Below the pieces are notes generated by a model. That model did not search any database and was not told the DNA's origin. It saw only the letters and a program-made list of their open reading frames with translations. Shown here in pieces: positions 1 through 53,682 of a stretch of 53,682 nt of DNA. The stretch is from Persephonella marina EX-H1 (lineage in GTDB: Bacteria > Aquificota > Aquificia > Aquificales > Hydrogenothermaceae). Within the stretch, counting starts at the first letter, position 1. Every line of letters begins with the position of its first letter. The translations under genes and the position numbers were made by a program. The stretch lies in contig NC_012439.1 in NCBI RefSeq assembly GCF_000021565.1, positions 1 to 53,682 of the forward strand. The letters run 5' to 3'.

Positions 1-109
1 GCAAGTTGATAAAACTGAAGATTTTGAAACAAAACAGGTTAAAGAGCCAAAAGCAGTTGTTGAAGAAAAAAAATCTAACAAAGTTAATCCACAAGACTGG
101 TGGGGGTAA
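1..109 (+). CDS. ParR-like protein, C-terminal part (cut by the window start)
   Basis: This is the last 35 codons and stop of the ribbon-helix-helix gene seen complete at 52739-53080. The reading frame begins at base 2. The fragment is rich in Lys and Glu and ends in the Trp-containing tail NPQDWWG. It is an artefact of where the circle was opened, not a broken gene. Confidence 0.9.
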   Translation, partial: QVDKTEDFETKQVKEPKAVVEEKKSNKVNPQDWWG

Positions 110-711
110 TCTATGCTTGTCTTAAAGGATATGAAGTTTTCAGTTGAAGGGGATAATTTGAGGGTCTTAATTGAAAAAGACAGAAAGGCAGAAGCAAGCC
201 TATCAGGTTTTTCAGCTTTTAGATTTACAGGTGCTTGTTTCAGTTCTGGATATAAGATAGATGGATTTGAAAAAGAAAGAATAGGAAAAACTCTTGTAGA
301 ACCTGACAAAATTAGAGTTTACAGGGAAGAAAATGGCAAACCTGATAGGGTTTTTGAAAGGTTTACTCAAGATGAATTTATAACAATAGCAACTTACATA
401 CAAAAGAACCTAAACACTAATGAACTGGTTTTTTCTTTAAGAGATAAGGAAGGAAAGTTTGATTATTCTGTGAATGTATCTCCAGATAAAATTGCTGTTT
501 TTGATAATCAAACTATGAATATGAAGGCGATAAATCTTAATCCCTTTTTTATTTTTAGAATAAAAGCCGTTATAGAACTTGCAGTTTTGGGGCTTTTACC
601 AAGTCCAGTTTTTATTAGAGGAACGGAAAACAATATCTCAATAGGTGAGGCAGTAGTCCCTGAAAAAGAGCTTACAGAGCAACACGAGCAAAACATTAAA
701 AAGATTATTGA
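1..711. repeat. Terminal redundancy, first copy
   Basis: Bases 1-711 are repeated exactly as 52972-53682, in the same orientation. Both copies start and stop in the middle of genes (the ParR-like gene and the 259-aa gene). This is what a circular sequence looks like when it is cut open with an overlap, so the period of 52,971 bp is the plasmid size. A true terminal repeat of a linear replicon is possible but less likely, because the replication and partition genes are of circular-plasmid type. Confidence 0.93.
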
Positions 712-892
712 TGTTTCCAAGAAACAGGGCTTAAACCAGTATGCACTTATAAGACAGTATTACAAGCAACAGAAAATTCCATATACCAGGAAGGTTATTT
801 TTCAAATTGGCAAAAAAAATAATAAAATCAAGGTTCATCTGCCTGTTAGCTATGCTTTTGCGGTTAAGATTTTCTTTGAAACTTGCAATTAA
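113..892 (+). CDS. Unknown beta-rich protein downstream of the partition genes
   Basis: I do not recognise this 259-aa protein. It has no signal peptide or clear membrane segment. It alternates short beta-type stretches with amphipathic helices, for example DKIRVYREENG followed by DEFITIATYIQ around residues 65-98. That architecture recurs in the unknown proteins at 19300, 19578, 26100 and 36738, which may be distant relatives. The start follows a GGGGGTAA ribosome site and lies 3 bases after the ParR-like stop, so it is probably the last gene of the partition operon. Its final codons lie inside a long palindrome. The same gene reappears, truncated, at the window end. Confidence 0.85.
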   Translation: MLVLKDMKFSVEGDNLRVLIEKDRKAEASLSGFSAFRFTGACFSSGYKIDGFEKERIGKTLVEPDKIRVYREENGKPDRVFERFTQDEFITIATYIQKNLNTNELVFSLRDKEGKFDYSVNVSPDKIAVFDNQTMNMKAINLNPFFIFRIKAVIELAVLGLLPSPVFIRGTENNISIGEAVVPEKELTEQHEQNIKKIIDVSKKQGLNQYALIRQYYKQQKIPYTRKVIFQIGKKNNKIKVHLPVSYAFAVKIFFETCN

Positions 893-902
893 TTGCAAGT
901 TT
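879..902. promoter_or_regulatory. Palindromic operator-like site 1
   Basis: A perfect 24-bp palindrome with the core ACTTGCAATTAATTGCAAGT (881-900) spans the stop codon of the 259-aa gene. It ends 14 bases before a good -35 box for the coupling-protein gene. The same core occurs at six other transcription-unit borders, so I read it as a binding site for a dimeric regulator. It could also act as a weak hairpin terminator for the upstream gene, since T residues follow. Confidence 0.6.
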
Positions 903-916
903 TTAATGAGTTGTGG

Positions 917-944
917 TTGAAATCGTAGTCAATTTAATTATTTT
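917..944 (+). promoter_or_regulatory. Probable sigma70-type promoter for the coupling-protein gene
   Basis: TTGAAA (917-922) and TATTTT (939-944) are separated by 16 bases, and the next gene starts 28 bases further on. The palindrome at 879-902 lies just upstream, placed as for an upstream-binding regulator. Assigned by eye only. Confidence 0.45.
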
Positions 945-971
945 GAAATTAGTAAACACAAGGGAAAGAAA

Positions 972-2924
972 ATGGGGATAAAAGAAGCTGTCCTGTTAAT
1001 ACCACTTTTAGGTTATATTCTCTTTGTAAGAGATAGTATCAGATGGGCTAAAAGAATATCCGAAAAAGACCCTAATCCTAAAAGGGCTAAATATACAAAC
1101 TTGTTTCTGATAACAGTATCTATATTTGCTATTCCAATTTTTATGATTTTAGTTTTCCTTTTTTCTCCGACTATTGGTGCTTTCGTATGGTCTGGAGCTG
1201 CACTGATTTTTTCTTTTTATGTAGCCTACGGACTTTATGGATTTTTAAAATCAAGACTTCCAAACTTTAAGTCTAAATACAAAATAGAACCAATTACTCC
1301 AGAGTTTAAGATATTTAGAGAACCTGAAATAAAAATATCGGCTTCGGCAATAAATAAGCATGTCCATGTTCTTGCACCTACAGGTTCAGGTAAAACAAAA
1401 TCCATTGTAGGTCCTGTTCTTCAACAGGCTATTGATAAAGGACTTGGAGTTATGAGTATTGACCCTAAAGGAGATAATGAAGTTTCTCTTGCCTGTATAG
1501 ACCTGCTTCAAAAACAGGGCAGATTGAAAGACTACTGGTATTACGATGTTATGCTTCCTAACTATTCAAGGTCTTATAATCCCTTGTATAGTGGTATCAA
1601 ATATAACAATCCAGCACAACTTGGAGTTTTAATTATCGCTACAATGCCAAAATCTGGAGGAGCTGCAACTTTTTATGAAAAGGTTCAGTCTGAATTTACA
1701 AGGGCAATGGTAAGGCTTCTATCTCTTGTGAACCATACAGGAAAGATGGCTAACTTTATTGACCTTTACTCTATACTTGCATATTTACCATATTCAATAG
1801 AATATCTACTTGATACTTATCAGGCTAATGCAAAATTTAAAGATGAGCTTGCAGAACTATGGATAAAAACAATTGCACAGGAAGCAGCTGAAAATCAAAA
1901 CTTCAGGCAGTTTTTAAGGGGACTGCAACAGCATTTAGCTTTATATGCTTTTACATTCCATCCTAAATTGCTGAACTCATACAACCCAGAAATAAAAATA
2001 TCTGAAGGTTTTAGACAGTCTAAACTTATGAACTTTTCTTTAAGGTCTTTGGATTTTCCATCTGGAGAGAGTTTGGATATAGGAAAAATGATATTAATGG
2101 ACTTGCAAAGCTATGCAGCATATAAGACGAGAGAGAATATACAAAATGAATTTCCAGATATTGTTATAGTTGATGAAGCACCACAGGTAATACCACCTGA
2201 ATTTCAAAAGATATTTGAAATGGCAAGAGGAGCAGGTATTGGAGTTATGGTTCTGCATCAATCTACCAAACAGTTTGATAATATTCAAAAAGGAATGTTT
2301 GAAAATATATTTACAAACTGCCATGTAAAGGTTTGCTTAGGAGCTGCAGATAGGGAAACAGCTGAATTTTATGCAAGGCTACTTGGTGAGGAACTAAAGA
2401 TGTTTAAGACTTATTCAAGAGGTGGAGAAAATGTATGGAAAAAACCGATAGATGCCATACTTCCACACTGGAATGAGCTTGTATCTGAAAGATACGATTA
2501 CAGAGTAAGACCTGAAGATATTATCAATATGCCTATTGGGGAAGGTTTACTTATTGTTAGGGAAAAAGATTTGTTTGGTGTTCGTGGTAAGACCTATTTC
2601 TTTGCAACAAAAATGGAAGGAAAACCTTGGTATTACCTGCCTAAAATACCTTACAATGATGATTGGAAAGATGAAAATCTTGGCTTGAATTTGCTTTCAA
2701 AGTTCCAGAAAGAGTTTGGAGATAGAATACCTGATGAAGATAGAAAGGCAGTAAGGAATAAGAAAAAACAGATTGCGAATAATATTGAACAAAGAGCTGA
2801 TAAGATTAGAGAGGAACTTGGGGATGAGATAGGAATAAATATGGTTGATGAAGGTATAGCTTCAGTGCAGAATGTTCCTGATGAACTAACTAATATATTG
2901 GGGGCTACAGATGGAATGCTTTAA
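972..2924 (+). CDS. traD: Type IV coupling protein, VirD4/TraG/TraD family
   Basis: This inner-membrane ATPase should bring the relaxase-DNA complex to the secretion channel. About three hydrophobic segments occur in residues 1-92. Walker A APTGSGKT is at 135-142, followed by the family hallmark SIDPKGDNE, and Walker B VIVDEAP is near 397-403. At 650 aa the length fits the VirD4/TraG group, and the tail (about 580-650) is charged and helical. It stands apart from both tra blocks and heads a small plus-strand unit with the 58-aa and YkgJ-like genes. It has its own promoter and an adjacent palindrome, suggesting separate control. The family call is firm, while the symbol follows F naming loosely. 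Confidence 0.95.
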   Translation: MGIKEAVLLIPLLGYILFVRDSIRWAKRISEKDPNPKRAKYTNLFLITVSIFAIPIFMILVFLFSPTIGAFVWSGAALIFSFYVAYGLYGFLKSRLPNFKSKYKIEPITPEFKIFREPEIKISASAINKHVHVLAPTGSGKTKSIVGPVLQQAIDKGLGVMSIDPKGDNEVSLACIDLLQKQGRLKDYWYYDVMLPNYSRSYNPLYSGIKYNNPAQLGVLIIATMPKSGGAATFYEKVQSEFTRAMVRLLSLVNHTGKMANFIDLYSILAYLPYSIEYLLDTYQANAKFKDELAELWIKTIAQEAAENQNFRQFLRGLQQHLALYAFTFHPKLLNSYNPEIKISEGFRQSKLMNFSLRSLDFPSGESLDIGKMILMDLQSYAAYKTRENIQNEFPDIVIVDEAPQVIPPEFQKIFEMARGAGIGVMVLHQSTKQFDNIQKGMFENIFTNCHVKVCLGAADRETAEFYARLLGEELKMFKTYSRGGENVWKKPIDAILPHWNELVSERYDYRVRPEDIINMPIGEGLLIVREKDLFGVRGKTYFFATKMEGKPWYYLPKIPYNDDWKDENLGLNLLSKFQKEFGDRIPDEDRKAVRNKKKQIANNIEQRADKIREELGDEIGINMVDEGIASVQNVPDELTNILGATDGML

Positions 2925-3087
2925 TGGAAATGAATGGCTTAAAAAGAGTTTGGAAGAAATATTCACACCACCAAGAGAGAATTGGGACGAACTTAGACTA
3001 TGGGTTTACAGATTTGGAGATGATTGGGATATTTTTCTTATAGAACTTACTATTCCAAAATTGCTGGAGGAGATGAGCGAAAAATGA
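2911..3087 (+). CDS. Small unknown protein, 58 aa
   Basis: This short gene overlaps the coupling-protein stop by 14 bases and shares ATGA with the next gene, a typical translational-coupling arrangement. A GGGG tract lies upstream of the ATG. The protein is acidic and aromatic-rich (several Trp), begins MECFNGNEW, and has no signal or membrane segment. Its frame fills the gap exactly and helps fix the start of the downstream gene at 3084. Function unknown. Confidence 0.65.
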   Translation: MECFNGNEWLKKSLEEIFTPPRENWDELRLWVYRFGDDWDIFLIELTIPKLLEEMSEK

Positions 3088-3803
3088 AAGAGAAAACCTT
3101 TATTGACTGCCAGAAGGGAACTGCCAATTGCTGTAAAGATAACTTTATAGAACTGACCCTTGATGAATTTGAAAGGTTTTACGATAAAGCACCTATTGGG
3201 ATTGGTGTCAAAGTTTACCCGCATAGGGAAGAGCAGTATTTTTTCAGGTATGCTGGGATATACTTTTATTTTTCTTTTGGAATAATAGTCAATGCAGGTT
3301 GTATTTTTTTAGATGGGAACAAGTGTTCTATTTATGAGGACAGACCGGGAATGTGCCAGATATTTCCAGTAAGGGGACACGATAAAAAACTGAAAAAATT
3401 TGCGGCGGATTTAGATTTTTGCAAGGAATGTGGACAAGATTGTGTTAACGATATAGGAGAAGGATTTGAGTTTTCCTATGCGAACAGATTAAGCAAACCA
3501 CTGGAAGATAAGGCAAAGAAGGTTTTTAGGAAACTAAAAAAAGACAAAGTCATTCTAAACAAGCAGGTGTTTAAGTCCTTGTATGACCATTTAAAGGGAA
3601 ACTATCCAAAAGAACTGATGTCTATTTTACTTGAAGCTGTAAGTGCATACAGAGGTAAAGAGGATTTATGGCTTTCCCCGATAGACCCACATATTTACTT
3701 TTTGATAGAGGACTTTTTGAAAAAAAGAAATCTGGATGCAGAAAGATTTTATGAGGCTCAATTGAAATTCCTAACAGAAATGGGAACTATAAAAAAGCTT
3801 TGA
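3084..3803 (+). CDS. YkgJ-family cysteine-cluster protein
   Basis: This 239-aa protein carries the family pattern of an N-terminal Cys followed by CC (C9, C16, C17). An aromatic-rich stretch follows, then a Cys before LDGNKCSIYEDRPGMCQIFP. Further Cys pairs (FCKECGQDC) come after. The family (UPF0153/YkgJ) is thought to bind zinc or an Fe-S cluster, with no settled reaction. I chose the start at 3084 rather than 3024 because it forms an ATGA overlap with the 58-aa gene and removes a 20-residue leader that runs through that gene. It overlaps the convergent gene at 3787 by 17 bases. Its role on a conjugative plasmid is unclear. Confidence 0.8.
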   Translation: MKEKTFIDCQKGTANCCKDNFIELTLDEFERFYDKAPIGIGVKVYPHREEQYFFRYAGIYFYFSFGIIVNAGCIFLDGNKCSIYEDRPGMCQIFPVRGHDKKLKKFAADLDFCKECGQDCVNDIGEGFEFSYANRLSKPLEDKAKKVFRKLKKDKVILNKQVFKSLYDHLKGNYPKELMSILLEAVSAYRGKEDLWLSPIDPHIYFLIEDFLKKRNLDAERFYEAQLKFLTEMGTIKKL

Positions 3804-4362
3804 TGTCATTTATCTCAAGATTGAACAGATAAATTGCAAACATAAGACCTATAAAATCTTTATAAGACTTTATCTTGAATGTTCCTTTCTCTATCTGTTT
3901 TGCTATCTTCAGTGCATAGGTATTGTAGTCTGTATCTTCATGTAAAACTTCTCTTATTTGGCTTTTAGCTATTTCTTGAAATTCCTGATATGAAATTTTT
4001 TTGGGTTTTACAGCTTTTGGTTTTTTGAGTTTCTCTTTTATACTATCCACCATTAAAAGAGTTTCTATATTATCTTCTTCTAAACCTGTTTCCTCTTGGA
4101 GAACCTGTTTGAAGATAGACTTTACAGCTTCTTTCTTCTCTTCCTCTGTTTGCGGAATGATTTGTTTCTCCAGATATTCTGCCTTTAATCTTATAAGTTT
4201 TGCCAATAAAGATATTATTATTCCGTTGTGAAAAATGCTATCTCCAGCAAGTTCTTTTAATTTTTCAATGGAAATTTCAAAGGGATTAGAATTTTCTTTT
4301 TCAACTTTCTCTATAAGTTCCTTATAGAATTTGATAGCCTCAAATATTTCAGCTGTAATCAT
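3787..4362 (-). CDS. Unknown helical protein, 191 aa
   Basis: This protein is almost entirely helical and charged. An N-terminal part around SLLAKLIRLKAEYLEKQ resembles the helical N-terminus of ScpA-type kleisins, but the likeness is weak and I do not assign it. A lysine/proline linker near the middle (KPKAVKPKKISY) separates two helical halves. I prefer the ATG at 4362, which has TGAGG nine bases upstream, over a TTG at 4377. It overlaps the upstream gene by 14 bases and is the last gene of a long minus-strand run. Confidence 0.7.
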   Translation of the reverse strand: MITAEIFEAIKFYKELIEKVEKENSNPFEISIEKLKELAGDSIFHNGIIISLLAKLIRLKAEYLEKQIIPQTEEEKKEAVKSIFKQVLQEETGLEEDNIETLLMVDSIKEKLKKPKAVKPKKISYQEFQEIAKSQIREVLHEDTDYNTYALKIAKQIEKGTFKIKSYKDFIGLMFAIYLFNLEINDIKAFL

Positions 4363-4861
4363 TGAAGATAGCCTCAAGTTTTTTTAGTAGCTGATATACT
4401 CTTTCAGAATTATCTTTTTTCAGAGGGTATCCCAGTAGGGATTTATAGCTTTTTATTTCTGGATTGTATTGCTTCAAGATAACCTGTCTATATGTTGTGT
4501 TTACTCTGATTTTTCCTTGTCCAAGTTTTATTTTCTTTCCTGTTTCTTTTTCTATTAGCTTCAGCAGTTCTTTAACAGGATAGTATTCAACATCTATGTA
4601 TATCCATTCATCTGAATTTTCATCCACACTGAGAACAGGAAATCTGTATATGAATATAGACAGAGGTTTACCTGCCTTTTCATAAGCCTGCAATGCTTCC
4701 CTTTCTGCAAGTTTTATGTCTTTTCTTGCAGTATTTATTCCTAATTCTGCAAGCCTTTTCTCCAGCTCTCTCCTGTCTTTTGTTGTTAGTAAATGCTCTA
4801 TGATGTATCCATGCAGTTTATCTGGAGCTGGAGTTTCTTTGAAAAGAATATATTTAAACAT
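4349..4861 (-). CDS. Unknown protein, 170 aa
   Basis: I do not recognise this protein. Its N-terminal half is helical, and its middle is beta-rich and aromatic (IYIDVEYYP). It has no signal peptide. The ATG at 4861 has GGAAG six bases upstream and sits inside the end of a 28-codon gene, so it looks translationally coupled to it. An upstream start at 4894 would lack this context. The gene overlaps the next one by 14 bases. It could be a nucleic-acid binding protein, but nothing in it proves that. Confidence 0.7.
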   Translation of the reverse strand: MFKYILFKETPAPDKLHGYIIEHLLTTKDRRELEKRLAELGINTARKDIKLAEREALQAYEKAGKPLSIFIYRFPVLSVDENSDEWIYIDVEYYPVKELLKLIEKETGKKIKLGQGKIRVNTTYRQVILKQYNPEIKSYKSLLGYPLKKDNSERVYQLLKKLEAIFNDYS

Positions 4862-4940
4862 CAGTTTCTTCCAATTTAAAAAAAGCCTTTCCATAATTGA
4901 ATTTCATTTCTACCAGTTTGCAGTCTGTGAACTTAAACAT
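4854..4940 (-). CDS. Micro-gene, 28 aa
   Basis: This 28-codon frame begins MFKFTDCKL and ends LEETDV. Its ATG overlaps the stop of the preceding 27-codon gene (TAATG), and its stop lies just inside the next gene. The chain of overlaps and absence of non-coding bases suggest it is translated, at least to couple its neighbours. No function can be assigned. Confidence 0.45.
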   Translation of the reverse strand: MFKFTDCKLVEMKFNYGKAFFKLEETDV

Positions 4941-5023
4941 TAGTTTCCTTTCTTTTTTGCCACTTCATCTGCTACTAATTTTGCTAATTTCCCGAGTTTT
5001 CTTACTCCTTCTAATTTTTGCAT
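4940..5023 (-). CDS. Micro-gene, 27 aa, basic amphipathic helix
   Basis: An excellent AAGGAGG site lies upstream of the ATG. The peptide begins MQKLEGVRKLGKLAKL and is strongly basic, compatible with one amphipathic helix. It is missed by length cut-offs, but its ribosome site is among the best in this region. It leads a chain of overlapping genes down to 3787. It could be a leader peptide or a small regulatory or nucleic-acid-binding peptide. Confidence 0.55.
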   Translation of the reverse strand: MQKLEGVRKLGKLAKLVADEVAKKKGN

Positions 5024-5056
5024 TTTGGATATCCTCCTTATGCTTAAGGTTTTCAA

Positions 5057-5146
5057 TTAATCCGACATAGATGCTACCAGTAGTATGGATATTATGGTGA
5101 GAAGAAATGCTATAACCATACTCATTATTTCTTGTTGTATTTCCAT
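5057..5146 (-). CDS. Micro-gene, 29-aa single-pass membrane peptide
   Basis: The peptide begins MEIQQEIMSM and is followed by a long hydrophobic run ending VASMSD, so it is almost all one membrane span. TGAGG, formed by the end of the upstream gene, is placed about nine bases before the ATG. It fills most of the space between the 189-aa gene and the micro-genes at 5023. Function unknown. Confidence 0.5.
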   Translation of the reverse strand: MEIQQEIMSMVIAFLLTIISILLVASMSD

Positions 5147-5150
5147 TTTT

Positions 5151-5720
5151 TTAATCCTCAAAAACATCATAATTGCTTCTTAGTATAGCAATTGCAACAT
5201 CTAAATCATCTTCTATCATCTCTTTGTAATTTTCTTTGTTTAACACGATAAACCAATAATTACCCCATTGGTTTGTATTTGCCATAACTCCCCAAGCGTG
5301 TGGAGATACCCCATTCTTTTCCAAGATTTCCTTGACACCTCTTTCGTCTAATTGTTTTTCAGATAGAACCTTGAATGATGGAAAGTATTTGTGTGGGACA
5401 TGTATATGCTGAACGCCCAACACAAGTGCGATGGTTTTGTAGTCCTCAAGTTCTGCTTCAATTCTTTTTTTTGCTTCACTTATAATTTCTTCCTTAAGAG
5501 TTGATGAAAAAACTGGTAAAAGTTCATCCCCCAATTCTCCATAAAGCTCTTTCCCATATTCATCATATAAGTAGTCAATATATCCTTCTTCTGCAAACTC
5601 AATCAGTTGTGAGGAATTAAAACCATTTGACATTTCATCGGCGATATAAGTAATCCAGCCTTGAACTCTATCTTTCATTTCTTTTATTTCTTTTTCTAAT
5701 GCTCTTTCTAAGGTTTTCAT
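5151..5720 (-). CDS. Unknown acidic protein, 189 aa
   Basis: This soluble, acidic, mainly helical protein has an aromatic-rich C-terminal half containing HVPHKYFPS and TNQWGNYWFIVL. A strong GGAGGG site precedes its ATG, and a candidate promoter lies 40-65 bases upstream, so it may start a transcription unit that runs to 3787. I do not recognise a family. Its last bases provide the ribosome site of the 29-aa membrane peptide. Confidence 0.8.
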   Translation of the reverse strand: MKTLERALEKEIKEMKDRVQGWITYIADEMSNGFNSSQLIEFAEEGYIDYLYDEYGKELYGELGDELLPVFSSTLKEEIISEAKKRIEAELEDYKTIALVLGVQHIHVPHKYFPSFKVLSEKQLDERGVKEILEKNGVSPHAWGVMANTNQWGNYWFIVLNKENYKEMIEDDLDVAIAILRSNYDVFED

Positions 5721-5758
5721 CTTTGCTTCCCTCCAATTTCTTAACCTTCAACAATTAA

Positions 5759-5785
5759 TTTATACCCAATTGTGTATCAAGTCAA
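5759..5785 (-). promoter_or_regulatory. Candidate promoter for the 5720-to-3787 unit
   Basis: On the minus strand TTGACT (5780-5785) and TATAAA (5759-5764) are separated by 15 bases, slightly short for a sigma70 promoter. It lies in the only sizeable gap of the region (5721-5878). The rest of that gap shows nothing I can name. Confidence 0.35.
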
Positions 5786-5878
5786 GTTTTTTTATCCGGT
5801 TCTTATAAGACGGTTTCTGTAGGCAGAATATATATAGTGGACAAGATGAGAATAATTTTTTCAAAAAAACTGTTTATT

Positions 5879-6067
5879 CTATTCCTTATCTTTGTTTGTT
5901 ATTGCTTCTGTAAATAACCGTATATAGATGTAAACCGAAACCACCAGCAGAAAGAAAACACCCAGATGTCCTGCATAATGACCTGCTGATGCCATAACAG
6001 ACATAACACCATCAGGATTTTCAACCTTTTTGATTATTTCTACTGCTAAGGCACTGTCCATTATCAT
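5879..6067 (-). CDS. Small membrane protein, 62 aa
   Basis: This protein has one clear membrane span (about residues 34-52, VFFLLVVSVYIYIRLF) and a short charged tail. The start at 6067 makes an ATGA overlap with the upstream gene. A second ATG at 6061 has the same AGGAGGG site slightly further away. It is probably co-expressed with the 102-aa membrane protein as a pair. No family recognised. Confidence 0.7.
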   Translation of the reverse strand: MIMDSALAVEIIKKVENPDGVMSVMASAGHYAGHLGVFFLLVVSVYIYIRLFTEAITNKDKE

Positions 6068-6372
6068 TTCAATCCCTCCTTATGAGATATAAAAGCCACA
6101 AAATCTGGAGCTTTTACCGGTATTCCTATTTTTGTCCCCTTTTCTGTTCTAATATAGTAATATCTGCCGAAAAAGTCTTGTCCTTCATATTTAGCTGTCC
6201 AGCAGATATACTCATCTACTTCCCTTGATATTTTCATTCCTTCAGGGATAAAGGCTTTATCCTTCGTGAAGCAGAGTTCTATCTCATCACTATGTATAAA
6301 CATTCTTCCAAATCCAAAGAACAGAAAGAGAAGCATAAAAAAGACTAATATAGATATAAGCAGGTCCTTCAT
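6064..6372 (-). CDS. Single-pass membrane protein, 102 aa
   Basis: An N-terminal hydrophobic segment (about residues 4-24) acts as signal or anchor. A beta-type outer domain with two Cys (ELCF, YICW) follows and may form a disulfide. It shares ATGA with the DnaC-like gene upstream and with the 62-aa gene downstream. Function unknown. Confidence 0.75.
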   Translation of the reverse strand: MKDLLISILVFFMLLFLFFGFGRMFIHSDEIELCFTKDKAFIPEGMKISREVDEYICWTAKYEGQDFFGRYYYIRTEKGTKIGIPVKAPDFVAFISHKEGLK

Positions 6373-7094
6373 TGTTCCTCTGCCTCCCTCTTTGCCTTTT
6401 GTAGCTGTTTAACTTTTTCTAAAAATTCCTTTCCTTTGCTTCTTATATCCGTGCCTTTAATTTTAACCAGTTTACAGGTGCTTTTAATCCTTGATATTAT
6501 TGAAGGACTTAATCGTTCTTCTAAACTTGGAAGGTCATTTTGAGTATTTATATATGAGTTTGATGTGATTATTATAGGTTTCATATCATTGTATCTGTTG
6601 GATATTATGTAATGGATAATATCTTTTGACCATTCTGATAATCTTTCATTTCCGAGGTCATCTAAAACCAGAATAGGAACTTCTAAGATTTCTTTCAGTA
6701 GGCTATTTTCTGATTTTCTTTCCTCATAGAGCTTTTTGACTTCAAATAGCATTGAGATAGTGTTTATAAAATATCCTTTTATTCCGTATTTTGTGTATAT
6801 TTCTTTTATTATGGAAACTGCTAAATGTGTTTTGCCTGTTCCCGGTGGTCCTACAAACATTAGTCCATTTCCTTTCTGGAATGCTTTTAATTCAATGTAG
6901 CTTTTTACAATAGAAAGAGCTTTTTTATGTTCCTTTGAAAGAAGTAAGAAGTTTTCCAGAGATACATCTTCATATCTTTTAGGTATGTTTAGGGCTTTTA
7001 TGACCTCTTTACTAACCTTTCTTTGACATATACATTTTCTAACGAAACCATTTGTTTCAACCCAACCTGTATCCATGCATTTTTCACATGCCAT
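6369..7094 (-). CDS. DnaC/IstB-like AAA+ ATPase, probable helicase loader
   Basis: An N-terminal zinc-binding region (CEKCMDTGWV, then CIC) is followed by a AAA+ ATPase core. Walker A GPPGTGKTHLA is near residues 81-91, and Walker B ILVLDDLGNE is near 141-150. The Cys-rich start is typical of phage and plasmid DnaC-like loaders, not of transposon IstB proteins, and there is no adjacent IstA. It would load the replicative helicase at the plasmid origin or on incoming single strands. GAGGAG precedes the ATG. It sits between the recombinase and two small membrane proteins. Confidence 0.88.
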   Translation of the reverse strand: MACEKCMDTGWVETNGFVRKCICQRKVSKEVIKALNIPKRYEDVSLENFLLLSKEHKKALSIVKSYIELKAFQKGNGLMFVGPPGTGKTHLAVSIIKEIYTKYGIKGYFINTISMLFEVKKLYEERKSENSLLKEILEVPILVLDDLGNERLSEWSKDIIHYIISNRYNDMKPIIITSNSYINTQNDLPSLEERLSPSIISRIKSTCKLVKIKGTDIRSKGKEFLEKVKQLQKAKREAEEQ

Positions 7095-7111
7095 AACAAG
7101 CTCCTCTAAAT

Positions 7112-8011
7112 TTATATTTTTTGCAGTTCCTCTAATTCATCTTTAGTAGTTAGCTTTGTATAGTATTTTAAAGTGGTGTTTACATCTTTGTGTCCTACCC
7201 ATTTTGATACAGTAATTGGTTTAATGCCTTTGGCAACCATATAGCTTATGTAAGTATCTCTGAACCTGTGAGCTGTTATGTTTATTCCGAGGTCTTTGGA
7301 AAGTAAATGAAAGTAAGACTTTACATTGTGTCTATCTAATGTAATTATTTTCTTCTGGACATCATTATAGTAAGTAAATAAAGTTTTATCTTTCAGTTTA
7401 GGATGCTTTCTCTTGACTATAAAATCTATGAAATCATCTCTATATTCGCCTTTCAGTATGAGTGGAGCTTCCCTTGATTTATTAAATTTTGAAATCTCTG
7501 GTCTAACTCTTACAAATATCTGATTTTCCTTTTCAATAATATCATCAGGTAATAACTGCACGGCTTCTGATACCCTTAAACCAAAACCATACAAGGTTAA
7601 AGTAAGGTAATAGTAAACCTTATTTGTAATTTTCAAATGATTAAAAATCTGCTTCAACTCAAGTTCCGAGTAAGGCTTTGCACTTTCGGTTTGACTTCTT
7701 TTTCTGTAAATCCTCTTGTCTGCAAGCCATTTTCCACCTGCAAATTCTACAAGTTCTTTTGTTCGGTTTAATACCATTTTTATTGTGGTAGGAGATAGAT
7801 TTTTGGATTTCAGATAGTCTATAAACTTTTCAATGTCTGTTTCCATTAAGACCAGGTTGTCTAATAGTAAACCATAGTCTTCTGCCCATATTTCAAAGTG
7901 ATTAAGTAAGTTTTTATATGTTTCTATGCTCTTATCTGATAAGCCTGATTTTTTGAGTTTATTTAGGTAGGAGTTTATTTTATCTTTCAGGTTTTCATTT
8001 AGCACTATCAT
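7112..8011 (-). CDS. Tyrosine recombinase (XerC/D-like integrase)
   Basis: An N-terminal SAM-like core-binding domain (about 1-100) is followed by the catalytic domain. Catalytic residues are visible: Arg near 148 in GLRVSEAV, H248-x-x-R251 in HRFRDT, H274 in VGHKD and the nucleophile Tyr283. At 299 aa it is of Xer size. No flanking attachment site was found, so it more likely resolves plasmid multimers than integrates. Its recombination site was not found. It shares ATGA with the upstream membrane-protein gene. Confidence 0.93.
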   Translation of the reverse strand: MIVLNENLKDKINSYLNKLKKSGLSDKSIETYKNLLNHFEIWAEDYGLLLDNLVLMETDIEKFIDYLKSKNLSPTTIKMVLNRTKELVEFAGGKWLADKRIYRKRSQTESAKPYSELELKQIFNHLKITNKVYYYLTLTLYGFGLRVSEAVQLLPDDIIEKENQIFVRVRPEISKFNKSREAPLILKGEYRDDFIDFIVKRKHPKLKDKTLFTYYNDVQKKIITLDRHNVKSYFHLLSKDLGINITAHRFRDTYISYMVAKGIKPITVSKWVGHKDVNTTLKYYTKLTTKDELEELQKI

Positions 8012-8484
8012 TTTATCTCCTTTAGTAAGTAAAAATTTGCATACATAGAAAGTCCTATCATCATTACTAAAATAACTATTCCACTATAGGCTACTATGCG
8101 TGCTATAAAGGAAAATCCTATAAGCTCCTTACGGAATTTTTGCAGTTCTCTAAGATTTTGGTATGTTTTATCGTTTTTGTAGTAAGGGTGTTTATCTTTA
8201 ATTTTGAGTATTTCTTCTTTAATTTCCAGTTCGGCATTTTCTTTTCCATCTTCTATGTATGCAAAGATTACATAAATGAATGGATAGTAAGTTAGGAAGG
8301 TTATGGTGAATTGAGAAAGAAAAATTTTCTTTAGAGTTTCCATATTTAAACCTTCTTTGTGCATAAAGTAATAAGAAAGTCCCAAAATGAAGAAAACAAC
8401 ATTTATGCTATATAGTATGAAATAAGCTTTTTTCCCTTTTAGTAAGAATGAAAAAATTATGTATTCTATATACTTTCTTTTCAT
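8008..8484 (-). CDS. Multi-pass membrane protein, 158 aa
   Basis: Three hydrophobic segments are clear: about 20-40, 55-75 and 127-150. A charged cytoplasmic-type loop (about 78-120) lies before the last one. AAAGG lies upstream of the ATG. It lies 12 bases after the 371-aa gene and overlaps the recombinase gene, so it is co-transcribed with both. No family recognised. Confidence 0.75.
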   Translation of the reverse strand: MKRKYIEYIIFSFLLKGKKAYFILYSINVVFFILGLSYYFMHKEGLNMETLKKIFLSQFTITFLTYYPFIYVIFAYIEDGKENAELEIKEEILKIKDKHPYYKNDKTYQNLRELQKFRKELIGFSFIARIVAYSGIVILVMMIGLSMYANFYLLKEIK

Positions 8485-8496
8485 TGTTGTTAACCT

Positions 8497-9612
8497 TTAG
8501 GTTGTATAAATTCTTTCTTTATCTTTATCAATTTTGCCTTTTCCTATAAGGGCTGGTCTTACATAAGTCCAATCTTTTTTGTATTTTGGATGTTTGAGAA
8601 ATCTGATATGTCCTCTTCTCCAGTGGGGTTTCTTAGGTTTCCCAGCCTTTTCCAGTTCGCTGTAATAATACTGAGCTGTTTTAGTTCCTACTATGTGGAT
8701 TTTTGTGTATCTGCTAATTTCCTTGTTTATTTTTTCCAGTTTCTTCCTGTTGTTTTGTTTCTCATAAAACTCTTTTCTTTTTATTAGTTTTTCTGGAGCT
8801 GTTTCTATGCTTGAAGTATCATCATTTATGTGATTTAGGTAGAGTAGAAAGTTAATTATTATCCTTGATAGGCTTTTTATGGTAATTGCTGTTTGTAATG
8901 CAATATCCCCTTTGGCATTTGTTGCATTAAGGAAGTTCTCTATATTCTTGTCTATTTCTTTCTTTATTTTTTCTAAAGTATCTTCTCTTGAATGGTAAAT
9001 TTGAATTGGCAACTTGTTGAACATTTTTCCGTTGCTATGTTCGTATATTATGGATATGTATAAAAGATTCTTATCCTTTATCTCTTCAAATTTTACAAAC
9101 ATTTCTGTCAGTTTTAGTTCTTCTTCTCTTTTGGGGTAGTTCTCAAGTTTAATTACAAAAGCATTGTAGGGGGGACTAATAAATTTAGCTTCTATATTTT
9201 CGGGAAAATCTGTTTGATTTAAGAGTCTCCAGAATTCTTCTTTGATGAAAAACACCTGGTTGCCGTATTCTTCTATACTTTTTACTAACAGTATGTCTAA
9301 AGCATAGCTTACAATTAAAAAGTTCATTGCCCTTTCAAATTCTTCGTAGTCTGCAATTTTCAATTTTATAGCATTCTCTATATAGTTTAAATTTTCCTGA
9401 TATATCTCCCCAAATGTATCTTTTGTAAAGTATTTTTTTAGTGTATTTATGATACTGTAAGGGTTTTGAGAAAGCTTTTCATAAATACCAAGTTCAAATT
9501 GTTTATATTCGTCCCAAGTTGCTTTAGTAAGGTTTTTATAGAAGGTCGTCCCTTTTAACTTTTTTTTAAGCTTTACATAAAGAAGCGATTGTTTTACTTT
9601 TTCAATATTCAT
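8497..9612 (-). CDS. Unknown 371-aa protein with an HWRRGH C-terminal motif
   Basis: A long Lys/Glu-rich body ends in HWRRGHIRFL...WTYVRPALIGKG (from about residue 329). From memory, a similar His-Trp-Arg-Arg-Gly-His plus Trp-x-x-Pro ending occurs in mobile-element proteins related to the anti-Cas12a protein AcrVA2. I could not check this, and the rest of the sequence gives no support either way. Its ATG overlaps the stop of the small zeta-partner gene (ATGA), tying it to the kinase module. It may be a defence or anti-defence protein. Function unproven. Confidence 0.75.
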   Translation of the reverse strand: MNIEKVKQSLLYVKLKKKLKGTTFYKNLTKATWDEYKQFELGIYEKLSQNPYSIINTLKKYFTKDTFGEIYQENLNYIENAIKLKIADYEEFERAMNFLIVSYALDILLVKSIEEYGNQVFFIKEEFWRLLNQTDFPENIEAKFISPPYNAFVIKLENYPKREEELKLTEMFVKFEEIKDKNLLYISIIYEHSNGKMFNKLPIQIYHSREDTLEKIKKEIDKNIENFLNATNAKGDIALQTAITIKSLSRIIINFLLYLNHINDDTSSIETAPEKLIKRKEFYEKQNNRKKLEKINKEISRYTKIHIVGTKTAQYYYSELEKAGKPKKPHWRRGHIRFLKHPKYKKDWTYVRPALIGKGKIDKDKERIYTT

Positions 9613-9824
9613 TTTTTACTTGCATTTTCTTTTTTAAATCTTTTAAAAACATTTTTATAAATATCTGGGACTTCTGTTGTTATAGTCCCATCTGGAAGCT
9701 CAAAATAAAATTTCCCATTTTTACAATAAACATTTGGAATGCCTTTTTTTAAACTTTCTTGCTGTGCTTTTCTTACGGCTCTGTTTCCTATTGAAATTAT
9801 GTCTATTAATAAGGATTTATCCAT
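9609..9824 (-). CDS. Small partner (candidate antitoxin) of the zeta-like kinase
   Basis: This 71-aa protein has a helical start with RKAQQESLKKGIPNVY followed by KFYFELPDGTIT. This resembles small proteins commonly found beside zeta-like kinases, in which the G-IPNVY and ELPDG stretches recur. It starts within the end of the kinase gene (8-base overlap) and overlaps the 371-aa gene by 4 bases. The toxin-first order is the reverse of the classic epsilon-zeta arrangement. Calling it an antitoxin is inference. Confidence 0.7.
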   Translation of the reverse strand: MDKSLLIDIISIGNRAVRKAQQESLKKGIPNVYCKNGKFYFELPDGTITTEVPDIYKNVFKRFKKENASKK

Positions 9825-10356
9825 TTTCTATATCCTCCAAGAAAATTTCATAAAGCTCGGGTATGCATATCTTTTCATCGTCAGCAACTAATATAAAATC
9901 GTCTTTACCATTAAATATTAAACTCCATTCATGAACTAAGTCTTTTATTTCCATAAACATTTTCTTGCTTCTGTAATATCTTCTTTTAATATCTTCTTCT
10001 GGAACAAAATGACCACCCTGGGCGGTTCTATGTTCCACTCTTAAAACATTTTCTTCAGGATTGGATAAAAAGATATAAATAAGCTTAACCTTAAATCCTT
10101 TTTGTTTTGCTTCTTTAATTAATTGTTTTATGTATTTTCCTGAAAGTGTAGTTTCTATCACGAAAGAACTATTTTGATTTAATTTTTTCTTAACAGCTTT
10201 TAAAAATTTCCTACCAGCTTCTATATTGCTTTTGCAATGTTTTGCTATTTCATCAGTATTTAAAAATTCAAGGTTATTTTCCTTGCAGAAAACTTTAGCA
10301 AAAGTGGTTTTACCACTCCCGTTAGCTCCAGCTACTATGAATAGTGTTTTTTCCAT
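9817..10356 (-). CDS. Zeta-toxin-like P-loop kinase
   Basis: Walker A is GANGSGKT (residues 10-17), an acidic site lies in NTDE (Asp35), and IETTLSGK is near 67-74. The family signature GGHFVPEEDIKRRYYRS is in the last third. Zeta kinases phosphorylate UDP-N-acetylglucosamine or other small substrates and poison cells unless neutralised. At 179 aa this one is short, of the single-domain AAA_33/zeta-like type. It is first in its operon, with AGAGG before the ATG and a candidate promoter just upstream. A role in plasmid addiction is likely but not shown. Confidence 0.85.
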   Translation of the reverse strand: MEKTLFIVAGANGSGKTTFAKVFCKENNLEFLNTDEIAKHCKSNIEAGRKFLKAVKKKLNQNSSFVIETTLSGKYIKQLIKEAKQKGFKVKLIYIFLSNPEENVLRVEHRTAQGGHFVPEEDIKRRYYRSKKMFMEIKDLVHEWSLIFNGKDDFILVADDEKICIPELYEIFLEDIENG

Positions 10357-10385
10357 AAAAGTAGCCTCTTAATTTGCTTGTTTTT

Positions 10386-10414
10386 ATTATAATTTATTTC
10401 TACCTAAAACACAA
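10386..10414 (-). promoter_or_regulatory. Candidate promoter for the zeta-kinase operon
   Basis: On the minus strand a perfect TATAAT (10386-10391) lies 17 bases from a poor -35 TTGTGT (10409-10414). The kinase ATG is 30 bases downstream of the -10 box. No repeats or operators are obvious around it. Confidence 0.4.
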
Positions 10415-10456
10415 TACCTTAATATAAATTATGGTAAAGCCTTTATTTTCAATAAT

Positions 10457-10873
10457 TCAATCAGTATAAACATCTGAAAGTGTTGATTTTACTTGTTTGC
10501 GGGCTTCCAGCTCTGTTGCTGTCATTATTCTTACAAAGTCCTTCCAGTTTTTGTTATTTCTTAACAGGGTCTTTATATAGGGGTTTCTATTGATAACTGC
10601 TATACTATTGTGTCTTATAGCATTTAGAAACAACATTTCATTTGGTTTACCTGTAAATTCCGTATCTGAAATAAAGAATGGTGTATTTACAACACTTGCC
10701 ATACCTTGATAATTATCCAGAGCATATTTGATTACTCTTATAATATCGCCACTTTTTTCTTTTGATGATAAATCATCAAGGAATTTTTGAAGCTTAAACT
10801 CCCAAATTAGATTTTTGTTTTTGCAATATCTATTTACAATTTCTTTTACCTTTTTCTTTGTAAGTTTTTTCAT
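10457..10873 (-). CDS. Unknown basic protein, 138 aa
   Basis: This soluble, basic, largely helical protein contains MASVVNTPFFISDTEFTG in its middle. AGGAACT lies before the ATG, and the 104-aa gene ends 11 bases upstream, so the two form an operon driven from 11231-11258. No recognised domain. A pair of one acidic and one basic small protein is the usual look of a toxin-antitoxin or regulator pair, but nothing further supports that. Confidence 0.7.
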   Translation of the reverse strand: MKKLTKKKVKEIVNRYCKNKNLIWEFKLQKFLDDLSSKEKSGDIIRVIKYALDNYQGMASVVNTPFFISDTEFTGKPNEMLFLNAIRHNSIAVINRNPYIKTLLRNNKNWKDFVRIMTATELEARKQVKSTLSDVYTD

Positions 10874-10884
10874 AGTTCCTGCCC

Positions 10885-11199
10885 TTATGGAATGTCGTAT
10901 TCAAAGTCATAGTCCTGCCAAGATGGGTCAAATGCATCCTTGTCCATATCATAGAGTTCCTGCTGTGCTAATTGCCTATCATATTCAACTTCTGGGTCTG
11001 GTTCTGCCATATTTTCCTCTATCCATTTTTCTACTTCCTGATGAAGGTAAAAGCTAAAATCATCTGTAAGTTTTTCCTCAACAGCTGTTTTAAGTTCTTC
11101 AAATTCCTCATCTGTAAGTTTTATGCCGAAATGTTCTTCTATTTCTTCTTTCTCAAGCCAGTTTGGAACGATAGCCTTCTTCAGGTCTATTTTTTCCAT
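10885..11199 (-). CDS. Unknown acidic protein, 104 aa
   Basis: This strongly acidic protein ends FDPSWQDYDFEYDIP and begins MEKIDLKKAIVPNWL. I use the ATG at 11199, which has AAGGAG in front, and not the upstream start at 11232, which would lie inside the -10 box. It is the first gene of an operon with the basic 138-aa protein, under an operator-bearing promoter. Function unknown. Confidence 0.75.
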   Translation of the reverse strand: MEKIDLKKAIVPNWLEKEEIEEHFGIKLTDEEFEELKTAVEEKLTDDFSFYLHQEVEKWIEENMAEPDPEVEYDRQLAQQELYDMDKDAFDPSWQDYDFEYDIP

Positions 11200-11230
11200 T
11201 CTTTTTACTCCTTTATGTGTTTGTATTAAC

Positions 11231-11258
11231 AATATATTACAATGTAATGCAATGTCAA
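11231..11258 (-). promoter_or_regulatory. Promoter with ATTACA/TGTAAT operator
   Basis: On the minus strand TTGACA (11253-11258) and TATATT (11231-11236) are 16 bases apart. The spacer contains the palindrome ATTACAATGTAAT (11236-11248). Nearly the same block, from the -35 box through the -10 box, occurs at 47653-47680. A related direct repeat lies before the ribbon-helix-helix gene at 17722. The placement inside the spacer is ideal for repression. Confidence 0.65.
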
Positions 11259-11319
11259 GACACTTGTGGTGAAAAATTCCGTTTTATATATAAAAGAATA
11301 TTTGGAGGTTAAAAATAGG

Positions 11320-11469
11320 ATGAGAAGAAGGAAGGCAAAAGAAGTGGAGCTGGTTAGGATAGTTTATTTACTTATATTCATAATTCTAATTACTATATGG
11401 AGTTTCTCCAGTAAAGGTTTGAGTTCCATAATCGCTATCAAAGTAGCTGTTTATCTTATTTTTGATTAA
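11320..11469 (+). CDS. Possible small membrane protein, 49 aa
   Basis: This short plus-strand frame has GGAGG 10 bases before its ATG, a basic start (MRRRKAKEVE) and one hydrophobic span. It ends inside the 3' end of traN, overlapping it convergently by 84 bases, which is unusual here. It may be real or a chance frame. Confidence 0.3.
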   Translation: MRRRKAKEVELVRIVYLLIFIILITIWSFSSKGLSSIIAIKVAVYLIFD

Positions 11470-13944
11470 GTTGGGGTCTATCTGCCCCTTCATTTTTGCT
11501 TCAAGATAGTTTTGTAGTTCAGTAAAGTCCATAGATGAAAAGTCAAGGTTTTTTATATCATCAAAAGTCAATGCTGAACAATTACCGCCTGCAAAGGAAT
11601 ACCCAAGCTGTTTATATGCCTGCTCTACAAGTATTCTGGCAAATACACTATCATAACAACAATACATGTATTTCTTTCTTAAGCATACAGAACCTATGCC
11701 GTATTTAACCTTCCAAGCACAGCCACTTTCTACATAATGACAGTTTCCACCTTTGATTAATCCATAAGTGTTATAGAACCCATGTGCTTCTGCACAACTT
11801 TTTGATGTGCAGGCATTACATTTGTTTGTTTGTGTAAAAATATCTATTGCAACAGATATAGCAAGCTGACCGTAAGGACTTGCTAAGAATGAAGCTGCAC
11901 CACTATTTAGTCCCATTTTCTCAAGCATTGATTGCATCATACTGTTGTCTCCAGCATCAGCCCAAGCCTGCCCAGCGGCACTTCCCATGCAGTCAGCTAC
12001 GCTTTCCTGTGATACTGCTGTTGCATCTCCAGTAGTAGCAAAATCAACTCCAGCAACGGCAGGAGAGAGACAAGAACCTAAATAGTCCTGAACAAAAGTT
12101 GTTGCGGCTGACAGGAATTGAGCCCCTAATTGCATAACAATGAAAGAAACCATTTTTTGCTTGAAATAGTCCATAGGGTTTTCAAAGACCGAACTAAACC
12201 ATCCGCTATCACATCTCATATATTTTCCAGCCCATACATGTTTTAACTCATTGGCTAATTGTGCTAAAGCCATAGCTTTGTTAAACTCATTTGAAAAGTC
12301 TTTGTTTTCAACCTCTACACTTCTTACAGGATACGATACTCCATTACAAACAGATTTAGTTTCATACTTTACACATTGCTGTTTAGTTATGGTTGCTGGA
12401 CATTCATACTGAATGGCAAACTCTGAACATACATTTTTATTTGAGTTATTTATGTCTATCGCAAATTTATTACAGGCTAAAGATGATAGGTCATTGAGAT
12501 TATCTTGAAGTGTGCAATTACTACTAAAGGATGAACAGCTTGAAGTGTCAATTGTATCTGTATAACATCTGTAAGTTTCCCAGTGATACACCTTCCAGCC
12601 TAAACTGCTGTCGTGGCTATCCCAAGTAGAACCCCCATAATTCCAGCTTGTTGATGTTTCTGTATCTGAAAAGTTATAGTCATTGCTTCCGCAACCAGAA
12701 CCTATACAGTGGACTATCTTGAGCTTGTAATCAATAGTTAAGTTTCGTGTATTTCTGTATAGAGTAAAGACTTGTCCATTTATAGAACAGCTTGTATGTT
12801 TTTCACCGATTATTTGCCCTGTTCTGCTATCTTTAATGAAAGCATCTACTCTTGTATTGTCATCATCACAAGAGTTTCCTGTATATATATAAACAACCAA
12901 ATCAGTCCCATCAGGAACTTGAATATTTCTTCCAATGAATACTTGTCCTGAACTACCACCTATATTACTATGCCTACCTGCAAGTTCACATATAGTAGTA
13001 TTCCCATAGGTTCTTGTTGAGTAAGGACAAGGAGTTATGTCATCTGATACTTTTATACAGCTTGGGTTGTTAGCTAAATCTTGAGCTTGTTGACTACCTG
13101 CTTCAACCTTATATTCTGTATAGCTTCTTGGAGCGAGGCAAGTTTTTATTTCTGTCCCTTGAACATTTACAGTTTCGTATTGAATGCAAGTTTTTGTAGT
13201 ATTGCATGTTTCAGTTTTGCATGTTGCTATGCTTCCATCTGGACAGGTTGCTTGGTTTGAATTATCGGGACAATCAACTTTAGTTCCATCTGGACATTCA
13301 GCTGGACATTTTAATACCTGTTCATATTCTCTACAAACTTTCCTAACATCTGAGGGACACTCATAAACATAAGTTCCAAGATTTATTCCACTTGAAGTTG
13401 GCACTTGGACATAACCACATGTAGTTCCATAGGCATCACAGGTATATTGACTTGTTGTGTTAGCTTTATCAGGAATATTTCCAAAAGGTATGTATTCAAG
13501 AAAGGTGCATTTGTTTTTTATATCCCCGCAGTCATCTGCTACACATTCAGCTCTATTGGGATTGGTTTCACATCCCGGTCTATTTTTATCTATGTATATT
13601 CTACAAGATACATTTCCACCTTTTAGGCTCACATCTTCCCAAGTTTTACATCTACTAACAAGTCTGCAATAACTTTGATTTTCAAATGTGCTGAATAAAG
13701 CTGAGTTATCCTGTCCTTCGCATTCATATACATATTCTTTCTTCCACCAGTTCCTACAAACTTCAACACCATTTATTGTTTTACAGGATGGTCCGTCATT
13801 TCTTACTTCTTTTAAATGGCATTTTCCCCCGAATGTAGGGTCTGCTGGACAGGTTGTTTTAGTGCTTTCGGTTATTACAGCTGCAAATGAAAAACTTATA
13901 AAAGCAATTAATTGCAGTATTATTACTGATTTACTTCTGTGCAT
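11386..13944 (-). CDS. traN: TraN-like outer-membrane mating-pair stabilisation protein
   Basis: TraN is a secreted Cys-rich outer-membrane protein that stabilises mating contacts. This one has a signal peptide (about residues 1-22, ending FAA). It has dozens of Cys across about 800 residues. The typical C-terminal signature includes KYMYCCYDSVFARILVEQA and then LDFSSMDFTEL. At 852 aa it is larger than F TraN (602 aa). The extra length is in the N-terminal and middle Cys-rich part, the region that recognises recipients in other systems. It follows traW-traU-trbC and two other Cys-rich secreted proteins in block 2 of the transfer genes. Confidence 0.9.
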   Translation of the reverse strand: MHRSKSVIILQLIAFISFSFAAVITESTKTTCPADPTFGGKCHLKEVRNDGPSCKTINGVEVCRNWWKKEYVYECEGQDNSALFSTFENQSYCRLVSRCKTWEDVSLKGGNVSCRIYIDKNRPGCETNPNRAECVADDCGDIKNKCTFLEYIPFGNIPDKANTTSQYTCDAYGTTCGYVQVPTSSGINLGTYVYECPSDVRKVCREYEQVLKCPAECPDGTKVDCPDNSNQATCPDGSIATCKTETCNTTKTCIQYETVNVQGTEIKTCLAPRSYTEYKVEAGSQQAQDLANNPSCIKVSDDITPCPYSTRTYGNTTICELAGRHSNIGGSSGQVFIGRNIQVPDGTDLVVYIYTGNSCDDDNTRVDAFIKDSRTGQIIGEKHTSCSINGQVFTLYRNTRNLTIDYKLKIVHCIGSGCGSNDYNFSDTETSTSWNYGGSTWDSHDSSLGWKVYHWETYRCYTDTIDTSSCSSFSSNCTLQDNLNDLSSLACNKFAIDINNSNKNVCSEFAIQYECPATITKQQCVKYETKSVCNGVSYPVRSVEVENKDFSNEFNKAMALAQLANELKHVWAGKYMRCDSGWFSSVFENPMDYFKQKMVSFIVMQLGAQFLSAATTFVQDYLGSCLSPAVAGVDFATTGDATAVSQESVADCMGSAAGQAWADAGDNSMMQSMLEKMGLNSGAASFLASPYGQLAISVAIDIFTQTNKCNACTSKSCAEAHGFYNTYGLIKGGNCHYVESGCAWKVKYGIGSVCLRKKYMYCCYDSVFARILVEQAYKQLGYSFAGGNCSALTFDDIKNLDFSSMDFTELQNYLEAKMKGQIDPNLIKNKINSYFDSDYGTQTFTGETPYSN

Positions 13945-14813
13945 TGTCCCTGCTCCCTACAATTTAATTCGCAAACAGATTTATCCCCTTGATACCAGTT
14001 ATTGTTATACGAACATTTGAAATAATTACAGCCTGTTTTACATGCAGTTTCATCTGTAAACCAAGAGCTGTCATAACTACACTGCCACATACCTATACTG
14101 TTTGTGGTCATATTTGTAGTATCTATGTTTCCAGTTGCACACCAAGTTCCAATGTTTGTAGAATTGCAGTTATATGGAGAGCAATAAGCAATACCTCTTG
14201 ACTGTTCTACACAAGTTCCTCCAGCATACGGACAGGTATAGTCTATAATAGGGTCGGCTTCGCATAATTTTGTTGTTGGATTGTAAGTATAGCCACTTGG
14301 GCAGGATACGCATCCAGCATAGGCTTTGTCAAAAGCCACCCACTTCCCGCAAGCCCAGCTGGTTGTTGACCAGTTGTCCTTGTAGCATAGTCTTGCAAGC
14401 CCGTTATTTACTTCTACTTTGACCTCATAAACATTGCTTCCATAGGTATATTTAACATAGGAAGTATCCGAGCCACACAGATTAGCCCAGTTTCCCCATT
14501 TATTCCCATAATAAATTCTAAATTGTTTGTTGCTTATCTCAAATTTAGGAGAATTATTAAGGCTTCCAGTTCCACCTAATTGCAAGTCAACCCAGTTTGT
14601 ATTTCCGCTTCCATAACACACCCAAGAATATCTTACTTTTTTCTTGTCGTTAGATACTTCCAGATAGTATTGGCAATCATTATTACAGTTGTAGGAACAT
14701 ATTTTGGATTTATATGTATCCCCGCCACCTATACAACCACCTAATATAAAAGCTATAAATCCTAAAATTCCAATTTTATAAAGGCTGTGCTTCGCACTTA
14801 CCAGTATTCGCAT
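13923..14813 (-). CDS. Cys-rich lipoprotein of the traN block
   Basis: The signal sequence ends in a good lipobox (LGGC, Cys27). The roughly 270-residue mature protein is rich in Cys, Trp, Tyr and Asn. Near residues 169-184 it contains CPSGYTYNPTTKLCEA, a short module that also ends the neighbouring 187-aa protein as CPSGGTYNANTGKCEA. It overlaps traN by 22 bases. It is probably surface exposed and may assist TraN in contact formation, a role inferred only from position and composition. Confidence 0.8.
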   Translation of the reverse strand: MRILVSAKHSLYKIGILGFIAFILGGCIGGGDTYKSKICSYNCNNDCQYYLEVSNDKKKVRYSWVCYGSGNTNWVDLQLGGTGSLNNSPKFEISNKQFRIYYGNKWGNWANLCGSDTSYVKYTYGSNVYEVKVEVNNGLARLCYKDNWSTTSWACGKWVAFDKAYAGCVSCPSGYTYNPTTKLCEADPIIDYTCPYAGGTCVEQSRGIAYCSPYNCNSTNIGTWCATGNIDTTNMTTNSIGMWQCSYDSSWFTDETACKTGCNYFKCSYNNNWYQGDKSVCELNCREQGQCTEVNQ

Positions 14814-15339
14814 TGTAGGTCCCTCCAGATGGACAACTTATACTTGTTTGACATTGTGTTTTTTGTATAGGACAAACAAAACCAGCTGTCAGTCTTTCAC
14901 ATTGAGCCGTTTGAATACAGCTGGATTGAATGCAGTCATGTTGTTTAAAGCAGTTGTTATTGCAAAGTGTGTTGTCGTTAAAAACCTCACCATTTAGAGA
15001 ACATTTGAATAGATTTTGAACTTTTACAATTCTTTCTTCATAGCATTTATATATACTTTTAGAACCTGAAGTCATATTGGACATTATTTCAATTAGTTTT
15101 TGTTTAGCATCAGGGCTTTGTATATCGGAAATGTTCCCATTTACTTTGCTTTCATCATATCCAAGTTTATTTCCTATACTACTTTTAAATTTAGAAGGGT
15201 CATTCAAGTATGTATTTTTCTGTTGATTTCCGAAATCTCTAATTCCCTGCTGGTCCACATTTCCATTTTTTAGCTTGTTATAGTCAAAAGCAAGTGCTAA
15301 ACCTGCTGTTAAAAGGATTAGAACTATTATTCTTTCCAT
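14776..15339 (-). CDS. Cys-rich secreted protein of the traN block
   Basis: A signal peptide (ending ALAFD) is followed by a polar, helical Asn/Lys-rich part to about residue 95. A Cys-rich domain of about a dozen Cys follows and ends in CPSGGTYNANTGKCEA. The layout recalls the N-terminal part of some long TraN proteins, so traN-related material may be spread over three genes here. It overlaps the 296-aa gene by 38 bases. GAGGAAGG precedes the ATG. Confidence 0.8.
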   Translation of the reverse strand: MERIIVLILLTAGLALAFDYNKLKNGNVDQQGIRDFGNQQKNTYLNDPSKFKSSIGNKLGYDESKVNGNISDIQSPDAKQKLIEIMSNMTSGSKSIYKCYEERIVKVQNLFKCSLNGEVFNDNTLCNNNCFKQHDCIQSSCIQTAQCERLTAGFVCPIQKTQCQTSISCPSGGTYNANTGKCEAQPL

Positions 15340-16043
15340 AATCCTTCCTCTTTAAATTTTTCTACTGCAAAATCAAGGGAAACATCTCCATACAAAACTG
15401 CTTTGAATTTACAAGATTTACTTCTGATAATCCCATAAGGTCTTTCTGGGCATTCAGCTATCACAAAAGCAGGAACTACTTCTGCATCTACAGCTTTGAA
15501 AATTAATGGATTTACCTTTACAGTCATATTATTCATAGCTTCATCTAAAGAGTTTAGATATTTCCAAGTTTTTTTGCTTATTCCTCTTAATACCCCATAA
15601 AACTCTAAGTTTTCATACTTCTGTGAAGCTAAAAATACATTTTTCACAGTTTGCATAGGAACGGATGTTGAGAATAAATAGAAAATTAGGTTTTTCTTTT
15701 CTGGTTTTCCTTCAAGTTTTAAACGAATATCAAGCCAGTTCTTACCATAGATGTTTTCTAAAAGCTTTAGGTTTACATTCTCTCCAAGTTTTTTGTATTC
15801 TGAAACATCAGCCTTATTTTCTGTGAGGCTTTTAAACTTTCCTACCTCCTTTAAATTTTCTGGTTTAACCATTAACATCTCCTCATCCACCTTTTGTTTC
15901 TTCTCCGTCAGTTCCTTAAAGTTTTTCTCTACTTCTTGGATATTTGTTTTGTTTTCCTCTACATACTTCTGTTCCTCGTCTGTTAAAGCAAAAGCGGATA
16001 CACATATTCCAAAGATTAAGGAAATTGAAATCCTAAACAGCAA
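15327..16043 (-). CDS. trbC: TrbC-like F-type pilus assembly protein
   Basis: This periplasmic protein has a signal peptide (ending AFA) and a Lys/Glu coiled-coil-like stretch (about 20-80). It then has the TrbC thioredoxin-like region starting FYLFSTSVPMQTVKNVFLA. Its partner in F is TraW. At 238 aa it is close to F TrbC (212 aa). The start is TTG at 16043 with GGAGG upstream, inside the end of traU. The order traW-traU-trbC matches F. Confidence 0.87.
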   Translation of the reverse strand: MLFRISISLIFGICVSAFALTDEEQKYVEENKTNIQEVEKNFKELTEKKQKVDEEMLMVKPENLKEVGKFKSLTENKADVSEYKKLGENVNLKLLENIYGKNWLDIRLKLEGKPEKKNLIFYLFSTSVPMQTVKNVFLASQKYENLEFYGVLRGISKKTWKYLNSLDEAMNNMTVKVNPLIFKAVDAEVVPAFVIAECPERPYGIIRSKSCKFKAVLYGDVSLDFAVEKFKEEGLWKE

Positions 16044-17008
16044 TTTCTAATCCTCCAGATAGTCCAGATGTTTTCCTCTTTTGATGGATATTTTTTGAAC
16101 CAGCTCCATTTGGGTGGAAAGTCTCCAATCGGGATTGCATCCCAAGCCACAGGGTAGGAAAGATTAAGCCAGTATTGGCTCTTAACAATAACTGGAAAGA
16201 ATTTAGGTTGACATGCTACATCAGAAGGGATAGGAAAACCGCTTGAAAAATTACTTGCCCATCCAAGACCAGATACTTCTTTATAGACTTTGAGTTGCAG
16301 GCTTTCATGAAGCAGGTCTATTAGCTTTACAGCCGTTAAGGCACTTTCTACAACACTATCCTTACCTCTGGTTGTGGTGGTGTTGGGTTGTATTGCCCCC
16401 CAACAACCAGCACAATAGAAAAGTCCATTTCTAACCGTTTCAAATGTATCTACATTTGAAGGAAAAACTACTGAACTTGAAACACAATCAGCAAGACATA
16501 GAACCTGTGCTATTGGATTTGCAAATAGTAATTTCCAAGGTTGGGCAATCATAGCCAGTTCATCATCCCATAGTAAAGGGTTTATCTCTGATAAACCGGT
16601 AGGAATAATATCAAACTCTAAATCATGCATAGTGCAGAGGTTATCAAATGTTATATTTAGAACGCCAAAAACAGGGTATTTTATGTAATGTGCGTTGGTT
16701 TTAGCCCCTTTCTTGCCTAAATTTGTTCCATCCTTTTTCTGAACAGAGAATTTATCTCTCGTAGAACCAAAACAAATAAAATCCCATGCTTTGTTTGGTG
16801 TCTCTATGAAGGCAATGGGTTCTGCAAGCTGAAGTTTTACTCCAACTTTTATAGCTCCAGATGTAGAACATACACAAGTTCCTTTAAACTCTATCGTGTC
16901 TGCAAAGAAAGACCAGTCAACCGTTGAAATCGGATTAATACAAGGTGGTGTAGCGGCTAAACTTATACTAAAGCTACTTATTAGTGTCATCAACACTTTT
17001 CTTATCAT
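16016..17008 (-). CDS. traU: TraU, F-type mating-pair protein
   Basis: This periplasmic Cys-rich protein is needed for DNA transfer in F-type systems. The hallmarks are clear: CINPISTVDWSFF after the signal peptide, and LSEINPLLWDDELAMI. Further on come the Cys motifs VLCLADCVSS and YCAGCWG, and then the late region TAVKLIDLLHESLQLK. The length, 330 aa, equals F TraU. It overlaps traW by 35 bases and trbC by 28 bases. Confidence 0.95.
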   Translation of the reverse strand: MIRKVLMTLISSFSISLAATPPCINPISTVDWSFFADTIEFKGTCVCSTSGAIKVGVKLQLAEPIAFIETPNKAWDFICFGSTRDKFSVQKKDGTNLGKKGAKTNAHYIKYPVFGVLNITFDNLCTMHDLEFDIIPTGLSEINPLLWDDELAMIAQPWKLLFANPIAQVLCLADCVSSSVVFPSNVDTFETVRNGLFYCAGCWGAIQPNTTTTRGKDSVVESALTAVKLIDLLHESLQLKVYKEVSGLGWASNFSSGFPIPSDVACQPKFFPVIVKSQYWLNLSYPVAWDAIPIGDFPPKWSWFKKYPSKEENIWTIWRIRNCCLGFQFP

Positions 17009-17585
17009 TTGGAAACCCCTTTTCCAAAATTACAAGCTTGTCCTGATACTGATAAACAATAGAAGGTATGGACTTAACCTTTAAACTTGAAAGCACTTTA
17101 GGAAAACCAGCATAAATCCTTAAGTCTGGATATTTCTTTTGCAAATCAAGAATATTTCCTTGAGTTATCAGATAAACAGCATTGGTTTTTTTATTCCAAT
17201 CTAAAAAATAAGGAAGCATATAGTCTGCAAGGATTACATAGGTGTTATGCAGTTTAATTTCTTTCAAAACATTTATTTTTGTTCCTTTTTTCGCTATGAG
17301 TTTTCCTTCTATTATTATGTCGTTAGGAACTGTGTATATTATCTTTTCATATCTAACATTATCTCTTTTGTTAACAGGTAGATTGACATCTACCTGTGCA
17401 GCTGCATGTATTTTTCGCTGGATATATTCTCTGGAGAATTTAGGTGGTTTGGCATTTTTCTTTATGTATTCAATAATGTCTTCCTCTTCAATTTGATAGA
17501 CCTTTCCGAAAGTTCCCAAATTTTCCAGTGAATAGCCAAAACCTATTAAGCCCAGTGATAAAAATATAGATATTATCTTCCTCAT
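16974..17585 (-). CDS. traW: TraW, F-type pilus assembly protein
   Basis: This periplasmic protein has a signal peptide, then the TraW start pattern GTFGKVYQIEEEDIIEYI. The mid domain contains IIYTVPNDIIIEGKLIAKKGTKIN, with a thioredoxin-like C-terminal part. At 203 aa it matches F TraW (210 aa). It is the first gene of block 2. No clear ribosome site lies before the ATG; an AT-rich TTTATAAT runs right up to it, so translation may be near-leaderless or the start may differ. The divergent gene is the ribbon-helix-helix regulator at 17722. Confidence 0.92.
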   Translation of the reverse strand: MRKIISIFLSLGLIGFGYSLENLGTFGKVYQIEEEDIIEYIKKNAKPPKFSREYIQRKIHAAAQVDVNLPVNKRDNVRYEKIIYTVPNDIIIEGKLIAKKGTKINVLKEIKLHNTYVILADYMLPYFLDWNKKTNAVYLITQGNILDLQKKYPDLRIYAGFPKVLSSLKVKSIPSIVYQYQDKLVILEKGFPNDKKSVDDTNK

Positions 17586-17640
17586 ATTATAAAGATTATT
17601 ATGATTTATACTGATTTTTCCACATCAAAAAACCAGAAAA

Positions 17641-17656
17641 TTGCAATTAATTGCAA
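17641..17656. promoter_or_regulatory. Palindromic operator-like site 2
   Basis: TTGCAATTAATTGCAA lies between the divergent traW block and the 17722 gene, six bases before a TTGACA -35 box. It matches the core at 881-900 exactly, so both directions may be controlled. Confidence 0.6.
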
Positions 17657-17662
17657 ATATTG

Positions 17663-17710
17663 TTGACAAAATCAGGAAAAAGTATATTAATAGTATTACA
17701 TTGCATTACA
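17663..17710 (+). promoter_or_regulatory. Promoter and direct-repeat operator of the ribbon-helix-helix gene
   Basis: TTGACA (17663-17668) lies 16 bases from TATTAA (17685-17690). Downstream ATTACATTGCATTACA (17695-17710) holds two ATTACA boxes ten bases apart, placed between the -10 box and the AGGAG ribosome site. The same hexamer, inverted, occurs in the promoters at 11231 and 47653. This looks like autoregulation by the RelB/DinJ-type product. Confidence 0.6.
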
Positions 17711-17721
17711 AGGAGTGTGAA

Positions 17722-17928
17722 ATGGCGAAGAAAAAAGCAGTAAAAAAAGCAGTTGCAGGTCTTGGTATGGAGAAGGAAACATCTATTTCTTTAAGAATTG
17801 ACAAACAAACAAAGGAAGAATTTAAAAGAACCGTAGAAGAAATGGGGTTGGATATGACCTCTGCTATAAAACTGTATATAAAGAAGGTAATAAGGGAAAA
17901 AAGAATACCTTTTGAGGTGGAAGGATGA
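17722..17928 (+). CDS. RelB/DinJ-like ribbon-helix-helix regulator, 68 aa
   Basis: A basic Ala/Lys leader is followed by the ribbon strand TSISLRIDKQTKEEF and two helices ending in TSAIKLYIKKVIREKRIPFEV. That last stretch is characteristic of RelB/DinJ antitoxins. The ATG at 17722 follows AAGGAG. No RelE/YafQ-type toxin follows; the next gene, overlapping by 4 bases, is an exported protein. I therefore see it as a stand-alone transcriptional regulator, probably binding ATTACA boxes. In-frame codons upstream to 17641 have no ribosome site. Confidence 0.85.
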   Translation: MAKKKAVKKAVAGLGMEKETSISLRIDKQTKEEFKRTVEEMGLDMTSAIKLYIKKVIREKRIPFEVEG

Positions 17929-18545
17929 GAAAGCTAATTTTGGCTTTAGTAGTTGCAGGTTTGTCCACTTCTTGTTATATGGCGGCAGAGACTACCCAGA
18001 GAAGCGTAGATGCTGGTAGGTTGACAATGAAACAAACTACTATGACAGCAAAGGGAGCAACAGCTGGAGCTGTGGCTGGAGCTGTTGCAAACATAATGTT
18101 AGTTCCGATAGCAAACTCTGTTGAAAAAGCAAACATAAGAGCCTTGGCTTTTTACTGCGAAATGGAAAATCCAGCAGATAAGAAAGAATATAAAAACTGC
18201 GTTGAGTGGGGACAGGCACACTGGAACATGGCAAAGCAGTTTAATAAGCATTTGTATTACGGCAAGTGCCACAATAAGTTTTTAGGCTTTTCAAGAGGAC
18301 TGCTTAAATGTTGGGATGAGGCTTTTGATTATGCAAAAATCATAGGCAAAGATTTAGAAAAGGCGGTATATCAGCTTAAGTATGATTATAAATATTCACA
18401 CTGTATGCCGTGGAGGATAGAAAGCGAAAAACCGGAAGAACTGTATCAAAAACATCTGGAGTGCAAAAAAGAGGCAAGAGAAGAAGCAACAGAATTTGTT
18501 AAAGACATAAAAGATGAAATAGATGAATATTTAGCAAAGAGGTAA
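17925..18545 (+). CDS. Exported or membrane-associated protein, 206 aa
   Basis: A signal-like start (MRKLILALVVAGLSTSC) places a Cys at 17, a weak lipobox. A glycine/alanine-rich hydrophobic stretch (TAGAVAGAVANIMLVPIA, about 45-65) resembles glycine-zipper inner-membrane or lysis-type proteins. A charged Cys-containing domain of about 130 residues follows. It shares ATGA with the regulator gene. Function unknown. Confidence 0.7.
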   Translation: MRKLILALVVAGLSTSCYMAAETTQRSVDAGRLTMKQTTMTAKGATAGAVAGAVANIMLVPIANSVEKANIRALAFYCEMENPADKKEYKNCVEWGQAHWNMAKQFNKHLYYGKCHNKFLGFSRGLLKCWDEAFDYAKIIGKDLEKAVYQLKYDYKYSHCMPWRIESEKPEELYQKHLECKKEAREEATEFVKDIKDEIDEYLAKR

Positions 18546-18550
18546 TAGTC

Positions 18551-19297
18551 ATGAAGTTTAGACAGCTTGTATTAGGATTTGTGCTTCTATACCTGTCAAT
18601 ACTTGGATTGTATGCAGGGCTAACATCAGACCAGAAAAGCTATTTCGTTATTGGCAGTTCTGTGTTTCTGGGATTTTTGGCAATTGCTTACCTGGTCGCA
18701 GACCTGAAAAACTACTCCAAATACACTAAAGGCGGTGTTTTAAGAGTAAGCGAAGGTCTTGGTAGAGGTCTAATAGCAGTGATAGGCATAGCTTTAGGGA
18801 TATTCATTTTCATAAAAGGTTCTGGTTTTCCTGCTTTTACCGCATTTGTCTTGCTGTTCACTCTGTCAATAGCCTATGTGTTCACAACACCAGAACCGGG
18901 TATATACAAAAACGGTAAATATCTTGGAAAAGTAATAAAAGGGAACATAAAGGTTAGCAACAACATATCACTTGGAGAAAGCAAAGCATTAAAAACAATT
19001 GGAGCAATGAGCATCTTAAAAAACGGAGAAGAACTTGCCAAAATAGCTCTAACAGCAGAAGGAATGATGGAGTTAAAACCAGAAAAGCTTAAAGAAATAT
19101 TCCCAGAAATAAGAGGAAACATAGAAACATTTGGAAGTAAGAGTGTTTTCAAAATAGGGGATTTTACTGTTGAGTATGATTTCGCTAAAGGATATACTTC
19201 TTCTTATTATGACGAAGATAAAAATACAACTTTGGATGATTGCACTTTAAGTCCCAATTATACTTTCTGTGCTGGGAATATTCATAAACATCATTAA
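18551..19297 (+). CDS. Membrane protein, 248 aa
   Basis: Four hydrophobic segments lie in residues 5-110 (about 5-22, 31-50, 72-88, 92-110). A soluble, beta-rich C-terminal half with a late Tyr-rich region and His tail follows. It lies five bases after the preceding gene and ends two bases before the convergent gene. It might be an inner-membrane exclusion or assembly protein. Nothing in the sequence names it. Confidence 0.75.
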   Translation: MKFRQLVLGFVLLYLSILGLYAGLTSDQKSYFVIGSSVFLGFLAIAYLVADLKNYSKYTKGGVLRVSEGLGRGLIAVIGIALGIFIFIKGSGFPAFTAFVLLFTLSIAYVFTTPEPGIYKNGKYLGKVIKGNIKVSNNISLGESKALKTIGAMSILKNGEELAKIALTAEGMMELKPEKLKEIFPEIRGNIETFGSKSVFKIGDFTVEYDFAKGYTSSYYDEDKNTTLDDCTLSPNYTFCAGNIHKHH

Positions 19298-19299
19298 TT

Positions 19300-19581
19300 T
19301 TAAAGAACTTTCCAGACTGCATTTCTATCTACTTCAATATCTGCTATTGGATGTCCTACTATCATCCCATTTTCTTCAAGTTTTACATAGGTAAACAGTT
19401 TTATCAAAGGTTTTTTGTATAGTTCCTTTATAAACTGATAAGGGACTGTAATCTGTTTATCATCAAAGATTAAAATTCTGTAATCTTCCCCAAGAGGTGC
19501 TATTGAAAAGTTTATCTCGTTTTGAGGTGTGAATTCTTCAAAGCCTATTTCAAAATGGTCATCATGTTCTATGATAATCAT
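19300..19581 (-). CDS. Small beta-rich protein, 93 aa
   Basis: This protein is mostly beta strands: YRILIFDDKQITVP, then an amphipathic helix, ending GHPIADIEVDRNAVWKVL. The ending resembles FATIKVNPEEVFNLI of the neighbouring 99-aa protein and GKIRVNPEAVFEAY of the 36738 gene. It shares ATGA with the 99-aa gene and is last in the long transfer block. Function unknown. Confidence 0.7.
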   Translation of the reverse strand: MIIIEHDDHFEIGFEEFTPQNEINFSIAPLGEDYRILIFDDKQITVPYQFIKELYKKPLIKLFTYVKLEENGMIVGHPIADIEVDRNAVWKVL

Positions 19582-19877
19582 ATCAGGTTAAACACCTCCT
19601 CTGGATTTACTTTGATAGTTGCAAATTCAGCCCCTACATTTCCATCAGAAAGAGTAATAGTTAACATTGGTATTTGAAACAAGGTCTTAAAAACTTTTCT
19701 ATCAAGTTCTATTCCTTGATTTTCTGTTATAATCAAAGTTCTATCTGAAAGCGGAAATATATTTCCATTTGCCTCAAAAAAGCTTTTCATCTTTTCTAAA
19801 AGCTCATAAGGATTTTCTGTAATTATGTTTAGGATTACTCTATCGGATAAAATTATTACCTCACTCTTTAAATCCAT
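19578..19877 (-). CDS. Small beta-rich protein, 99 aa
   Basis: This likely relative of the 93-aa neighbour has strands at the start (VIILSDRVILNII), a helix near 23-35, and the ending FATIKVNPEEVFNLI. It lies one base downstream of the exported 129-aa gene. The pair may be a tandem duplication that has diverged. No family recognised. Confidence 0.7.
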   Translation of the reverse strand: MDLKSEVIILSDRVILNIITENPYELLEKMKSFFEANGNIFPLSDRTLIITENQGIELDRKVFKTLFQIPMLTITLSDGNVGAEFATIKVNPEEVFNLI

Positions 19878-19878
19878 T

Positions 19879-20268
19879 TTACTGCTCCTTTATACAGTTT
19901 AATATAGCTTTCCAAACTTCATTTAAGTTATCGGTTTGGCTATATATAACACCACACATAGTTTTTATTTTAAGTCCGTTGCCGTAAGGTTCATATATGG
20001 CAAAGTATTTTCCTGTAAAGTAATTAGCTTTATATACTTTGTTTCCTATCTCTAAATATCCTCCCACCATACCATAGAAAGGTGGATTTATATGTTCTTC
20101 TATTTTTAGCATACCTACCCTCTTATCATTTAGATAAGCATCACAAAATCTCTGGGCAAACTTGCCATACTTGTTGGTAATGATATTTTCTGCACAATTA
20201 CCTACTACCAATTCTTGAGATATTGCTAATGAGAGAAAAGTTAATAGAATAAATGTGATAGTTCTCAC
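19879..20268 (-). CDS. Exported protein, 129 aa
   Basis: I place the start at the GTG at 20268, which overlaps the traG stop (GTGA), follows GGAGGG and begins directly with a signal peptide (ITFILLTFLSLAIS). A start at 20295 would put ten charged residues before it. The mature part has several Cys and a Tyr/Gly-rich beta-type region. It occupies the place after traG where F encodes exclusion proteins, but I see no sequence likeness to TraS or TraT. Confidence 0.7.
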   Translation of the reverse strand: MRTITFILLTFLSLAISQELVVGNCAENIITNKYGKFAQRFCDAYLNDKRVGMLKIEEHINPPFYGMVGGYLEIGNKVYKANYFTGKYFAIYEPYGNGLKIKTMCGVIYSQTDNLNEVWKAILNCIKEQ

Positions 20269-23200
20269 TTGTTCCCTCCTACTGGTTTCCACCATCCTGT
20301 TTTTTCACCAATCCAGTCCAAGACTGGTTCAGTAAAGTTGTTATAAATGTCATCTCCCCATTTATTGTTTATAGCTGTTCCTATTGCCCAGCCTCCCACT
20401 GCCGCAAGAGGAACTGTCGTTGCCGCCATTGCTACACCAGCAGTAGTTCCAACAGGAATAGTTAATAACCTGCCTCCAGCTGCAAACTGTGCCCATCTAC
20501 CCGTTCCCATTTCTGCTATTGGTTCAGCAGTTCTAATAGTTGTCCATACTTTTGAAGCTCCACTTTTCATTGTATCAAATGCTTGTTTAGCCCAAGGTGC
20601 ATATTCCATAGCAGTTCCCAAAATAACACTTCCAGTTCCCACAGCCATTGCAGTTCCCCAAGCCCCATGCTCCTTTCCATAGTTAACTATGTTTTTTCCA
20701 AGCTCTATCGGATTTGTGGGGTCTTTTGTATATTGCTCCACTTCTCCAGTCCATTGAGGCTTACTGATAGGCTTTATATTCCCTTTTCCAGCATAAACAC
20801 CATTTTCAATACTTGCTTGATTTGAACCAACATAAGCAAATCTGTCTCCAGCTTCAGCTTGAAGGTTCTGGTATGGACTAACACCTGCCATATTTCTTAG
20901 TGTATTTATCCCTTCGTAGTGCTGATTAAAATGAGTAGCTATGTTAACTGCGGCATTATCTACCTGACCCTGAACCATATTTAGGAAAGCCTGCTTTTGA
21001 GTGAAAAATTTTGATACCCCTGGAGATACATCTGTCATCCCTTGCATTTCCATAACATAAGCAGTATAGGCTTTTGACAAATTATCTAAAAATGGCTTGT
21101 CATTATTAGCCACAGCTGTAAGAATTCTATCCATCATCATAGTTTCTTTCTGCTTATCTATATGTCCTCCATTCATCCATCTAATAAATCCTATTAGGTT
21201 ATTTGTATTTAAACTTCCAAGCTCCGTTTGTGTTTGATTAAATGCCCTATTAATTTGTGCTGTAATCTGTTCTGCTTTTTGCCAATTCTCATGGAACTGT
21301 TGTAAGTCTTGATAAGAAACATCCTGAAGTTCCGCTCCTTTTTCTTGTTTTACCCTGTTGAAATATGCATTATGACTTGTTGTATATGATAAAGCTGTAT
21401 CTTGAACAATTTGATAGGACTTATTATCTGCATATTGAGTAGCTTCTTTCCAAGCCTCTGTTTCCTCAAAATTTTCAATTCCTTTAGCACCAACAGAACC
21501 ATCTGCTTTAAATTTAGATAGAACACTTTTAAATACATCTTTAACGGTATTAATATCCAACTTACCGCCGTTTTTAGCAGCTGCTGCACTTAACCCTGTC
21601 GTAAATTCTGCAACAAACTGATTAGCTTTATCTTTTGATAGTCCATATTCTTCCGTTAGTGTATCTCTTAACTCTTTTGCATCTGTAAAGGCTTCTTTTA
21701 CTTCTGCCCTATTATCAAATGAAGCTCTATCCTCTATACCCGTTCCAGATGTGTAGTCTTTTAAAAACTGCTCTGTTATAGCAGATGTAGATTGATAAGC
21801 TTTTTGATATGTCTGGCTATTACCCCAGACTGCGTTCCAAGCAGTTGATATAACATCGTTTCTGGATTGAGAAAATGTTGTTTGCAGGTTTGCTTGCATC
21901 ATATCTGATTTTATTCCCGTATTAAATTCAGCGGCTACCAAGTTTCCTTGTGCATCATATTTAAGACCAAGAGTTCCATAGTCTCTTTCTATGATTTGTG
22001 CTGGTGAAGTCATAGCTCCAGTATTTAGCATATTCATTACATTTCCACCAGAGGCATTCCAAGCAGCCATACCTCTACCACCTGAGTGTGTAAGTCCATA
22101 TAAAGCTTGTGCTGTTGTTGTCTGAACAGCCCCTCCAATGCCAAGTTGACTTTCTAAAATAGAATGTGCATTATAAGCACCTAAACTGCTATATAACCCG
22201 CCTAAATTTGTATTTTCTTTATACATCCAAGTTCCTGCATTGGATAACGCCTCTACTGGAGATTGACCAGCACCCATATTTGCCATAAGCTCTCTGCTGT
22301 CTCTTGTCATATTTCTTGTTATGTTTGCAGCTCCAGCTTCCTGTCCTACAAATTGACTTCCCATAGAACCTACTAATGCACTAATTCCATGAACTCCTGC
22401 CTCAAAACCCTTTAATAGCATCCAAGCCCAAAGTGGAGTTGACATTGCGGCAAATCCAGCAATTGCAGGATAAAAATCTGCCTGTTCCAACAAGAACCCA
22501 TAGTCTCCAAGTGTAATACCCTGAAGTCCAACAGAATTAAGCCAAGCTATTGTTTTATTTATAGCTTGTAGTTTTATCATTCCATCTATTATTGCTAAAA
22601 TCGGAATAAAAAGATAAACCCATACTATCACCTTAAGGTATCCAATAGCTGGCTGGACACCCCCGAAAGAAACAAGTGGTATAAACAATAAGATTATTAA
22701 AAACGGAAACAGAATTACAAAGAATGCCTCAAGGAAGCCTTGCATAAATGGAATAACCTTTTTAGCCCATAAGAACATTGCTTTACCCATAAGCTTTGCC
22801 TGTTCTTCAGCCCTACCGACAGCATATCCAGCAAGTAGTCTATTATTCATGTCATCGGCAAGACCAGAAGTAAAATAGCTTTCCTTTATCATATTGATAA
22901 TTCCTGACTGGGTAATTATCTGGTTAAATGACATGCTTGCATTAGTCATTGCATTGATACTATCAACCATACGAACAGTCATATAGTCTGCAAAGCCAAA
23001 GAGTTGTGGTGTAGTAGCTCCAGTATTTACAAAATCATTCCAATCAGGAACGAGTTTATTGTCATAAAAATCATCACAAGTCCAAGTAGTGCCGTTATAA
23101 CTCATAAGGAAAGAATTATCTACTCTTAAATCTGCTAACAGGTTATTGCTTTTTCTAAGATTATCTATTTCCGTTGCACTTAAGGTTGACACATAAGGAA

Positions 23201-23756
23201 AGAAACACTGTTCTATATAAGCTTGCATTTCATAAACAGCATTAAATTTTGTTTGAACAAGCCGTGGGTCTATTTTTAGCCCCATCTTTAAATAGTCAAA
23301 CATTCCAGCAAAGCCCATTCTGGAATAATCAACGCCTGCCACATAACTACCAGTTCCCGGTCCCCAGACAACAACAGTTCCAGTATGAAAAGCATTATCT
23401 ATTAGGTTTGTAAGTTTATAAGAAAATCCACTTGCCATTGAAGCAATAAAACCCACTCCAAAAGGCACATTATCCACAACATAAGTTCTATCAAGCTTTG
23501 TATCTATGATGGTAAGCCGAACAACAGGCATAAAGAATATCTGGAAAAGAACATAGGTCATCAAGAAATGATATATCCAGATGGAAAACCGACCCTTGAA
23601 AGCAGAAGCAAGAATGGCAAAAATCAGCCCCCATACAGCTGTGATTTTTATAACAGTTCCTATAAAACTATCACCCAGTATTAAAACCAGATACTTATAT
23701 ACCTGTGATAAGGTTTCTATGTTCCCAACTGTATAAAGGTCTAAATCAATAGCCAT
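20265..23756 (-). CDS. traG: TraG, F-type mating-pair stabilisation and pilus assembly protein
   Basis: This large inner-membrane protein has hydrophobic segments near 25-55, 62-85 and a cluster around 330-460. The TraG N-terminal pattern includes VYKYLVLILGDSF. A long helical, Gln/Ala/Asn-rich region (about 470-1000) corresponds to the periplasmic arm. Ala/Gly-rich hydrophobic stretches near 1060-1140 may be additional membrane contacts. At 1163 aa it exceeds F TraG (938 aa). It lies 4 bases after traH, as in F. Confidence 0.9.
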   Translation of the reverse strand: MAIDLDLYTVGNIETLSQVYKYLVLILGDSFIGTVIKITAVWGLIFAILASAFKGRFSIWIYHFLMTYVLFQIFFMPVVRLTIIDTKLDRTYVVDNVPFGVGFIASMASGFSYKLTNLIDNAFHTGTVVVWGPGTGSYVAGVDYSRMGFAGMFDYLKMGLKIDPRLVQTKFNAVYEMQAYIEQCFFPYVSTLSATEIDNLRKSNNLLADLRVDNSFLMSYNGTTWTCDDFYDNKLVPDWNDFVNTGATTPQLFGFADYMTVRMVDSINAMTNASMSFNQIITQSGIINMIKESYFTSGLADDMNNRLLAGYAVGRAEEQAKLMGKAMFLWAKKVIPFMQGFLEAFFVILFPFLIILLFIPLVSFGGVQPAIGYLKVIVWVYLFIPILAIIDGMIKLQAINKTIAWLNSVGLQGITLGDYGFLLEQADFYPAIAGFAAMSTPLWAWMLLKGFEAGVHGISALVGSMGSQFVGQEAGAANITRNMTRDSRELMANMGAGQSPVEALSNAGTWMYKENTNLGGLYSSLGAYNAHSILESQLGIGGAVQTTTAQALYGLTHSGGRGMAAWNASGGNVMNMLNTGAMTSPAQIIERDYGTLGLKYDAQGNLVAAEFNTGIKSDMMQANLQTTFSQSRNDVISTAWNAVWGNSQTYQKAYQSTSAITEQFLKDYTSGTGIEDRASFDNRAEVKEAFTDAKELRDTLTEEYGLSKDKANQFVAEFTTGLSAAAAKNGGKLDINTVKDVFKSVLSKFKADGSVGAKGIENFEETEAWKEATQYADNKSYQIVQDTALSYTTSHNAYFNRVKQEKGAELQDVSYQDLQQFHENWQKAEQITAQINRAFNQTQTELGSLNTNNLIGFIRWMNGGHIDKQKETMMMDRILTAVANNDKPFLDNLSKAYTAYVMEMQGMTDVSPGVSKFFTQKQAFLNMVQGQVDNAAVNIATHFNQHYEGINTLRNMAGVSPYQNLQAEAGDRFAYVGSNQASIENGVYAGKGNIKPISKPQWTGEVEQYTKDPTNPIELGKNIVNYGKEHGAWGTAMAVGTGSVILGTAMEYAPWAKQAFDTMKSGASKVWTTIRTAEPIAEMGTGRWAQFAAGGRLLTIPVGTTAGVAMAATTVPLAAVGGWAIGTAINNKWGDDIYNNFTEPVLDWIGEKTGWWKPVGGNK

Positions 23757-23760
23757 TTTT

Positions 23761-25164
23761 TTACCTCATAAACAGATATGCTGTTTGTCCAAATTTATCA
23801 ACAAAACCTTTCTCTACTGCTGATTTGATACTCCTATATGTCTGGGAAGCCACCTGTATAGTTATGTAGTTAGACTGAATATTCTTTTGAATATAATCAT
23901 CTATCTGTGCTTTTACTTTTGTAATGTTTTGCTGGGCACCTGCCAAGTCTTTAGGCATATCTTTATTTGTAAAGTATCTCCCGATTGAAGATAAAGAAGC
24001 ATAGGCATTATCAATTAATACTTTCAACATCATTGATGATATTAACTCTGAAACTCCATAAAGAGCAGAATTATACTGTGAAGTAAAACCTTGTTTTTTC
24101 AGTATTGCCAAATAGTTTATAACCTCTGGAAAGTTTGGCAAAGGCACAGATTTTATCCATTGAGCATCATCAGGATTTGCCATAAAAGTTCCATCAATAA
24201 TGTCATCAACTATTCCATCTATTCTATTAACTATTTTTTGTCTTAGACCTTCTGGTATGTCTTTATTAGAAACTTCAACACCACCATTGCATTTAAAAGT
24301 TCCTATGTTTGTGTCATATCCCCAGTTGCAGTGATATATTTGCATTGTAGCTCCGTTAATAATATCTTGCAGATTGTTTGTAAGTGGTGGATAGTAAACC
24401 ACCTTGATTTTGGCATTTTTCAAGCAAGATGTATCTGTGCAGTCATTACCAGCTGTATCTACCGCTCTCCATTCTAAAACACCAAATAGTGAAGCTACTA
24501 AATCAGCTGTTTCTGTATCTGTCCATCCACCTTCATACAAAGGACCATAAGGTATAGTCCCAAAGAATTTTTTAATTTCCCCTGTGGTTTTTATTAGGTC
24601 AATAAACTCCTTTTGTGCAGCTTCAAAAGAGGATACACTACCAGAAGCCACACCTTTGCCCTGTGCATTAGTTCTACCGCTTTCCCATATAGAACTTCCC
24701 AAGTTTTTACCAATTTGTGTTCCAATCATACAGCTGTTTGATATAAGCTGTTGAAACATTCTTGCCCATTCGTTCAGTTTTTGGAATGCATCTCCTATAC
24801 CGGGTAGTGAATAAACAAGCCCTATCATTATTCCCCAAGCAACACTTGTTCCCGCTTGGCTTAACATATCCCCAAAAGTATTTAAGTTAAGCATAGATAA
24901 CATTCCTGCATCAAAATCTGCTCCAGAACAGCTGAATGTTGCTTGCGGTGGTCTTAAACTCAATACAGGTCTATTGAGAAGGTCATTTCTAAGCCTAAAT
25001 GAATATGAACCAAGTGTATATGTGTTAGTAGTAGGGGACTTTATCTCTCCCGGTGGTAGATAATAGGAACTGCCTACAATCTTATCTAAAGTTGCATTTA
25101 TATCCGCCTTTGTGGGTGCTATTAATAAAGAAGCAAAAGCTAAAGAAGCTATCAGTTTTTTCAT
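23761..25164 (-). CDS. traH: TraH, F-type pilus assembly protein
   Basis: A signal peptide (ending APTKA) is followed by the conserved stretch RPPQATFSCSGADFDAGM. Next comes a Gly/Ala-rich segment and the Cys-containing NSCMIGTQIGKNLGSS. At 467 aa it matches F TraH (458 aa). It is periplasmic and needed for pilus extension. It sits between traF and traG in the F order, with GAGGTGA before the ATG. Confidence 0.94.
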   Translation of the reverse strand: MKKLIASLAFASLLIAPTKADINATLDKIVGSSYYLPPGEIKSPTTNTYTLGSYSFRLRNDLLNRPVLSLRPPQATFSCSGADFDAGMLSMLNLNTFGDMLSQAGTSVAWGIMIGLVYSLPGIGDAFQKLNEWARMFQQLISNSCMIGTQIGKNLGSSIWESGRTNAQGKGVASGSVSSFEAAQKEFIDLIKTTGEIKKFFGTIPYGPLYEGGWTDTETADLVASLFGVLEWRAVDTAGNDCTDTSCLKNAKIKVVYYPPLTNNLQDIINGATMQIYHCNWGYDTNIGTFKCNGGVEVSNKDIPEGLRQKIVNRIDGIVDDIIDGTFMANPDDAQWIKSVPLPNFPEVINYLAILKKQGFTSQYNSALYGVSELISSMMLKVLIDNAYASLSSIGRYFTNKDMPKDLAGAQQNITKVKAQIDDYIQKNIQSNYITIQVASQTYRSIKSAVEKGFVDKFGQTAYLFMR

Positions 25165-25165
25165 T

Positions 25166-26053
25166 TTACTTCACCTCGTTAACTACATTTCTTGAAAAGT
25201 AAAAGTTTAATTCTGAACCCTTTATTTCTCCTTCAAGAATTAGAAACTGTGTAATCATTGAAAGTATAGTATCAGCTGTCATAAGACCCACACCTACGAC
25301 AGATTGTTTAACTGTTCCATCTTTCTTTTCCAATACTGCCACAACAGTAGGAACTCTGGTTATCCCATATTGTTTAGCAAGCTGTGGATTGTAAACCTGC
25401 TTTATCGGCAGGTCAATCATATTCCCATCTACATTGACAGCTCTCATTGTTATGCCATATATCTGTCTTAAACCAAGCAGTATCGGTAATTCCTGCTGGC
25501 AAACTTTACACTTTCCGCTATAAAAAATGATTAAACCAAATCTGTTCTTAAGTCTTTTAATAGCCTTAGCTATTAGGTGTTTCCTGTAATCATTGAAGTA
25601 AAGTTTTGAGGCAAGCTCACTTTCAGGGTATCCACGAATAGGATAAACCTGTGGTCCTTTAGCTAAATATGCTTCCCTTAATGCAAAACCTATTTTTTGT
25701 AGATGTTGAAAATATTGATACTGCCAAGCTAAAAACTTTTCTGCTGTTTCTCTATTTGGATTTAGTAAGAACTCTTTTACTGGCTGTGGTGCATCAGGTC
25801 TAACTGGGAAAACAAATTTATCTTCTTTTTTCTTCTTTACAACTTGTTGTGGTTGCGGCTTGGGTTTTGGTTTTTCTACTTTCTTCGGCTTTTCTTTTTT
25901 CTTTTCCTTTGGCTTTTCAATCTTTTTCTCTACTTTCTTAACAGTTTCCTTTTTCGGTTTCTCTGGGTCTTCATAGAAAAACCAGCCTTTATCTGGCTTG
26001 TCAAAAGCAAGTGCAGAACCTATAAGAAAGCAAACAAGCAGTAAAACCCTCAT
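25166..26053 (-). CDS. traF: TraF, thioredoxin-fold pilus assembly protein
   Basis: A signal peptide at 26053 (MRVLLLVCFLIGSALAF) is followed by a long Lys/Pro/Glu linker (about 30-75). The TraF body comes next, with a thioredoxin fold holding C-x-x-C in SGKCKVC near residue 182. F TraF itself lacks an active CxxC, whereas several relatives keep one; this copy could be a real disulfide enzyme serving the Cys-rich TraN/TraU set. The upstream in-frame start at 26113 would add 20 residues before the signal peptide and is unlikely. Confidence 0.9.
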   Translation of the reverse strand: MRVLLLVCFLIGSALAFDKPDKGWFFYEDPEKPKKETVKKVEKKIEKPKEKKKEKPKKVEKPKPKPQPQQVVKKKKEDKFVFPVRPDAPQPVKEFLLNPNRETAEKFLAWQYQYFQHLQKIGFALREAYLAKGPQVYPIRGYPESELASKLYFNDYRKHLIAKAIKRLKNRFGLIIFYSGKCKVCQQELPILLGLRQIYGITMRAVNVDGNMIDLPIKQVYNPQLAKQYGITRVPTVVAVLEKKDGTVKQSVVGVGLMTADTILSMITQFLILEGEIKGSELNFYFSRNVVNEVK

Positions 26054-26099
26054 ACTAAAATTATTATCCTCCCTTCTATTCTTTTTCAACGAAAAGAAA

Positions 26100-26471
26100 T
26101 CAAAAACTTGCAATTAATTGCATGTTTATCCAGTGATACAACTCCCTATATGCCAACTTTCTCAAAAACACTACTTCCCTCTCGCTTTTATTCCCAACTC
26201 TTATTCCGTATCTATCTTTGCCTCTAAAAAACACTATGTATCCTTCAGGTGTTTCTATTACCTCATTATTTTCCCCGATAAGACCAAAGAAAGCTCCCTC
26301 CAGTAGTGCCAAAAATCTCTCTACAGCTGTAGTGGTCGCTTTTTTACCGTTCACATTTACGGTTAGCTTCGGAAGTGTTTCATTACCTATAATTTCTTTC
26401 TCAAGTTTTAATTCTATAAATGCTGTAATATTTCCAGCTTTATCAATTATTTCCAATCTTTTCAATGCCAT
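26100..26471 (-). CDS. Unknown beta-rich protein, 123 aa
   Basis: Alternating strands (ITAFIELKLEK, TVNVNGKK) lead into a helix (TAVERFLALLEGAFFG), followed by a second set of strands (GYIVFFRGKDRYGIRVG) and a final helix. The architecture resembles the unknown genes at 113 and 36738. It lies between the HD protein and traF and overlaps the HD gene by 29 bases. Its final codons contain palindrome site 3. Confidence 0.7.
   Translation of the reverse strand: MALKRLEIIDKAGNITAFIELKLEKEIIGNETLPKLTVNVNGKKATTTAVERFLALLEGAFFGLIGENNEVIETPEGYIVFFRGKDRYGIRVGNKSEREVVFLRKLAYRELYHWINMQLIASF
26108..26123. promoter_or_regulatory. Palindromic operator-like site 3
   Basis: TTGCAATTAATTGCAT differs from the full core at the last base only. 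It lies in the end of the 123-aa gene, about 55 bases upstream of traF, so it may control traF-traH-traG separately from the upstream transfer genes. Because it is coding here, chance is a little more likely than at the intergenic sites. Confidence 0.45.
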
Positions 26472-27828
26472 AGCTCACTTCTCCCCATCTTTCTAATAAG
26501 TCTTGTGGTATGCAATCTTTTTTAAGGAAATAAACACTCTTAAAGGTTTTTTCTCCAACTTTCACATCCCACAAACCTAAATCACTATCAGGATTAAGCT
26601 CTATGCAGTTTGATAACTTTTTCGGAATGATATACGCAATAGTGTGAACTCCCTTTCTGTCAGGTTCTTCTGATAAAGGTATTGCTGGTTCTTTATCTTT
26701 AATAGTTCTGACTAAACTTCTATTAAAAGCATGTGCTAAAACTACCACATAAGGAAAGTCTGACCTGTGCCAGCCATCATATTTCCCAGTATCAAAAATA
26801 TCGTTGATGTTTAGCTTTCTGATAGTTTCTTCAAAGAATTTATCCAGAGGATAATCAGCTCCTTTCAGTTCCTCCAGTGTAGCTTCCATATCTTTTTGTT
26901 TTACCAGCTCCCATATATCCTTATCTTTAGGTATCCTGATACCAAACTTTTCAGACAGAAATGTCATTGTTGACTTATTAACTACTTCCTGATTTAAACC
27001 TGCACTTGTCCACTTGCAGGTCTTTTTTTTCTTTTTTGGTTTTTCATTCTCATCATCCAAAGGTGAAGGCACATAAAAAGGTTCTTTGCATTCATACCTG
27101 TAAAGTCTTATTTTTCCTATATCGTGCAGTAGCCCTGCCAAAAATCCTTCTTTTTGCTTTTCCTCTGGTGCTTGTTGTTTTATCAACTCATTTACTACCT
27201 TTTTGGCAACTGAATAAGAATGTTCAAACAATCCAAACCTTTCTGGATTATGGTGCAAAATAGAAGCTGGAACAGGATTGGCAAGCAAAATAGATAGGAC
27301 TTTGTCTATGTCTTTATCTTTAAATGGATTGTAAAAATATTTGGCTTTTAATAAAACAAACAGCTCCTCTATGCTTTTCCTGTTTCGGTAAACAAATAAC
27401 ACTAAAACTAAAACCAAGCTAAAAACTATTAGCCAGAAAGATTTATGGACTACTGCATAAAACACCCCAAAAGCAAAAACATACTTAGCTAAAAAAGCCT
27501 GTAATTTTGCATCCAAAGAAACTTTTATATTTTTCCCACCATTTTTTACCAAATCAACGATAATATTGGCTTTTTCCTCTGTTGAAAGTTTCTGATTTGA
27601 AGCCTTGTATGCATTATAAGCCATCATGTATCCTGTATCATAAAACTTTTGCCCTTCAGGTAGAACTTTCATTAAAGAGTTCCTCAGGTTATACATATCC
27701 AGAAGGGAGCTTCTGTCCACAGCTGAAGTAAGCCAGTCAAGAATAACCGCAAACAGAATTACAACTATTAAGAAGCCTAAAAAGAAGTTTTCACTCTCTT
27801 TACTACTTTGCTTCTTTGCCCCAAACAT
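26443..27828 (-). CDS. Membrane-anchored HD-domain protein, candidate MOBH-like relaxase
   Basis: Membrane segments occur near 17-36 and 118-145. A helical part follows, then ILHHNPERFGLFEHSYSVA and AGLLHDIGKI (about 190-237), an HD metal-binding site. The His-His... HS...HDxGK layout is like the TraI_2/MOBH proteins found with F-type systems in SXT/R391 and Rts1. No MOBF or MOBP relaxase is visible elsewhere, so this is the best relaxase candidate. Against it, the membrane anchor is unusual and I see no separate nicking tyrosine motif. It could instead be an HD phosphohydrolase. Confidence 0.7.
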   Translation of the reverse strand: MFGAKKQSSKESENFFLGFLIVVILFAVILDWLTSAVDRSSLLDMYNLRNSLMKVLPEGQKFYDTGYMMAYNAYKASNQKLSTEEKANIIVDLVKNGGKNIKVSLDAKLQAFLAKYVFAFGVFYAVVHKSFWLIVFSLVLVLVLFVYRNRKSIEELFVLLKAKYFYNPFKDKDIDKVLSILLANPVPASILHHNPERFGLFEHSYSVAKKVVNELIKQQAPEEKQKEGFLAGLLHDIGKIRLYRYECKEPFYVPSPLDDENEKPKKKKKTCKWTSAGLNQEVVNKSTMTFLSEKFGIRIPKDKDIWELVKQKDMEATLEELKGADYPLDKFFEETIRKLNINDIFDTGKYDGWHRSDFPYVVVLAHAFNRSLVRTIKDKEPAIPLSEEPDRKGVHTIAYIIPKKLSNCIELNPDSDLGLWDVKVGEKTFKSVYFLKKDCIPQDLLERWGEVSYGIEKIGNN

Positions 27829-28165
27829 CTTTAAGAACCTCTTTTGTTATATCCTTGCCTCCAGATAATACAGCTCCTTTCATAAATATGGTTTTGCAGT
27901 GATACCTATATGGGTTATTTAACACAGCTCTTAATCTTTTCATCAGTATATCAGCCTTTTCTCTGGTCATACTATCACTGCTTACCAAACTTTTATTCAT
28001 ATCAAGAGAGTAAAAGACTGCTAATTTCTCTATTATCTTTGGTGCATCTATATAGCATACATCAATAGGTTCAGTAGCCTGTTTGTAGTTGTCAAATATA
28101 ATTTTTGCTATAAGCCCTATCGCAACTACAAATATCGCTATCCACATCAGATTTTTTTCTTTCAT
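27803..28165 (-). CDS. trbI: TrbI-like F-type transfer protein
   Basis: A single N-terminal membrane span (about 7-24) is followed by a periplasmic domain ending in FMKGAVLSGGKDITKEVL. The late Gly-x-Asp-Ile-Thr stretch is the most recognisable TrbI feature. At 120 aa it fits F TrbI (128 aa). It directly follows traC, exactly where trbI lies in F. TrbI affects pilus outgrowth and retraction. It overlaps the HD gene by 26 bases. Confidence 0.75.
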   Translation of the reverse strand: MKEKNLMWIAIFVVAIGLIAKIIFDNYKQATEPIDVCYIDAPKIIEKLAVFYSLDMNKSLVSSDSMTREKADILMKRLRAVLNNPYRYHCKTIFMKGAVLSGGKDITKEVLKDVWGKEAK

Positions 28166-28175
28166 GCCTATCCCC

Positions 28176-30956
28176 CTACTTCTTCTTATAGGCTTCTACA
28201 AGTTGTTTTAGCTGGAGTGATATGTTTTTTTGTTTTTCTGTTGCTTCTATAACCTTTTCTTTGCTGACGAACCCAAGTTCAGTAGCTATTTCTCCAAATA
28301 GCTTACCCTTATATTTTGGATGATTGGATTGAAGCCATAAAATTAGCTGTTTTTGTTCTCCAGTAATGTATCCAAGTTTTTCCAGTATCTCCCCTATCGG
28401 CATTCTTTTAGCCAGTGTTTCCAGAACAAGCTCATAGTTTTTCAATTCTTCCAATAATTCGGTTCTAACTCTTCTTTCAGCATCGTTCGTCGTAAATGTC
28501 CAGTATGAGTATCTGTCAACTATTAACCTACCTACAACAGTTCCCAGAACAGAGTTTCTTATGATTAACTCCGAAAACTTCCCTGGAACGGTAGTAAGAG
28601 ATAGTATCAGTTCCTTTTCAAAATCAGATACAGGAAGCCTTTTTTCACTCTTTGCATCCTCAATATCCTGTTCCGAAGGCTTTAGTATCATAAGATGTGC
28701 AGAGTTTGCATATATTGCCCTTGTCGCTGGAGAAGCAAGCAAGTCCTCTATTTTCTGTGTAATAACTACAAGAGAACAACCATACTTTCTAAATCTTCTT
28801 GCAGCTGTTTCAAGGAAATATCCAGCTTTGCTCTCTCTTAAAATTGACCACGCCTCGTCAACGACAAGGAATTTTCTTGAGTAGTCTTTCCTTAAATGTG
28901 CAAGGAAAAATTCTCTAAATATCCGTAGTATTAATGAATAAAGAATAGCCTGTTTTAGCCTTGGGTCTTTGTTTTCTATCTGTTCAAGTTCTAATACAAC
29001 ATAATCCTTTGAATAGTGGATATTATTTTCACCATTGAAATATCTTGCATAATGCCCATGTGAAAACTCATACAAGGCTTGAGATAGTTTTTGTGGAATA
29101 TTGTCTCCAGTATCATCTTCAAGTTTTTGCAGTTCCTCAACTACTTCTTTCAGACCTGTTTTGTTGCCGTAGCTTTTATAAGCATTTGTAATAGCCCTTG
29201 CTATGAATGAACAATATCTTGCCATTAAGTTATCTTCATTTGATATGAGAGCTTCAGGATTTAAATCTAAACCTGCAAGTAGTCCGACAAATGGGATTAA
29301 TACGGCAAGTTCATCTTCATGGATATTTCCTTTTTCATCTTCAATAATATGAGTAAATGGATTAAAACAAGGGTTTCTCTCATCATCAAGTTCTATATAC
29401 TCACCACCTAAAAGACTACAAAGTGGTTTATAGGACCATCCTATATCTATAACTCTTATTTTTCTACCAGCTGACAGATTAAGCACGTGGAAGTCATTTT
29501 CCGAGAAAGATTTACCACCACCAGAAGCGGCTATCTTTACGATATTGAAATTTGTGTCTGAATGAAAAGGGTCAAATCCCCAAAGGCTGTATTTCCTATC
29601 CAGATATAGAGTTATTGGTCTTTTAGAACCTAAACTTGTCCCTTGAAATGGCATTAAGGAAGCTATATTTGCATCAAACAAAGTGGAATAGTTAATAAAA
29701 AATTCTTCTCTTTCTTTTATCTGGTTTAAGGGTAAACATTCCATCAATACATTGAAAAGTGAGGCATCTATTTCCCTTGCAAGCTTAAATTTCTTTGAAA
29801 CAAATCTTTGAACAGCTCCAGAGGCTATATCATCTAAATGCTCTGGGTTATCTGCACTTATAAACAGATACATGGAAGCACTATAAGGAACTTTACCATC
29901 TTCTATAACTTCTTTTATATACTTGGCATACTCTCCCCTTCTTTTTATCTTTGGTATCCATCTTGCAAACTCTGATTTTTCAGCTTGGTCTTGCATTTGA
30001 ATAGCTTTTGCGGTTATTTTCGTTTGCCTTTTTTCTATATCTTCTACCTTGACCTGCATACACATGAAAAAATCAGTGGGTATAATCGGACTTGGATTAG
30101 TATCATCATAAGGAAACAAAATATTGGAAAATTTCCACAATGTCATTTCATTTGGATACTGGCTAAACCAGAAGCCTCTCCAGTATTTCTTTTTCTCATC
30201 ATTTGCAACCTCTAAATCACTTTCCAGCCCACCTACAAGCCGTAGTGTTGTGTTTCTGTCAAGAACCTGTCTATTAAAATCAAGCCCCTTTTGATATTTA
30301 ATAGCTCCTTGAAGTTCTGGATTTAATATCTCTTTGTAAATTGCAAGCATCATATCAGCATTTGCAAAATCGCATCCGAAACCTTCTGCCCTTATTGCTT
30401 CCCTTATTCTGTTTGCAAGTTTCCTTATTCTCCTGAATTGTATCCTAACCACATCAGGATTATCGCTTTCAAAAGGAATATGAACCGACATGATGTTGTA
30501 TATTATCCTTGGCTTTGCCTCTACATCTTCCCAAAAGCTATTATTTACAGCATTTAGCAGGTATTCTTTTCTTTTTTTGATTATATACTTCAGAATACCG
30601 GGGTTATCTATATCTACATTTTCAGCACTATGCTCCTGTTCCCAATAATCCAAAAACGGCTTTATGTTTGAAGATGAAAAAGCCATAAAGTTTATTACCG
30701 TTCCGTCTGGATAATCATGGTTCAAGAATGTCTCAAAGGCTTCTTCCTGTCTTTGCCCAAGAAAAGCTGGAAGTGTCAAGTAAAATGCAAAGCCAAAACC
30801 TTCTTTGGTCAGAAATATATTGTCTTTTTCTTCCAAAACAGAAATATAGTCTGCGGCTCTTACCCTGTTTCTTATCAAAGCATTAATTATTCTTCTTTCA
30901 GTTCCGTATTTTTCTAAATTTTCCCCTAAAAACAGCTCCTTGATTTTAGTTATCAT
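28176..30956 (-). CDS. traC: TraC, VirB4-type secretion ATPase
   Basis: This cytoplasmic ATPase powers pilus assembly. Walker A AASGGGKSF is near residue 478, followed by RVIDIGWSYKPL. Walker B FLVVDEAWSIL is near 696-706, with a later CSLVVITQ motif. At 926 aa it is about 50 residues longer than F TraC (875 aa). The extra C-terminal part (about 865-926) has two repeats, IGEILEKLGYITGEQK and FGEIATELGFVSKEKV. These look like the N-terminal (MshEN-type) domain of type II secretion ATPases. It overlaps traV by 11 bases. Confidence 0.95.
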   Translation of the reverse strand: MITKIKELFLGENLEKYGTERRIINALIRNRVRAADYISVLEEKDNIFLTKEGFGFAFYLTLPAFLGQRQEEAFETFLNHDYPDGTVINFMAFSSSNIKPFLDYWEQEHSAENVDIDNPGILKYIIKKRKEYLLNAVNNSFWEDVEAKPRIIYNIMSVHIPFESDNPDVVRIQFRRIRKLANRIREAIRAEGFGCDFANADMMLAIYKEILNPELQGAIKYQKGLDFNRQVLDRNTTLRLVGGLESDLEVANDEKKKYWRGFWFSQYPNEMTLWKFSNILFPYDDTNPSPIIPTDFFMCMQVKVEDIEKRQTKITAKAIQMQDQAEKSEFARWIPKIKRRGEYAKYIKEVIEDGKVPYSASMYLFISADNPEHLDDIASGAVQRFVSKKFKLAREIDASLFNVLMECLPLNQIKEREEFFINYSTLFDANIASLMPFQGTSLGSKRPITLYLDRKYSLWGFDPFHSDTNFNIVKIAASGGGKSFSENDFHVLNLSAGRKIRVIDIGWSYKPLCSLLGGEYIELDDERNPCFNPFTHIIEDEKGNIHEDELAVLIPFVGLLAGLDLNPEALISNEDNLMARYCSFIARAITNAYKSYGNKTGLKEVVEELQKLEDDTGDNIPQKLSQALYEFSHGHYARYFNGENNIHYSKDYVVLELEQIENKDPRLKQAILYSLILRIFREFFLAHLRKDYSRKFLVVDEAWSILRESKAGYFLETAARRFRKYGCSLVVITQKIEDLLASPATRAIYANSAHLMILKPSEQDIEDAKSEKRLPVSDFEKELILSLTTVPGKFSELIIRNSVLGTVVGRLIVDRYSYWTFTTNDAERRVRTELLEELKNYELVLETLAKRMPIGEILEKLGYITGEQKQLILWLQSNHPKYKGKLFGEIATELGFVSKEKVIEATEKQKNISLQLKQLVEAYKKK

Positions 30957-31461
30957 CTTTTACCTCATCATCATAAATTTTTGTTCCATCAGGTAAAAGC
31001 CAACCGCCTTTTTTAACTATTACATAGATGTATCTACCATCTACCAAGTTTCCGTTTTCATCCACATACGGCTGTATCCAGATTTTTGCTATTTTCGGCT
31101 GTATTCTAATAGGCTGTGCAAATGGTTTTTCCTTTATAACCCTAACCTTTATCTCTGCTTTTGGTTTCAAATTGCATTTAGGCTTTCCATCTTTGGAAAT
31201 TTTTACTTCCCCATAACAACCTTCATAAAATACTCCTTCCTCTTTTTCCTCTGAAATTTCTTTTTCCTTCTCCCTATCTATCACTGTATCCTTCTGATTT
31301 CCAAGCAGATGTCTATCCTTATAAACCTTGTCAACAGGTGCACAAACTCCCCCTTTGTCTGTCCCTTCACATCGGAAGTTTTCATGTCCTATACCCAGTA
31401 TAGAACTGCAACCTGTTAAGAATGGAACTACAAAGATTAATGCCAACACATGCCTTTTCAT
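30946..31461 (-). CDS. traV: TraV, outer-membrane core-complex lipoprotein
   Basis: The lipobox is LTGC (Cys18), followed by the TraV pattern FRCEGTDKGGVCAPVDKVY with two Cys. The C-terminal part contains PIRIQPKIAKIWIQPYVDENG and DGRYIYVIVKKGGW. At 171 aa it equals F TraV. With TraK and TraB it forms the channel core through the envelope. It shares ATGA with the dsbC-like gene. Confidence 0.94.
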   Translation of the reverse strand: MKRHVLALIFVVPFLTGCSSILGIGHENFRCEGTDKGGVCAPVDKVYKDRHLLGNQKDTVIDREKEKEISEEKEEGVFYEGCYGEVKISKDGKPKCNLKPKAEIKVRVIKEKPFAQPIRIQPKIAKIWIQPYVDENGNLVDGRYIYVIVKKGGWLLPDGTKIYDDEVKDDN

Positions 31462-32144
31462 TTCAATGCCTCCTCAAGCTCTGGAATGTTTAAACCATTT
31501 ATTTTGTGTCCCTGCATATCTATAAACAAAGGTGTCCCTCTAACTCCAAGTTTATTGGCAATTAAAATATGCCTTTTCAGCTTATCTTCCCCTTCTTTGC
31601 ATTTAGACACCTGCAATTGATTGCCACTTTCCACCTTGTCATAGGCTTTCGCTGGGTCTTTTGAACAAAGAATTTTTACAGACTTATCATAAGCCTGTGG
31701 ATGAATGTTTAGAGGAAATAGGAATAGATAAACTTCAACATCTTTGTTTTTCAGGTATTGATAAGCTTTCTTGCAGAAAGGACAATCAGGGTCAGCTACC
31801 ATTATCAGCTTTTTAGTTCCTTTTCCAAACTTGAGTTTTACAGCTTCATCTAAAGGCACTTTTGAAACATCTACTTTGTCAAGTTCTCTATACTTCTTGG
31901 CAGTTATATTTTCTCCTGTTTTAGCATCTATCACATTTCCAATTATCAGGTATTTATTGTCCTTTGTGATATATCCCACTTCTTTTCTACCATCAGGAAA
32001 CTGAATAACTATTTGAGATATATCCCCTAAATCCTTTTCCTCTACAATCTTTGCCCCTGTCTGCTCCAGAACCCCTGCAAAAGAAAAACTAAAACAAGCA
32101 AGCAAGCCTAAAATACTATTCTTCAAGAACATTCTCATCATCAT
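31458..32144 (-). CDS. DsbC-like thiol-disulfide isomerase
   Basis: A signal peptide (ending FSFAG) and a DsbC-type dimerisation region lead to a thioredoxin domain. The active site is DPDCPFCKKAY near residue 124, and the cis-Pro loop is GVRGTPLFI. DsbC-like proteins are common in MOBH/F-type transfer operons and fold Cys-rich pilus proteins in the periplasm. Three ATG codons (32144, 32141, 32138) follow GAGGTGG, and I give the first. The in-frame codons up to 32180 are inside the preceding gene. Traditional names are trbB or dsbC. Confidence 0.88.
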   Translation of the reverse strand: MMMRMFLKNSILGLLACFSFSFAGVLEQTGAKIVEEKDLGDISQIVIQFPDGRKEVGYITKDNKYLIIGNVIDAKTGENITAKKYRELDKVDVSKVPLDEAVKLKFGKGTKKLIMVADPDCPFCKKAYQYLKNKDVEVYLFLFPLNIHPQAYDKSVKILCSKDPAKAYDKVESGNQLQVSKCKEGEDKLKRHILIANKLGVRGTPLFIDMQGHKINGLNIPELEEALK

Positions 32145-32490
32145 ATTCCACCTCAAAAGTGTAGGCTTTTCTGTCCTCATCTAATTCTTTTATCCCTGTG
32201 AATGTTATCCTTGTGTAAACCATCTTTCCATCTACTTCTTCTATAAGACTGTCTATCTTTTTCTCAAGGTCTTTAGGTGCAAACATCAAATATCTAACAT
32301 CTCCAGATATTAGAGAAACGATAGGTTGTTTAAATTTTGTTGATTTAGTAATTTTTTCTATGTAGCCCTCTATGCTCTCTCCTTCATTAATGACTTTTGC
32401 ATTCACATCTCCTTTAGGTTCTTTACCAAATGACACCCAAACCTCATCCAGATGTTTTTCTTCTTTCACTTCTACTTTTTTCCAAGCCAT
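32116..32490 (-). CDS. Unknown protein with possible OB-type fold, 124 aa
   Basis: This acidic, beta-rich protein has the order ESIEGYIEKITKS, PIVSLISGDVRYLMF, then MVYTRITFTGIKEL and YTFEVEYDDE. That pattern is compatible with a small nucleic-acid-binding barrel. It has no signal peptide although it lies among envelope genes. An OB-like single-strand-binding role is a guess from the strand pattern only. Confidence 0.65.
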   Translation of the reverse strand: MAWKKVEVKEEKHLDEVWVSFGKEPKGDVNAKVINEGESIEGYIEKITKSTKFKQPIVSLISGDVRYLMFAPKDLEKKIDSLIEEVDGKMVYTRITFTGIKELDEDRKAYTFEVEYDDENVLEE

Positions 32491-32501
32491 TTTAAAACCT
32501 C

Positions 32502-32894
32502 CTAAAGTTTTATTTGATTTTTACAATCTTTATCTGAAAAAAGTCTTTCATAAACATAAGCAGAATTTGGATAATACTCATCAATATCTGGTTCAAGACA
32601 TTTACAATTAACTGTCTTATAACCAACCTTGGCTTTAGCCAGTGAACATATAAGCAGATAGTTTTCCATGCCACTGGTTGTAAAGGCTGTATCAGGTTTC
32701 ACGATAAAAAGAAGTCCGTCATACTCCCCCTTTGGCTGTTTCTCAAAAGGTCTTATTCCTTCAACCTTTGCAAAGTAATTATCTGCTACCAACACTTTCT
32801 TTTTCTCCCCATCTATTACCATTTCTTGGCTTTTATACTCTGCACAACTACTTAAGAGGATTGCTAATAAGCTTATTATCTTTAGTTTTCTCAA
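32502..32894 (-). CDS. Small lipoprotein of the transfer block, 130 aa
   Basis: The lipobox is LSSC (Cys17), and the mature domain is beta-rich with several Cys near the end (NCKCLEPD, DKDC). The start is TTG at 32894 with GGGGGAAG upstream, inside the end of traB. It occupies the traP/trbG position of F but shows no likeness to those. Function unknown. Confidence 0.7.
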   Translation of the reverse strand: MRKLKIISLLAILLSSCAEYKSQEMVIDGEKKKVLVADNYFAKVEGIRPFEKQPKGEYDGLLFIVKPDTAFTTSGMENYLLICSLAKAKVGYKTVNCKCLEPDIDEYYPNSAYVYERLFSDKDCKNQIKL

Positions 32895-34098
32895 GGCTTC
32901 CCCCAGATATAAGTATTGTTATCTTTCTACCGGGAGATACTTCAACTACTGGATACATCTGCTCTGCGATTTTCATGTAGAACTGTGCAAGTCTTGAAGC
33001 TGCACTCTGAAAACCACTTGCAAGTGCAACCTTTGTTGCATCCTGCGGATTTAGAGTTTGCGTGGTCCCTACTGGAGATATTTGTATTGTTGTTGATGTA
33101 GCGGCTATAGTTCTGGATAAACCTTCAAGAAGCCCTGCCATAAATGTTTTAGCTAAAACAGCTCCCTGCTTACTTACAACTCTGCCTCTCAAGCCTACTT
33201 TTCCGTCATCATCAAGAACCCATCCAGCAACCTTTTGCTCTAAAACATTTCCTTTCTTATCTATACAGGATAACTTTACAAGCCTGATATAAGCCCTTTC
33301 ACTTGAGATTTCTCCGAAACCAGAACCTAAAAAGAAACATTCTTTTAGATTTAATTTTTTATTGTTTGCTATTATCTGCTTTGAAAGAGATACTATCAAA
33401 ACTGGATGTGGATTATTCTGTCCATACTGGAATGTTGGAGCATCAAGACCTGTTAATGTAAGACCTTTTAAAAATCCAAGTGGAAGTTTTATTTTAACGG
33501 CTTTCTTTTCTTTCTTTTCTGTTTTGCTAACTTCTTTTTTATCTGTTTCTTCCTCTTTGTCTGGTTTAAATTCCTTTAAAGCTGGTGCTTTTTGTTGTTG
33601 TCCCTGTTGTCCCTGTTGCCCTTGCGGTTGACCATACTGAACTGGTGTTTGTGGTGGTGGTGGTGGAACTGAAGCAGATGGAGTGGTTTTAACTCTTTCC
33701 TCTATTTCCCTTTCTATTTCCTCACGGAGCATTTCTCTTTCCTGTTTTTGTTCTTGGAGTAGCTGGAGAATTTGCTTGTTTGTATCTTCCATTCTTTGCA
33801 GTCTTTCCTGAAGCTGATTTATTTTCATTTCCGTAATCGCTTTCCAGTCTTCCTCAACTTTCGGTGCTATGGTTTTTTCTCCCTCCTTCTTTGGCTGATA
33901 CTGGGGAACTGATGTATTGTCAGCAAGCCCAAATATAACATTTGAAAAGAAAGAGAATATTACAAATAGAGATATTCCAGCAGTAATCGCCCCCAGAATA
34001 ACCATTCTTTTTTTATTTAGCCTGTCCTCTATTGTCTCAACTTCTTCTTTTATTTCTTCCTTTTCTTCTACATTTTGACTATTTTTCTTCTCTTCCAT
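32848..34098 (-). CDS. traB: TraB, VirB10-type channel protein
   Basis: An acidic N-terminal tail, one membrane span (about 33-55) and a coiled coil (about 85-135) are followed by a Pro/Gln-rich linker (PPPPPQTP, GQQGQQGQQ). The TraB periplasmic domain comes last, with the typical late stretch GVLSRT-like EGLSRTIAAT and VEVSPGRKITILISGG. At 416 aa it is near F TraB (475 aa). It spans both membranes as part of the core complex. Confidence 0.94.
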   Translation of the reverse strand: MEEKKNSQNVEEKEEIKEEVETIEDRLNKKRMVILGAITAGISLFVIFSFFSNVIFGLADNTSVPQYQPKKEGEKTIAPKVEEDWKAITEMKINQLQERLQRMEDTNKQILQLLQEQKQEREMLREEIEREIEERVKTTPSASVPPPPPQTPVQYGQPQGQQGQQGQQQKAPALKEFKPDKEEETDKKEVSKTEKKEKKAVKIKLPLGFLKGLTLTGLDAPTFQYGQNNPHPVLIVSLSKQIIANNKKLNLKECFFLGSGFGEISSERAYIRLVKLSCIDKKGNVLEQKVAGWVLDDDGKVGLRGRVVSKQGAVLAKTFMAGLLEGLSRTIAATSTTIQISPVGTTQTLNPQDATKVALASGFQSAASRLAQFYMKIAEQMYPVVEVSPGRKITILISGGSLEKTKDNKLISNPLK

Positions 34099-34552
34099 AG
34101 CTGCACTCCCTTAAAAATTTGGAACTTACCCAGCCGTTTGGATTTAGGATTTTTAGCCATTTTCCTTTCTTAACAGTTCCAGATACAACAGCTCCTTTCT
34201 TCAGCCAAGCAAATACCTCATAGTTCATTCCCGGTCCCTTACGAACATTCAGATTAGCCGTTGTGCAGTATGTTTTTATATTGATACGCTTTGCCATTAA
34301 CTCTCCAGCTTTAAGACCTTCCATCATAGAACTGTTAGCCCTTGTAATCTTCCCTGCCAGCTGTTTTTCAAGCTTTGCAACTTTATTCTCCAGATACCTT
34401 ATCTTTGCCGACTGCAACTCATTTTCTTGCTTTAGCTTGATTATCATTCTTTTCATATCCTCTATTGACAGCGTTCCTGTCGCAATAATGGTTTCAGCAT
34501 TTACAGACACAAAAAGCCCAAATCCTAAAATAGCTGTTGCCAACTTCCTCAT
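34079..34552 (-). CDS. Exported coiled-coil protein with bacterial SH3 domain
   Basis: A signal peptide (ending VNAET) leads to a coiled coil (about 28-68) and then an SH3b domain: TTANLNVRKGPGMNYEVFAWL, WLKILNPNGWVSSKFL. SH3b domains usually bind cell-wall peptides. Lying between traK and traB, it may anchor the core complex to peptidoglycan. F has no such gene. It overlaps traB by 20 bases and traK by 4. Confidence 0.85.
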   Translation of the reverse strand: MRKLATAILGFGLFVSVNAETIIATGTLSIEDMKRMIIKLKQENELQSAKIRYLENKVAKLEKQLAGKITRANSSMMEGLKAGELMAKRINIKTYCTTANLNVRKGPGMNYEVFAWLKKGAVVSGTVKKGKWLKILNPNGWVSSKFLRECSYGREEK

Positions 34553-35307
34553 TTTTCATCCCTCAAGTATTTTTTGATAATCTTGTCTTCATAGCTTTCT
34601 GGTATCTCATTAAAATACTCTCTGGTTGCCGCATAAAAGTGCATGAGATTTTGTTCCATAAGGATAGTTATTCCTGCTATTCTCCATATCCTTGAAAGAA
34701 CCTGTGCCAACAGCCTTTCCGTTATAGGCTTTGCATCCTTTTTCTTTGGATAAATTTTTCCAAGCAATACTCCAAATTCATCACCTTGATATTCTTTCGT
34801 AATCTCAATAAAGTAGTTCTGTGTTTCAAGTGTTTGAACCTTTCTTTTTACCTCATAGTAGTCATCAAGCTGACCATTTATAGCCGCCTTCAATATGTTT
34901 ATTAGCTTTTCCTCATAATCCTTTCCTTTTTCTATCTGTTTTACTTTCTCTTTCTTTGCCTTCTTCTTTTTTTCTTCCTCTATCTGTTTATCAACGATTT
35001 TCACTATTTGAGTAGGAATTATCTTTGGATTTAAAAGAAGTGCATAAACCTTTCCACTTTTTGTAGAAACCAACAAATCTGCTGGTTCTTTAGATGGAAG
35101 TAAAACAATAACCTTGTTTCCCTGTATTTTGGCTGACAGCTGTTGACTTGCAGAAATGGCTTTCTTTACCTTTTCAGGAAATTCTATTATGTTTGATACC
35201 TGATTAGAAACATCTAAAAGAAGTGGCTTTCCTTCATAAACCAGTTCTTTCGCAAAAGAAAAAGAAACTATAAACAAAGCCAGTATCAAAACCTTAAGGC
35301 TTCTCAT
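34549..35307 (-). CDS. traK: TraK, secretin-like core-complex protein
   Basis: After a signal peptide (ending FSFAKE) a beta-rich N-terminal domain contains NIIEFPEKVKKAI and VIVLLPSKEPADLLV. A Lys/Glu linker (about 115-135) and a C-terminal domain follow. At 252 aa it is close to F TraK (242 aa). TraK forms the outer ring with TraV and TraB. It overlaps traE by 14 bases, in the F order. Confidence 0.88.
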   Translation of the reverse strand: MRSLKVLILALFIVSFSFAKELVYEGKPLLLDVSNQVSNIIEFPEKVKKAISASQQLSAKIQGNKVIVLLPSKEPADLLVSTKSGKVYALLLNPKIIPTQIVKIVDKQIEEEKKKKAKKEKVKQIEKGKDYEEKLINILKAAINGQLDDYYEVKRKVQTLETQNYFIEITKEYQGDEFGVLLGKIYPKKKDAKPITERLLAQVLSRIWRIAGITILMEQNLMHFYAATREYFNEIPESYEDKIIKKYLRDEK

Positions 35308-35821
35308 ATTTCCAGTCCTCCAGTGCTATAATTGACCCCGATGGTCTAAGTTTCACCTTCACAAGCACATCTTCATCTCTAACAAGAGTTGTCCCTATCC
35401 ATCTTTTGATGTGCCCTTTAACCGAAACAACACCACCTTGAACTTTCCATGTGCTTTCGTAAGGGATAAATACTTGAACAATATCATTTTTCTTTATTTC
35501 TTCTGCTTCTCTTATTAGCCTTTCCCTTGCTTTTGGATTTTGGATAAATGTAAAGAGGATGTTTAGTCGGTTATCAATATCATTCTTTGAGAAGTTCATT
35601 AAAAGGTCTATGTAATATCTTCCCCATAAAAGCCTGTGGGTTTCGCTACCTGTTGCTATTTGAGTTCCTGTTGGTGGAATGGCTATAACAGCTGTCCTTT
35701 TAACCGCTAAATATAATACTGCTGTTAGTAGAAAAACTATAAGAACCGCTTGCAGAAAAACTACGAAAAGTAATATAGCATTTTTACGATAAAGCTCTGA
35801 CCATCTCTCTATATATTTCAT
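35294..35821 (-). CDS. traE: TraE, VirB8-like pilus assembly protein
   Basis: One N-terminal membrane span (about 18-40) is followed by a periplasmic domain with the TraE pattern HRLLWGRYYIDLLMNF and later VQVFIPYESTWKVQGG. At about 175 aa it matches F TraE (188 aa). The ATG at 35821 has GGGGAG eight bases upstream; a TTG two codons earlier is less likely. Confidence 0.92.
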   Translation of the reverse strand: MKYIERWSELYRKNAILLFVVFLQAVLIVFLLTAVLYLAVKRTAVIAIPPTGTQIATGSETHRLLWGRYYIDLLMNFSKNDIDNRLNILFTFIQNPKARERLIREAEEIKKNDIVQVFIPYESTWKVQGGVVSVKGHIKRWIGTTLVRDEDVLVKVKLRPSGSIIALEDWKYEKP

Positions 35822-35843
35822 AATCAAAACTCCCCTTCGTTCA

Positions 35844-36140
35844 TTATGCCTTTATTTCTTTTTCTGTCGGCGGGACTGCACCTTTTACAGAAGCAAGACC
35901 TGTTTTATAGAAAATTAGATGTAGAAAGTTTCTTGGTTTTCCTTTCCTGAAGTGATAATAAGCAAATCCTGTTGCAGGTCCTACAATTGCCCCAATGAAA
36001 GGATTAAAAGAGACAAAGGCAATCATAAAGGCGGTTGCCGATATGAGAAATATATCTATTGGGATAAAGACGACCTCGGGAAGGTCGTCAATATATTTTG
36101 GTATTGGATATACTTTTCTTCCTTCTGCTTTGCCTTCCAT
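35844..36140 (-). CDS. traL: TraL, inner-membrane pilus assembly protein
   Basis: The TraL opening IPKYIDDLPEVVF is clear, followed by two adjacent membrane segments (about 24-58) and the positive loop YYHFRKGKPRNFL. At 98 aa it matches F TraL (91 aa). It is probably the VirB3 equivalent. Confidence 0.93.
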   Translation of the reverse strand: MEGKAEGRKVYPIPKYIDDLPEVVFIPIDIFLISATAFMIAFVSFNPFIGAIVGPATGFAYYHFRKGKPRNFLHLIFYKTGLASVKGAVPPTEKEIKA

Positions 36141-36164
36141 GCCTGAACATGCCTCCTTCTAAAA

Positions 36165-36569
36165 TTACCATCCTGACGGTGTTGAAAATGAACTGCTACC
36201 AACATTGAAGAACATACCAACTAAACCAACAGCTCCACCTATCACTACCGCCAGAATTAAAGCATAAACAATAGGTTTTGCACTATGCGAAAAAGCTGCG
36301 ATTATTAAACCAATTACAAATATCAATAGAGCAATAAACTTACCTAAGTTCCCCTGTATCCAGTTTTTCGTTAGTGTGTAAAAGTTTCCCCAAGGGTCTG
36401 TAGTTTGAGCCATCGCTGGAGCTGAAGCTATAAATAAACCTAAACCTATCTTGACAGCATCAGACCTTGAAATCCTTGAAGTTTCTGCAACGATTTCTGC
36501 AATTTCATTAATAGTGTCAAGCCTTCCCTTAACCTCATCCCTGATTTTGATGATTTGTTTTTTCATCAT
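36165..36569 (-). CDS. traA: TraA-like pilin precursor
   Basis: A long charged N-terminal part is followed by a hydrophobic signal and a cleavage site APAMA|Q (54/55). This leaves an 80-residue mature protein with two hydrophobic segments (about 76-92 and 97-121), as in F and VirB2 pilins. The 54-residue leader resembles the unusually long leader of F pilin (51 residues). TCTGGAGG precedes the ATG. It is the first gene of the transfer block, 25 bases before traL, with palindrome site 4 upstream. Confidence 0.88.
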   Translation of the reverse strand: MMKKQIIKIRDEVKGRLDTINEIAEIVAETSRISRSDAVKIGLGLFIASAPAMAQTTDPWGNFYTLTKNWIQGNLGKFIALLIFVIGLIIAAFSHSAKPIVYALILAVVIGGAVGLVGMFFNVGSSSFSTPSGW

Positions 36570-36641
36570 AAACCTCCAGAGTGTATTTTTTTATATTTTT
36601 GCTATAAGTTTTTCGTTTTGCAACCATTGATAATCTAACTG

Positions 36642-36659
36642 CTTGCAATTGATTGCAAG
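36642..36659. promoter_or_regulatory. Palindromic operator-like site 4
   Basis: CTTGCAATTGATTGCAAG, the palindrome with one central change, lies between the divergent traA block and the 36738 gene. The 165-base gap should hold promoters both ways. TTGATA and TATAAAAT-like boxes are visible but not well spaced, so I do not assign them. Confidence 0.55.
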
Positions 36660-36737
36660 TTTTAAGAAGCACATATATTGATAGGCTTTAAAAAAACTAT
36701 AAAATAGGAAGAAAACTATTGCAGGAGGTTTGGGTTG

Positions 36738-37430
36738 ATGGCAAGAAAACCTATAACATTCAAACACAGAGATGGAAACATCACTTTTCGTATTAATCGC
36801 AGTGAAGTAGAGATTGAAGGAACAACAGCATTTAAAAAAGGGAGTGAAGAGAAACAAGCATTTAAAGGTAAAATTAGAGTAAATCCCGAAGCTGTATTTG
36901 AAGCTTATAAGCTAACAAAACAAGCAGTTGAAGGACAGGAAATAGAAAATGGAAAAATAGTGTTTTTCAAAAATGGATTTAGAAGAATTCCTTACTTCAC
37001 TATCGGAAAACCTGCAAATGTATCAGAAGGATTTATCAAAAGGAAAGGTGTATTCACACTTTTTGCAGAGAACCAGAGAGAAAATATGGCAAGCAGATTT
37101 ATACTCACACTAAACGATTTAATTTCACTTCTTGGATTTTTAAAACAGATGCCTATGAGATTTAAAATCGGAGATGTAATTTTTGAAAGAAGAAATGGCA
37201 GATTTTCAATGATAAATCCTTTTTATGAGAATATTGAAGATACAGATATTGAAAGATTGAAAATTGCATTAAAACAATTCCTATCAGGAAAAGAAGATAT
37301 AATACCTGCTTACATTGGAAATGAAGCCTCACTTTTCAAAAAAGATGGAAAATTCATTTTAAGAACTGATAGCAAGGATTTTGAAATTACTGAAGATGTA
37401 GCAAAAGATTTTTGGACATTTTTGAATTGA
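36738..37430 (+). CDS. Unknown beta-rich repeat protein, 230 aa
   Basis: This protein appears to hold about four copies of a strand-strand-strand-helix unit, for example GNITFRINRSEVEIEG...GKIRVNPEAVFEAYK in residues 13-62. Later units include ENGKIVFFKNGFRR and DGKFILRTDSKDFEITEDVA. Such units recall small single-strand-binding folds (PC4-like), but no signature is conserved. AGGAGG precedes the ATG. It is transcribed alone, divergently from the pilin gene, so it may regulate the transfer block. Confidence 0.75.
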   Translation: MARKPITFKHRDGNITFRINRSEVEIEGTTAFKKGSEEKQAFKGKIRVNPEAVFEAYKLTKQAVEGQEIENGKIVFFKNGFRRIPYFTIGKPANVSEGFIKRKGVFTLFAENQRENMASRFILTLNDLISLLGFLKQMPMRFKIGDVIFERRNGRFSMINPFYENIEDTDIERLKIALKQFLSGKEDIIPAYIGNEASLFKKDGKFILRTDSKDFEITEDVAKDFWTFLN

Positions 37431-37441
37431 ATATGAAGGGA

Positions 37442-37478
37442 AGGGACAGGGAAGCAACAAGGCTTTCCACTTGTCCCT
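37442..37478. terminator. Hairpin between convergent genes
   Basis: AGGGACA (37442-37448) pairs with TGTCCCT (37472-37478), and an inner GGAAGC/GCTTTCC stem lies inside. It sits between the 230-aa gene and the convergent Cas4-like gene, so it may terminate both. There is no long T-run, so a processing or regulatory role is also possible. The flank CCCTATACT recurs at the hairpin near 40048. Confidence 0.5.
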
Positions 37479-37512
37479 ATACTTTAAACTGCTTTTATAT
37501 CAAGAAACTTTT

Positions 37513-38217
37513 TTACATATACTCCAACTCATCTAAAACTTTTTCAGATTTTTCTTTCTCACATAAGTGAGAATAAAAGCAGTATTTACACTTCCAATTT
37601 TCACTACCGCTTTGGATTTCATTGTAAATATCAACAACTTCCTTATTACCTTTCAAAATACTCACAGCTTCATCCAGAACTTTTAACATCTCTTGCTCAA
37701 CTTCTGGGTCATAATCAACATCAAACTCTACAATCTCTCCAGATGATTTCAGTAGATATACTATCTTTGCTTTCTCCAAGCCAGTCATTCTCATATAAAA
37801 ATGAGCCTGTAAAATATGATGGCTTGAAGGTAGATAGTCCTTTGTTGTCTTTCCATTTCTGTAAACCTTATCTGCTATAGTCTTAAACTCTACTATGAAC
37901 TTTTCCCCTGTTTCTGGGTCAGTCATAATTCCATCAATATGACCTACAATCTGATAATCTCCATGTTTTCTAACAAATTCCTTTTCGGCTTCCTCTACAG
38001 GTAAGAAGCCCTGAAGCATCTCGTGCAAATTACTACCTATTGCTAAAATAGGCAGTTTTTCTTCATCAACTTGGGGTTCTTCTCCTAAAAATGACCATAC
38101 AGCTTTAACAGGACACTGAGAAAGTTCTGAAACTCTTAACATTCCTTGATACTTGTTTTGTTCTTCCTTTGACTTTTCCAATAATGCCTTCTTTAACAAT
38201 TCTTTTACACTGACCAT
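37513..38217 (-). CDS. Cas4-like PD-(D/E)XK nuclease with 4Fe-4S cluster
   Basis: All Cas4/RecB-type motifs are present in this 234-aa protein: His65, Asp95 in GHIDGI, Glu110-x-Lys112 in EFKT, and the QAHFY motif at 137-141. Four Cys (35, 210, 213, 219) should bind an Fe-S cluster. Such nucleases make single-stranded ends. No cas1, cas2 or repeats are near, so this is a plasmid exonuclease, not an adaptation gene. It is last in the operon with a candidate annealing protein, suggesting a two-part recombination system. Its leader has the shared GTCAAAGGAGG element. Confidence 0.88.
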   Translation of the reverse strand: MVSVKELLKKALLEKSKEEQNKYQGMLRVSELSQCPVKAVWSFLGEEPQVDEEKLPILAIGSNLHEMLQGFLPVEEAEKEFVRKHGDYQIVGHIDGIMTDPETGEKFIVEFKTIADKVYRNGKTTKDYLPSSHHILQAHFYMRMTGLEKAKIVYLLKSSGEIVEFDVDYDPEVEQEMLKVLDEAVSILKGNKEVVDIYNEIQSGSENWKCKYCFYSHLCEKEKSEKVLDELEYM

Positions 38218-38252
38218 AACACTTTACCTCCTTTGACTTTTTTCTTTGACTA

Positions 38253-38357
38253 TTAGTTAAGAGAAATGGCTAACAAGCCTTTCTTTGTCTGTAAGAACAT
38301 ATAAGGTCCAACTTGAAAGGCTAAACAAATAAATCTTTGATACTCTTTTCTGCTCAT
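38253..38357 (-). CDS. Micro-gene, 34 aa
   Basis: The peptide begins MSRKEYQRFICLAF and ends KGLLAISLN. It has the operon's full leader, GTCAAAGGAGG then GTCATG, which makes translation likely despite its size. It is basic with a hydrophobic middle. It lies between the 132-aa gene and the Cas4-like gene. Function unknown. Confidence 0.65.
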   Translation of the reverse strand: MSRKEYQRFICLAFQVGPYMFLQTKKGLLAISLN

Positions 38358-38373
38358 GACATTCCTCCTTTGA

Positions 38374-38772
38374 CTATATTATTTGAAGTTCTCTTAATAA
38401 AAACTTGGTTGCCTTTGACAATTCAAATTCAACATCAATACCCTTTAACTCATCTAAGACATAATCTCTTTTCCAACTTGGCAAATAAAACTGCGTATCC
38501 CTGTAATTAGCCAGAACCTCAACCTCTTGTAGGCTCTCCAGCTCTACTTCAGCTTCTTCTTTGATAAACTCGTAAACTATTCCGACTGGGTCAACTTTCC
38601 AGCCTTGATTTTCTTTGATTTGGAAAGCTATCTCTTTAACCACTCTGTTGTAATCAAGACCAGCTTCATTGATAATCTCCTCGGCTCTTTGAAAATCCCA
38701 ACAAATGCCTCCAGTGTTCAGCTCTAACAATACATCTTCCATTAAAGATGTGCTTTCTAACACTACTCCCAT
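38374..38772 (-). CDS. Unknown acidic protein, 132 aa
   Basis: This helical, Glu-rich soluble protein contains CWDFQRAEEIINEAGLDY and a late FELSKATKFLLREL. It has no recognised domain. It carries the shared leader and is spaced 4 bases from the 109-aa gene. Its place between ArdC-like and Cas4-like genes suggests a role on entering DNA, but this is inference. Confidence 0.75.
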   Translation of the reverse strand: MGVVLESTSLMEDVLLELNTGGICWDFQRAEEIINEAGLDYNRVVKEIAFQIKENQGWKVDPVGIVYEFIKEEAEVELESLQEVEVLANYRDTQFYLPSWKRDYVLDELKGIDVEFELSKATKFLLRELQII

Positions 38773-38776
38773 GACC

Positions 38777-39106
38777 TTAAACCTCCTTTGACAATTCTCT
38801 TAAAAATTCTTCTAAATCTTCATCTTCTTTTTGATAAGCTGTTATCAGCTTTTCCATAACTTCTTTGTTTTGTATCTTTGACATAACAGCATTCCTATAC
38901 TCTGGGTAAAAATACAGAACATAACACAATGCCCATTCAAGCCATTTAAGGAACTTACCATCAGCTTTGTAATTCAGCACTAATTTATCTTGCCAAGTAG
39001 TATCATCTTCCTTGTTCCAATACCTCAACTTAAGAGCAATAACACCTTTCCTTATCAAGTTTGCATCCCTTTCTACTCTCCATAAATGCTGATAATTCTT
39101 TTGCAT
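38777..39106 (-). CDS. Unknown protein, 109 aa
   Basis: This protein has basic and aromatic N-terminal sequence (MQKNYQHLWRVERDANLI), a middle KFLKWLEWALCYVLYFYPEY and an acidic helical tail. I moved the start from 39130 to the ATG at 39106, because the upstream 24 bases are the AAGGAAGGAGG leader and GTC seen before other genes in the operon. Function unknown. Confidence 0.75.
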   Translation of the reverse strand: MQKNYQHLWRVERDANLIRKGVIALKLRYWNKEDDTTWQDKLVLNYKADGKFLKWLEWALCYVLYFYPEYRNAVMSKIQNKEVMEKLITAYQKEDEDLEEFLRELSKEV

Positions 39107-39147
39107 GACTATACCTCCTTCCTTTGACATTGTTGAATAAACTTTGA

Positions 39148-39993
39148 CTATGCTACTTTTTGATTAAGATTGGCTCTACTGATGATATACTCTGATGCTT
39201 TTTCAGCTTGATTAAAGGCTTTTATTAACTTTGCTCCAGATACTTCCTGAAGCCATCCTTTGATGTAAATAACTGAATTTTTAAACTTATCTTCTGGAAT
39301 GTTTATATACCTTGCAGTTAGCAATAAGCTCCCTATTTCCGCAATAGCTTCTTCCATCTGTTTGTCAACTTTTCTATTCAACCTTTTCTCATGTTTTGTA
39401 GAATGGACTGCTTCATGTGCAAATGTCATTACATAGTCAATGTCATCTTTTATGTGCGGATACATTCCGATGACATCTTTATCTTGGCTATAAAATGAAG
39501 CTTCAAATTGTGCAGTTTCAATAATCCTTATTCCTTCTATCTGACAATAGTTCCTTAATGTAGATAACAATTCTTTGGTTCTGTTTGTTTCCTTTACAGG
39601 TTCATAAACAGGATTTCCATTCTCATCAACTACATCCAAAATTGGAAATAAGTAATAATACTTGAGTATTGGAACATCTTTGGTAATTATTATCTCATTA
39701 CCTTCTTCATCCTTTTCTATGACCTCTATCTGCTGTGGCTTGAAGAATACAGCTATACTTGCTTTACTTCCCTTTTTCAATCTCCAGCCTTTTTTCTTAT
39801 AAAGTTCCTTCAACTGATTGTTTGTCAGCCAGTAAGGACTTCCAGATAGAAGCAACCTGTTAATTCCTCTATACTCGTGCTTTGATATGAAATTCTTTGG
39901 ATAAAGGTAAGGTGTTTCCCAGTCTTGACTTTCAATCTTATCAAATAATTCTAACACTTTGGTTTTAACTATCTCTGACACTTTCTTACCCAT
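39148..39993 (-). CDS. ardC: ArdC-like antirestriction protein with zinc-protease motif
   Basis: The N-terminal single-strand-binding domain (about 1-130) shows EYRGINRLLL, YWLTNNQLKEL and KKGSKASIAVFF. The C-terminal metallopeptidase-like domain has HEAVH near 191-195 followed by HEKRLNR. ArdC proteins coat incoming single strands and protect conjugating plasmids from restriction. At 281 aa it fits the family. The gene starts with GGAGGAG and the GTC before ATG shared in this operon. Several relatives carry it in the leading region, the first DNA to enter a recipient. Confidence 0.9.
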   Translation of the reverse strand: MGKKVSEIVKTKVLELFDKIESQDWETPYLYPKNFISKHEYRGINRLLLSGSPYWLTNNQLKELYKKKGWRLKKGSKASIAVFFKPQQIEVIEKDEEGNEIIITKDVPILKYYYLFPILDVVDENGNPVYEPVKETNRTKELLSTLRNYCQIEGIRIIETAQFEASFYSQDKDVIGMYPHIKDDIDYVMTFAHEAVHSTKHEKRLNRKVDKQMEEAIAEIGSLLLTARYINIPEDKFKNSVIYIKGWLQEVSGAKLIKAFNQAEKASEYIISRANLNQKVA

Positions 39994-40047
39994 GACTATC
40001 TCCTCCTAACTTTGATTTTTAAACTTTGACAATAAGGGGAAGGGAAG

Positions 40048-40059
40048 GGCAGAACTGCC
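40048..40059. other. Small GC-rich hairpin between ArdC and annealing-protein genes
   Basis: GGCAG and CTGCC are separated by AA, within a purine-rich GGGGAAGGGAAGGG context in otherwise AT-rich DNA. The following CCCTATACT and nearby AACTG also follow the hairpin at 37442-37478, so the two are related elements. They may be mRNA processing or pausing sites. Confidence 0.4.
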
Positions 40060-40083
40060 GCATCCCTATACTGACAACTGATT

Positions 40084-40929
40084 TTATTTAGAAGAAGCAA
40101 CTGTTTTTGTATTATTGGATTTTTTGAAAACCTTATCTAACAACTGGCTTGCTTGTGCCATAGTCAACTTATCCAAGTCAACCTTATCCTTAATCTTTCC
40201 TTCGTCTATCAGCTTTTGGATAAGGTCTTTCTGCTTTTGAGTAGCTGGCTTATCTCCATTTGACTTTTTGCCATTACCATTTGAAACATGACCCATTTTT
40301 TCCATGAGAGGAACAAGGACTTTGTTTATAAAGTCCTCGCCGACGACCTCTTCAAGCAACCTTTTAGTTGCTCTGGTCTCGGCAGTTCCTAAAGCATCAT
40401 GATAAATACGGATTTCTTTATCCCTGTTGCCTCTAATATCATCTTCTTCTGCATTACCTAATGCTTGAAACTCTAACATTGCTCCATTAGGCAACTGGAT
40501 TTCACAGATAGCTTTAACTATGATTGGATTGACTGACAATACATCCTTCTTAATTCTAACTGTTCCACCAAGACCTGCGATACTTCTACTTAGCTGGTTA
40601 AGCATCGCAAGTGCAACGGGTCTGGTTATTTCCAGACGACCGTTGATTTTTACACAGGCATTTACATTTTCCTTAAGCACACTTGATAATCTCTCTCTGA
40701 GAGTATCAAAGCTAAACTCATTTGCAGGTGCAATACTCACCTCTTCTTTTACAGCTGGAGCTGGTTTTGTTTCAGGTTCTTCACCTAAAACTTCTTCAGC
40801 TGTAGTTTCTACAAGTTCAACTTCTGGTTCTAAAACCTCTTGATTTTTTTCTTCCATGACTTTTTCCTCCTTCTTTGACTTTTTAGTTTCTTTGATTTCT
40901 TCGTTTTTCTTTGACTTTCTTCTTGCCAT
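40084..40929 (-). CDS. Candidate single-strand annealing or ssDNA-binding recombination protein
   Basis: A Lys/Glu-rich disordered tail (about 1-70) leads to a core with RPVALAMLNQL, IVKAICEIQLPNGAMLEF and HDALGTAETRATKRLLEEVVG. The Ala-x-x-Arg-Ala-x-x-Arg type helix is typical of phage and plasmid annealing proteins (Rad52/ERF-like). The tail TQKQKDLIQKLIDEG and LTMAQASQLLDKV is also common in phage ssDNA-related proteins. Together with the Cas4-like nuclease it would make an exonuclease-annealase pair. The exact family is not settled. Confidence 0.65.
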   Translation of the reverse strand: MARRKSKKNEEIKETKKSKKEEKVMEEKNQEVLEPEVELVETTAEEVLGEEPETKPAPAVKEEVSIAPANEFSFDTLRERLSSVLKENVNACVKINGRLEITRPVALAMLNQLSRSIAGLGGTVRIKKDVLSVNPIIVKAICEIQLPNGAMLEFQALGNAEEDDIRGNRDKEIRIYHDALGTAETRATKRLLEEVVGEDFINKVLVPLMEKMGHVSNGNGKKSNGDKPATQKQKDLIQKLIDEGKIKDKVDLDKLTMAQASQLLDKVFKKSNNTKTVASSK

Positions 40930-40947
40930 GACAATTACCTCCTTTGA

Positions 40948-41088
40948 TTAGTTGTCAAAAATTTTTTCTAATTGTTCAAACCTTTCCTGCCGTATGTTTA
41001 AATCCTCTTTAAAGTTTTCAACGGCAAGGAAGATTAGATAGAAAAAAACCAAGATTGACAAAATCATAAGAACTACATACTTCCACAT
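40948..41088 (-). CDS. Micro-gene, 46-aa membrane peptide
   Basis: One membrane span at the start (MWKYVVLMILSILVFFY...) is followed by a charged helical tail with RQERFEQLEKIF. CAAAGGAGG precedes GTCATG, like its neighbours. The 44-aa gene just upstream has the same layout and a similar tail (YQEKRIEQVLSK), so the two may be duplicates. Confidence 0.65.
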   Translation of the reverse strand: MWKYVVLMILSILVFFYLIFLAVENFKEDLNIRQERFEQLEKIFDN

Positions 41089-41111
41089 GACATTCCTCCT
41101 TTGGCTTTGAT

Positions 41112-41246
41112 TTACTTTGACAATACCTGCTCAATTCTTTTTTCCTGATAATCTTTCAAATCATTGGCATAGTCCATAACAGCTGAAAACAGAAGATAAA
41201 CTATTACACCTGTGGTAATAGCTACAAATGACAATGCTTTTAACAT
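41112..41246 (-). CDS. Micro-gene, 44-aa membrane peptide
   Basis: The membrane span (about 5-24) is followed by a charged helix. It has the full leader GTCAAAGGAGG and GTCATG. It is paired with the 46-aa peptide, suggesting a two-part membrane complex. No family is recognised; size and topology are compatible with holin-like, toxin-like or entry-exclusion peptides. Confidence 0.65.
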   Translation of the reverse strand: MLKALSFVAITTGVIVYLLFSAVMDYANDLKDYQEKRIEQVLSK

Positions 41247-41282
41247 GACTTTTTACCTCCTTTGACAATTTTTTCTTTGATT

Positions 41283-41594
41283 TTAAAAAGGAATGACATT
41301 TGTGTCATAAGGATATCCATGTTTTACAAGCTCATAATTAAGCTTTTGCTCAAGGATTTGAATTTCAGACTTTAACATTGATTTGAATGAATAAGACAAA
41401 AATTGGCTTTGTTGAAGTTCTTTGAGGGTTTCAATGGTTTGAAAAATTTTTTTAGGAACTTCAGGAAGATTATCCACAGAAATGTAATATGACTTATTTC
41501 CTGAAGCATCCTCCAAAACTTCTAACTCTGGGAAATATGGGTGATGATAATGTTTGTATTGACTTTGATGGTTTTGATTTGACTTTGATACCAT
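41283..41594 (-). CDS. Unknown protein, 103 aa, first gene of the ArdC operon
   Basis: This protein is rich in Gln, His, Tyr and Ser at the start (NQNHQSQYKHYHHPYF), then helical with KKIFQTIETLKELQQS. I use the ATG at 41594, which carries the shared leader, and not 41657, whose extra codons would cover the leader and a hairpin. It has no recognised domain. As the first gene it would be expressed earliest after entry if this is a leading-region operon. Confidence 0.72.
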   Translation of the reverse strand: MVSKSNQNHQSQYKHYHHPYFPELEVLEDASGNKSYYISVDNLPEVPKKIFQTIETLKELQQSQFLSYSFKSMLKSEIQILEQKLNYELVKHGYPYDTNVIPF

Positions 41595-41620
41595 GACACT
41601 GCCTCCTTTGACTGGTTTAT

Positions 41621-41690
41621 CCCTGTTCAAAGAAACCCTTAAAAAAGGCAACTTCAAACAGGGACAACCAAGCCAAAGAAGGCTTTTTTA
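41621..41690. promoter_or_regulatory. Two hairpins in the leader of the ArdC operon
   Basis: CCCTGTT (41621-41627) pairs with AACAGGG (41657-41663). Just beyond, AAGCC-AAAGAA-GGCTT (41670-41685) is followed by five Ts on the plus strand, a terminator shape. On the operon's own strand these would fold in the mRNA leader ahead of the first gene. They could control the operon, or stop transcription entering from the other side. Confidence 0.45.
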
Positions 41691-41694
41691 GGGG

Positions 41695-42111
41695 GGAGAT
41701 AGGACTGTTTTTAACAAATGACATTTAAAATTGCAATTACTTGCAATAACTCTATAGCAAACTAAATAAACATTCTTTGACAAATAACAAATGACTTAAC
41801 GAAACTGCCTATTCAATTACCAAGTAGCCAAGTCAACAATAACATTAATACAAAACCATAACCTTGTCAACCTAAAAGAAAATAAAAGCTATTAATAACC
41901 AAACCTTACAACCAGCCAAACCAAAAAACCTGAAAGAAAAAAATAACCAAACCTGACTGGCTATCAAAAACATCCGTTTTTGCTACCAAGTTAAATAACA
42001 TTTAGGTTTAAAATAACCAAACCTAAAAAACCTAAGAACCTATTCTTAAGAAAAATAACAGTTGTGATTAAATAACAACCTGAAACCTAATAACCTAACT
42101 GCATTAAAAAC
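41695..42111. other. Hairpin-rich, G-poor non-coding region
   Basis: There is no gene in these 417 bases. The plus strand is A/C-rich with very few Gs. AATAACCAAACCT occurs exactly three times (41894, 41942, 42012). Perfect hairpins are CAAAAAC-ATCC-GTTTTTG (41965-41982) and TTTAGGTTT with AAACCTAAA (42001-42027). Palindrome site 5 is at its left end. It could be oriT, a single-strand initiation or promoter site, or a second origin. Strand skew, repeats and the ArdC operon next door favour a leading-region element. Confidence 0.5.
41731..41746. promoter_or_regulatory. Palindromic operator-like site 5
   Basis: TTGCAATTACTTGCAA, one base off the perfect core, lies 137 bases upstream of the first gene of the ArdC operon and is intergenic. 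Confidence 0.5.
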
Positions 42112-42429
42112 CTAATTCCTATACAGCTGTTCTTTCAATTCAAGTTTAACTTTCATCAAGTTATCAGCACAGCTGTTTGCCATTTCCATTGAATATACAC
42201 CCACACACTTTCCAAAGTCTATTCCCTTTTGTTCACATAGCCCCTTAGCTTGAATTTGCCCACAGGTTCTTATAGCCTCATCAACAGGAATTCCCTTTTT
42301 GTGATACAAATCAATTACACATCCCTTTAGCTGTGCCATAAGTCTATCACAATCCTTTTCCGTTATACCAAGTTCCGAAGCTGTGGCAATTGAAAAAATA
42401 GCAAGGCAAGATAAAATATACCGTTTCAT
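42112..42429 (-). CDS. Exported Cys-rich small protein, 105 aa
   Basis: A signal peptide (ending ATAS) is followed by a helical mature domain with Cys spaced as in CDRLMAQLKGC, RTCGQIQAKGLC and KCVG...SC, so three disulfides are plausible. The Cys pairing recalls small helical disulfide proteins. It is the last gene after topB and the 88-aa gene. Function unknown. Confidence 0.72.
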   Translation of the reverse strand: MKRYILSCLAIFSIATASELGITEKDCDRLMAQLKGCVIDLYHKKGIPVDEAIRTCGQIQAKGLCEQKGIDFGKCVGVYSMEMANSCADNLMKVKLELKEQLYRN

Positions 42430-42448
42430 AACAAACCTCCTGAATTAA

Positions 42449-42715
42449 TTACAAAAATAAAAACCAAAATTTAAGTGCCAATATTTTCAATTTGCTATCT
42501 TCCTTACTATTAACCACTTCTAAAACTTCATTTTCTTTTAACACTACATAATCATCATCATATAAAGCCTTCTCGGAAAAAAGCCTATCCTGACTATAAT
42601 CATCAAAAATTACTTCATAAACATAAAAAACTTTTCCAGATTTTAAGTCTCTCTTTTTCCCAACAAGATTAGCAACTAATATTTTCTTTAACTTTTTTCC
42701 GCCTCTAAACATCAT
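42449..42715 (-). CDS. Unknown small basic protein, 88 aa
   Basis: A Lys-rich start is followed by strands (VFYVYEVIFDD, DDYVVLKENEVLEVV) and a hydrophobic C-terminal tail (LALKFWFLFL) that may insert in a membrane. The ATG overlaps the topoisomerase stop (TGATG), so it is translated after topB. Not recognised. Confidence 0.6.
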   Translation of the reverse strand: MMFRGGKKLKKILVANLVGKKRDLKSGKVFYVYEVIFDDYSQDRLFSEKALYDDDYVVLKENEVLEVVNSKEDSKLKILALKFWFLFL

Positions 42716-45219
42716 CAGCCATTTTCAAATGAAACTATTTTAACTTTTCCATCTACAAGTGCCACATTAGCATCAAACTTTCTACCTGATTTAGATTTCA
42801 AGTTTGAAATTGGAATTGTTCTTCCATTTAAAAGACCAACAGCCTCCCTTTTAGAAAGTTTCTTGCCAAAGAATTCCTTCCATACAACCTGATTGCAGGA
42901 CTTACAAACATACCTGTTTGAATACTCAAAAATTTCCCCTCCACAACTACATTTTCCAATAGGCTCGTTTTCAGGAAATTCCATTTTTGGTTTTCCATTC
43001 TCCAGACACAAAATAGCTTCAAAATTTTTTCCCGCTTTTGATTTAAAGCCTTTAACCTTTACCTTTTCACCTTTAAAAAGTTTCAGTGCTATATTTTTTG
43101 ATATTTTCTTTCCTGATATTTCTTTCCAAACTACTGCCTTACAGGATTTACAGTAATAAGACTTATCAGCCTCTACTATTACTCCACCACACTTGCATTT
43201 AGCCAATGTATCTATCTGACTTTCATCAAATACAAGCTCTATCTTGCCTTCATCAGTAAGCTTTAAACCAGCTCCAAATTTTTTTCCAGATTTACCTTTT
43301 AAGCCTTCTACATAAACAGTAGTTCCTTGATATAAAAGCAAAGCTTCTTTTTCTTTGAGTTTTTTACTAAATACCTCTTTCCAGACTTTTAGATTACAGC
43401 TTCCACACTGATAATACTTGCCGTATTCAAAAACATCTCCCCCACATCTACACCTGCCGACCGGTTTTTGCTCCATCTGGATAGAAATACCCTTTACAGC
43501 TTCCACTTCTTTTTTTGTAAACTCTTTTATCTGGTTTAGAAAGTCCTCATATCCTTTCTTACCGAGTTTTTGAGTGTAAATCTGCTCCAGCTGTTGCTCC
43601 CATTTTGATGTCATCTTTGGAGATGCAAATTCTTTATCCTTGATTTTTTCTATGAGTGCAAAGCCCTTTTCTGTTGCAATTAAAGACTTGCCTTTGTTTT
43701 TGATATAGAACCTGTCCTTAAGTGTCTGTATTATCCCTGCCCTTGTTGCCCCTGTTCCAAGCTCCAGCTGTTTCATTTTGTTTAAAAGAGTGCTTTCGGT
43801 ATAGTGAGCTGGTGGTTTTGTTTTATCTTCAATTACCCTTTGAGAGATTTTATGAACCATATCCCCTTTCTCCAGCTGTGGAAGTGGAGCTTCTATTTTG
43901 TCATCTTCATCTTCCCTGTCTATAGCTTTCCAACCAAGTGATAATTCCACTTTTCCTGAAGCTGTAAACTGATAACCATCTATATCCAATATTGCCTTTG
44001 TCGTTTCATATTCGTAAGGTGGCATAAAGACTGCTAAAAACCTATTCTTAATTAATTCATAAATCTTTAAATGGTCTTGATTTAAGCCTTCTTTCTTTGC
44101 TTTTTCTTCTGTTAAAAGGTTCATAGGAATAATCGCATAATGGTCTGTAAGTTTGGAACTGTCAAATACTCTTTTGCCTACTTTATCAACATTTTCAATA
44201 AGCTGTTCTTCACCAAGTTTTTTCAAAATATTTTTTACCAGGTCTTTTGTTGATGGATTTTCATCTAAGTGTTGAGCCTCAGTTCTCGGATAAGATATAT
44301 ACTTTGCTTCATACAGGTCTTGTGCAAGCATTAGGGTCTTTTGGGCTGTAAAACCAAACCTTTTATTCGCTGTCATCTGGAGAGTGGTAATAGAAAACAG
44401 TGGTGGTGCATATTTCTTGTGTTGCTTCTTTTCAATTTCTTTTACGACTGCTTTATCCTTGTCCTTTAAAGCCTTGAATATTTCCCAGATTTTGTTTTTA
44501 TCTTCAAAGATAGTATCTTTCTCATTTAAGAGTTTAGCTTTGAATTTTTGACTATCTTTTTCAAATACAGCTTCCAACTGCCAGTAAGGTTTGGGTTTGA
44601 AATTTTTGATTTCTAAATCCCTTTCAACTATCAGTTTCAAAACAGGAGTTTGAACTCTACCTATGGACCATACAGAACCATCACCTACTATTACAGTTAA
44701 GGCTCTTGTTAGGTTTATACCAACGAGCCAATCGCTTTGTTGTCTTGCAAGCCCTGAATAAAACAGACTATCCCAGTTCTTAGCAGGCTTTCTTGCTTTT
44801 AATTCTCTTAATATCACATTTTTTGTGAGTGCTTCCGATGTCCAGAACCTATATGTCTTATCCCATCCATTCCAGCCTGAATAAAGTAAAATAAGCCTTG
44901 CGATTAATTCCCCTTCACGACCAGCGTCCGTATTTACAAAAATTTCATCTGCCTTTTTTACTAAAGACTTTACTATGTTGAATTGCTTATTTTTCCCTTT
45001 TGAAACTTTATATTCAAACTTTTCTGGAAGTATAGGAAGTGTTTCCAGTTTCCATTCTTTTGGTGCGATGGTATCATCTATTTCAAGTAGATGACCAACC
45101 GCCCAGGTGATTGTATATTCCCCAGCTTCTATGTATCCATCTTTTTTTTGAAATTTCGGCGATATAGCTTTGGCTGTATCAATTGCAACACTCGGCTTTT
45201 CAGCGATTATAAGTTTCAC
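42715..45219 (-). CDS. topB: DNA topoisomerase III-like enzyme (type IA) with three zinc modules
   Basis: The toprim start MKLIIAEKPSVA and TDAGREGELIARLI are clear. The active-site tyrosine is in YISYPRTEA near residue 305. After the core, three similar units of about 80 residues begin near 589, 674 and 755. Each has a C-x-C...C-x-x-C zinc ribbon, then VWKEVFSKKL-like and KGKSGKKFGA-like stretches. Plasmid topB genes separate linked daughters and assist transfer (compare TraE of RP4). The start is GTG with GGGGG upstream. At 834 aa it is longer than chromosomal TopB because of the repeats. Confidence 0.95.
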   Translation of the reverse strand: MKLIIAEKPSVAIDTAKAISPKFQKKDGYIEAGEYTITWAVGHLLEIDDTIAPKEWKLETLPILPEKFEYKVSKGKNKQFNIVKSLVKKADEIFVNTDAGREGELIARLILLYSGWNGWDKTYRFWTSEALTKNVILRELKARKPAKNWDSLFYSGLARQQSDWLVGINLTRALTVIVGDGSVWSIGRVQTPVLKLIVERDLEIKNFKPKPYWQLEAVFEKDSQKFKAKLLNEKDTIFEDKNKIWEIFKALKDKDKAVVKEIEKKQHKKYAPPLFSITTLQMTANKRFGFTAQKTLMLAQDLYEAKYISYPRTEAQHLDENPSTKDLVKNILKKLGEEQLIENVDKVGKRVFDSSKLTDHYAIIPMNLLTEEKAKKEGLNQDHLKIYELIKNRFLAVFMPPYEYETTKAILDIDGYQFTASGKVELSLGWKAIDREDEDDKIEAPLPQLEKGDMVHKISQRVIEDKTKPPAHYTESTLLNKMKQLELGTGATRAGIIQTLKDRFYIKNKGKSLIATEKGFALIEKIKDKEFASPKMTSKWEQQLEQIYTQKLGKKGYEDFLNQIKEFTKKEVEAVKGISIQMEQKPVGRCRCGGDVFEYGKYYQCGSCNLKVWKEVFSKKLKEKEALLLYQGTTVYVEGLKGKSGKKFGAGLKLTDEGKIELVFDESQIDTLAKCKCGGVIVEADKSYYCKSCKAVVWKEISGKKISKNIALKLFKGEKVKVKGFKSKAGKNFEAILCLENGKPKMEFPENEPIGKCSCGGEIFEYSNRYVCKSCNQVVWKEFFGKKLSKREAVGLLNGRTIPISNLKSKSGRKFDANVALVDGKVKIVSFENG

Positions 45220-45295
45220 AATATCCCCCGAAAAAAAGTTTTTTATATTTTTAAAACCAATTGCGATTTTTTTCTACCTGAAAAAACCTAAACTA

Positions 45296-45311
45296 TTGCA
45301 ATTAATTGCAA
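45296..45311. promoter_or_regulatory. Palindromic operator-like site 6
   Basis: A perfect TTGCAATTAATTGCAA lies just past the rep stop codon (3-4 bases) and 77 bases upstream of topB on the same strand. It may control topB independently of rep. Confidence 0.6.
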
Positions 45312-45314
45312 GTT

Positions 45315-46865
45315 TTAATTACTGTTTTTTTTTACCTCGTCAAAATCTACGATTTCAACAACCACATCTGACACATCAAATCTATCTCTTAAAAACTGCC
45401 TTATATCTTCTAAAAAGTTAGTATCAAGCCAATCCTTGTAAACTTCATCTGGAGCTGGGATATAGACAACACTTTCAAGTTCATCATATATTGCATTCGC
45501 AAGAGGTTCTCTTAACAGTTTTGCTATTTCTTTGCTGACTTTTCCTTTAACTTTTTCATTCCAGTATGCTTTCATAAACTCAATGGCTGGCTTTCCTTCA
45601 ATAAACATATCTTCAAGTTTTTTCTTGAAAAGTTCTTCATCTATCTTCTTTGCAGTTAGGGTCAGTTCCTTGAATTTAGCAGTTTTCATATTGATATTCA
45701 GCTGGTCAACTAAAAATCCCATCGGGTTCTTAAGCTTTTTGTTTGTAAGGGCTTTCTTGATAATTGATACGACCATATCATCATCGTATATATCCTTGTC
45801 TGCATTAATAAGCAAAAACAGGATTTCATTTTCGGTAAGTGTATTTATTACAGCTCCCTTTTTCATATTACCTAAAGACTTTGCAGTCTGGAGTTCTTTG
45901 ATATACCTGATTATTTCCTCAACCTTGTCTTTATAATGCTTTCTTAACTGTCCTATGTTTGCCCATGTTATTTCCATTGCAACCGGTAATTCTTTTGATT
46001 GTTGCAGAACTTCATTTTTATCTGCCTCTACCTTTTCCTTAATTTCCTCTATTTTTTCAAAATCAAAGTTTATCTTTGGCTTGAAATAGAATGTAATAAA
46101 TCCTATCCTTCTGCCTTTTCTGTGGTATTCCACATCAGTTATTTCTATATCTGTGTATTTGTTTACTTCCTCTACTGCTTTTTCTATTACCCTTCTCCTA
46201 AGGTCAAGAAAATCCTTATAATCATCACTCAATAATTTTTTCTTTTTTGTTTTCTTATCTATGACAAACACTCTTGTTCCTATCTTCTCCCGGAACTCAT
46301 CTATATCAAATGTTCTTTCCCCTATTTTTTCATACTGCTTTAAAAGCTCATATAGTCTAATTGAGTATTTTGACCGCATCGGCATTATATTTTTCAGGTG
46401 ATAAGCAATGAATTTATTTCGCAACTCAAACAGAAAGCTTGATATTGAATAAGTAAACTTATAAACTACCTTCCATCCATTTGTGGTTTTTTTAAAGTCC
46501 ACATCCTCAAATATCCAGATAGTCCTATATCTCGTTAGCCTGCCTTCATCATCAAACTCTGTTATTGTTATAGCACTATTATCCCTCAAGTATTCTGCCA
46601 TATCCATCACATAATCTTCCATAAAATACTTGTCTTTTACCTGTTTGAGATTTATGTAATCTTCCACATTAAAACTATAAGTTCTATTAGCTATTTCCTC
46701 TGGTGATGTAGGTTTTTCATCTTGGGTCGCTATTTGGGCTATCATTAAAAGCATTAACTTGTATTTTTCTGCTGTATCTATCGTGTGAATACCCTCATTT
46801 AGAAGGTTATCTTTTTTCACTATTTCACCTCTAAATTGCTTTATTTCTCTATTATTTTCCCCCAT
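45315..46865 (-). CDS. rep: Plasmid replication initiator, Rep_3 (RepB/RepE-type) family
   Basis: This DNA-binding initiator has two winged-helix domains. The first shows GIHTIDTAEKYKLMLLMIAQI, and the second shows SKYSIRLYELLKQY, FDIDEFREKIGTR and the basic region RKGRRIGFITFYFKP. A helical C-terminal extension of about 200 residues is unusual for the family, which is normally 250-350 aa. I start at the ATG at 46865 with AGAGG upstream. The open frame to 47033 only reads through the iterons, giving a repeated nonsense peptide. The gene lies beside its own iterons, as usual. Confidence 0.88.
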   Translation of the reverse strand: MGENNREIKQFRGEIVKKDNLLNEGIHTIDTAEKYKLMLLMIAQIATQDEKPTSPEEIANRTYSFNVEDYINLKQVKDKYFMEDYVMDMAEYLRDNSAITITEFDDEGRLTRYRTIWIFEDVDFKKTTNGWKVVYKFTYSISSFLFELRNKFIAYHLKNIMPMRSKYSIRLYELLKQYEKIGERTFDIDEFREKIGTRVFVIDKKTKKKKLLSDDYKDFLDLRRRVIEKAVEEVNKYTDIEITDVEYHRKGRRIGFITFYFKPKINFDFEKIEEIKEKVEADKNEVLQQSKELPVAMEITWANIGQLRKHYKDKVEEIIRYIKELQTAKSLGNMKKGAVINTLTENEILFLLINADKDIYDDDMVVSIIKKALTNKKLKNPMGFLVDQLNINMKTAKFKELTLTAKKIDEELFKKKLEDMFIEGKPAIEFMKAYWNEKVKGKVSKEIAKLLREPLANAIYDELESVVYIPAPDEVYKDWLDTNFLEDIRQFLRDRFDVSDVVVEIVDFDEVKKNSN

Positions 46866-46926
46866 CTTTATAACCTCTAAAATAAGTTTGACCATAAGTT
46901 TAAAGCAGGATATTAAAATTGTCAAT

Positions 46927-47024
46927 ATGTCCTGTTTATTAGAGTAAATGTCCTGTTTATTAGAGTAAATGTCCTGTTTATTAGAGTAAATGTCCTGTTT
47001 ATTAGAGTAAATGTCCTGTTTATT
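46927..47024. repeat. Origin iterons: 4 full and 1 partial 21-bp tandem repeats
   Basis: A 21-bp unit with core TGTCCTGTTTATTAGAGTA is repeated head-to-tail without spacers at 46927, 46948, 46969 and 46990. A 14-base partial copy starts at 47011. The repeats lie 61 bases upstream of the rep start. The unit is about two helix turns, so Rep molecules would bind the same face. This is the likely vegetative origin and the copy-number control site. Confidence 0.92.
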
Positions 47025-47364
47025 TTTTTGCAAGCCTTGATTTACAAGGCTTTCCGACCGCCGAAAAAGTATTTAAAAAGTAATTAAAAAGGATTTAAAA
47101 AGATATATGATGATGATGATATATATAAAAAACATAAAAAAATGCGAATAAATATAAAAAGATATTTAAGCGAATATATTTTGAACTTAATTTTGAATTT
47201 TTTGAATTTAAAGAACTTTAAAGAACTTTCCTGACTTTAAAAACTAAAAATTACTACCTACTTATTCCCGAAAAAATTAAGAAATACCCGCCCGATTGGT
47301 CAAATTTGACATAACGGATTAAAAAGAAAAAAAAGGGAGACGAATAGGAAAGAAAAAAGAGGTG
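47025..47364. other. AT-rich region next to the iterons (likely unwinding element)
   Basis: There is no gene here. The stretch has simple AT-rich tracts such as TGATGATGATGATATATATA (near 47108) and repeated GAATTT or TTTAAAGAACTTT blocks. It is the natural duplex-unwinding part of an iteron origin. I found no convincing DnaA box. Confidence 0.5.
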
Positions 47365-47637
47365 TTAGTTTTGAGTTTTGAACGGTTCTTGGGATGGATA
47401 GTGGGAAGCTGGATAGGTTTGTTGATTTTCCTGCTTGTTAAGTTCCTTATTGATGGGTTCATCTGGAAATATAATTAAAACCATTGCCATTAAAACAAAA
47501 ATCATAGTTGCGGCTAAAAACATTCCTAATGCTTCTGCAACTCCATTAAGAAACTCTTTGCTTGTTATAACTTTAAAAAACTGTCTGATGTAATACTCCC
47601 TATGGCTCATAACCATTTTAGGATACCTGTTTTTCAT
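47365..47637 (-). CDS. Small membrane protein, 90 aa
   Basis: A basic N-terminal part (REYYIRQFFKV) is followed by one or two close membrane segments (about 38-58) and a polar Gln/Pro-rich tail. GGGAGG precedes the ATG. It is divergent from the 47718 gene, and TTGCAT/TAATAC boxes for it overlap the operator at 47663. Function unknown. Confidence 0.7.
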   Translation of the reverse strand: MKNRYPKMVMSHREYYIRQFFKVITSKEFLNGVAEALGMFLAATMIFVLMAMVLIIFPDEPINKELNKQENQQTYPASHYPSQEPFKTQN

Positions 47638-47652
47638 TTTATCCTCCCTGTC

Positions 47653-47680
47653 TTGACATTGTATTACTATGTAATATATT
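47653..47680 (+). promoter_or_regulatory. Promoter with ATTAC-GTAAT operator
   Basis: TTGACA (47653-47658) and TATATT (47675-47680) are 16 bases apart, with ATTACTATGTAAT (47663-47675) in the spacer. The block is almost identical to the promoter at 11231-11258. It drives the 47718 run and overlaps a possible reverse promoter. A weak copy of the other palindrome (GCAATAAATTGC, 47692-47703) follows. Confidence 0.65.
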
Positions 47681-47717
47681 GTAATGCAAAAGCAATAAAT
47701 TGCAATAGGGGAGATGA

Positions 47718-48167
47718 ATGAAAGAAGTAGATGAGCTAAAGCAGATAATAGAAAAAAGAAACAGGGATGTTGTTGTGATAGGAAGGCTACTTAAGAAAAT
47801 CAAACAGGAAAAATCGTATAAAGAAAAATCGTTTTCAGAATTCCTGAGAAACATAGGCATAAGCACAAGGACGGCAAATTACTATATCAGAATATCGGAA
47901 CTTGAAAATGCAGATAAGCTGGTTGAGGAAATTGGATATACAAAGCTGATAGTTTTAATGGAAGCAAAAAAGCTCAACAAGGAAACTCTTGAGATGGCAA
48001 AGGAGATGAGTGTTTCACAGCTGAAAAGGAAATTGTTTGAAACTGAACAGAAGAAAGATATTTCAAAGGTAGAGAAAGACATTGAAAGACTACTTAAGAA
48101 GTATCCAGTGGACGATTTTAAGAAGGCTCTTGTAAATGTAATAAAGAAACTTAAAGAGGAGGAATGA
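47718..48167 (+). CDS. Helix-turn-helix regulator, 149 aa
   Basis: Residues 36-60 (FSEFLRNIGISTRTANYYIRI) look like a helix-turn-helix. The next part contains IGYTKLIVLMEAKKLNKETL and a charged C-terminal helix. The layout is like plasmid and phage DUF3102/ParB-type HTH proteins. As the first gene of a run with an operator-bearing promoter, it is a candidate for the protein that binds the TTGCAATTAATTGCAA sites. GGGGAG precedes the ATG. Confidence 0.75.
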   Translation: MKEVDELKQIIEKRNRDVVVIGRLLKKIKQEKSYKEKSFSEFLRNIGISTRTANYYIRISELENADKLVEEIGYTKLIVLMEAKKLNKETLEMAKEMSVSQLKRKLFETEQKKDISKVEKDIERLLKKYPVDDFKKALVNVIKKLKEEE

Positions 48168-48168
48168 A

Positions 48169-49122
48169 ATGGCAAATCTGGCTATTACAAAAGACCCTTC
48201 ACTGCATAAATGGCTTAAGGAGAATAAAGACAAGCTTTTGATTACAAGTTATGGGGATGCACATCTTTTTCAGGAAACTGTCTTGATAAGGGGAGTTAAA
48301 CCTTTTCCCTTGTTTGAAACTTTAGTTCCTTTGAGTTTTATAAACATCAGAAAAGAAGAAGAAGCTATTTTAAAACAGCTTAAAGAGTGTATTAAAGTAG
48401 AAGATGAACTTGAAAAGATGTTTATAGCGTCTCAAGTAATGAACGGCAGTAGAAGATACGGCACTTCATTTTCAAACTATCTGGATGTAGTTGTGTCTAT
48501 ACTGGACTATTTTTCCGATGAAGGTATAGAAAAAGCTACATTTAGAATTCGTGAAAGATGGGAAGGAATGACGGGAGATTTACTTGATAGATGGTTTGAG
48601 GTGCTTGATTATCAGGGTTCTGAAATTGGAGTTAGCACTCCTTACTCATTTGCTTTTGTCAGGCTGTCTGATGTTCCTCTGGAGCTGCAAAAAATGCTAA
48701 GGGAATACAATCTGTATTCTGATACAAAGTTTATAGGCATTTATGAAGATTATGGAGAACCTCAATATACCCTTGTTGCTGTTATCCAGAACAACCCTCT
48801 TGACCTTGATAATATTCCACAACTGTGGAATGACAACTTTGAAGCTGTAGGCAGAGAAGAAGAGAGCATACTGGAAAAATTTGATAAATACTTGAGGGAA
48901 TTTAAGTTCCTTGATAAGGACCTTCTCTCTTTAGCATCAGAAATAAGAAGATTGAAATATTTGAATGATTTGAATATCTTATCTATTTTAAGATTGATAA
49001 AGATAAGATTAAAATTACAGAAGGAAAAAGAAAATAAATTTGGGGAACTGGAGAAAGTCCTTGACTTTCAAGTAAGCAAAAACAAGCCCCCCTTCTTTTT
49101 TGATGTAGAAATAATAACATAA
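48169..49122 (+). CDS. Unknown protein, 317 aa
   Basis: This soluble mixed alpha/beta protein has a beta-rich start (LLITSYGDAHLFQETVLIRG), a middle with RERWEGMTGDLLDRWFEVLD and a helical Lys/Leu tail. It begins one base after the HTH gene, with GAGGAG in that gene's end. I recognise no family. Confidence 0.78.
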   Translation: MANLAITKDPSLHKWLKENKDKLLITSYGDAHLFQETVLIRGVKPFPLFETLVPLSFINIRKEEEAILKQLKECIKVEDELEKMFIASQVMNGSRRYGTSFSNYLDVVVSILDYFSDEGIEKATFRIRERWEGMTGDLLDRWFEVLDYQGSEIGVSTPYSFAFVRLSDVPLELQKMLREYNLYSDTKFIGIYEDYGEPQYTLVAVIQNNPLDLDNIPQLWNDNFEAVGREEESILEKFDKYLREFKFLDKDLLSLASEIRRLKYLNDLNILSILRLIKIRLKLQKEKENKFGELEKVLDFQVSKNKPPFFFDVEIIT

Positions 49123-49140
49123 AGAAGGAGGATTAGGAGA

Positions 49141-49797
49141 ATGGTATGTGGTAGATGTGGAAGACCTTTATCTAACCCTAAATCAATAATAGCAGGTATT
49201 GGTCCACAATGCAAGAAGCACATAGAGTTTGAGCTTCAAATTAAGAAAATCAAAATGCGATGTATGCATAGTTTCTACTGCCTTCCACAGGTGGAACACA
49301 TTGTAGTCTTATTGCAAAGAGCCAAGAAGAAGTTTGAAAAATACAATATACCCTGGTCGTCCGAAGCAGAAAAAGCAATCATAGAGGGATTAGGTCTTGA
49401 TAAGCCGAGGATAGAATTGACAAGCGAGGAAAAAAAGAGAATGCTGGAATACATGAGGGATGCAGAAGATAGGGATATAGCAAAAGCTGAATTCTTTAGA
49501 ATTATCGGGAAGTGCCCGCACGGCTTAAACTGCACCGACCCGGATACAGCTCTTGAAGCTACTTATCACTTAATTGGTCTTGTTTTTAAAGCTTCTGATG
49601 AAAACTACAAGGTTGCAGAAAACTTTTTGCTGATAATAGACCCACTACTTTCCATACTGGAACTGTTTGGAACTTCTGAAAGGAACTATTATGAAAGTTT
49701 TTATAAAGTAATGAAGAAAAAAGCAGAAATCCTTAAAAGAAAACACAGGAAGAAAAAAATAGCAGAAGAACTTGAAGATATATTAAATCTCTTATAA
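49141..49797 (+). CDS. Zinc-finger protein (DUF6011-like N-terminus), 218 aa
   Basis: The start CGRCGRPLSNPKSIIAGIGPQC is the small zinc-binding module found at the ends of many phage and plasmid proteins (DUF6011-like). The other 190 residues are helical. They include a second Cys group (KCPHGLNCTDPD), LALLSIL-type hydrophobic helices and a basic tail (KRKHRKKK). GGAGGA precedes the ATG. It may bind nucleic acid. Function unknown. Confidence 0.78.
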   Translation: MVCGRCGRPLSNPKSIIAGIGPQCKKHIEFELQIKKIKMRCMHSFYCLPQVEHIVVLLQRAKKKFEKYNIPWSSEAEKAIIEGLGLDKPRIELTSEEKKRMLEYMRDAEDRDIAKAEFFRIIGKCPHGLNCTDPDTALEATYHLIGLVFKASDENYKVAENFLLIIDPLLSILELFGTSERNYYESFYKVMKKKAEILKRKHRKKKIAEELEDILNLL

Positions 49798-49809
49798 AAG
49801 GAGGTAGCC

Positions 49810-50340
49810 ATGAAGAAAAAAATTAAATTTTTCTTTCTTTCATTAAACCTGTTCTTAATGATTACAATGCTCTGGACAGCCTTTGATAAAGCAAACCCTC
49901 TGTATATTTATTCCTTTGCCTATCCAGTTCAGTATGTTAGGGCTTCACTGGAAGTATCAGACCTAAAACCCCACTGGGACAACAAAGGCGATTGCAGGAT
50001 ACAAAATACGATAGAGGTAATCAAGAACCCTAACCTGTATGTAGTATTTGGGAAAATTCAAGACCCTAAAACAGGGATTGGAGGAGACCACCAATGGGCT
50101 ACTTCTAATCCTAAAGAACCGAATATGTATGAATACATTACAGACAACACGACAGGCTTAACAGAAGAAAAGAAAAAAAGAGCCTATTATATGCCTCAAA
50201 TTGTTTATAAACTTGAAAAGTGCAAGCTGATACCTGTTAAACAATTTAAAGAACTTACAGATGAAGAGGAATTTTTAGTTAAATCTGGAAAGTTTTATGT
50301 GGAAACTTTCTGTAAAAAGTATAGAGAAAAATGGATGTAA
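49810..50340 (+). CDS. Membrane-anchored or exported protein, 176 aa
   Basis: A hydrophobic start (about 6-24) is a signal or anchor. The outer domain has a Cys in GDCRIQNTIEV, then YVVFGKIQDP, and His in GGDHQWATSNP. The Cys...Gly...His-x-Trp order is reminiscent of small Cys/His transglutaminase- or papain-like proteins on mobile elements, but the evidence is thin. AAGGAGG precedes the ATG. Confidence 0.7.
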   Translation: MKKKIKFFFLSLNLFLMITMLWTAFDKANPLYIYSFAYPVQYVRASLEVSDLKPHWDNKGDCRIQNTIEVIKNPNLYVVFGKIQDPKTGIGGDHQWATSNPKEPNMYEYITDNTTGLTEEKKKRAYYMPQIVYKLEKCKLIPVKQFKELTDEEEFLVKSGKFYVETFCKKYREKWM

Positions 50341-50343
50341 GCT

Positions 50344-50436
50344 ATGAGAAGGTATTCCACAGTTTTCCCGGTTCATCATGCGGGTTTAATTCCTTTGTTG
50401 AAGGTGAAGAAGAAGAAGCATAAAGAATACAGCTAA
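50344..50436 (+). CDS. Possible micro-gene, 30 aa
   Basis: This frame fills the gap between two genes. It begins MRRYSTVFPVHHAGL and ends in a Lys-rich tail. Only a weak ribosome-site candidate (GGATGTAAG) precedes it, so it may not be translated. Confidence 0.3.
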   Translation: MRRYSTVFPVHHAGLIPLLKVKKKKHKEYS

Positions 50437-50450
50437 TATAAGGAGGTTCT

Positions 50451-50957
50451 ATGGCAAAGAAATTAACAGACCAAGAAAAATTAGAATATGCAAAGGCAGA
50501 TTTGGGCTATTTCCTGAAGCAGGAGAGGATAGCAATATCAATAAAACAGATGGCTATTGCAAAAGCTATTTGTAGAATATCAAACAGAGCTGACCTTTTA
50601 AGAACTACCAAAAGACACAAGGTTCTCTGGCTTTACAAGGAAAAGACCATTAAAAGAAAGTTTGTAAATAGAGCCTTAATACATTCTGTTGCCTATGCAA
50701 AAAAGAGATTTGATGAAGTTATTGATGAAACAAAATCAGCTTCTTCTAATAAAGCCAAAGTTTTGTATCTGGCTCTGCTTCACGACCTTGCACCTATATC
50801 TGCTGTGGAAATAGCTTTCAAGAAGTATGCAAAAAATGCAGGTTTGCAACAGCTTCACTATTCAAAACTAAAGCCATTAAGGGAGTGGAAGGAGATAATT
50901 GATGCTGAGATTGAAATAATTAAAAGAAAACTGGAGGAGAAAGATGACTTACGATGA
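50451..50957 (+). CDS. Unknown basic helical protein, 168 aa
   Basis: This Lys/Ala-rich, all-helical protein lacks a signal peptide; it begins with a charged YAKADLGYFLKQERI helix. TAAGGAGG precedes the ATG. It overlaps the next gene by 14 bases. A nucleic-acid-binding role would suit the charge, but no domain is recognised. Confidence 0.75.
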   Translation: MAKKLTDQEKLEYAKADLGYFLKQERIAISIKQMAIAKAICRISNRADLLRTTKRHKVLWLYKEKTIKRKFVNRALIHSVAYAKKRFDEVIDETKSASSNKAKVLYLALLHDLAPISAVEIAFKKYAKNAGLQQLHYSKLKPLREWKEIIDAEIEIIKRKLEEKDDLR

Positions 50958-51339
50958 GTATTTTAACTTGATTTTAAATTCAGAACCAGAAGATTGGCTT
51001 TTCTTTGATGAAGAAGATGTCCTTACATTTAAAAATGATTTGAACATTTGGATTAAAAGAGTAATTACCGATGAACCATTTGAAGAAGAATGGGCAAAAA
51101 GAAATCCAAATCCAGAAGCATATAAAGTTGATGTTAAATTTTACTATGGCAATTCTTTGGTGGATACTGATTTATATGTTTCTGTTGATGGTTATAGAGC
51201 TATAGTTCCTCTTACTAACTCAAGAGATAGTTATGATGTGAAAAAATCAAGATACATAATTGCCAAAATACTAAACCATGATACAAATGGATATATAGAA
51301 CGCAGATACTTGAATATCTTTAATGTTGTAGATGGTTAA
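50944..51339 (+). CDS. Unknown acidic protein, 131 aa
   Basis: This acidic, aromatic protein begins MTYDEYFNLIL with DWLFFDEEDV. A beta-type middle (VDVKFYYGNSLVDTDLYVSVDGY) follows. It is the last gene of the 47718 run, with GGAGGAG in the preceding gene's end. An acidic-after-basic gene pair is notable but not diagnostic. Confidence 0.75.
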   Translation: MTYDEYFNLILNSEPEDWLFFDEEDVLTFKNDLNIWIKRVITDEPFEEEWAKRNPNPEAYKVDVKFYYGNSLVDTDLYVSVDGYRAIVPLTNSRDSYDVKKSRYIIAKILNHDTNGYIERRYLNIFNVVDG

Positions 51340-51755
51340 TTTGTGATTTTCCCTTTCTCCTTCCACTCTTTTTTTTGTTTAAGTTCTATTACTTTAATAA
51401 TTTATCATTTTAACATTTTGTTAATTTATTATTTTAATAGTTTAATAAAACATTAAAATAATATTTTGTTGTTCTGGTAATTTATCAATTTATCATCTCA
51501 ATAAAATATTAAATTGTTATTTTATTACTACAACAATTTAGTAGATTTTATAATAATAGAAAAATCTACAACACCACCACTAAATCAGTGTCCATAAAAT
51601 TGCAATTAATTGCAGTCTTTTGATTGTTTGTGATTGCATCTTGATTATTAAATTGTTATTTTATTAAAGTAATATTTTGATATTTTATCAATTTATTATT
51701 TTATTATTCTGATATTTTTACGAAAAGGAAAATATAAAAGAAAAGGAGGAATGAC
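51340..51755. repeat. AT-rich repeat region, candidate partition centromere (parC)
   Basis: These 416 non-coding bases precede the actin-type partition gene. ATTAAATTGTTATTTTATTA occurs twice exactly (51508 and 51647). TTTATCAATTTAT occurs at 51481 and again near 51686, and TAATATTTTG twice. Several variants of TAATTTATCATTTTAA lie in the first 150 bases. Centromeres of ParM/ParR systems are such repeat arrays just upstream of parM, bound by ParR. It also holds the promoter and palindrome site 7. A secondary origin is possible. Confidence 0.65.
51600..51615. promoter_or_regulatory. Palindromic operator-like site 7
   Basis: TTGCAATTAATTGCAG, missing only the last base of the core, lies between the two exact 20-bp repeats and 140 bases upstream of the partition gene. 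Confidence 0.5.
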
Positions 51756-52598
51756 ATGAAAGTAGCTTTTGATTTAGGGTTTGGCTGGACAAAGGTTTGC
51801 ACCGATACTGGAGAGTGTTTCAAGTTTCCTACTTGGCTTGCATACCATTCTGATACAGCAATTAGCGAAGTTGATAAAGTGCTGGTAGATGGAAAAGAAT
51901 ATGTGGTCGGAGAGGATGCAAGACTTGAAAGGCAAAGAATAACAATCACATCAATTCAGGAACTTCTTAATTATTTTCCTGTTTTCAAAAGATATTCACT
52001 TGAGAAGTTGGGTATTTCTGAAAGTGAGGCACAGATAATAACTGGATTACCACCAATACACAAAGATAAAGCAGAAATTTTGGAAAAGCAGGGGGCTGTT
52101 GTTTTACCACAGGGGCTTGGAATATTTCTTGATGTAGCTGATAAGGTATCTGAAGAAGAATTGATGATTATAGATATTGGTTTTAATACTGTTGATTATA
52201 TAGTTGTCATAAAAAATAAAAGGAAAAAAGGAAATACTATTGAAAAGCAAGGTGTAGAAAGGATGATTGAACTGTTTAGAAATAAATTACCAGATAGTTT
52301 AGGCTATCTCAAGCAATTTTCATTTCAAAGATTAATGGATGTTTTTGAAAAAGGATATGCAACAGTAGAAGGAGAAAGAATAGATTTAACATCTTACAAG
52401 GAGAGGGCTATTGAAGAGTATAATGAGGTTCTTAAAACAAGATTAAAAGATGAGATTGGGAACTTGATAGATGAAATAGAGCGAATAGTCATAGCTGGAG
52501 GAGGAGCTTATTATCTAAAAGATATTAGAAAAGCAGGAATTTACATTCCAGAAAAGCCAGAATTTAGCCAAGCAAGAGGTTATCTAAAGTATGAGTAG
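51756..52598 (+). CDS. parM: Actin-like partition ATPase (ParM/StbA-type)
   Basis: Phosphate-binding loop 1 is visible at the start (FDLGFGWTKV), loop 2 as MIIDIGFNTVDYIV near 134-147, and the adenosine motif as VIAGGGAYYL near 249-258. At 280 aa it is somewhat shorter than R1 ParM (320 aa). ParM filaments push plasmid copies apart through ParR bound to parC. AAAGGAGGAATGAC precedes the ATG. It overlaps the next small gene by 8 bases. Family certain, subtype not. Confidence 0.92.
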   Translation: MKVAFDLGFGWTKVCTDTGECFKFPTWLAYHSDTAISEVDKVLVDGKEYVVGEDARLERQRITITSIQELLNYFPVFKRYSLEKLGISESEAQIITGLPPIHKDKAEILEKQGAVVLPQGLGIFLDVADKVSEEELMIIDIGFNTVDYIVVIKNKRKKGNTIEKQGVERMIELFRNKLPDSLGYLKQFSFQRLMDVFEKGYATVEGERIDLTSYKERAIEEYNEVLKTRLKDEIGNLIDEIERIVIAGGGAYYLKDIRKAGIYIPEKPEFSQARGYLKYE

Positions 52599-52761
52599 AG
52601 CAACTAAATTACAGCTTCAAAACATAAAAAGATTAACAAATTTACTTGGTATAGATGTTAATACTAAAGGTTTAACTTCAAAAGAAGCTTCCAAACTTTA
52701 CAGGGAGCTTCTTTTATTAAGTGTGAGAGGTGATAAAAATGGCAAAGCTATCAAAAGATAA
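52591..52761 (+). CDS. Small basic protein between parM and parR, 56 aa
   Basis: It begins inside the end of parM and runs into the start of the ParR-like gene, so all three are coupled. The peptide is basic and helical (MSRATKLQLQNIKRLTN...SKEASKLYRELLLL). Classic parMR operons have only two genes, so this may be an extra adaptor. A conserved-looking GIDVNTKGLTSKEAS stretch might form a short helix-turn-helix. It overlaps the ParR-like gene by 23 bases. Confidence 0.6.
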   Translation: MSRATKLQLQNIKRLTNLLGIDVNTKGLTSKEASKLYRELLLLSVRGDKNGKAIKR

Positions 52762-53080
52762 GACTACAATTTCAATAAGCCTTTCTAAAGAAGTTGTAGA
52801 AGTTTTAAATGTGTTTAAGAACAGAAGCAAACTTATAGATGATATACTTTCTTCTCTTTTACTTAACTTATCTCCAGCTGAAATGTTAGAGCTTATTAAA
52901 ACAATGACTAATGGGGGTGATGTTATTGAATTTTTGATAAAAAAGAAGTGCAGGGAACTTGGAATTCAAATGCAAGTTGATAAAACTGAAGATTTTGAAA
53001 CAAAACAGGTTAAAGAGCCAAAAGCAGTTGTTGAAGAAAAAAAATCTAACAAAGTTAATCCACAAGACTGGTGGGGGTAA
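52739..53080 (+). CDS. parR: ParR-like ribbon-helix-helix DNA-binding protein
   Basis: The N-terminal ribbon strand TTISISLSKEVVEVLNVF and helices RSKLIDDILSSLLL fit a ribbon-helix-helix. A charged, flexible C-terminal tail ends DWWG. In ParM systems the tail of ParR contacts the filament end. The ATG at 52739 has GAGGTGAT upstream, while a GTG at 52730 is less likely. The 113-aa length fits ParR. The family call rests on fold pattern and position after parM. Confidence 0.82.
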   Translation: MAKLSKDKTTISISLSKEVVEVLNVFKNRSKLIDDILSSLLLNLSPAEMLELIKTMTNGGDVIEFLIKKKCRELGIQMQVDKTEDFETKQVKEPKAVVEEKKSNKVNPQDWWG

Positions 53081-53682
53081 TCTATGCTTGTCTTAAAGGA
53101 TATGAAGTTTTCAGTTGAAGGGGATAATTTGAGGGTCTTAATTGAAAAAGACAGAAAGGCAGAAGCAAGCCTATCAGGTTTTTCAGCTTTTAGATTTACA
53201 GGTGCTTGTTTCAGTTCTGGATATAAGATAGATGGATTTGAAAAAGAAAGAATAGGAAAAACTCTTGTAGAACCTGACAAAATTAGAGTTTACAGGGAAG
53301 AAAATGGCAAACCTGATAGGGTTTTTGAAAGGTTTACTCAAGATGAATTTATAACAATAGCAACTTACATACAAAAGAACCTAAACACTAATGAACTGGT
53401 TTTTTCTTTAAGAGATAAGGAAGGAAAGTTTGATTATTCTGTGAATGTATCTCCAGATAAAATTGCTGTTTTTGATAATCAAACTATGAATATGAAGGCG
53501 ATAAATCTTAATCCCTTTTTTATTTTTAGAATAAAAGCCGTTATAGAACTTGCAGTTTTGGGGCTTTTACCAAGTCCAGTTTTTATTAGAGGAACGGAAA
53601 ACAATATCTCAATAGGTGAGGCAGTAGTCCCTGAAAAAGAGCTTACAGAGCAACACGAGCAAAACATTAAAAAGATTATTGA
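52972..53682. repeat. Terminal redundancy, second copy
   Basis: This is the second, identical copy of bases 1-711. It contains the end of the ParR-like gene and the first 599 bases of the 259-aa unknown gene. In the circle it is the same DNA as the start of the window and should be counted once. Confidence 0.93.
53084..53682 (+). CDS. Unknown beta-rich protein, N-terminal part (cut by the window end)
   Basis: These are the first 199 codons of the same gene described complete at 113-892, present twice only because the circle was opened with an overlap. The gene is three bases after the ParR-like stop. No difference from the first copy was seen. Confidence 0.9.
   Translation, partial: MLVLKDMKFSVEGDNLRVLIEKDRKAEASLSGFSAFRFTGACFSSGYKIDGFEKERIGKTLVEPDKIRVYREENGKPDRVFERFTQDEFITIATYIQKNLNTNELVFSLRDKEGKFDYSVNVSPDKIAVFDNQTMNMKAINLNPFFIFRIKAVIELAVLGLLPSPVFIRGTENNISIGEAVVPEKELTEQHEQNIKKII

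Follow-up and report, generated by a model that had tools for sequence, protein, structure and literature searches.

A putative control region with a proposed plasmid-wide operator, a predicted leader hairpin and a candidate transfer origin upstream of the ArdC operon of a Persephonella marina plasmid

What does the largest non-coding gap of a conjugative plasmid do when it stands directly in front of genes for antirestriction and DNA repair? Little has been settled about how conjugative plasmids beyond enterobacteria and bacilli switch on their establishment genes for a short time, and deep-branching thermophiles are uncharted in this respect. The window analysed here, 53,682 nucleotides from Persephonella marina EX-H1, is a complete circular F-type conjugative plasmid of an Aquificota genome. 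The first and last 711 bases of the contig (1-711 and 52972-53682) match perfectly, with 0 mismatches, so that the plasmid closes into a circle of 52,971 bp; the redundancy of the ends is probably an assembly artefact. Together with one other contig of 1,930,284 bp it makes up a genome of 1.98 Mb. The plasmid encodes the transfer proteins TraE, TraB-type, TraC, TraF, TraH, TraG, TraU, TraN and TraD, a Rep3 initiator, accompanied by 21-bp iterons (46927-47024), and ParM, with an AT-rich repeat array. Two further ORFs are possible addiction genes, one for a zeta-toxin/AAA-type kinase (9817-10356) and one for a RelB-like antitoxin (17641-17928).

The operon in question runs along the minus strand from 41594 to 37513 and encodes an ArdC-like protein, a Rad52-like annealing protein, a PD-(D/E)XK nuclease and small proteins. 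Its first gene (41283-41594, 103 aa), which has no Pfam or PHROG match, begins with GTCATG, as do two small membrane-type ORFs drawn from the ORF list and the motif census (41109-41246, and 40948-41088 with 46 aa). A Rad52 fold is predicted for the annealing-type protein (40084-40857), whose model matches Rad52 in Foldseek (E 2e-4); no Pfam family reaches its cut-off, and relatives are found only in Aquificota elements. In an alignment its homologues begin at the ATG at 40857, and an in-frame GTCATG start lies upstream at 40929. GTCATG also starts the ArdC-like antirestriction protein (39148-39993; Pfam ArdcN and MPTase-PolyVal), two uncharacterized proteins of 109 aa (38777-39106) and 132 aa (38374-38772; motif census and PHROG comparison for both), and a 34-aa ORF (38253-38357; ORF list and motif census). 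The last gene, for a Cas4/RecE-like nuclease of the PD-(D/E)XK type (37513-38217; Pfam PDDEXK_1, PHROGs), starts with GTTATG. Some relatives of the Rad52-like gene lie near genes for SSB, a methyltransferase and PD-(D/E)XK proteins.

A census of ORFs and intergenic segments places the complete non-coding region at 41597-42111 (about 515 bp), the largest such gap of the plasmid. The first start codon of the operon was set at 41594-41592 of the minus strand because a much stronger GTCATG start, backed by a Shine-Dalgarno sequence (SD), lies inside the longer, TTG-started ORF. The original prediction had described a non-coding stretch directly upstream of the ArdC operon, rich in hairpins, and this placement is borne out, although its left edge at 41621 cuts the main hairpin, which starts at 41601. 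At least four hairpins had been claimed, and they are found at 41601-41683 (the leader), 41731-41746, 41965-41982, 42001-42027, 42032-42050 and 42061-42079; the suggested folding of both strands was carried out, and the DNA folds better than shuffles on both (z -4.4 for the entire region). The 13-mer AATAACCAAACCT indeed occurs three times, at 41894, 41942 and 42012, with no further copy on either strand. An exact triplet of this kind is only moderately surprising in A-rich sequence, as 24 of 2000 dinucleotide shuffles of 41817-42111 contain at least three copies of some 13-mer. The shorter words AATAAC (10 copies) and AACCT (11 copies), whose counts are reached in none of 2000 shuffles, are much more telling. 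The reported excess of C over G on the plus strand is correct (100 against 53) but not unusual, since 9% of equal-length plasmid windows are at least as skewed; the right part, 41817-42111, falls in the lowest 1.7%. As the adjacent coding DNA is more C-rich relative to G than the stretch itself, we discarded the skew as a signal. The GC content is 0.32, the search for intrinsic terminators found none, and Rfam covariance models gave no match at the gathering threshold in the window. From its sequence, the stretch reads as two parts, a left part (41597-41870) that would control the operon and a right part (41876-42111) made of repeats.

The left half, which the earlier reading had missed as an operator and leader region, has the look of an ordinary control region serving the minus-strand operon. 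At its right edge lies a promoter-like element on the minus strand, TTGACA-N17-TAATGT (41842-41870), a consensus match of 9/12 with a weak -10. Downstream of it is a palindromic operator candidate at 41731-41746, TTGCAATTACTTGCAA, which agrees in 15 of 16 positions with TTGCAATTAATTGCAA, the sole 16-bp perfect palindrome that is repeated in the plasmid. The pattern TTGCAA-N4-TTGCAA has exactly five sites in the 1.98-Mb genome, all of them on the plasmid, while the reversed-pattern control has none and shuffles of the plasmid have 0.04 on average and 1 at most. These five sites stand near the starts of transcription units: upstream of traD (883-898), between divergent genes on the RelB-like side (17641-17656), between the tra operon and ORF 36735 (36643-36658), in the present stretch (41731) and upstream of the topoisomerase operon (45296-45311). 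Matches of 15/16 occur upstream of parM (51600-51615) and where traF begins (26108); ORF 47718-48167 is preceded by an imperfect, weaker copy at 47690.

This last ORF, on the plus strand, encodes a 149-aa protein. In Foldseek its single-sequence AF2 model (pLDDT 78) comes closest to the Noc, Spo0J and KorB DNA-binding domains, although at weak E values (0.5-2). The repetition of the palindrome and these fold matches together suggest a plasmid-wide operator of the KorB kind, with the 47718-48167 protein as its candidate binder. We do not call the protein a KorB because the N-terminal CTP-binding domain is missing; a ParB-type Pfam match is likewise absent from the 149 residues. A search for a KorA or ParA partner found none, nor were relatives of the protein found elsewhere in the phylum at E 0.001.

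Between the operator and the first gene, the minus-strand RNA from 41683 to 41601 is predicted to fold into a hairpin of -52.5 kcal/mol, compared with -23.0 for shuffles (z -8.45). Its 3' arm contains the whole GUCAAAGGAGGC Shine-Dalgarno of the first gene (41602-41612, GTCAAAGGAGG), which the folding prediction pairs with P>=0.96 even at 73 C. With its SD buried in this way, the first gene should need the hairpin to be opened or cut before it can be translated.

The SD of the first gene is part of a pattern that extends through the operon. Nearly every gene starts with TCAAAG..GGAGG-n-GTCATG, the TCAAAG running into the SD at nearly all starts, and GTCATG is present at nine of the ten start sites. 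The sense strand of the operon has 16 copies of GTCAAAG and 10 of GTCATG, where shuffles of the operon reach no more than 4 and 5. Elsewhere the two words have densities of about 0.03 and 0.02 per kb (remaining plasmid) and of 0.04 and 0.07 per kb (a chromosome sample of 400 kb); GTCAAAG is enriched more than 100-fold in the operon relative to the plasmid remainder. Five copies of the combined signature exist in the genome, all on the plasmid, and a single copy each in 3 of 135 other Aquificota genomes. An extended anti-SD was considered as the source of the signature and rejected: the 16S 3' end, CCTCCTTTATAAG, explains AAAGGAGG, while the GTC elements do not pair with it. The 5' arm of the leader pairs with its own ribosome-binding site (RBS) at -24.7 kcal/mol and with the nine others of the operon at -10.7 to -22.1 kcal/mol (mostly -15 to -22, with one at -10.7), as against a median of about -10 kcal/mol, with one at -21.3, for 31 other RBSs, a difference that follows automatically from the shared SD. 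The signature points to possible operon-wide translational control.

The right part differs in character. It is an AT-rich block (41876-42111) of direct repeats and four inverted repeats: the three copies of the 13-mer on the plus strand (41894-41906, 41942-41954 and 42012-42024), of which the third lies within the loop and 3' arm of a hairpin, TTTAGGTTT-N9-AAACCTAAA (42001-42027), and the further hairpins CAAAAAC-ATCC-GTTTTTG (41965-41982), one within CTAAGAACCTATTCTTAAG (42032-42050) and GTTGT-N9-ACAAC (42061-42079). The DNA-fold z of the block is -3.65 and -4.34 for the two strands with 200 shuffles, and -4.3 and -5.3 with 60. When repeat excess was compared across 15 intergenic segments of the plasmid, it was clear for oriV (z 12.2), for this block (z 6.0) and for parC (z 5.7); the segment 50341-50450 reaches z 5.5 from just four repeated 7-mers, and 37431-37512 is marginal (z 3.0). 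Besides oriV and parC, the block is thus the only sizeable intergenic region with a clear excess of repeats.

Any conjugative plasmid needs an oriT. The block shares its plasmid with an F-type T4SS and with a MOBH-type relaxase candidate, an HD-domain protein (26443-27828, minus strand) that is membrane-anchored and placed within the tra operon. In the family of this protein HD is matched in seven of seven members and TraI_2, the MOBH relaxase family, in six of seven at E<=1 (best 9e-5), with the protein itself below the TraI_2 cut-off; H193, H203 and H235-D236 are invariant. Relatives occur in several Aquificota elements and in Halopseudomonas, where the plasmid that carries the relative is typed as non-mobilizable. 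By experiment, the oriT of IncA/C plasmids (MOBH, F-type T4SS) was mapped to an AT-rich region with inverted and 14-bp direct repeats that overlaps a promoter (PMC5587640). Repeat excess, the plasmid's need for an oriT and the IncA/C precedent together make 41876-42111, by elimination and analogy, the best oriT candidate, one to which we give slightly less than an even chance. The proposal of an oriT in this stretch is in this sense plausible, and it is better supported than before by the repeat excess, the folding of both strands, the MOBH-like HD protein and the IncA/C precedent.

The companion proposal, a promoter that works in single-stranded DNA, fared differently. A leftward promoter in a hairpin of an entering plus strand must have its -35 and -10 in the 3' arm, and plus-strand hairpins with such hexamers are no better than those of shuffles: the best hexamer pairing is 0.61, and 59 of 60 shuffles equal or exceed it. 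The polarity of entry bears on both proposals. The early genes of F-like leading regions are presumed to use the strand that enters as their template (PMC11541004), and in pLS20 the entering strand is described as the sense strand (PMC8708921). If oriT lies in the block and the ArdC operon is first in, the entering minus strand is the sense strand and cannot serve as template; 'oriT here' and 'single-strand promoter for the ArdC operon here' are therefore mutually exclusive.

Relatives give little to compare. The stretch is single copy in the genome, a PLSDB search with it gave no match, and no corresponding region stands beside the distant relatives of the annealing gene, whose upstream DNA has different short hairpins and plain strong SDs. 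The gaps before the annealing gene or its neighbours in such relatives contain short GGGAG..CTCCC-type hairpins followed by strong SDs (L022 2400-2900, L021 1560-1990, L025 7300-8200). In contig 119 of genome G002 (L019 4938-5502) the start of the annealing gene is present twice, inverted, at about 4988 and 5374, as a duplication or an assembly fold-back. A 52-kb relative element (G094 contig 131) has neither the operator nor the start signature, and it gave no information on oriT.

We favour, at a probability of roughly 0.6, the reading in which the stretch serves as 5' control region to an establishment operon of the leading type (minus strand, 41594 to 37513), equipped with a plasmid-wide operator, a candidate regulator and an SD-burying leader and adjoined by the repeat block that is the oriT candidate. 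Transcription would probably start between about 41835 and 41745. The operator at 41731-41746, whose copies also stand in promoter regions such as those of traD, the tra operon and the topoisomerase operon, would allow one plasmid regulator, possibly the KorB-fold protein, to keep the operon down in established cells. The transcript would open with the very stable hairpin that hides the first Shine-Dalgarno, and opening or cleavage of this hairpin would be needed for translation; the adjoining 41876-42111 would form a separate protein-binding element. Use of the promoter, pairing of regulator and operator, control by the hairpin and the transfer origin are what we infer from the sequence features and their statistics. 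Several points weigh against this reading. The promoter match is weak; an operator about 90 bp downstream of it must act as a roadblock, unless the true start is nearer to 41745; the KorB-type assignment comes from a single-sequence model with Foldseek E of 0.5-2; the region is lacking beside the annealing gene's distant relatives; the small segment 50341-50450 also has a repeat excess; and the case for oriT is made largely by elimination.

The stretch could instead be primarily an oriT, whose repeats and hairpins in 41876-42111 would be bound by the relaxase and accessory proteins for nicking of the minus strand, so that the ArdC operon enters first as sense strand and promoter and leader are merely neighbours of the transfer origin. 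We put this at a little under one in two. The repeat excess and two-strand fold signal, the MOBH-like relaxase, the IncA/C-like arrangement, in which a promoter adjoins an AT-rich block of direct and inverted repeats, and the establishment genes immediately beside the block all argue for it; yet an F-like orientation with the T-strand as template (PMC11541004) would move oriT to the operon's left side, at about 36.6 or 37.5 kb, where the gaps show no repeat excess except in the marginal 37431-37512. That same left-hand oriT, which excludes one in this stretch, is what a single-strand DNA promoter of the Frpo/ssi type would need in order to act from the entering plus strand before second-strand synthesis. 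Such a promoter appears highly improbable: the hairpins are many, and the antirestriction genes downstream point as required if the T-strand is plus, but plus-strand stems with promoter hexamers do not rise above shuffles, and what the strongest hairpin (41601-41683) masks is the Shine-Dalgarno and not a promoter.

The start signature raises a different pair of alternatives, of which common translational control is the most interesting and mosaic assembly the sober one. Translation of the operon might be controlled mainly by a trans-acting factor that reads the shared GUCAAAGGAGG-n-GUCAUG on almost every gene. The factor could be a protein that binds RNA, or an antisense RNA, for instance the leader's 5' arm once released, and the leader hairpin would be the master copy. 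We consider this unlikely. The enrichment of GTCAAAG and GTCATG over the plasmid remainder and shuffles, the nine GTCATG starts in ten with GTC parts beyond anti-SD pairing, and the pairing of the leader arm, stronger with the operon RBSs than the median of the 31 others, are consistent with it. However, the arm pairing is automatic from the shared SD, TCAAAG is raised within genes as well (14 of 30 copies lie away from starts) and the signature is not seen in relatives. The repeated start modules might also record mosaic assembly, with genes gained through homologous or annealing-mediated exchange, each together with one shared 5' module that has no regulatory meaning. Unrelated genes do have the module in common, the annealing protein has two consecutive copies (40929 and 40857), and the operon itself encodes an annealing protein and a nuclease, but the likeness is confined to functional letters (GTC, AAAGGAGG, GTCATG) separated by spacers that vary, as would not be expected of a block copied recently, and we regard this origin as distinctly unlikely. 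Quite unlikely too is a stronger form of translational control in which the establishment operon is one RNA regulon, GUCAAAGGAGG-n-GUCAUG on every gene being read by one plasmid factor or a leader-derived RNA and the SD-sequestering leader serving as master switch. If this were true, antirestriction and repair proteins would be translated together only in the newly entered cell.

The reading that we favour, a control region for the establishment operon, turns these 515 bp into something concrete to test, with a single operator and its candidate regulator, a leader hairpin and a candidate oriT, to which the start signature, unexplained by the ribosome's anti-SD, adds further interest. Its parts have counterparts in known systems. 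In phage lambda, an RNase III-processed hairpin lies upstream of the RBS of N. The leader described here resembles it in being a long hairpin that could limit translation and stands just ahead of an early operon's first RBS, and differs in that the SD itself would be held within the stem.

ArdC operons of the pLS20 family have inverted-repeat leaders or repressor operators immediately upstream (PMC8708921). EGeRS1 of this family, like the present region, is an inverted-repeat-rich leader that reaches the RBS of the ArdC operon, but similar copies of it stand upstream of several operons, whereas ours is single copy in its genome, and its GC content is above that of its plasmid, whereas the region here is GC-poor (PMC8708921). 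EGeRS2 is comparable in placing repressor operators at establishment promoters (PMC8708921), while the operator described here, a palindrome of unrelated sequence, is found at transfer and partition genes too, and its candidate regulator has a predicted KorB fold and is not an RHH protein. Another counterpart is KorB with its operator OB of the IncP plasmid RK2 (PMC11790492): in both cases one palindromic 16-bp operator is repeated at promoters around a conjugative plasmid. The operator sequences are unrelated, and the candidate regulator here, for which a KorB-type DNA-binding domain is weakly predicted, is a protein of 149 aa without the CTP-binding N-domain. Frpo/ssi elements of F-like leading regions (PMC11541004) are likewise non-coding, rich in hairpins and upstream of antirestriction genes, but here no stem has an embedded -35 and -10, and it is the Shine-Dalgarno that the hairpin covers. 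The oriT upstream of mobI in IncA/C plasmids (PMC5587640) matches the repeat block as an AT-rich block with multiple inverted repeats and a direct repeat of 13-14 bp, adjoining a promoter and a small first gene, with a MOBH-like relaxase encoded far away; the likeness is not one of sequence, and in our plasmid the gene downstream has no family match and the block precedes an ArdC operon.
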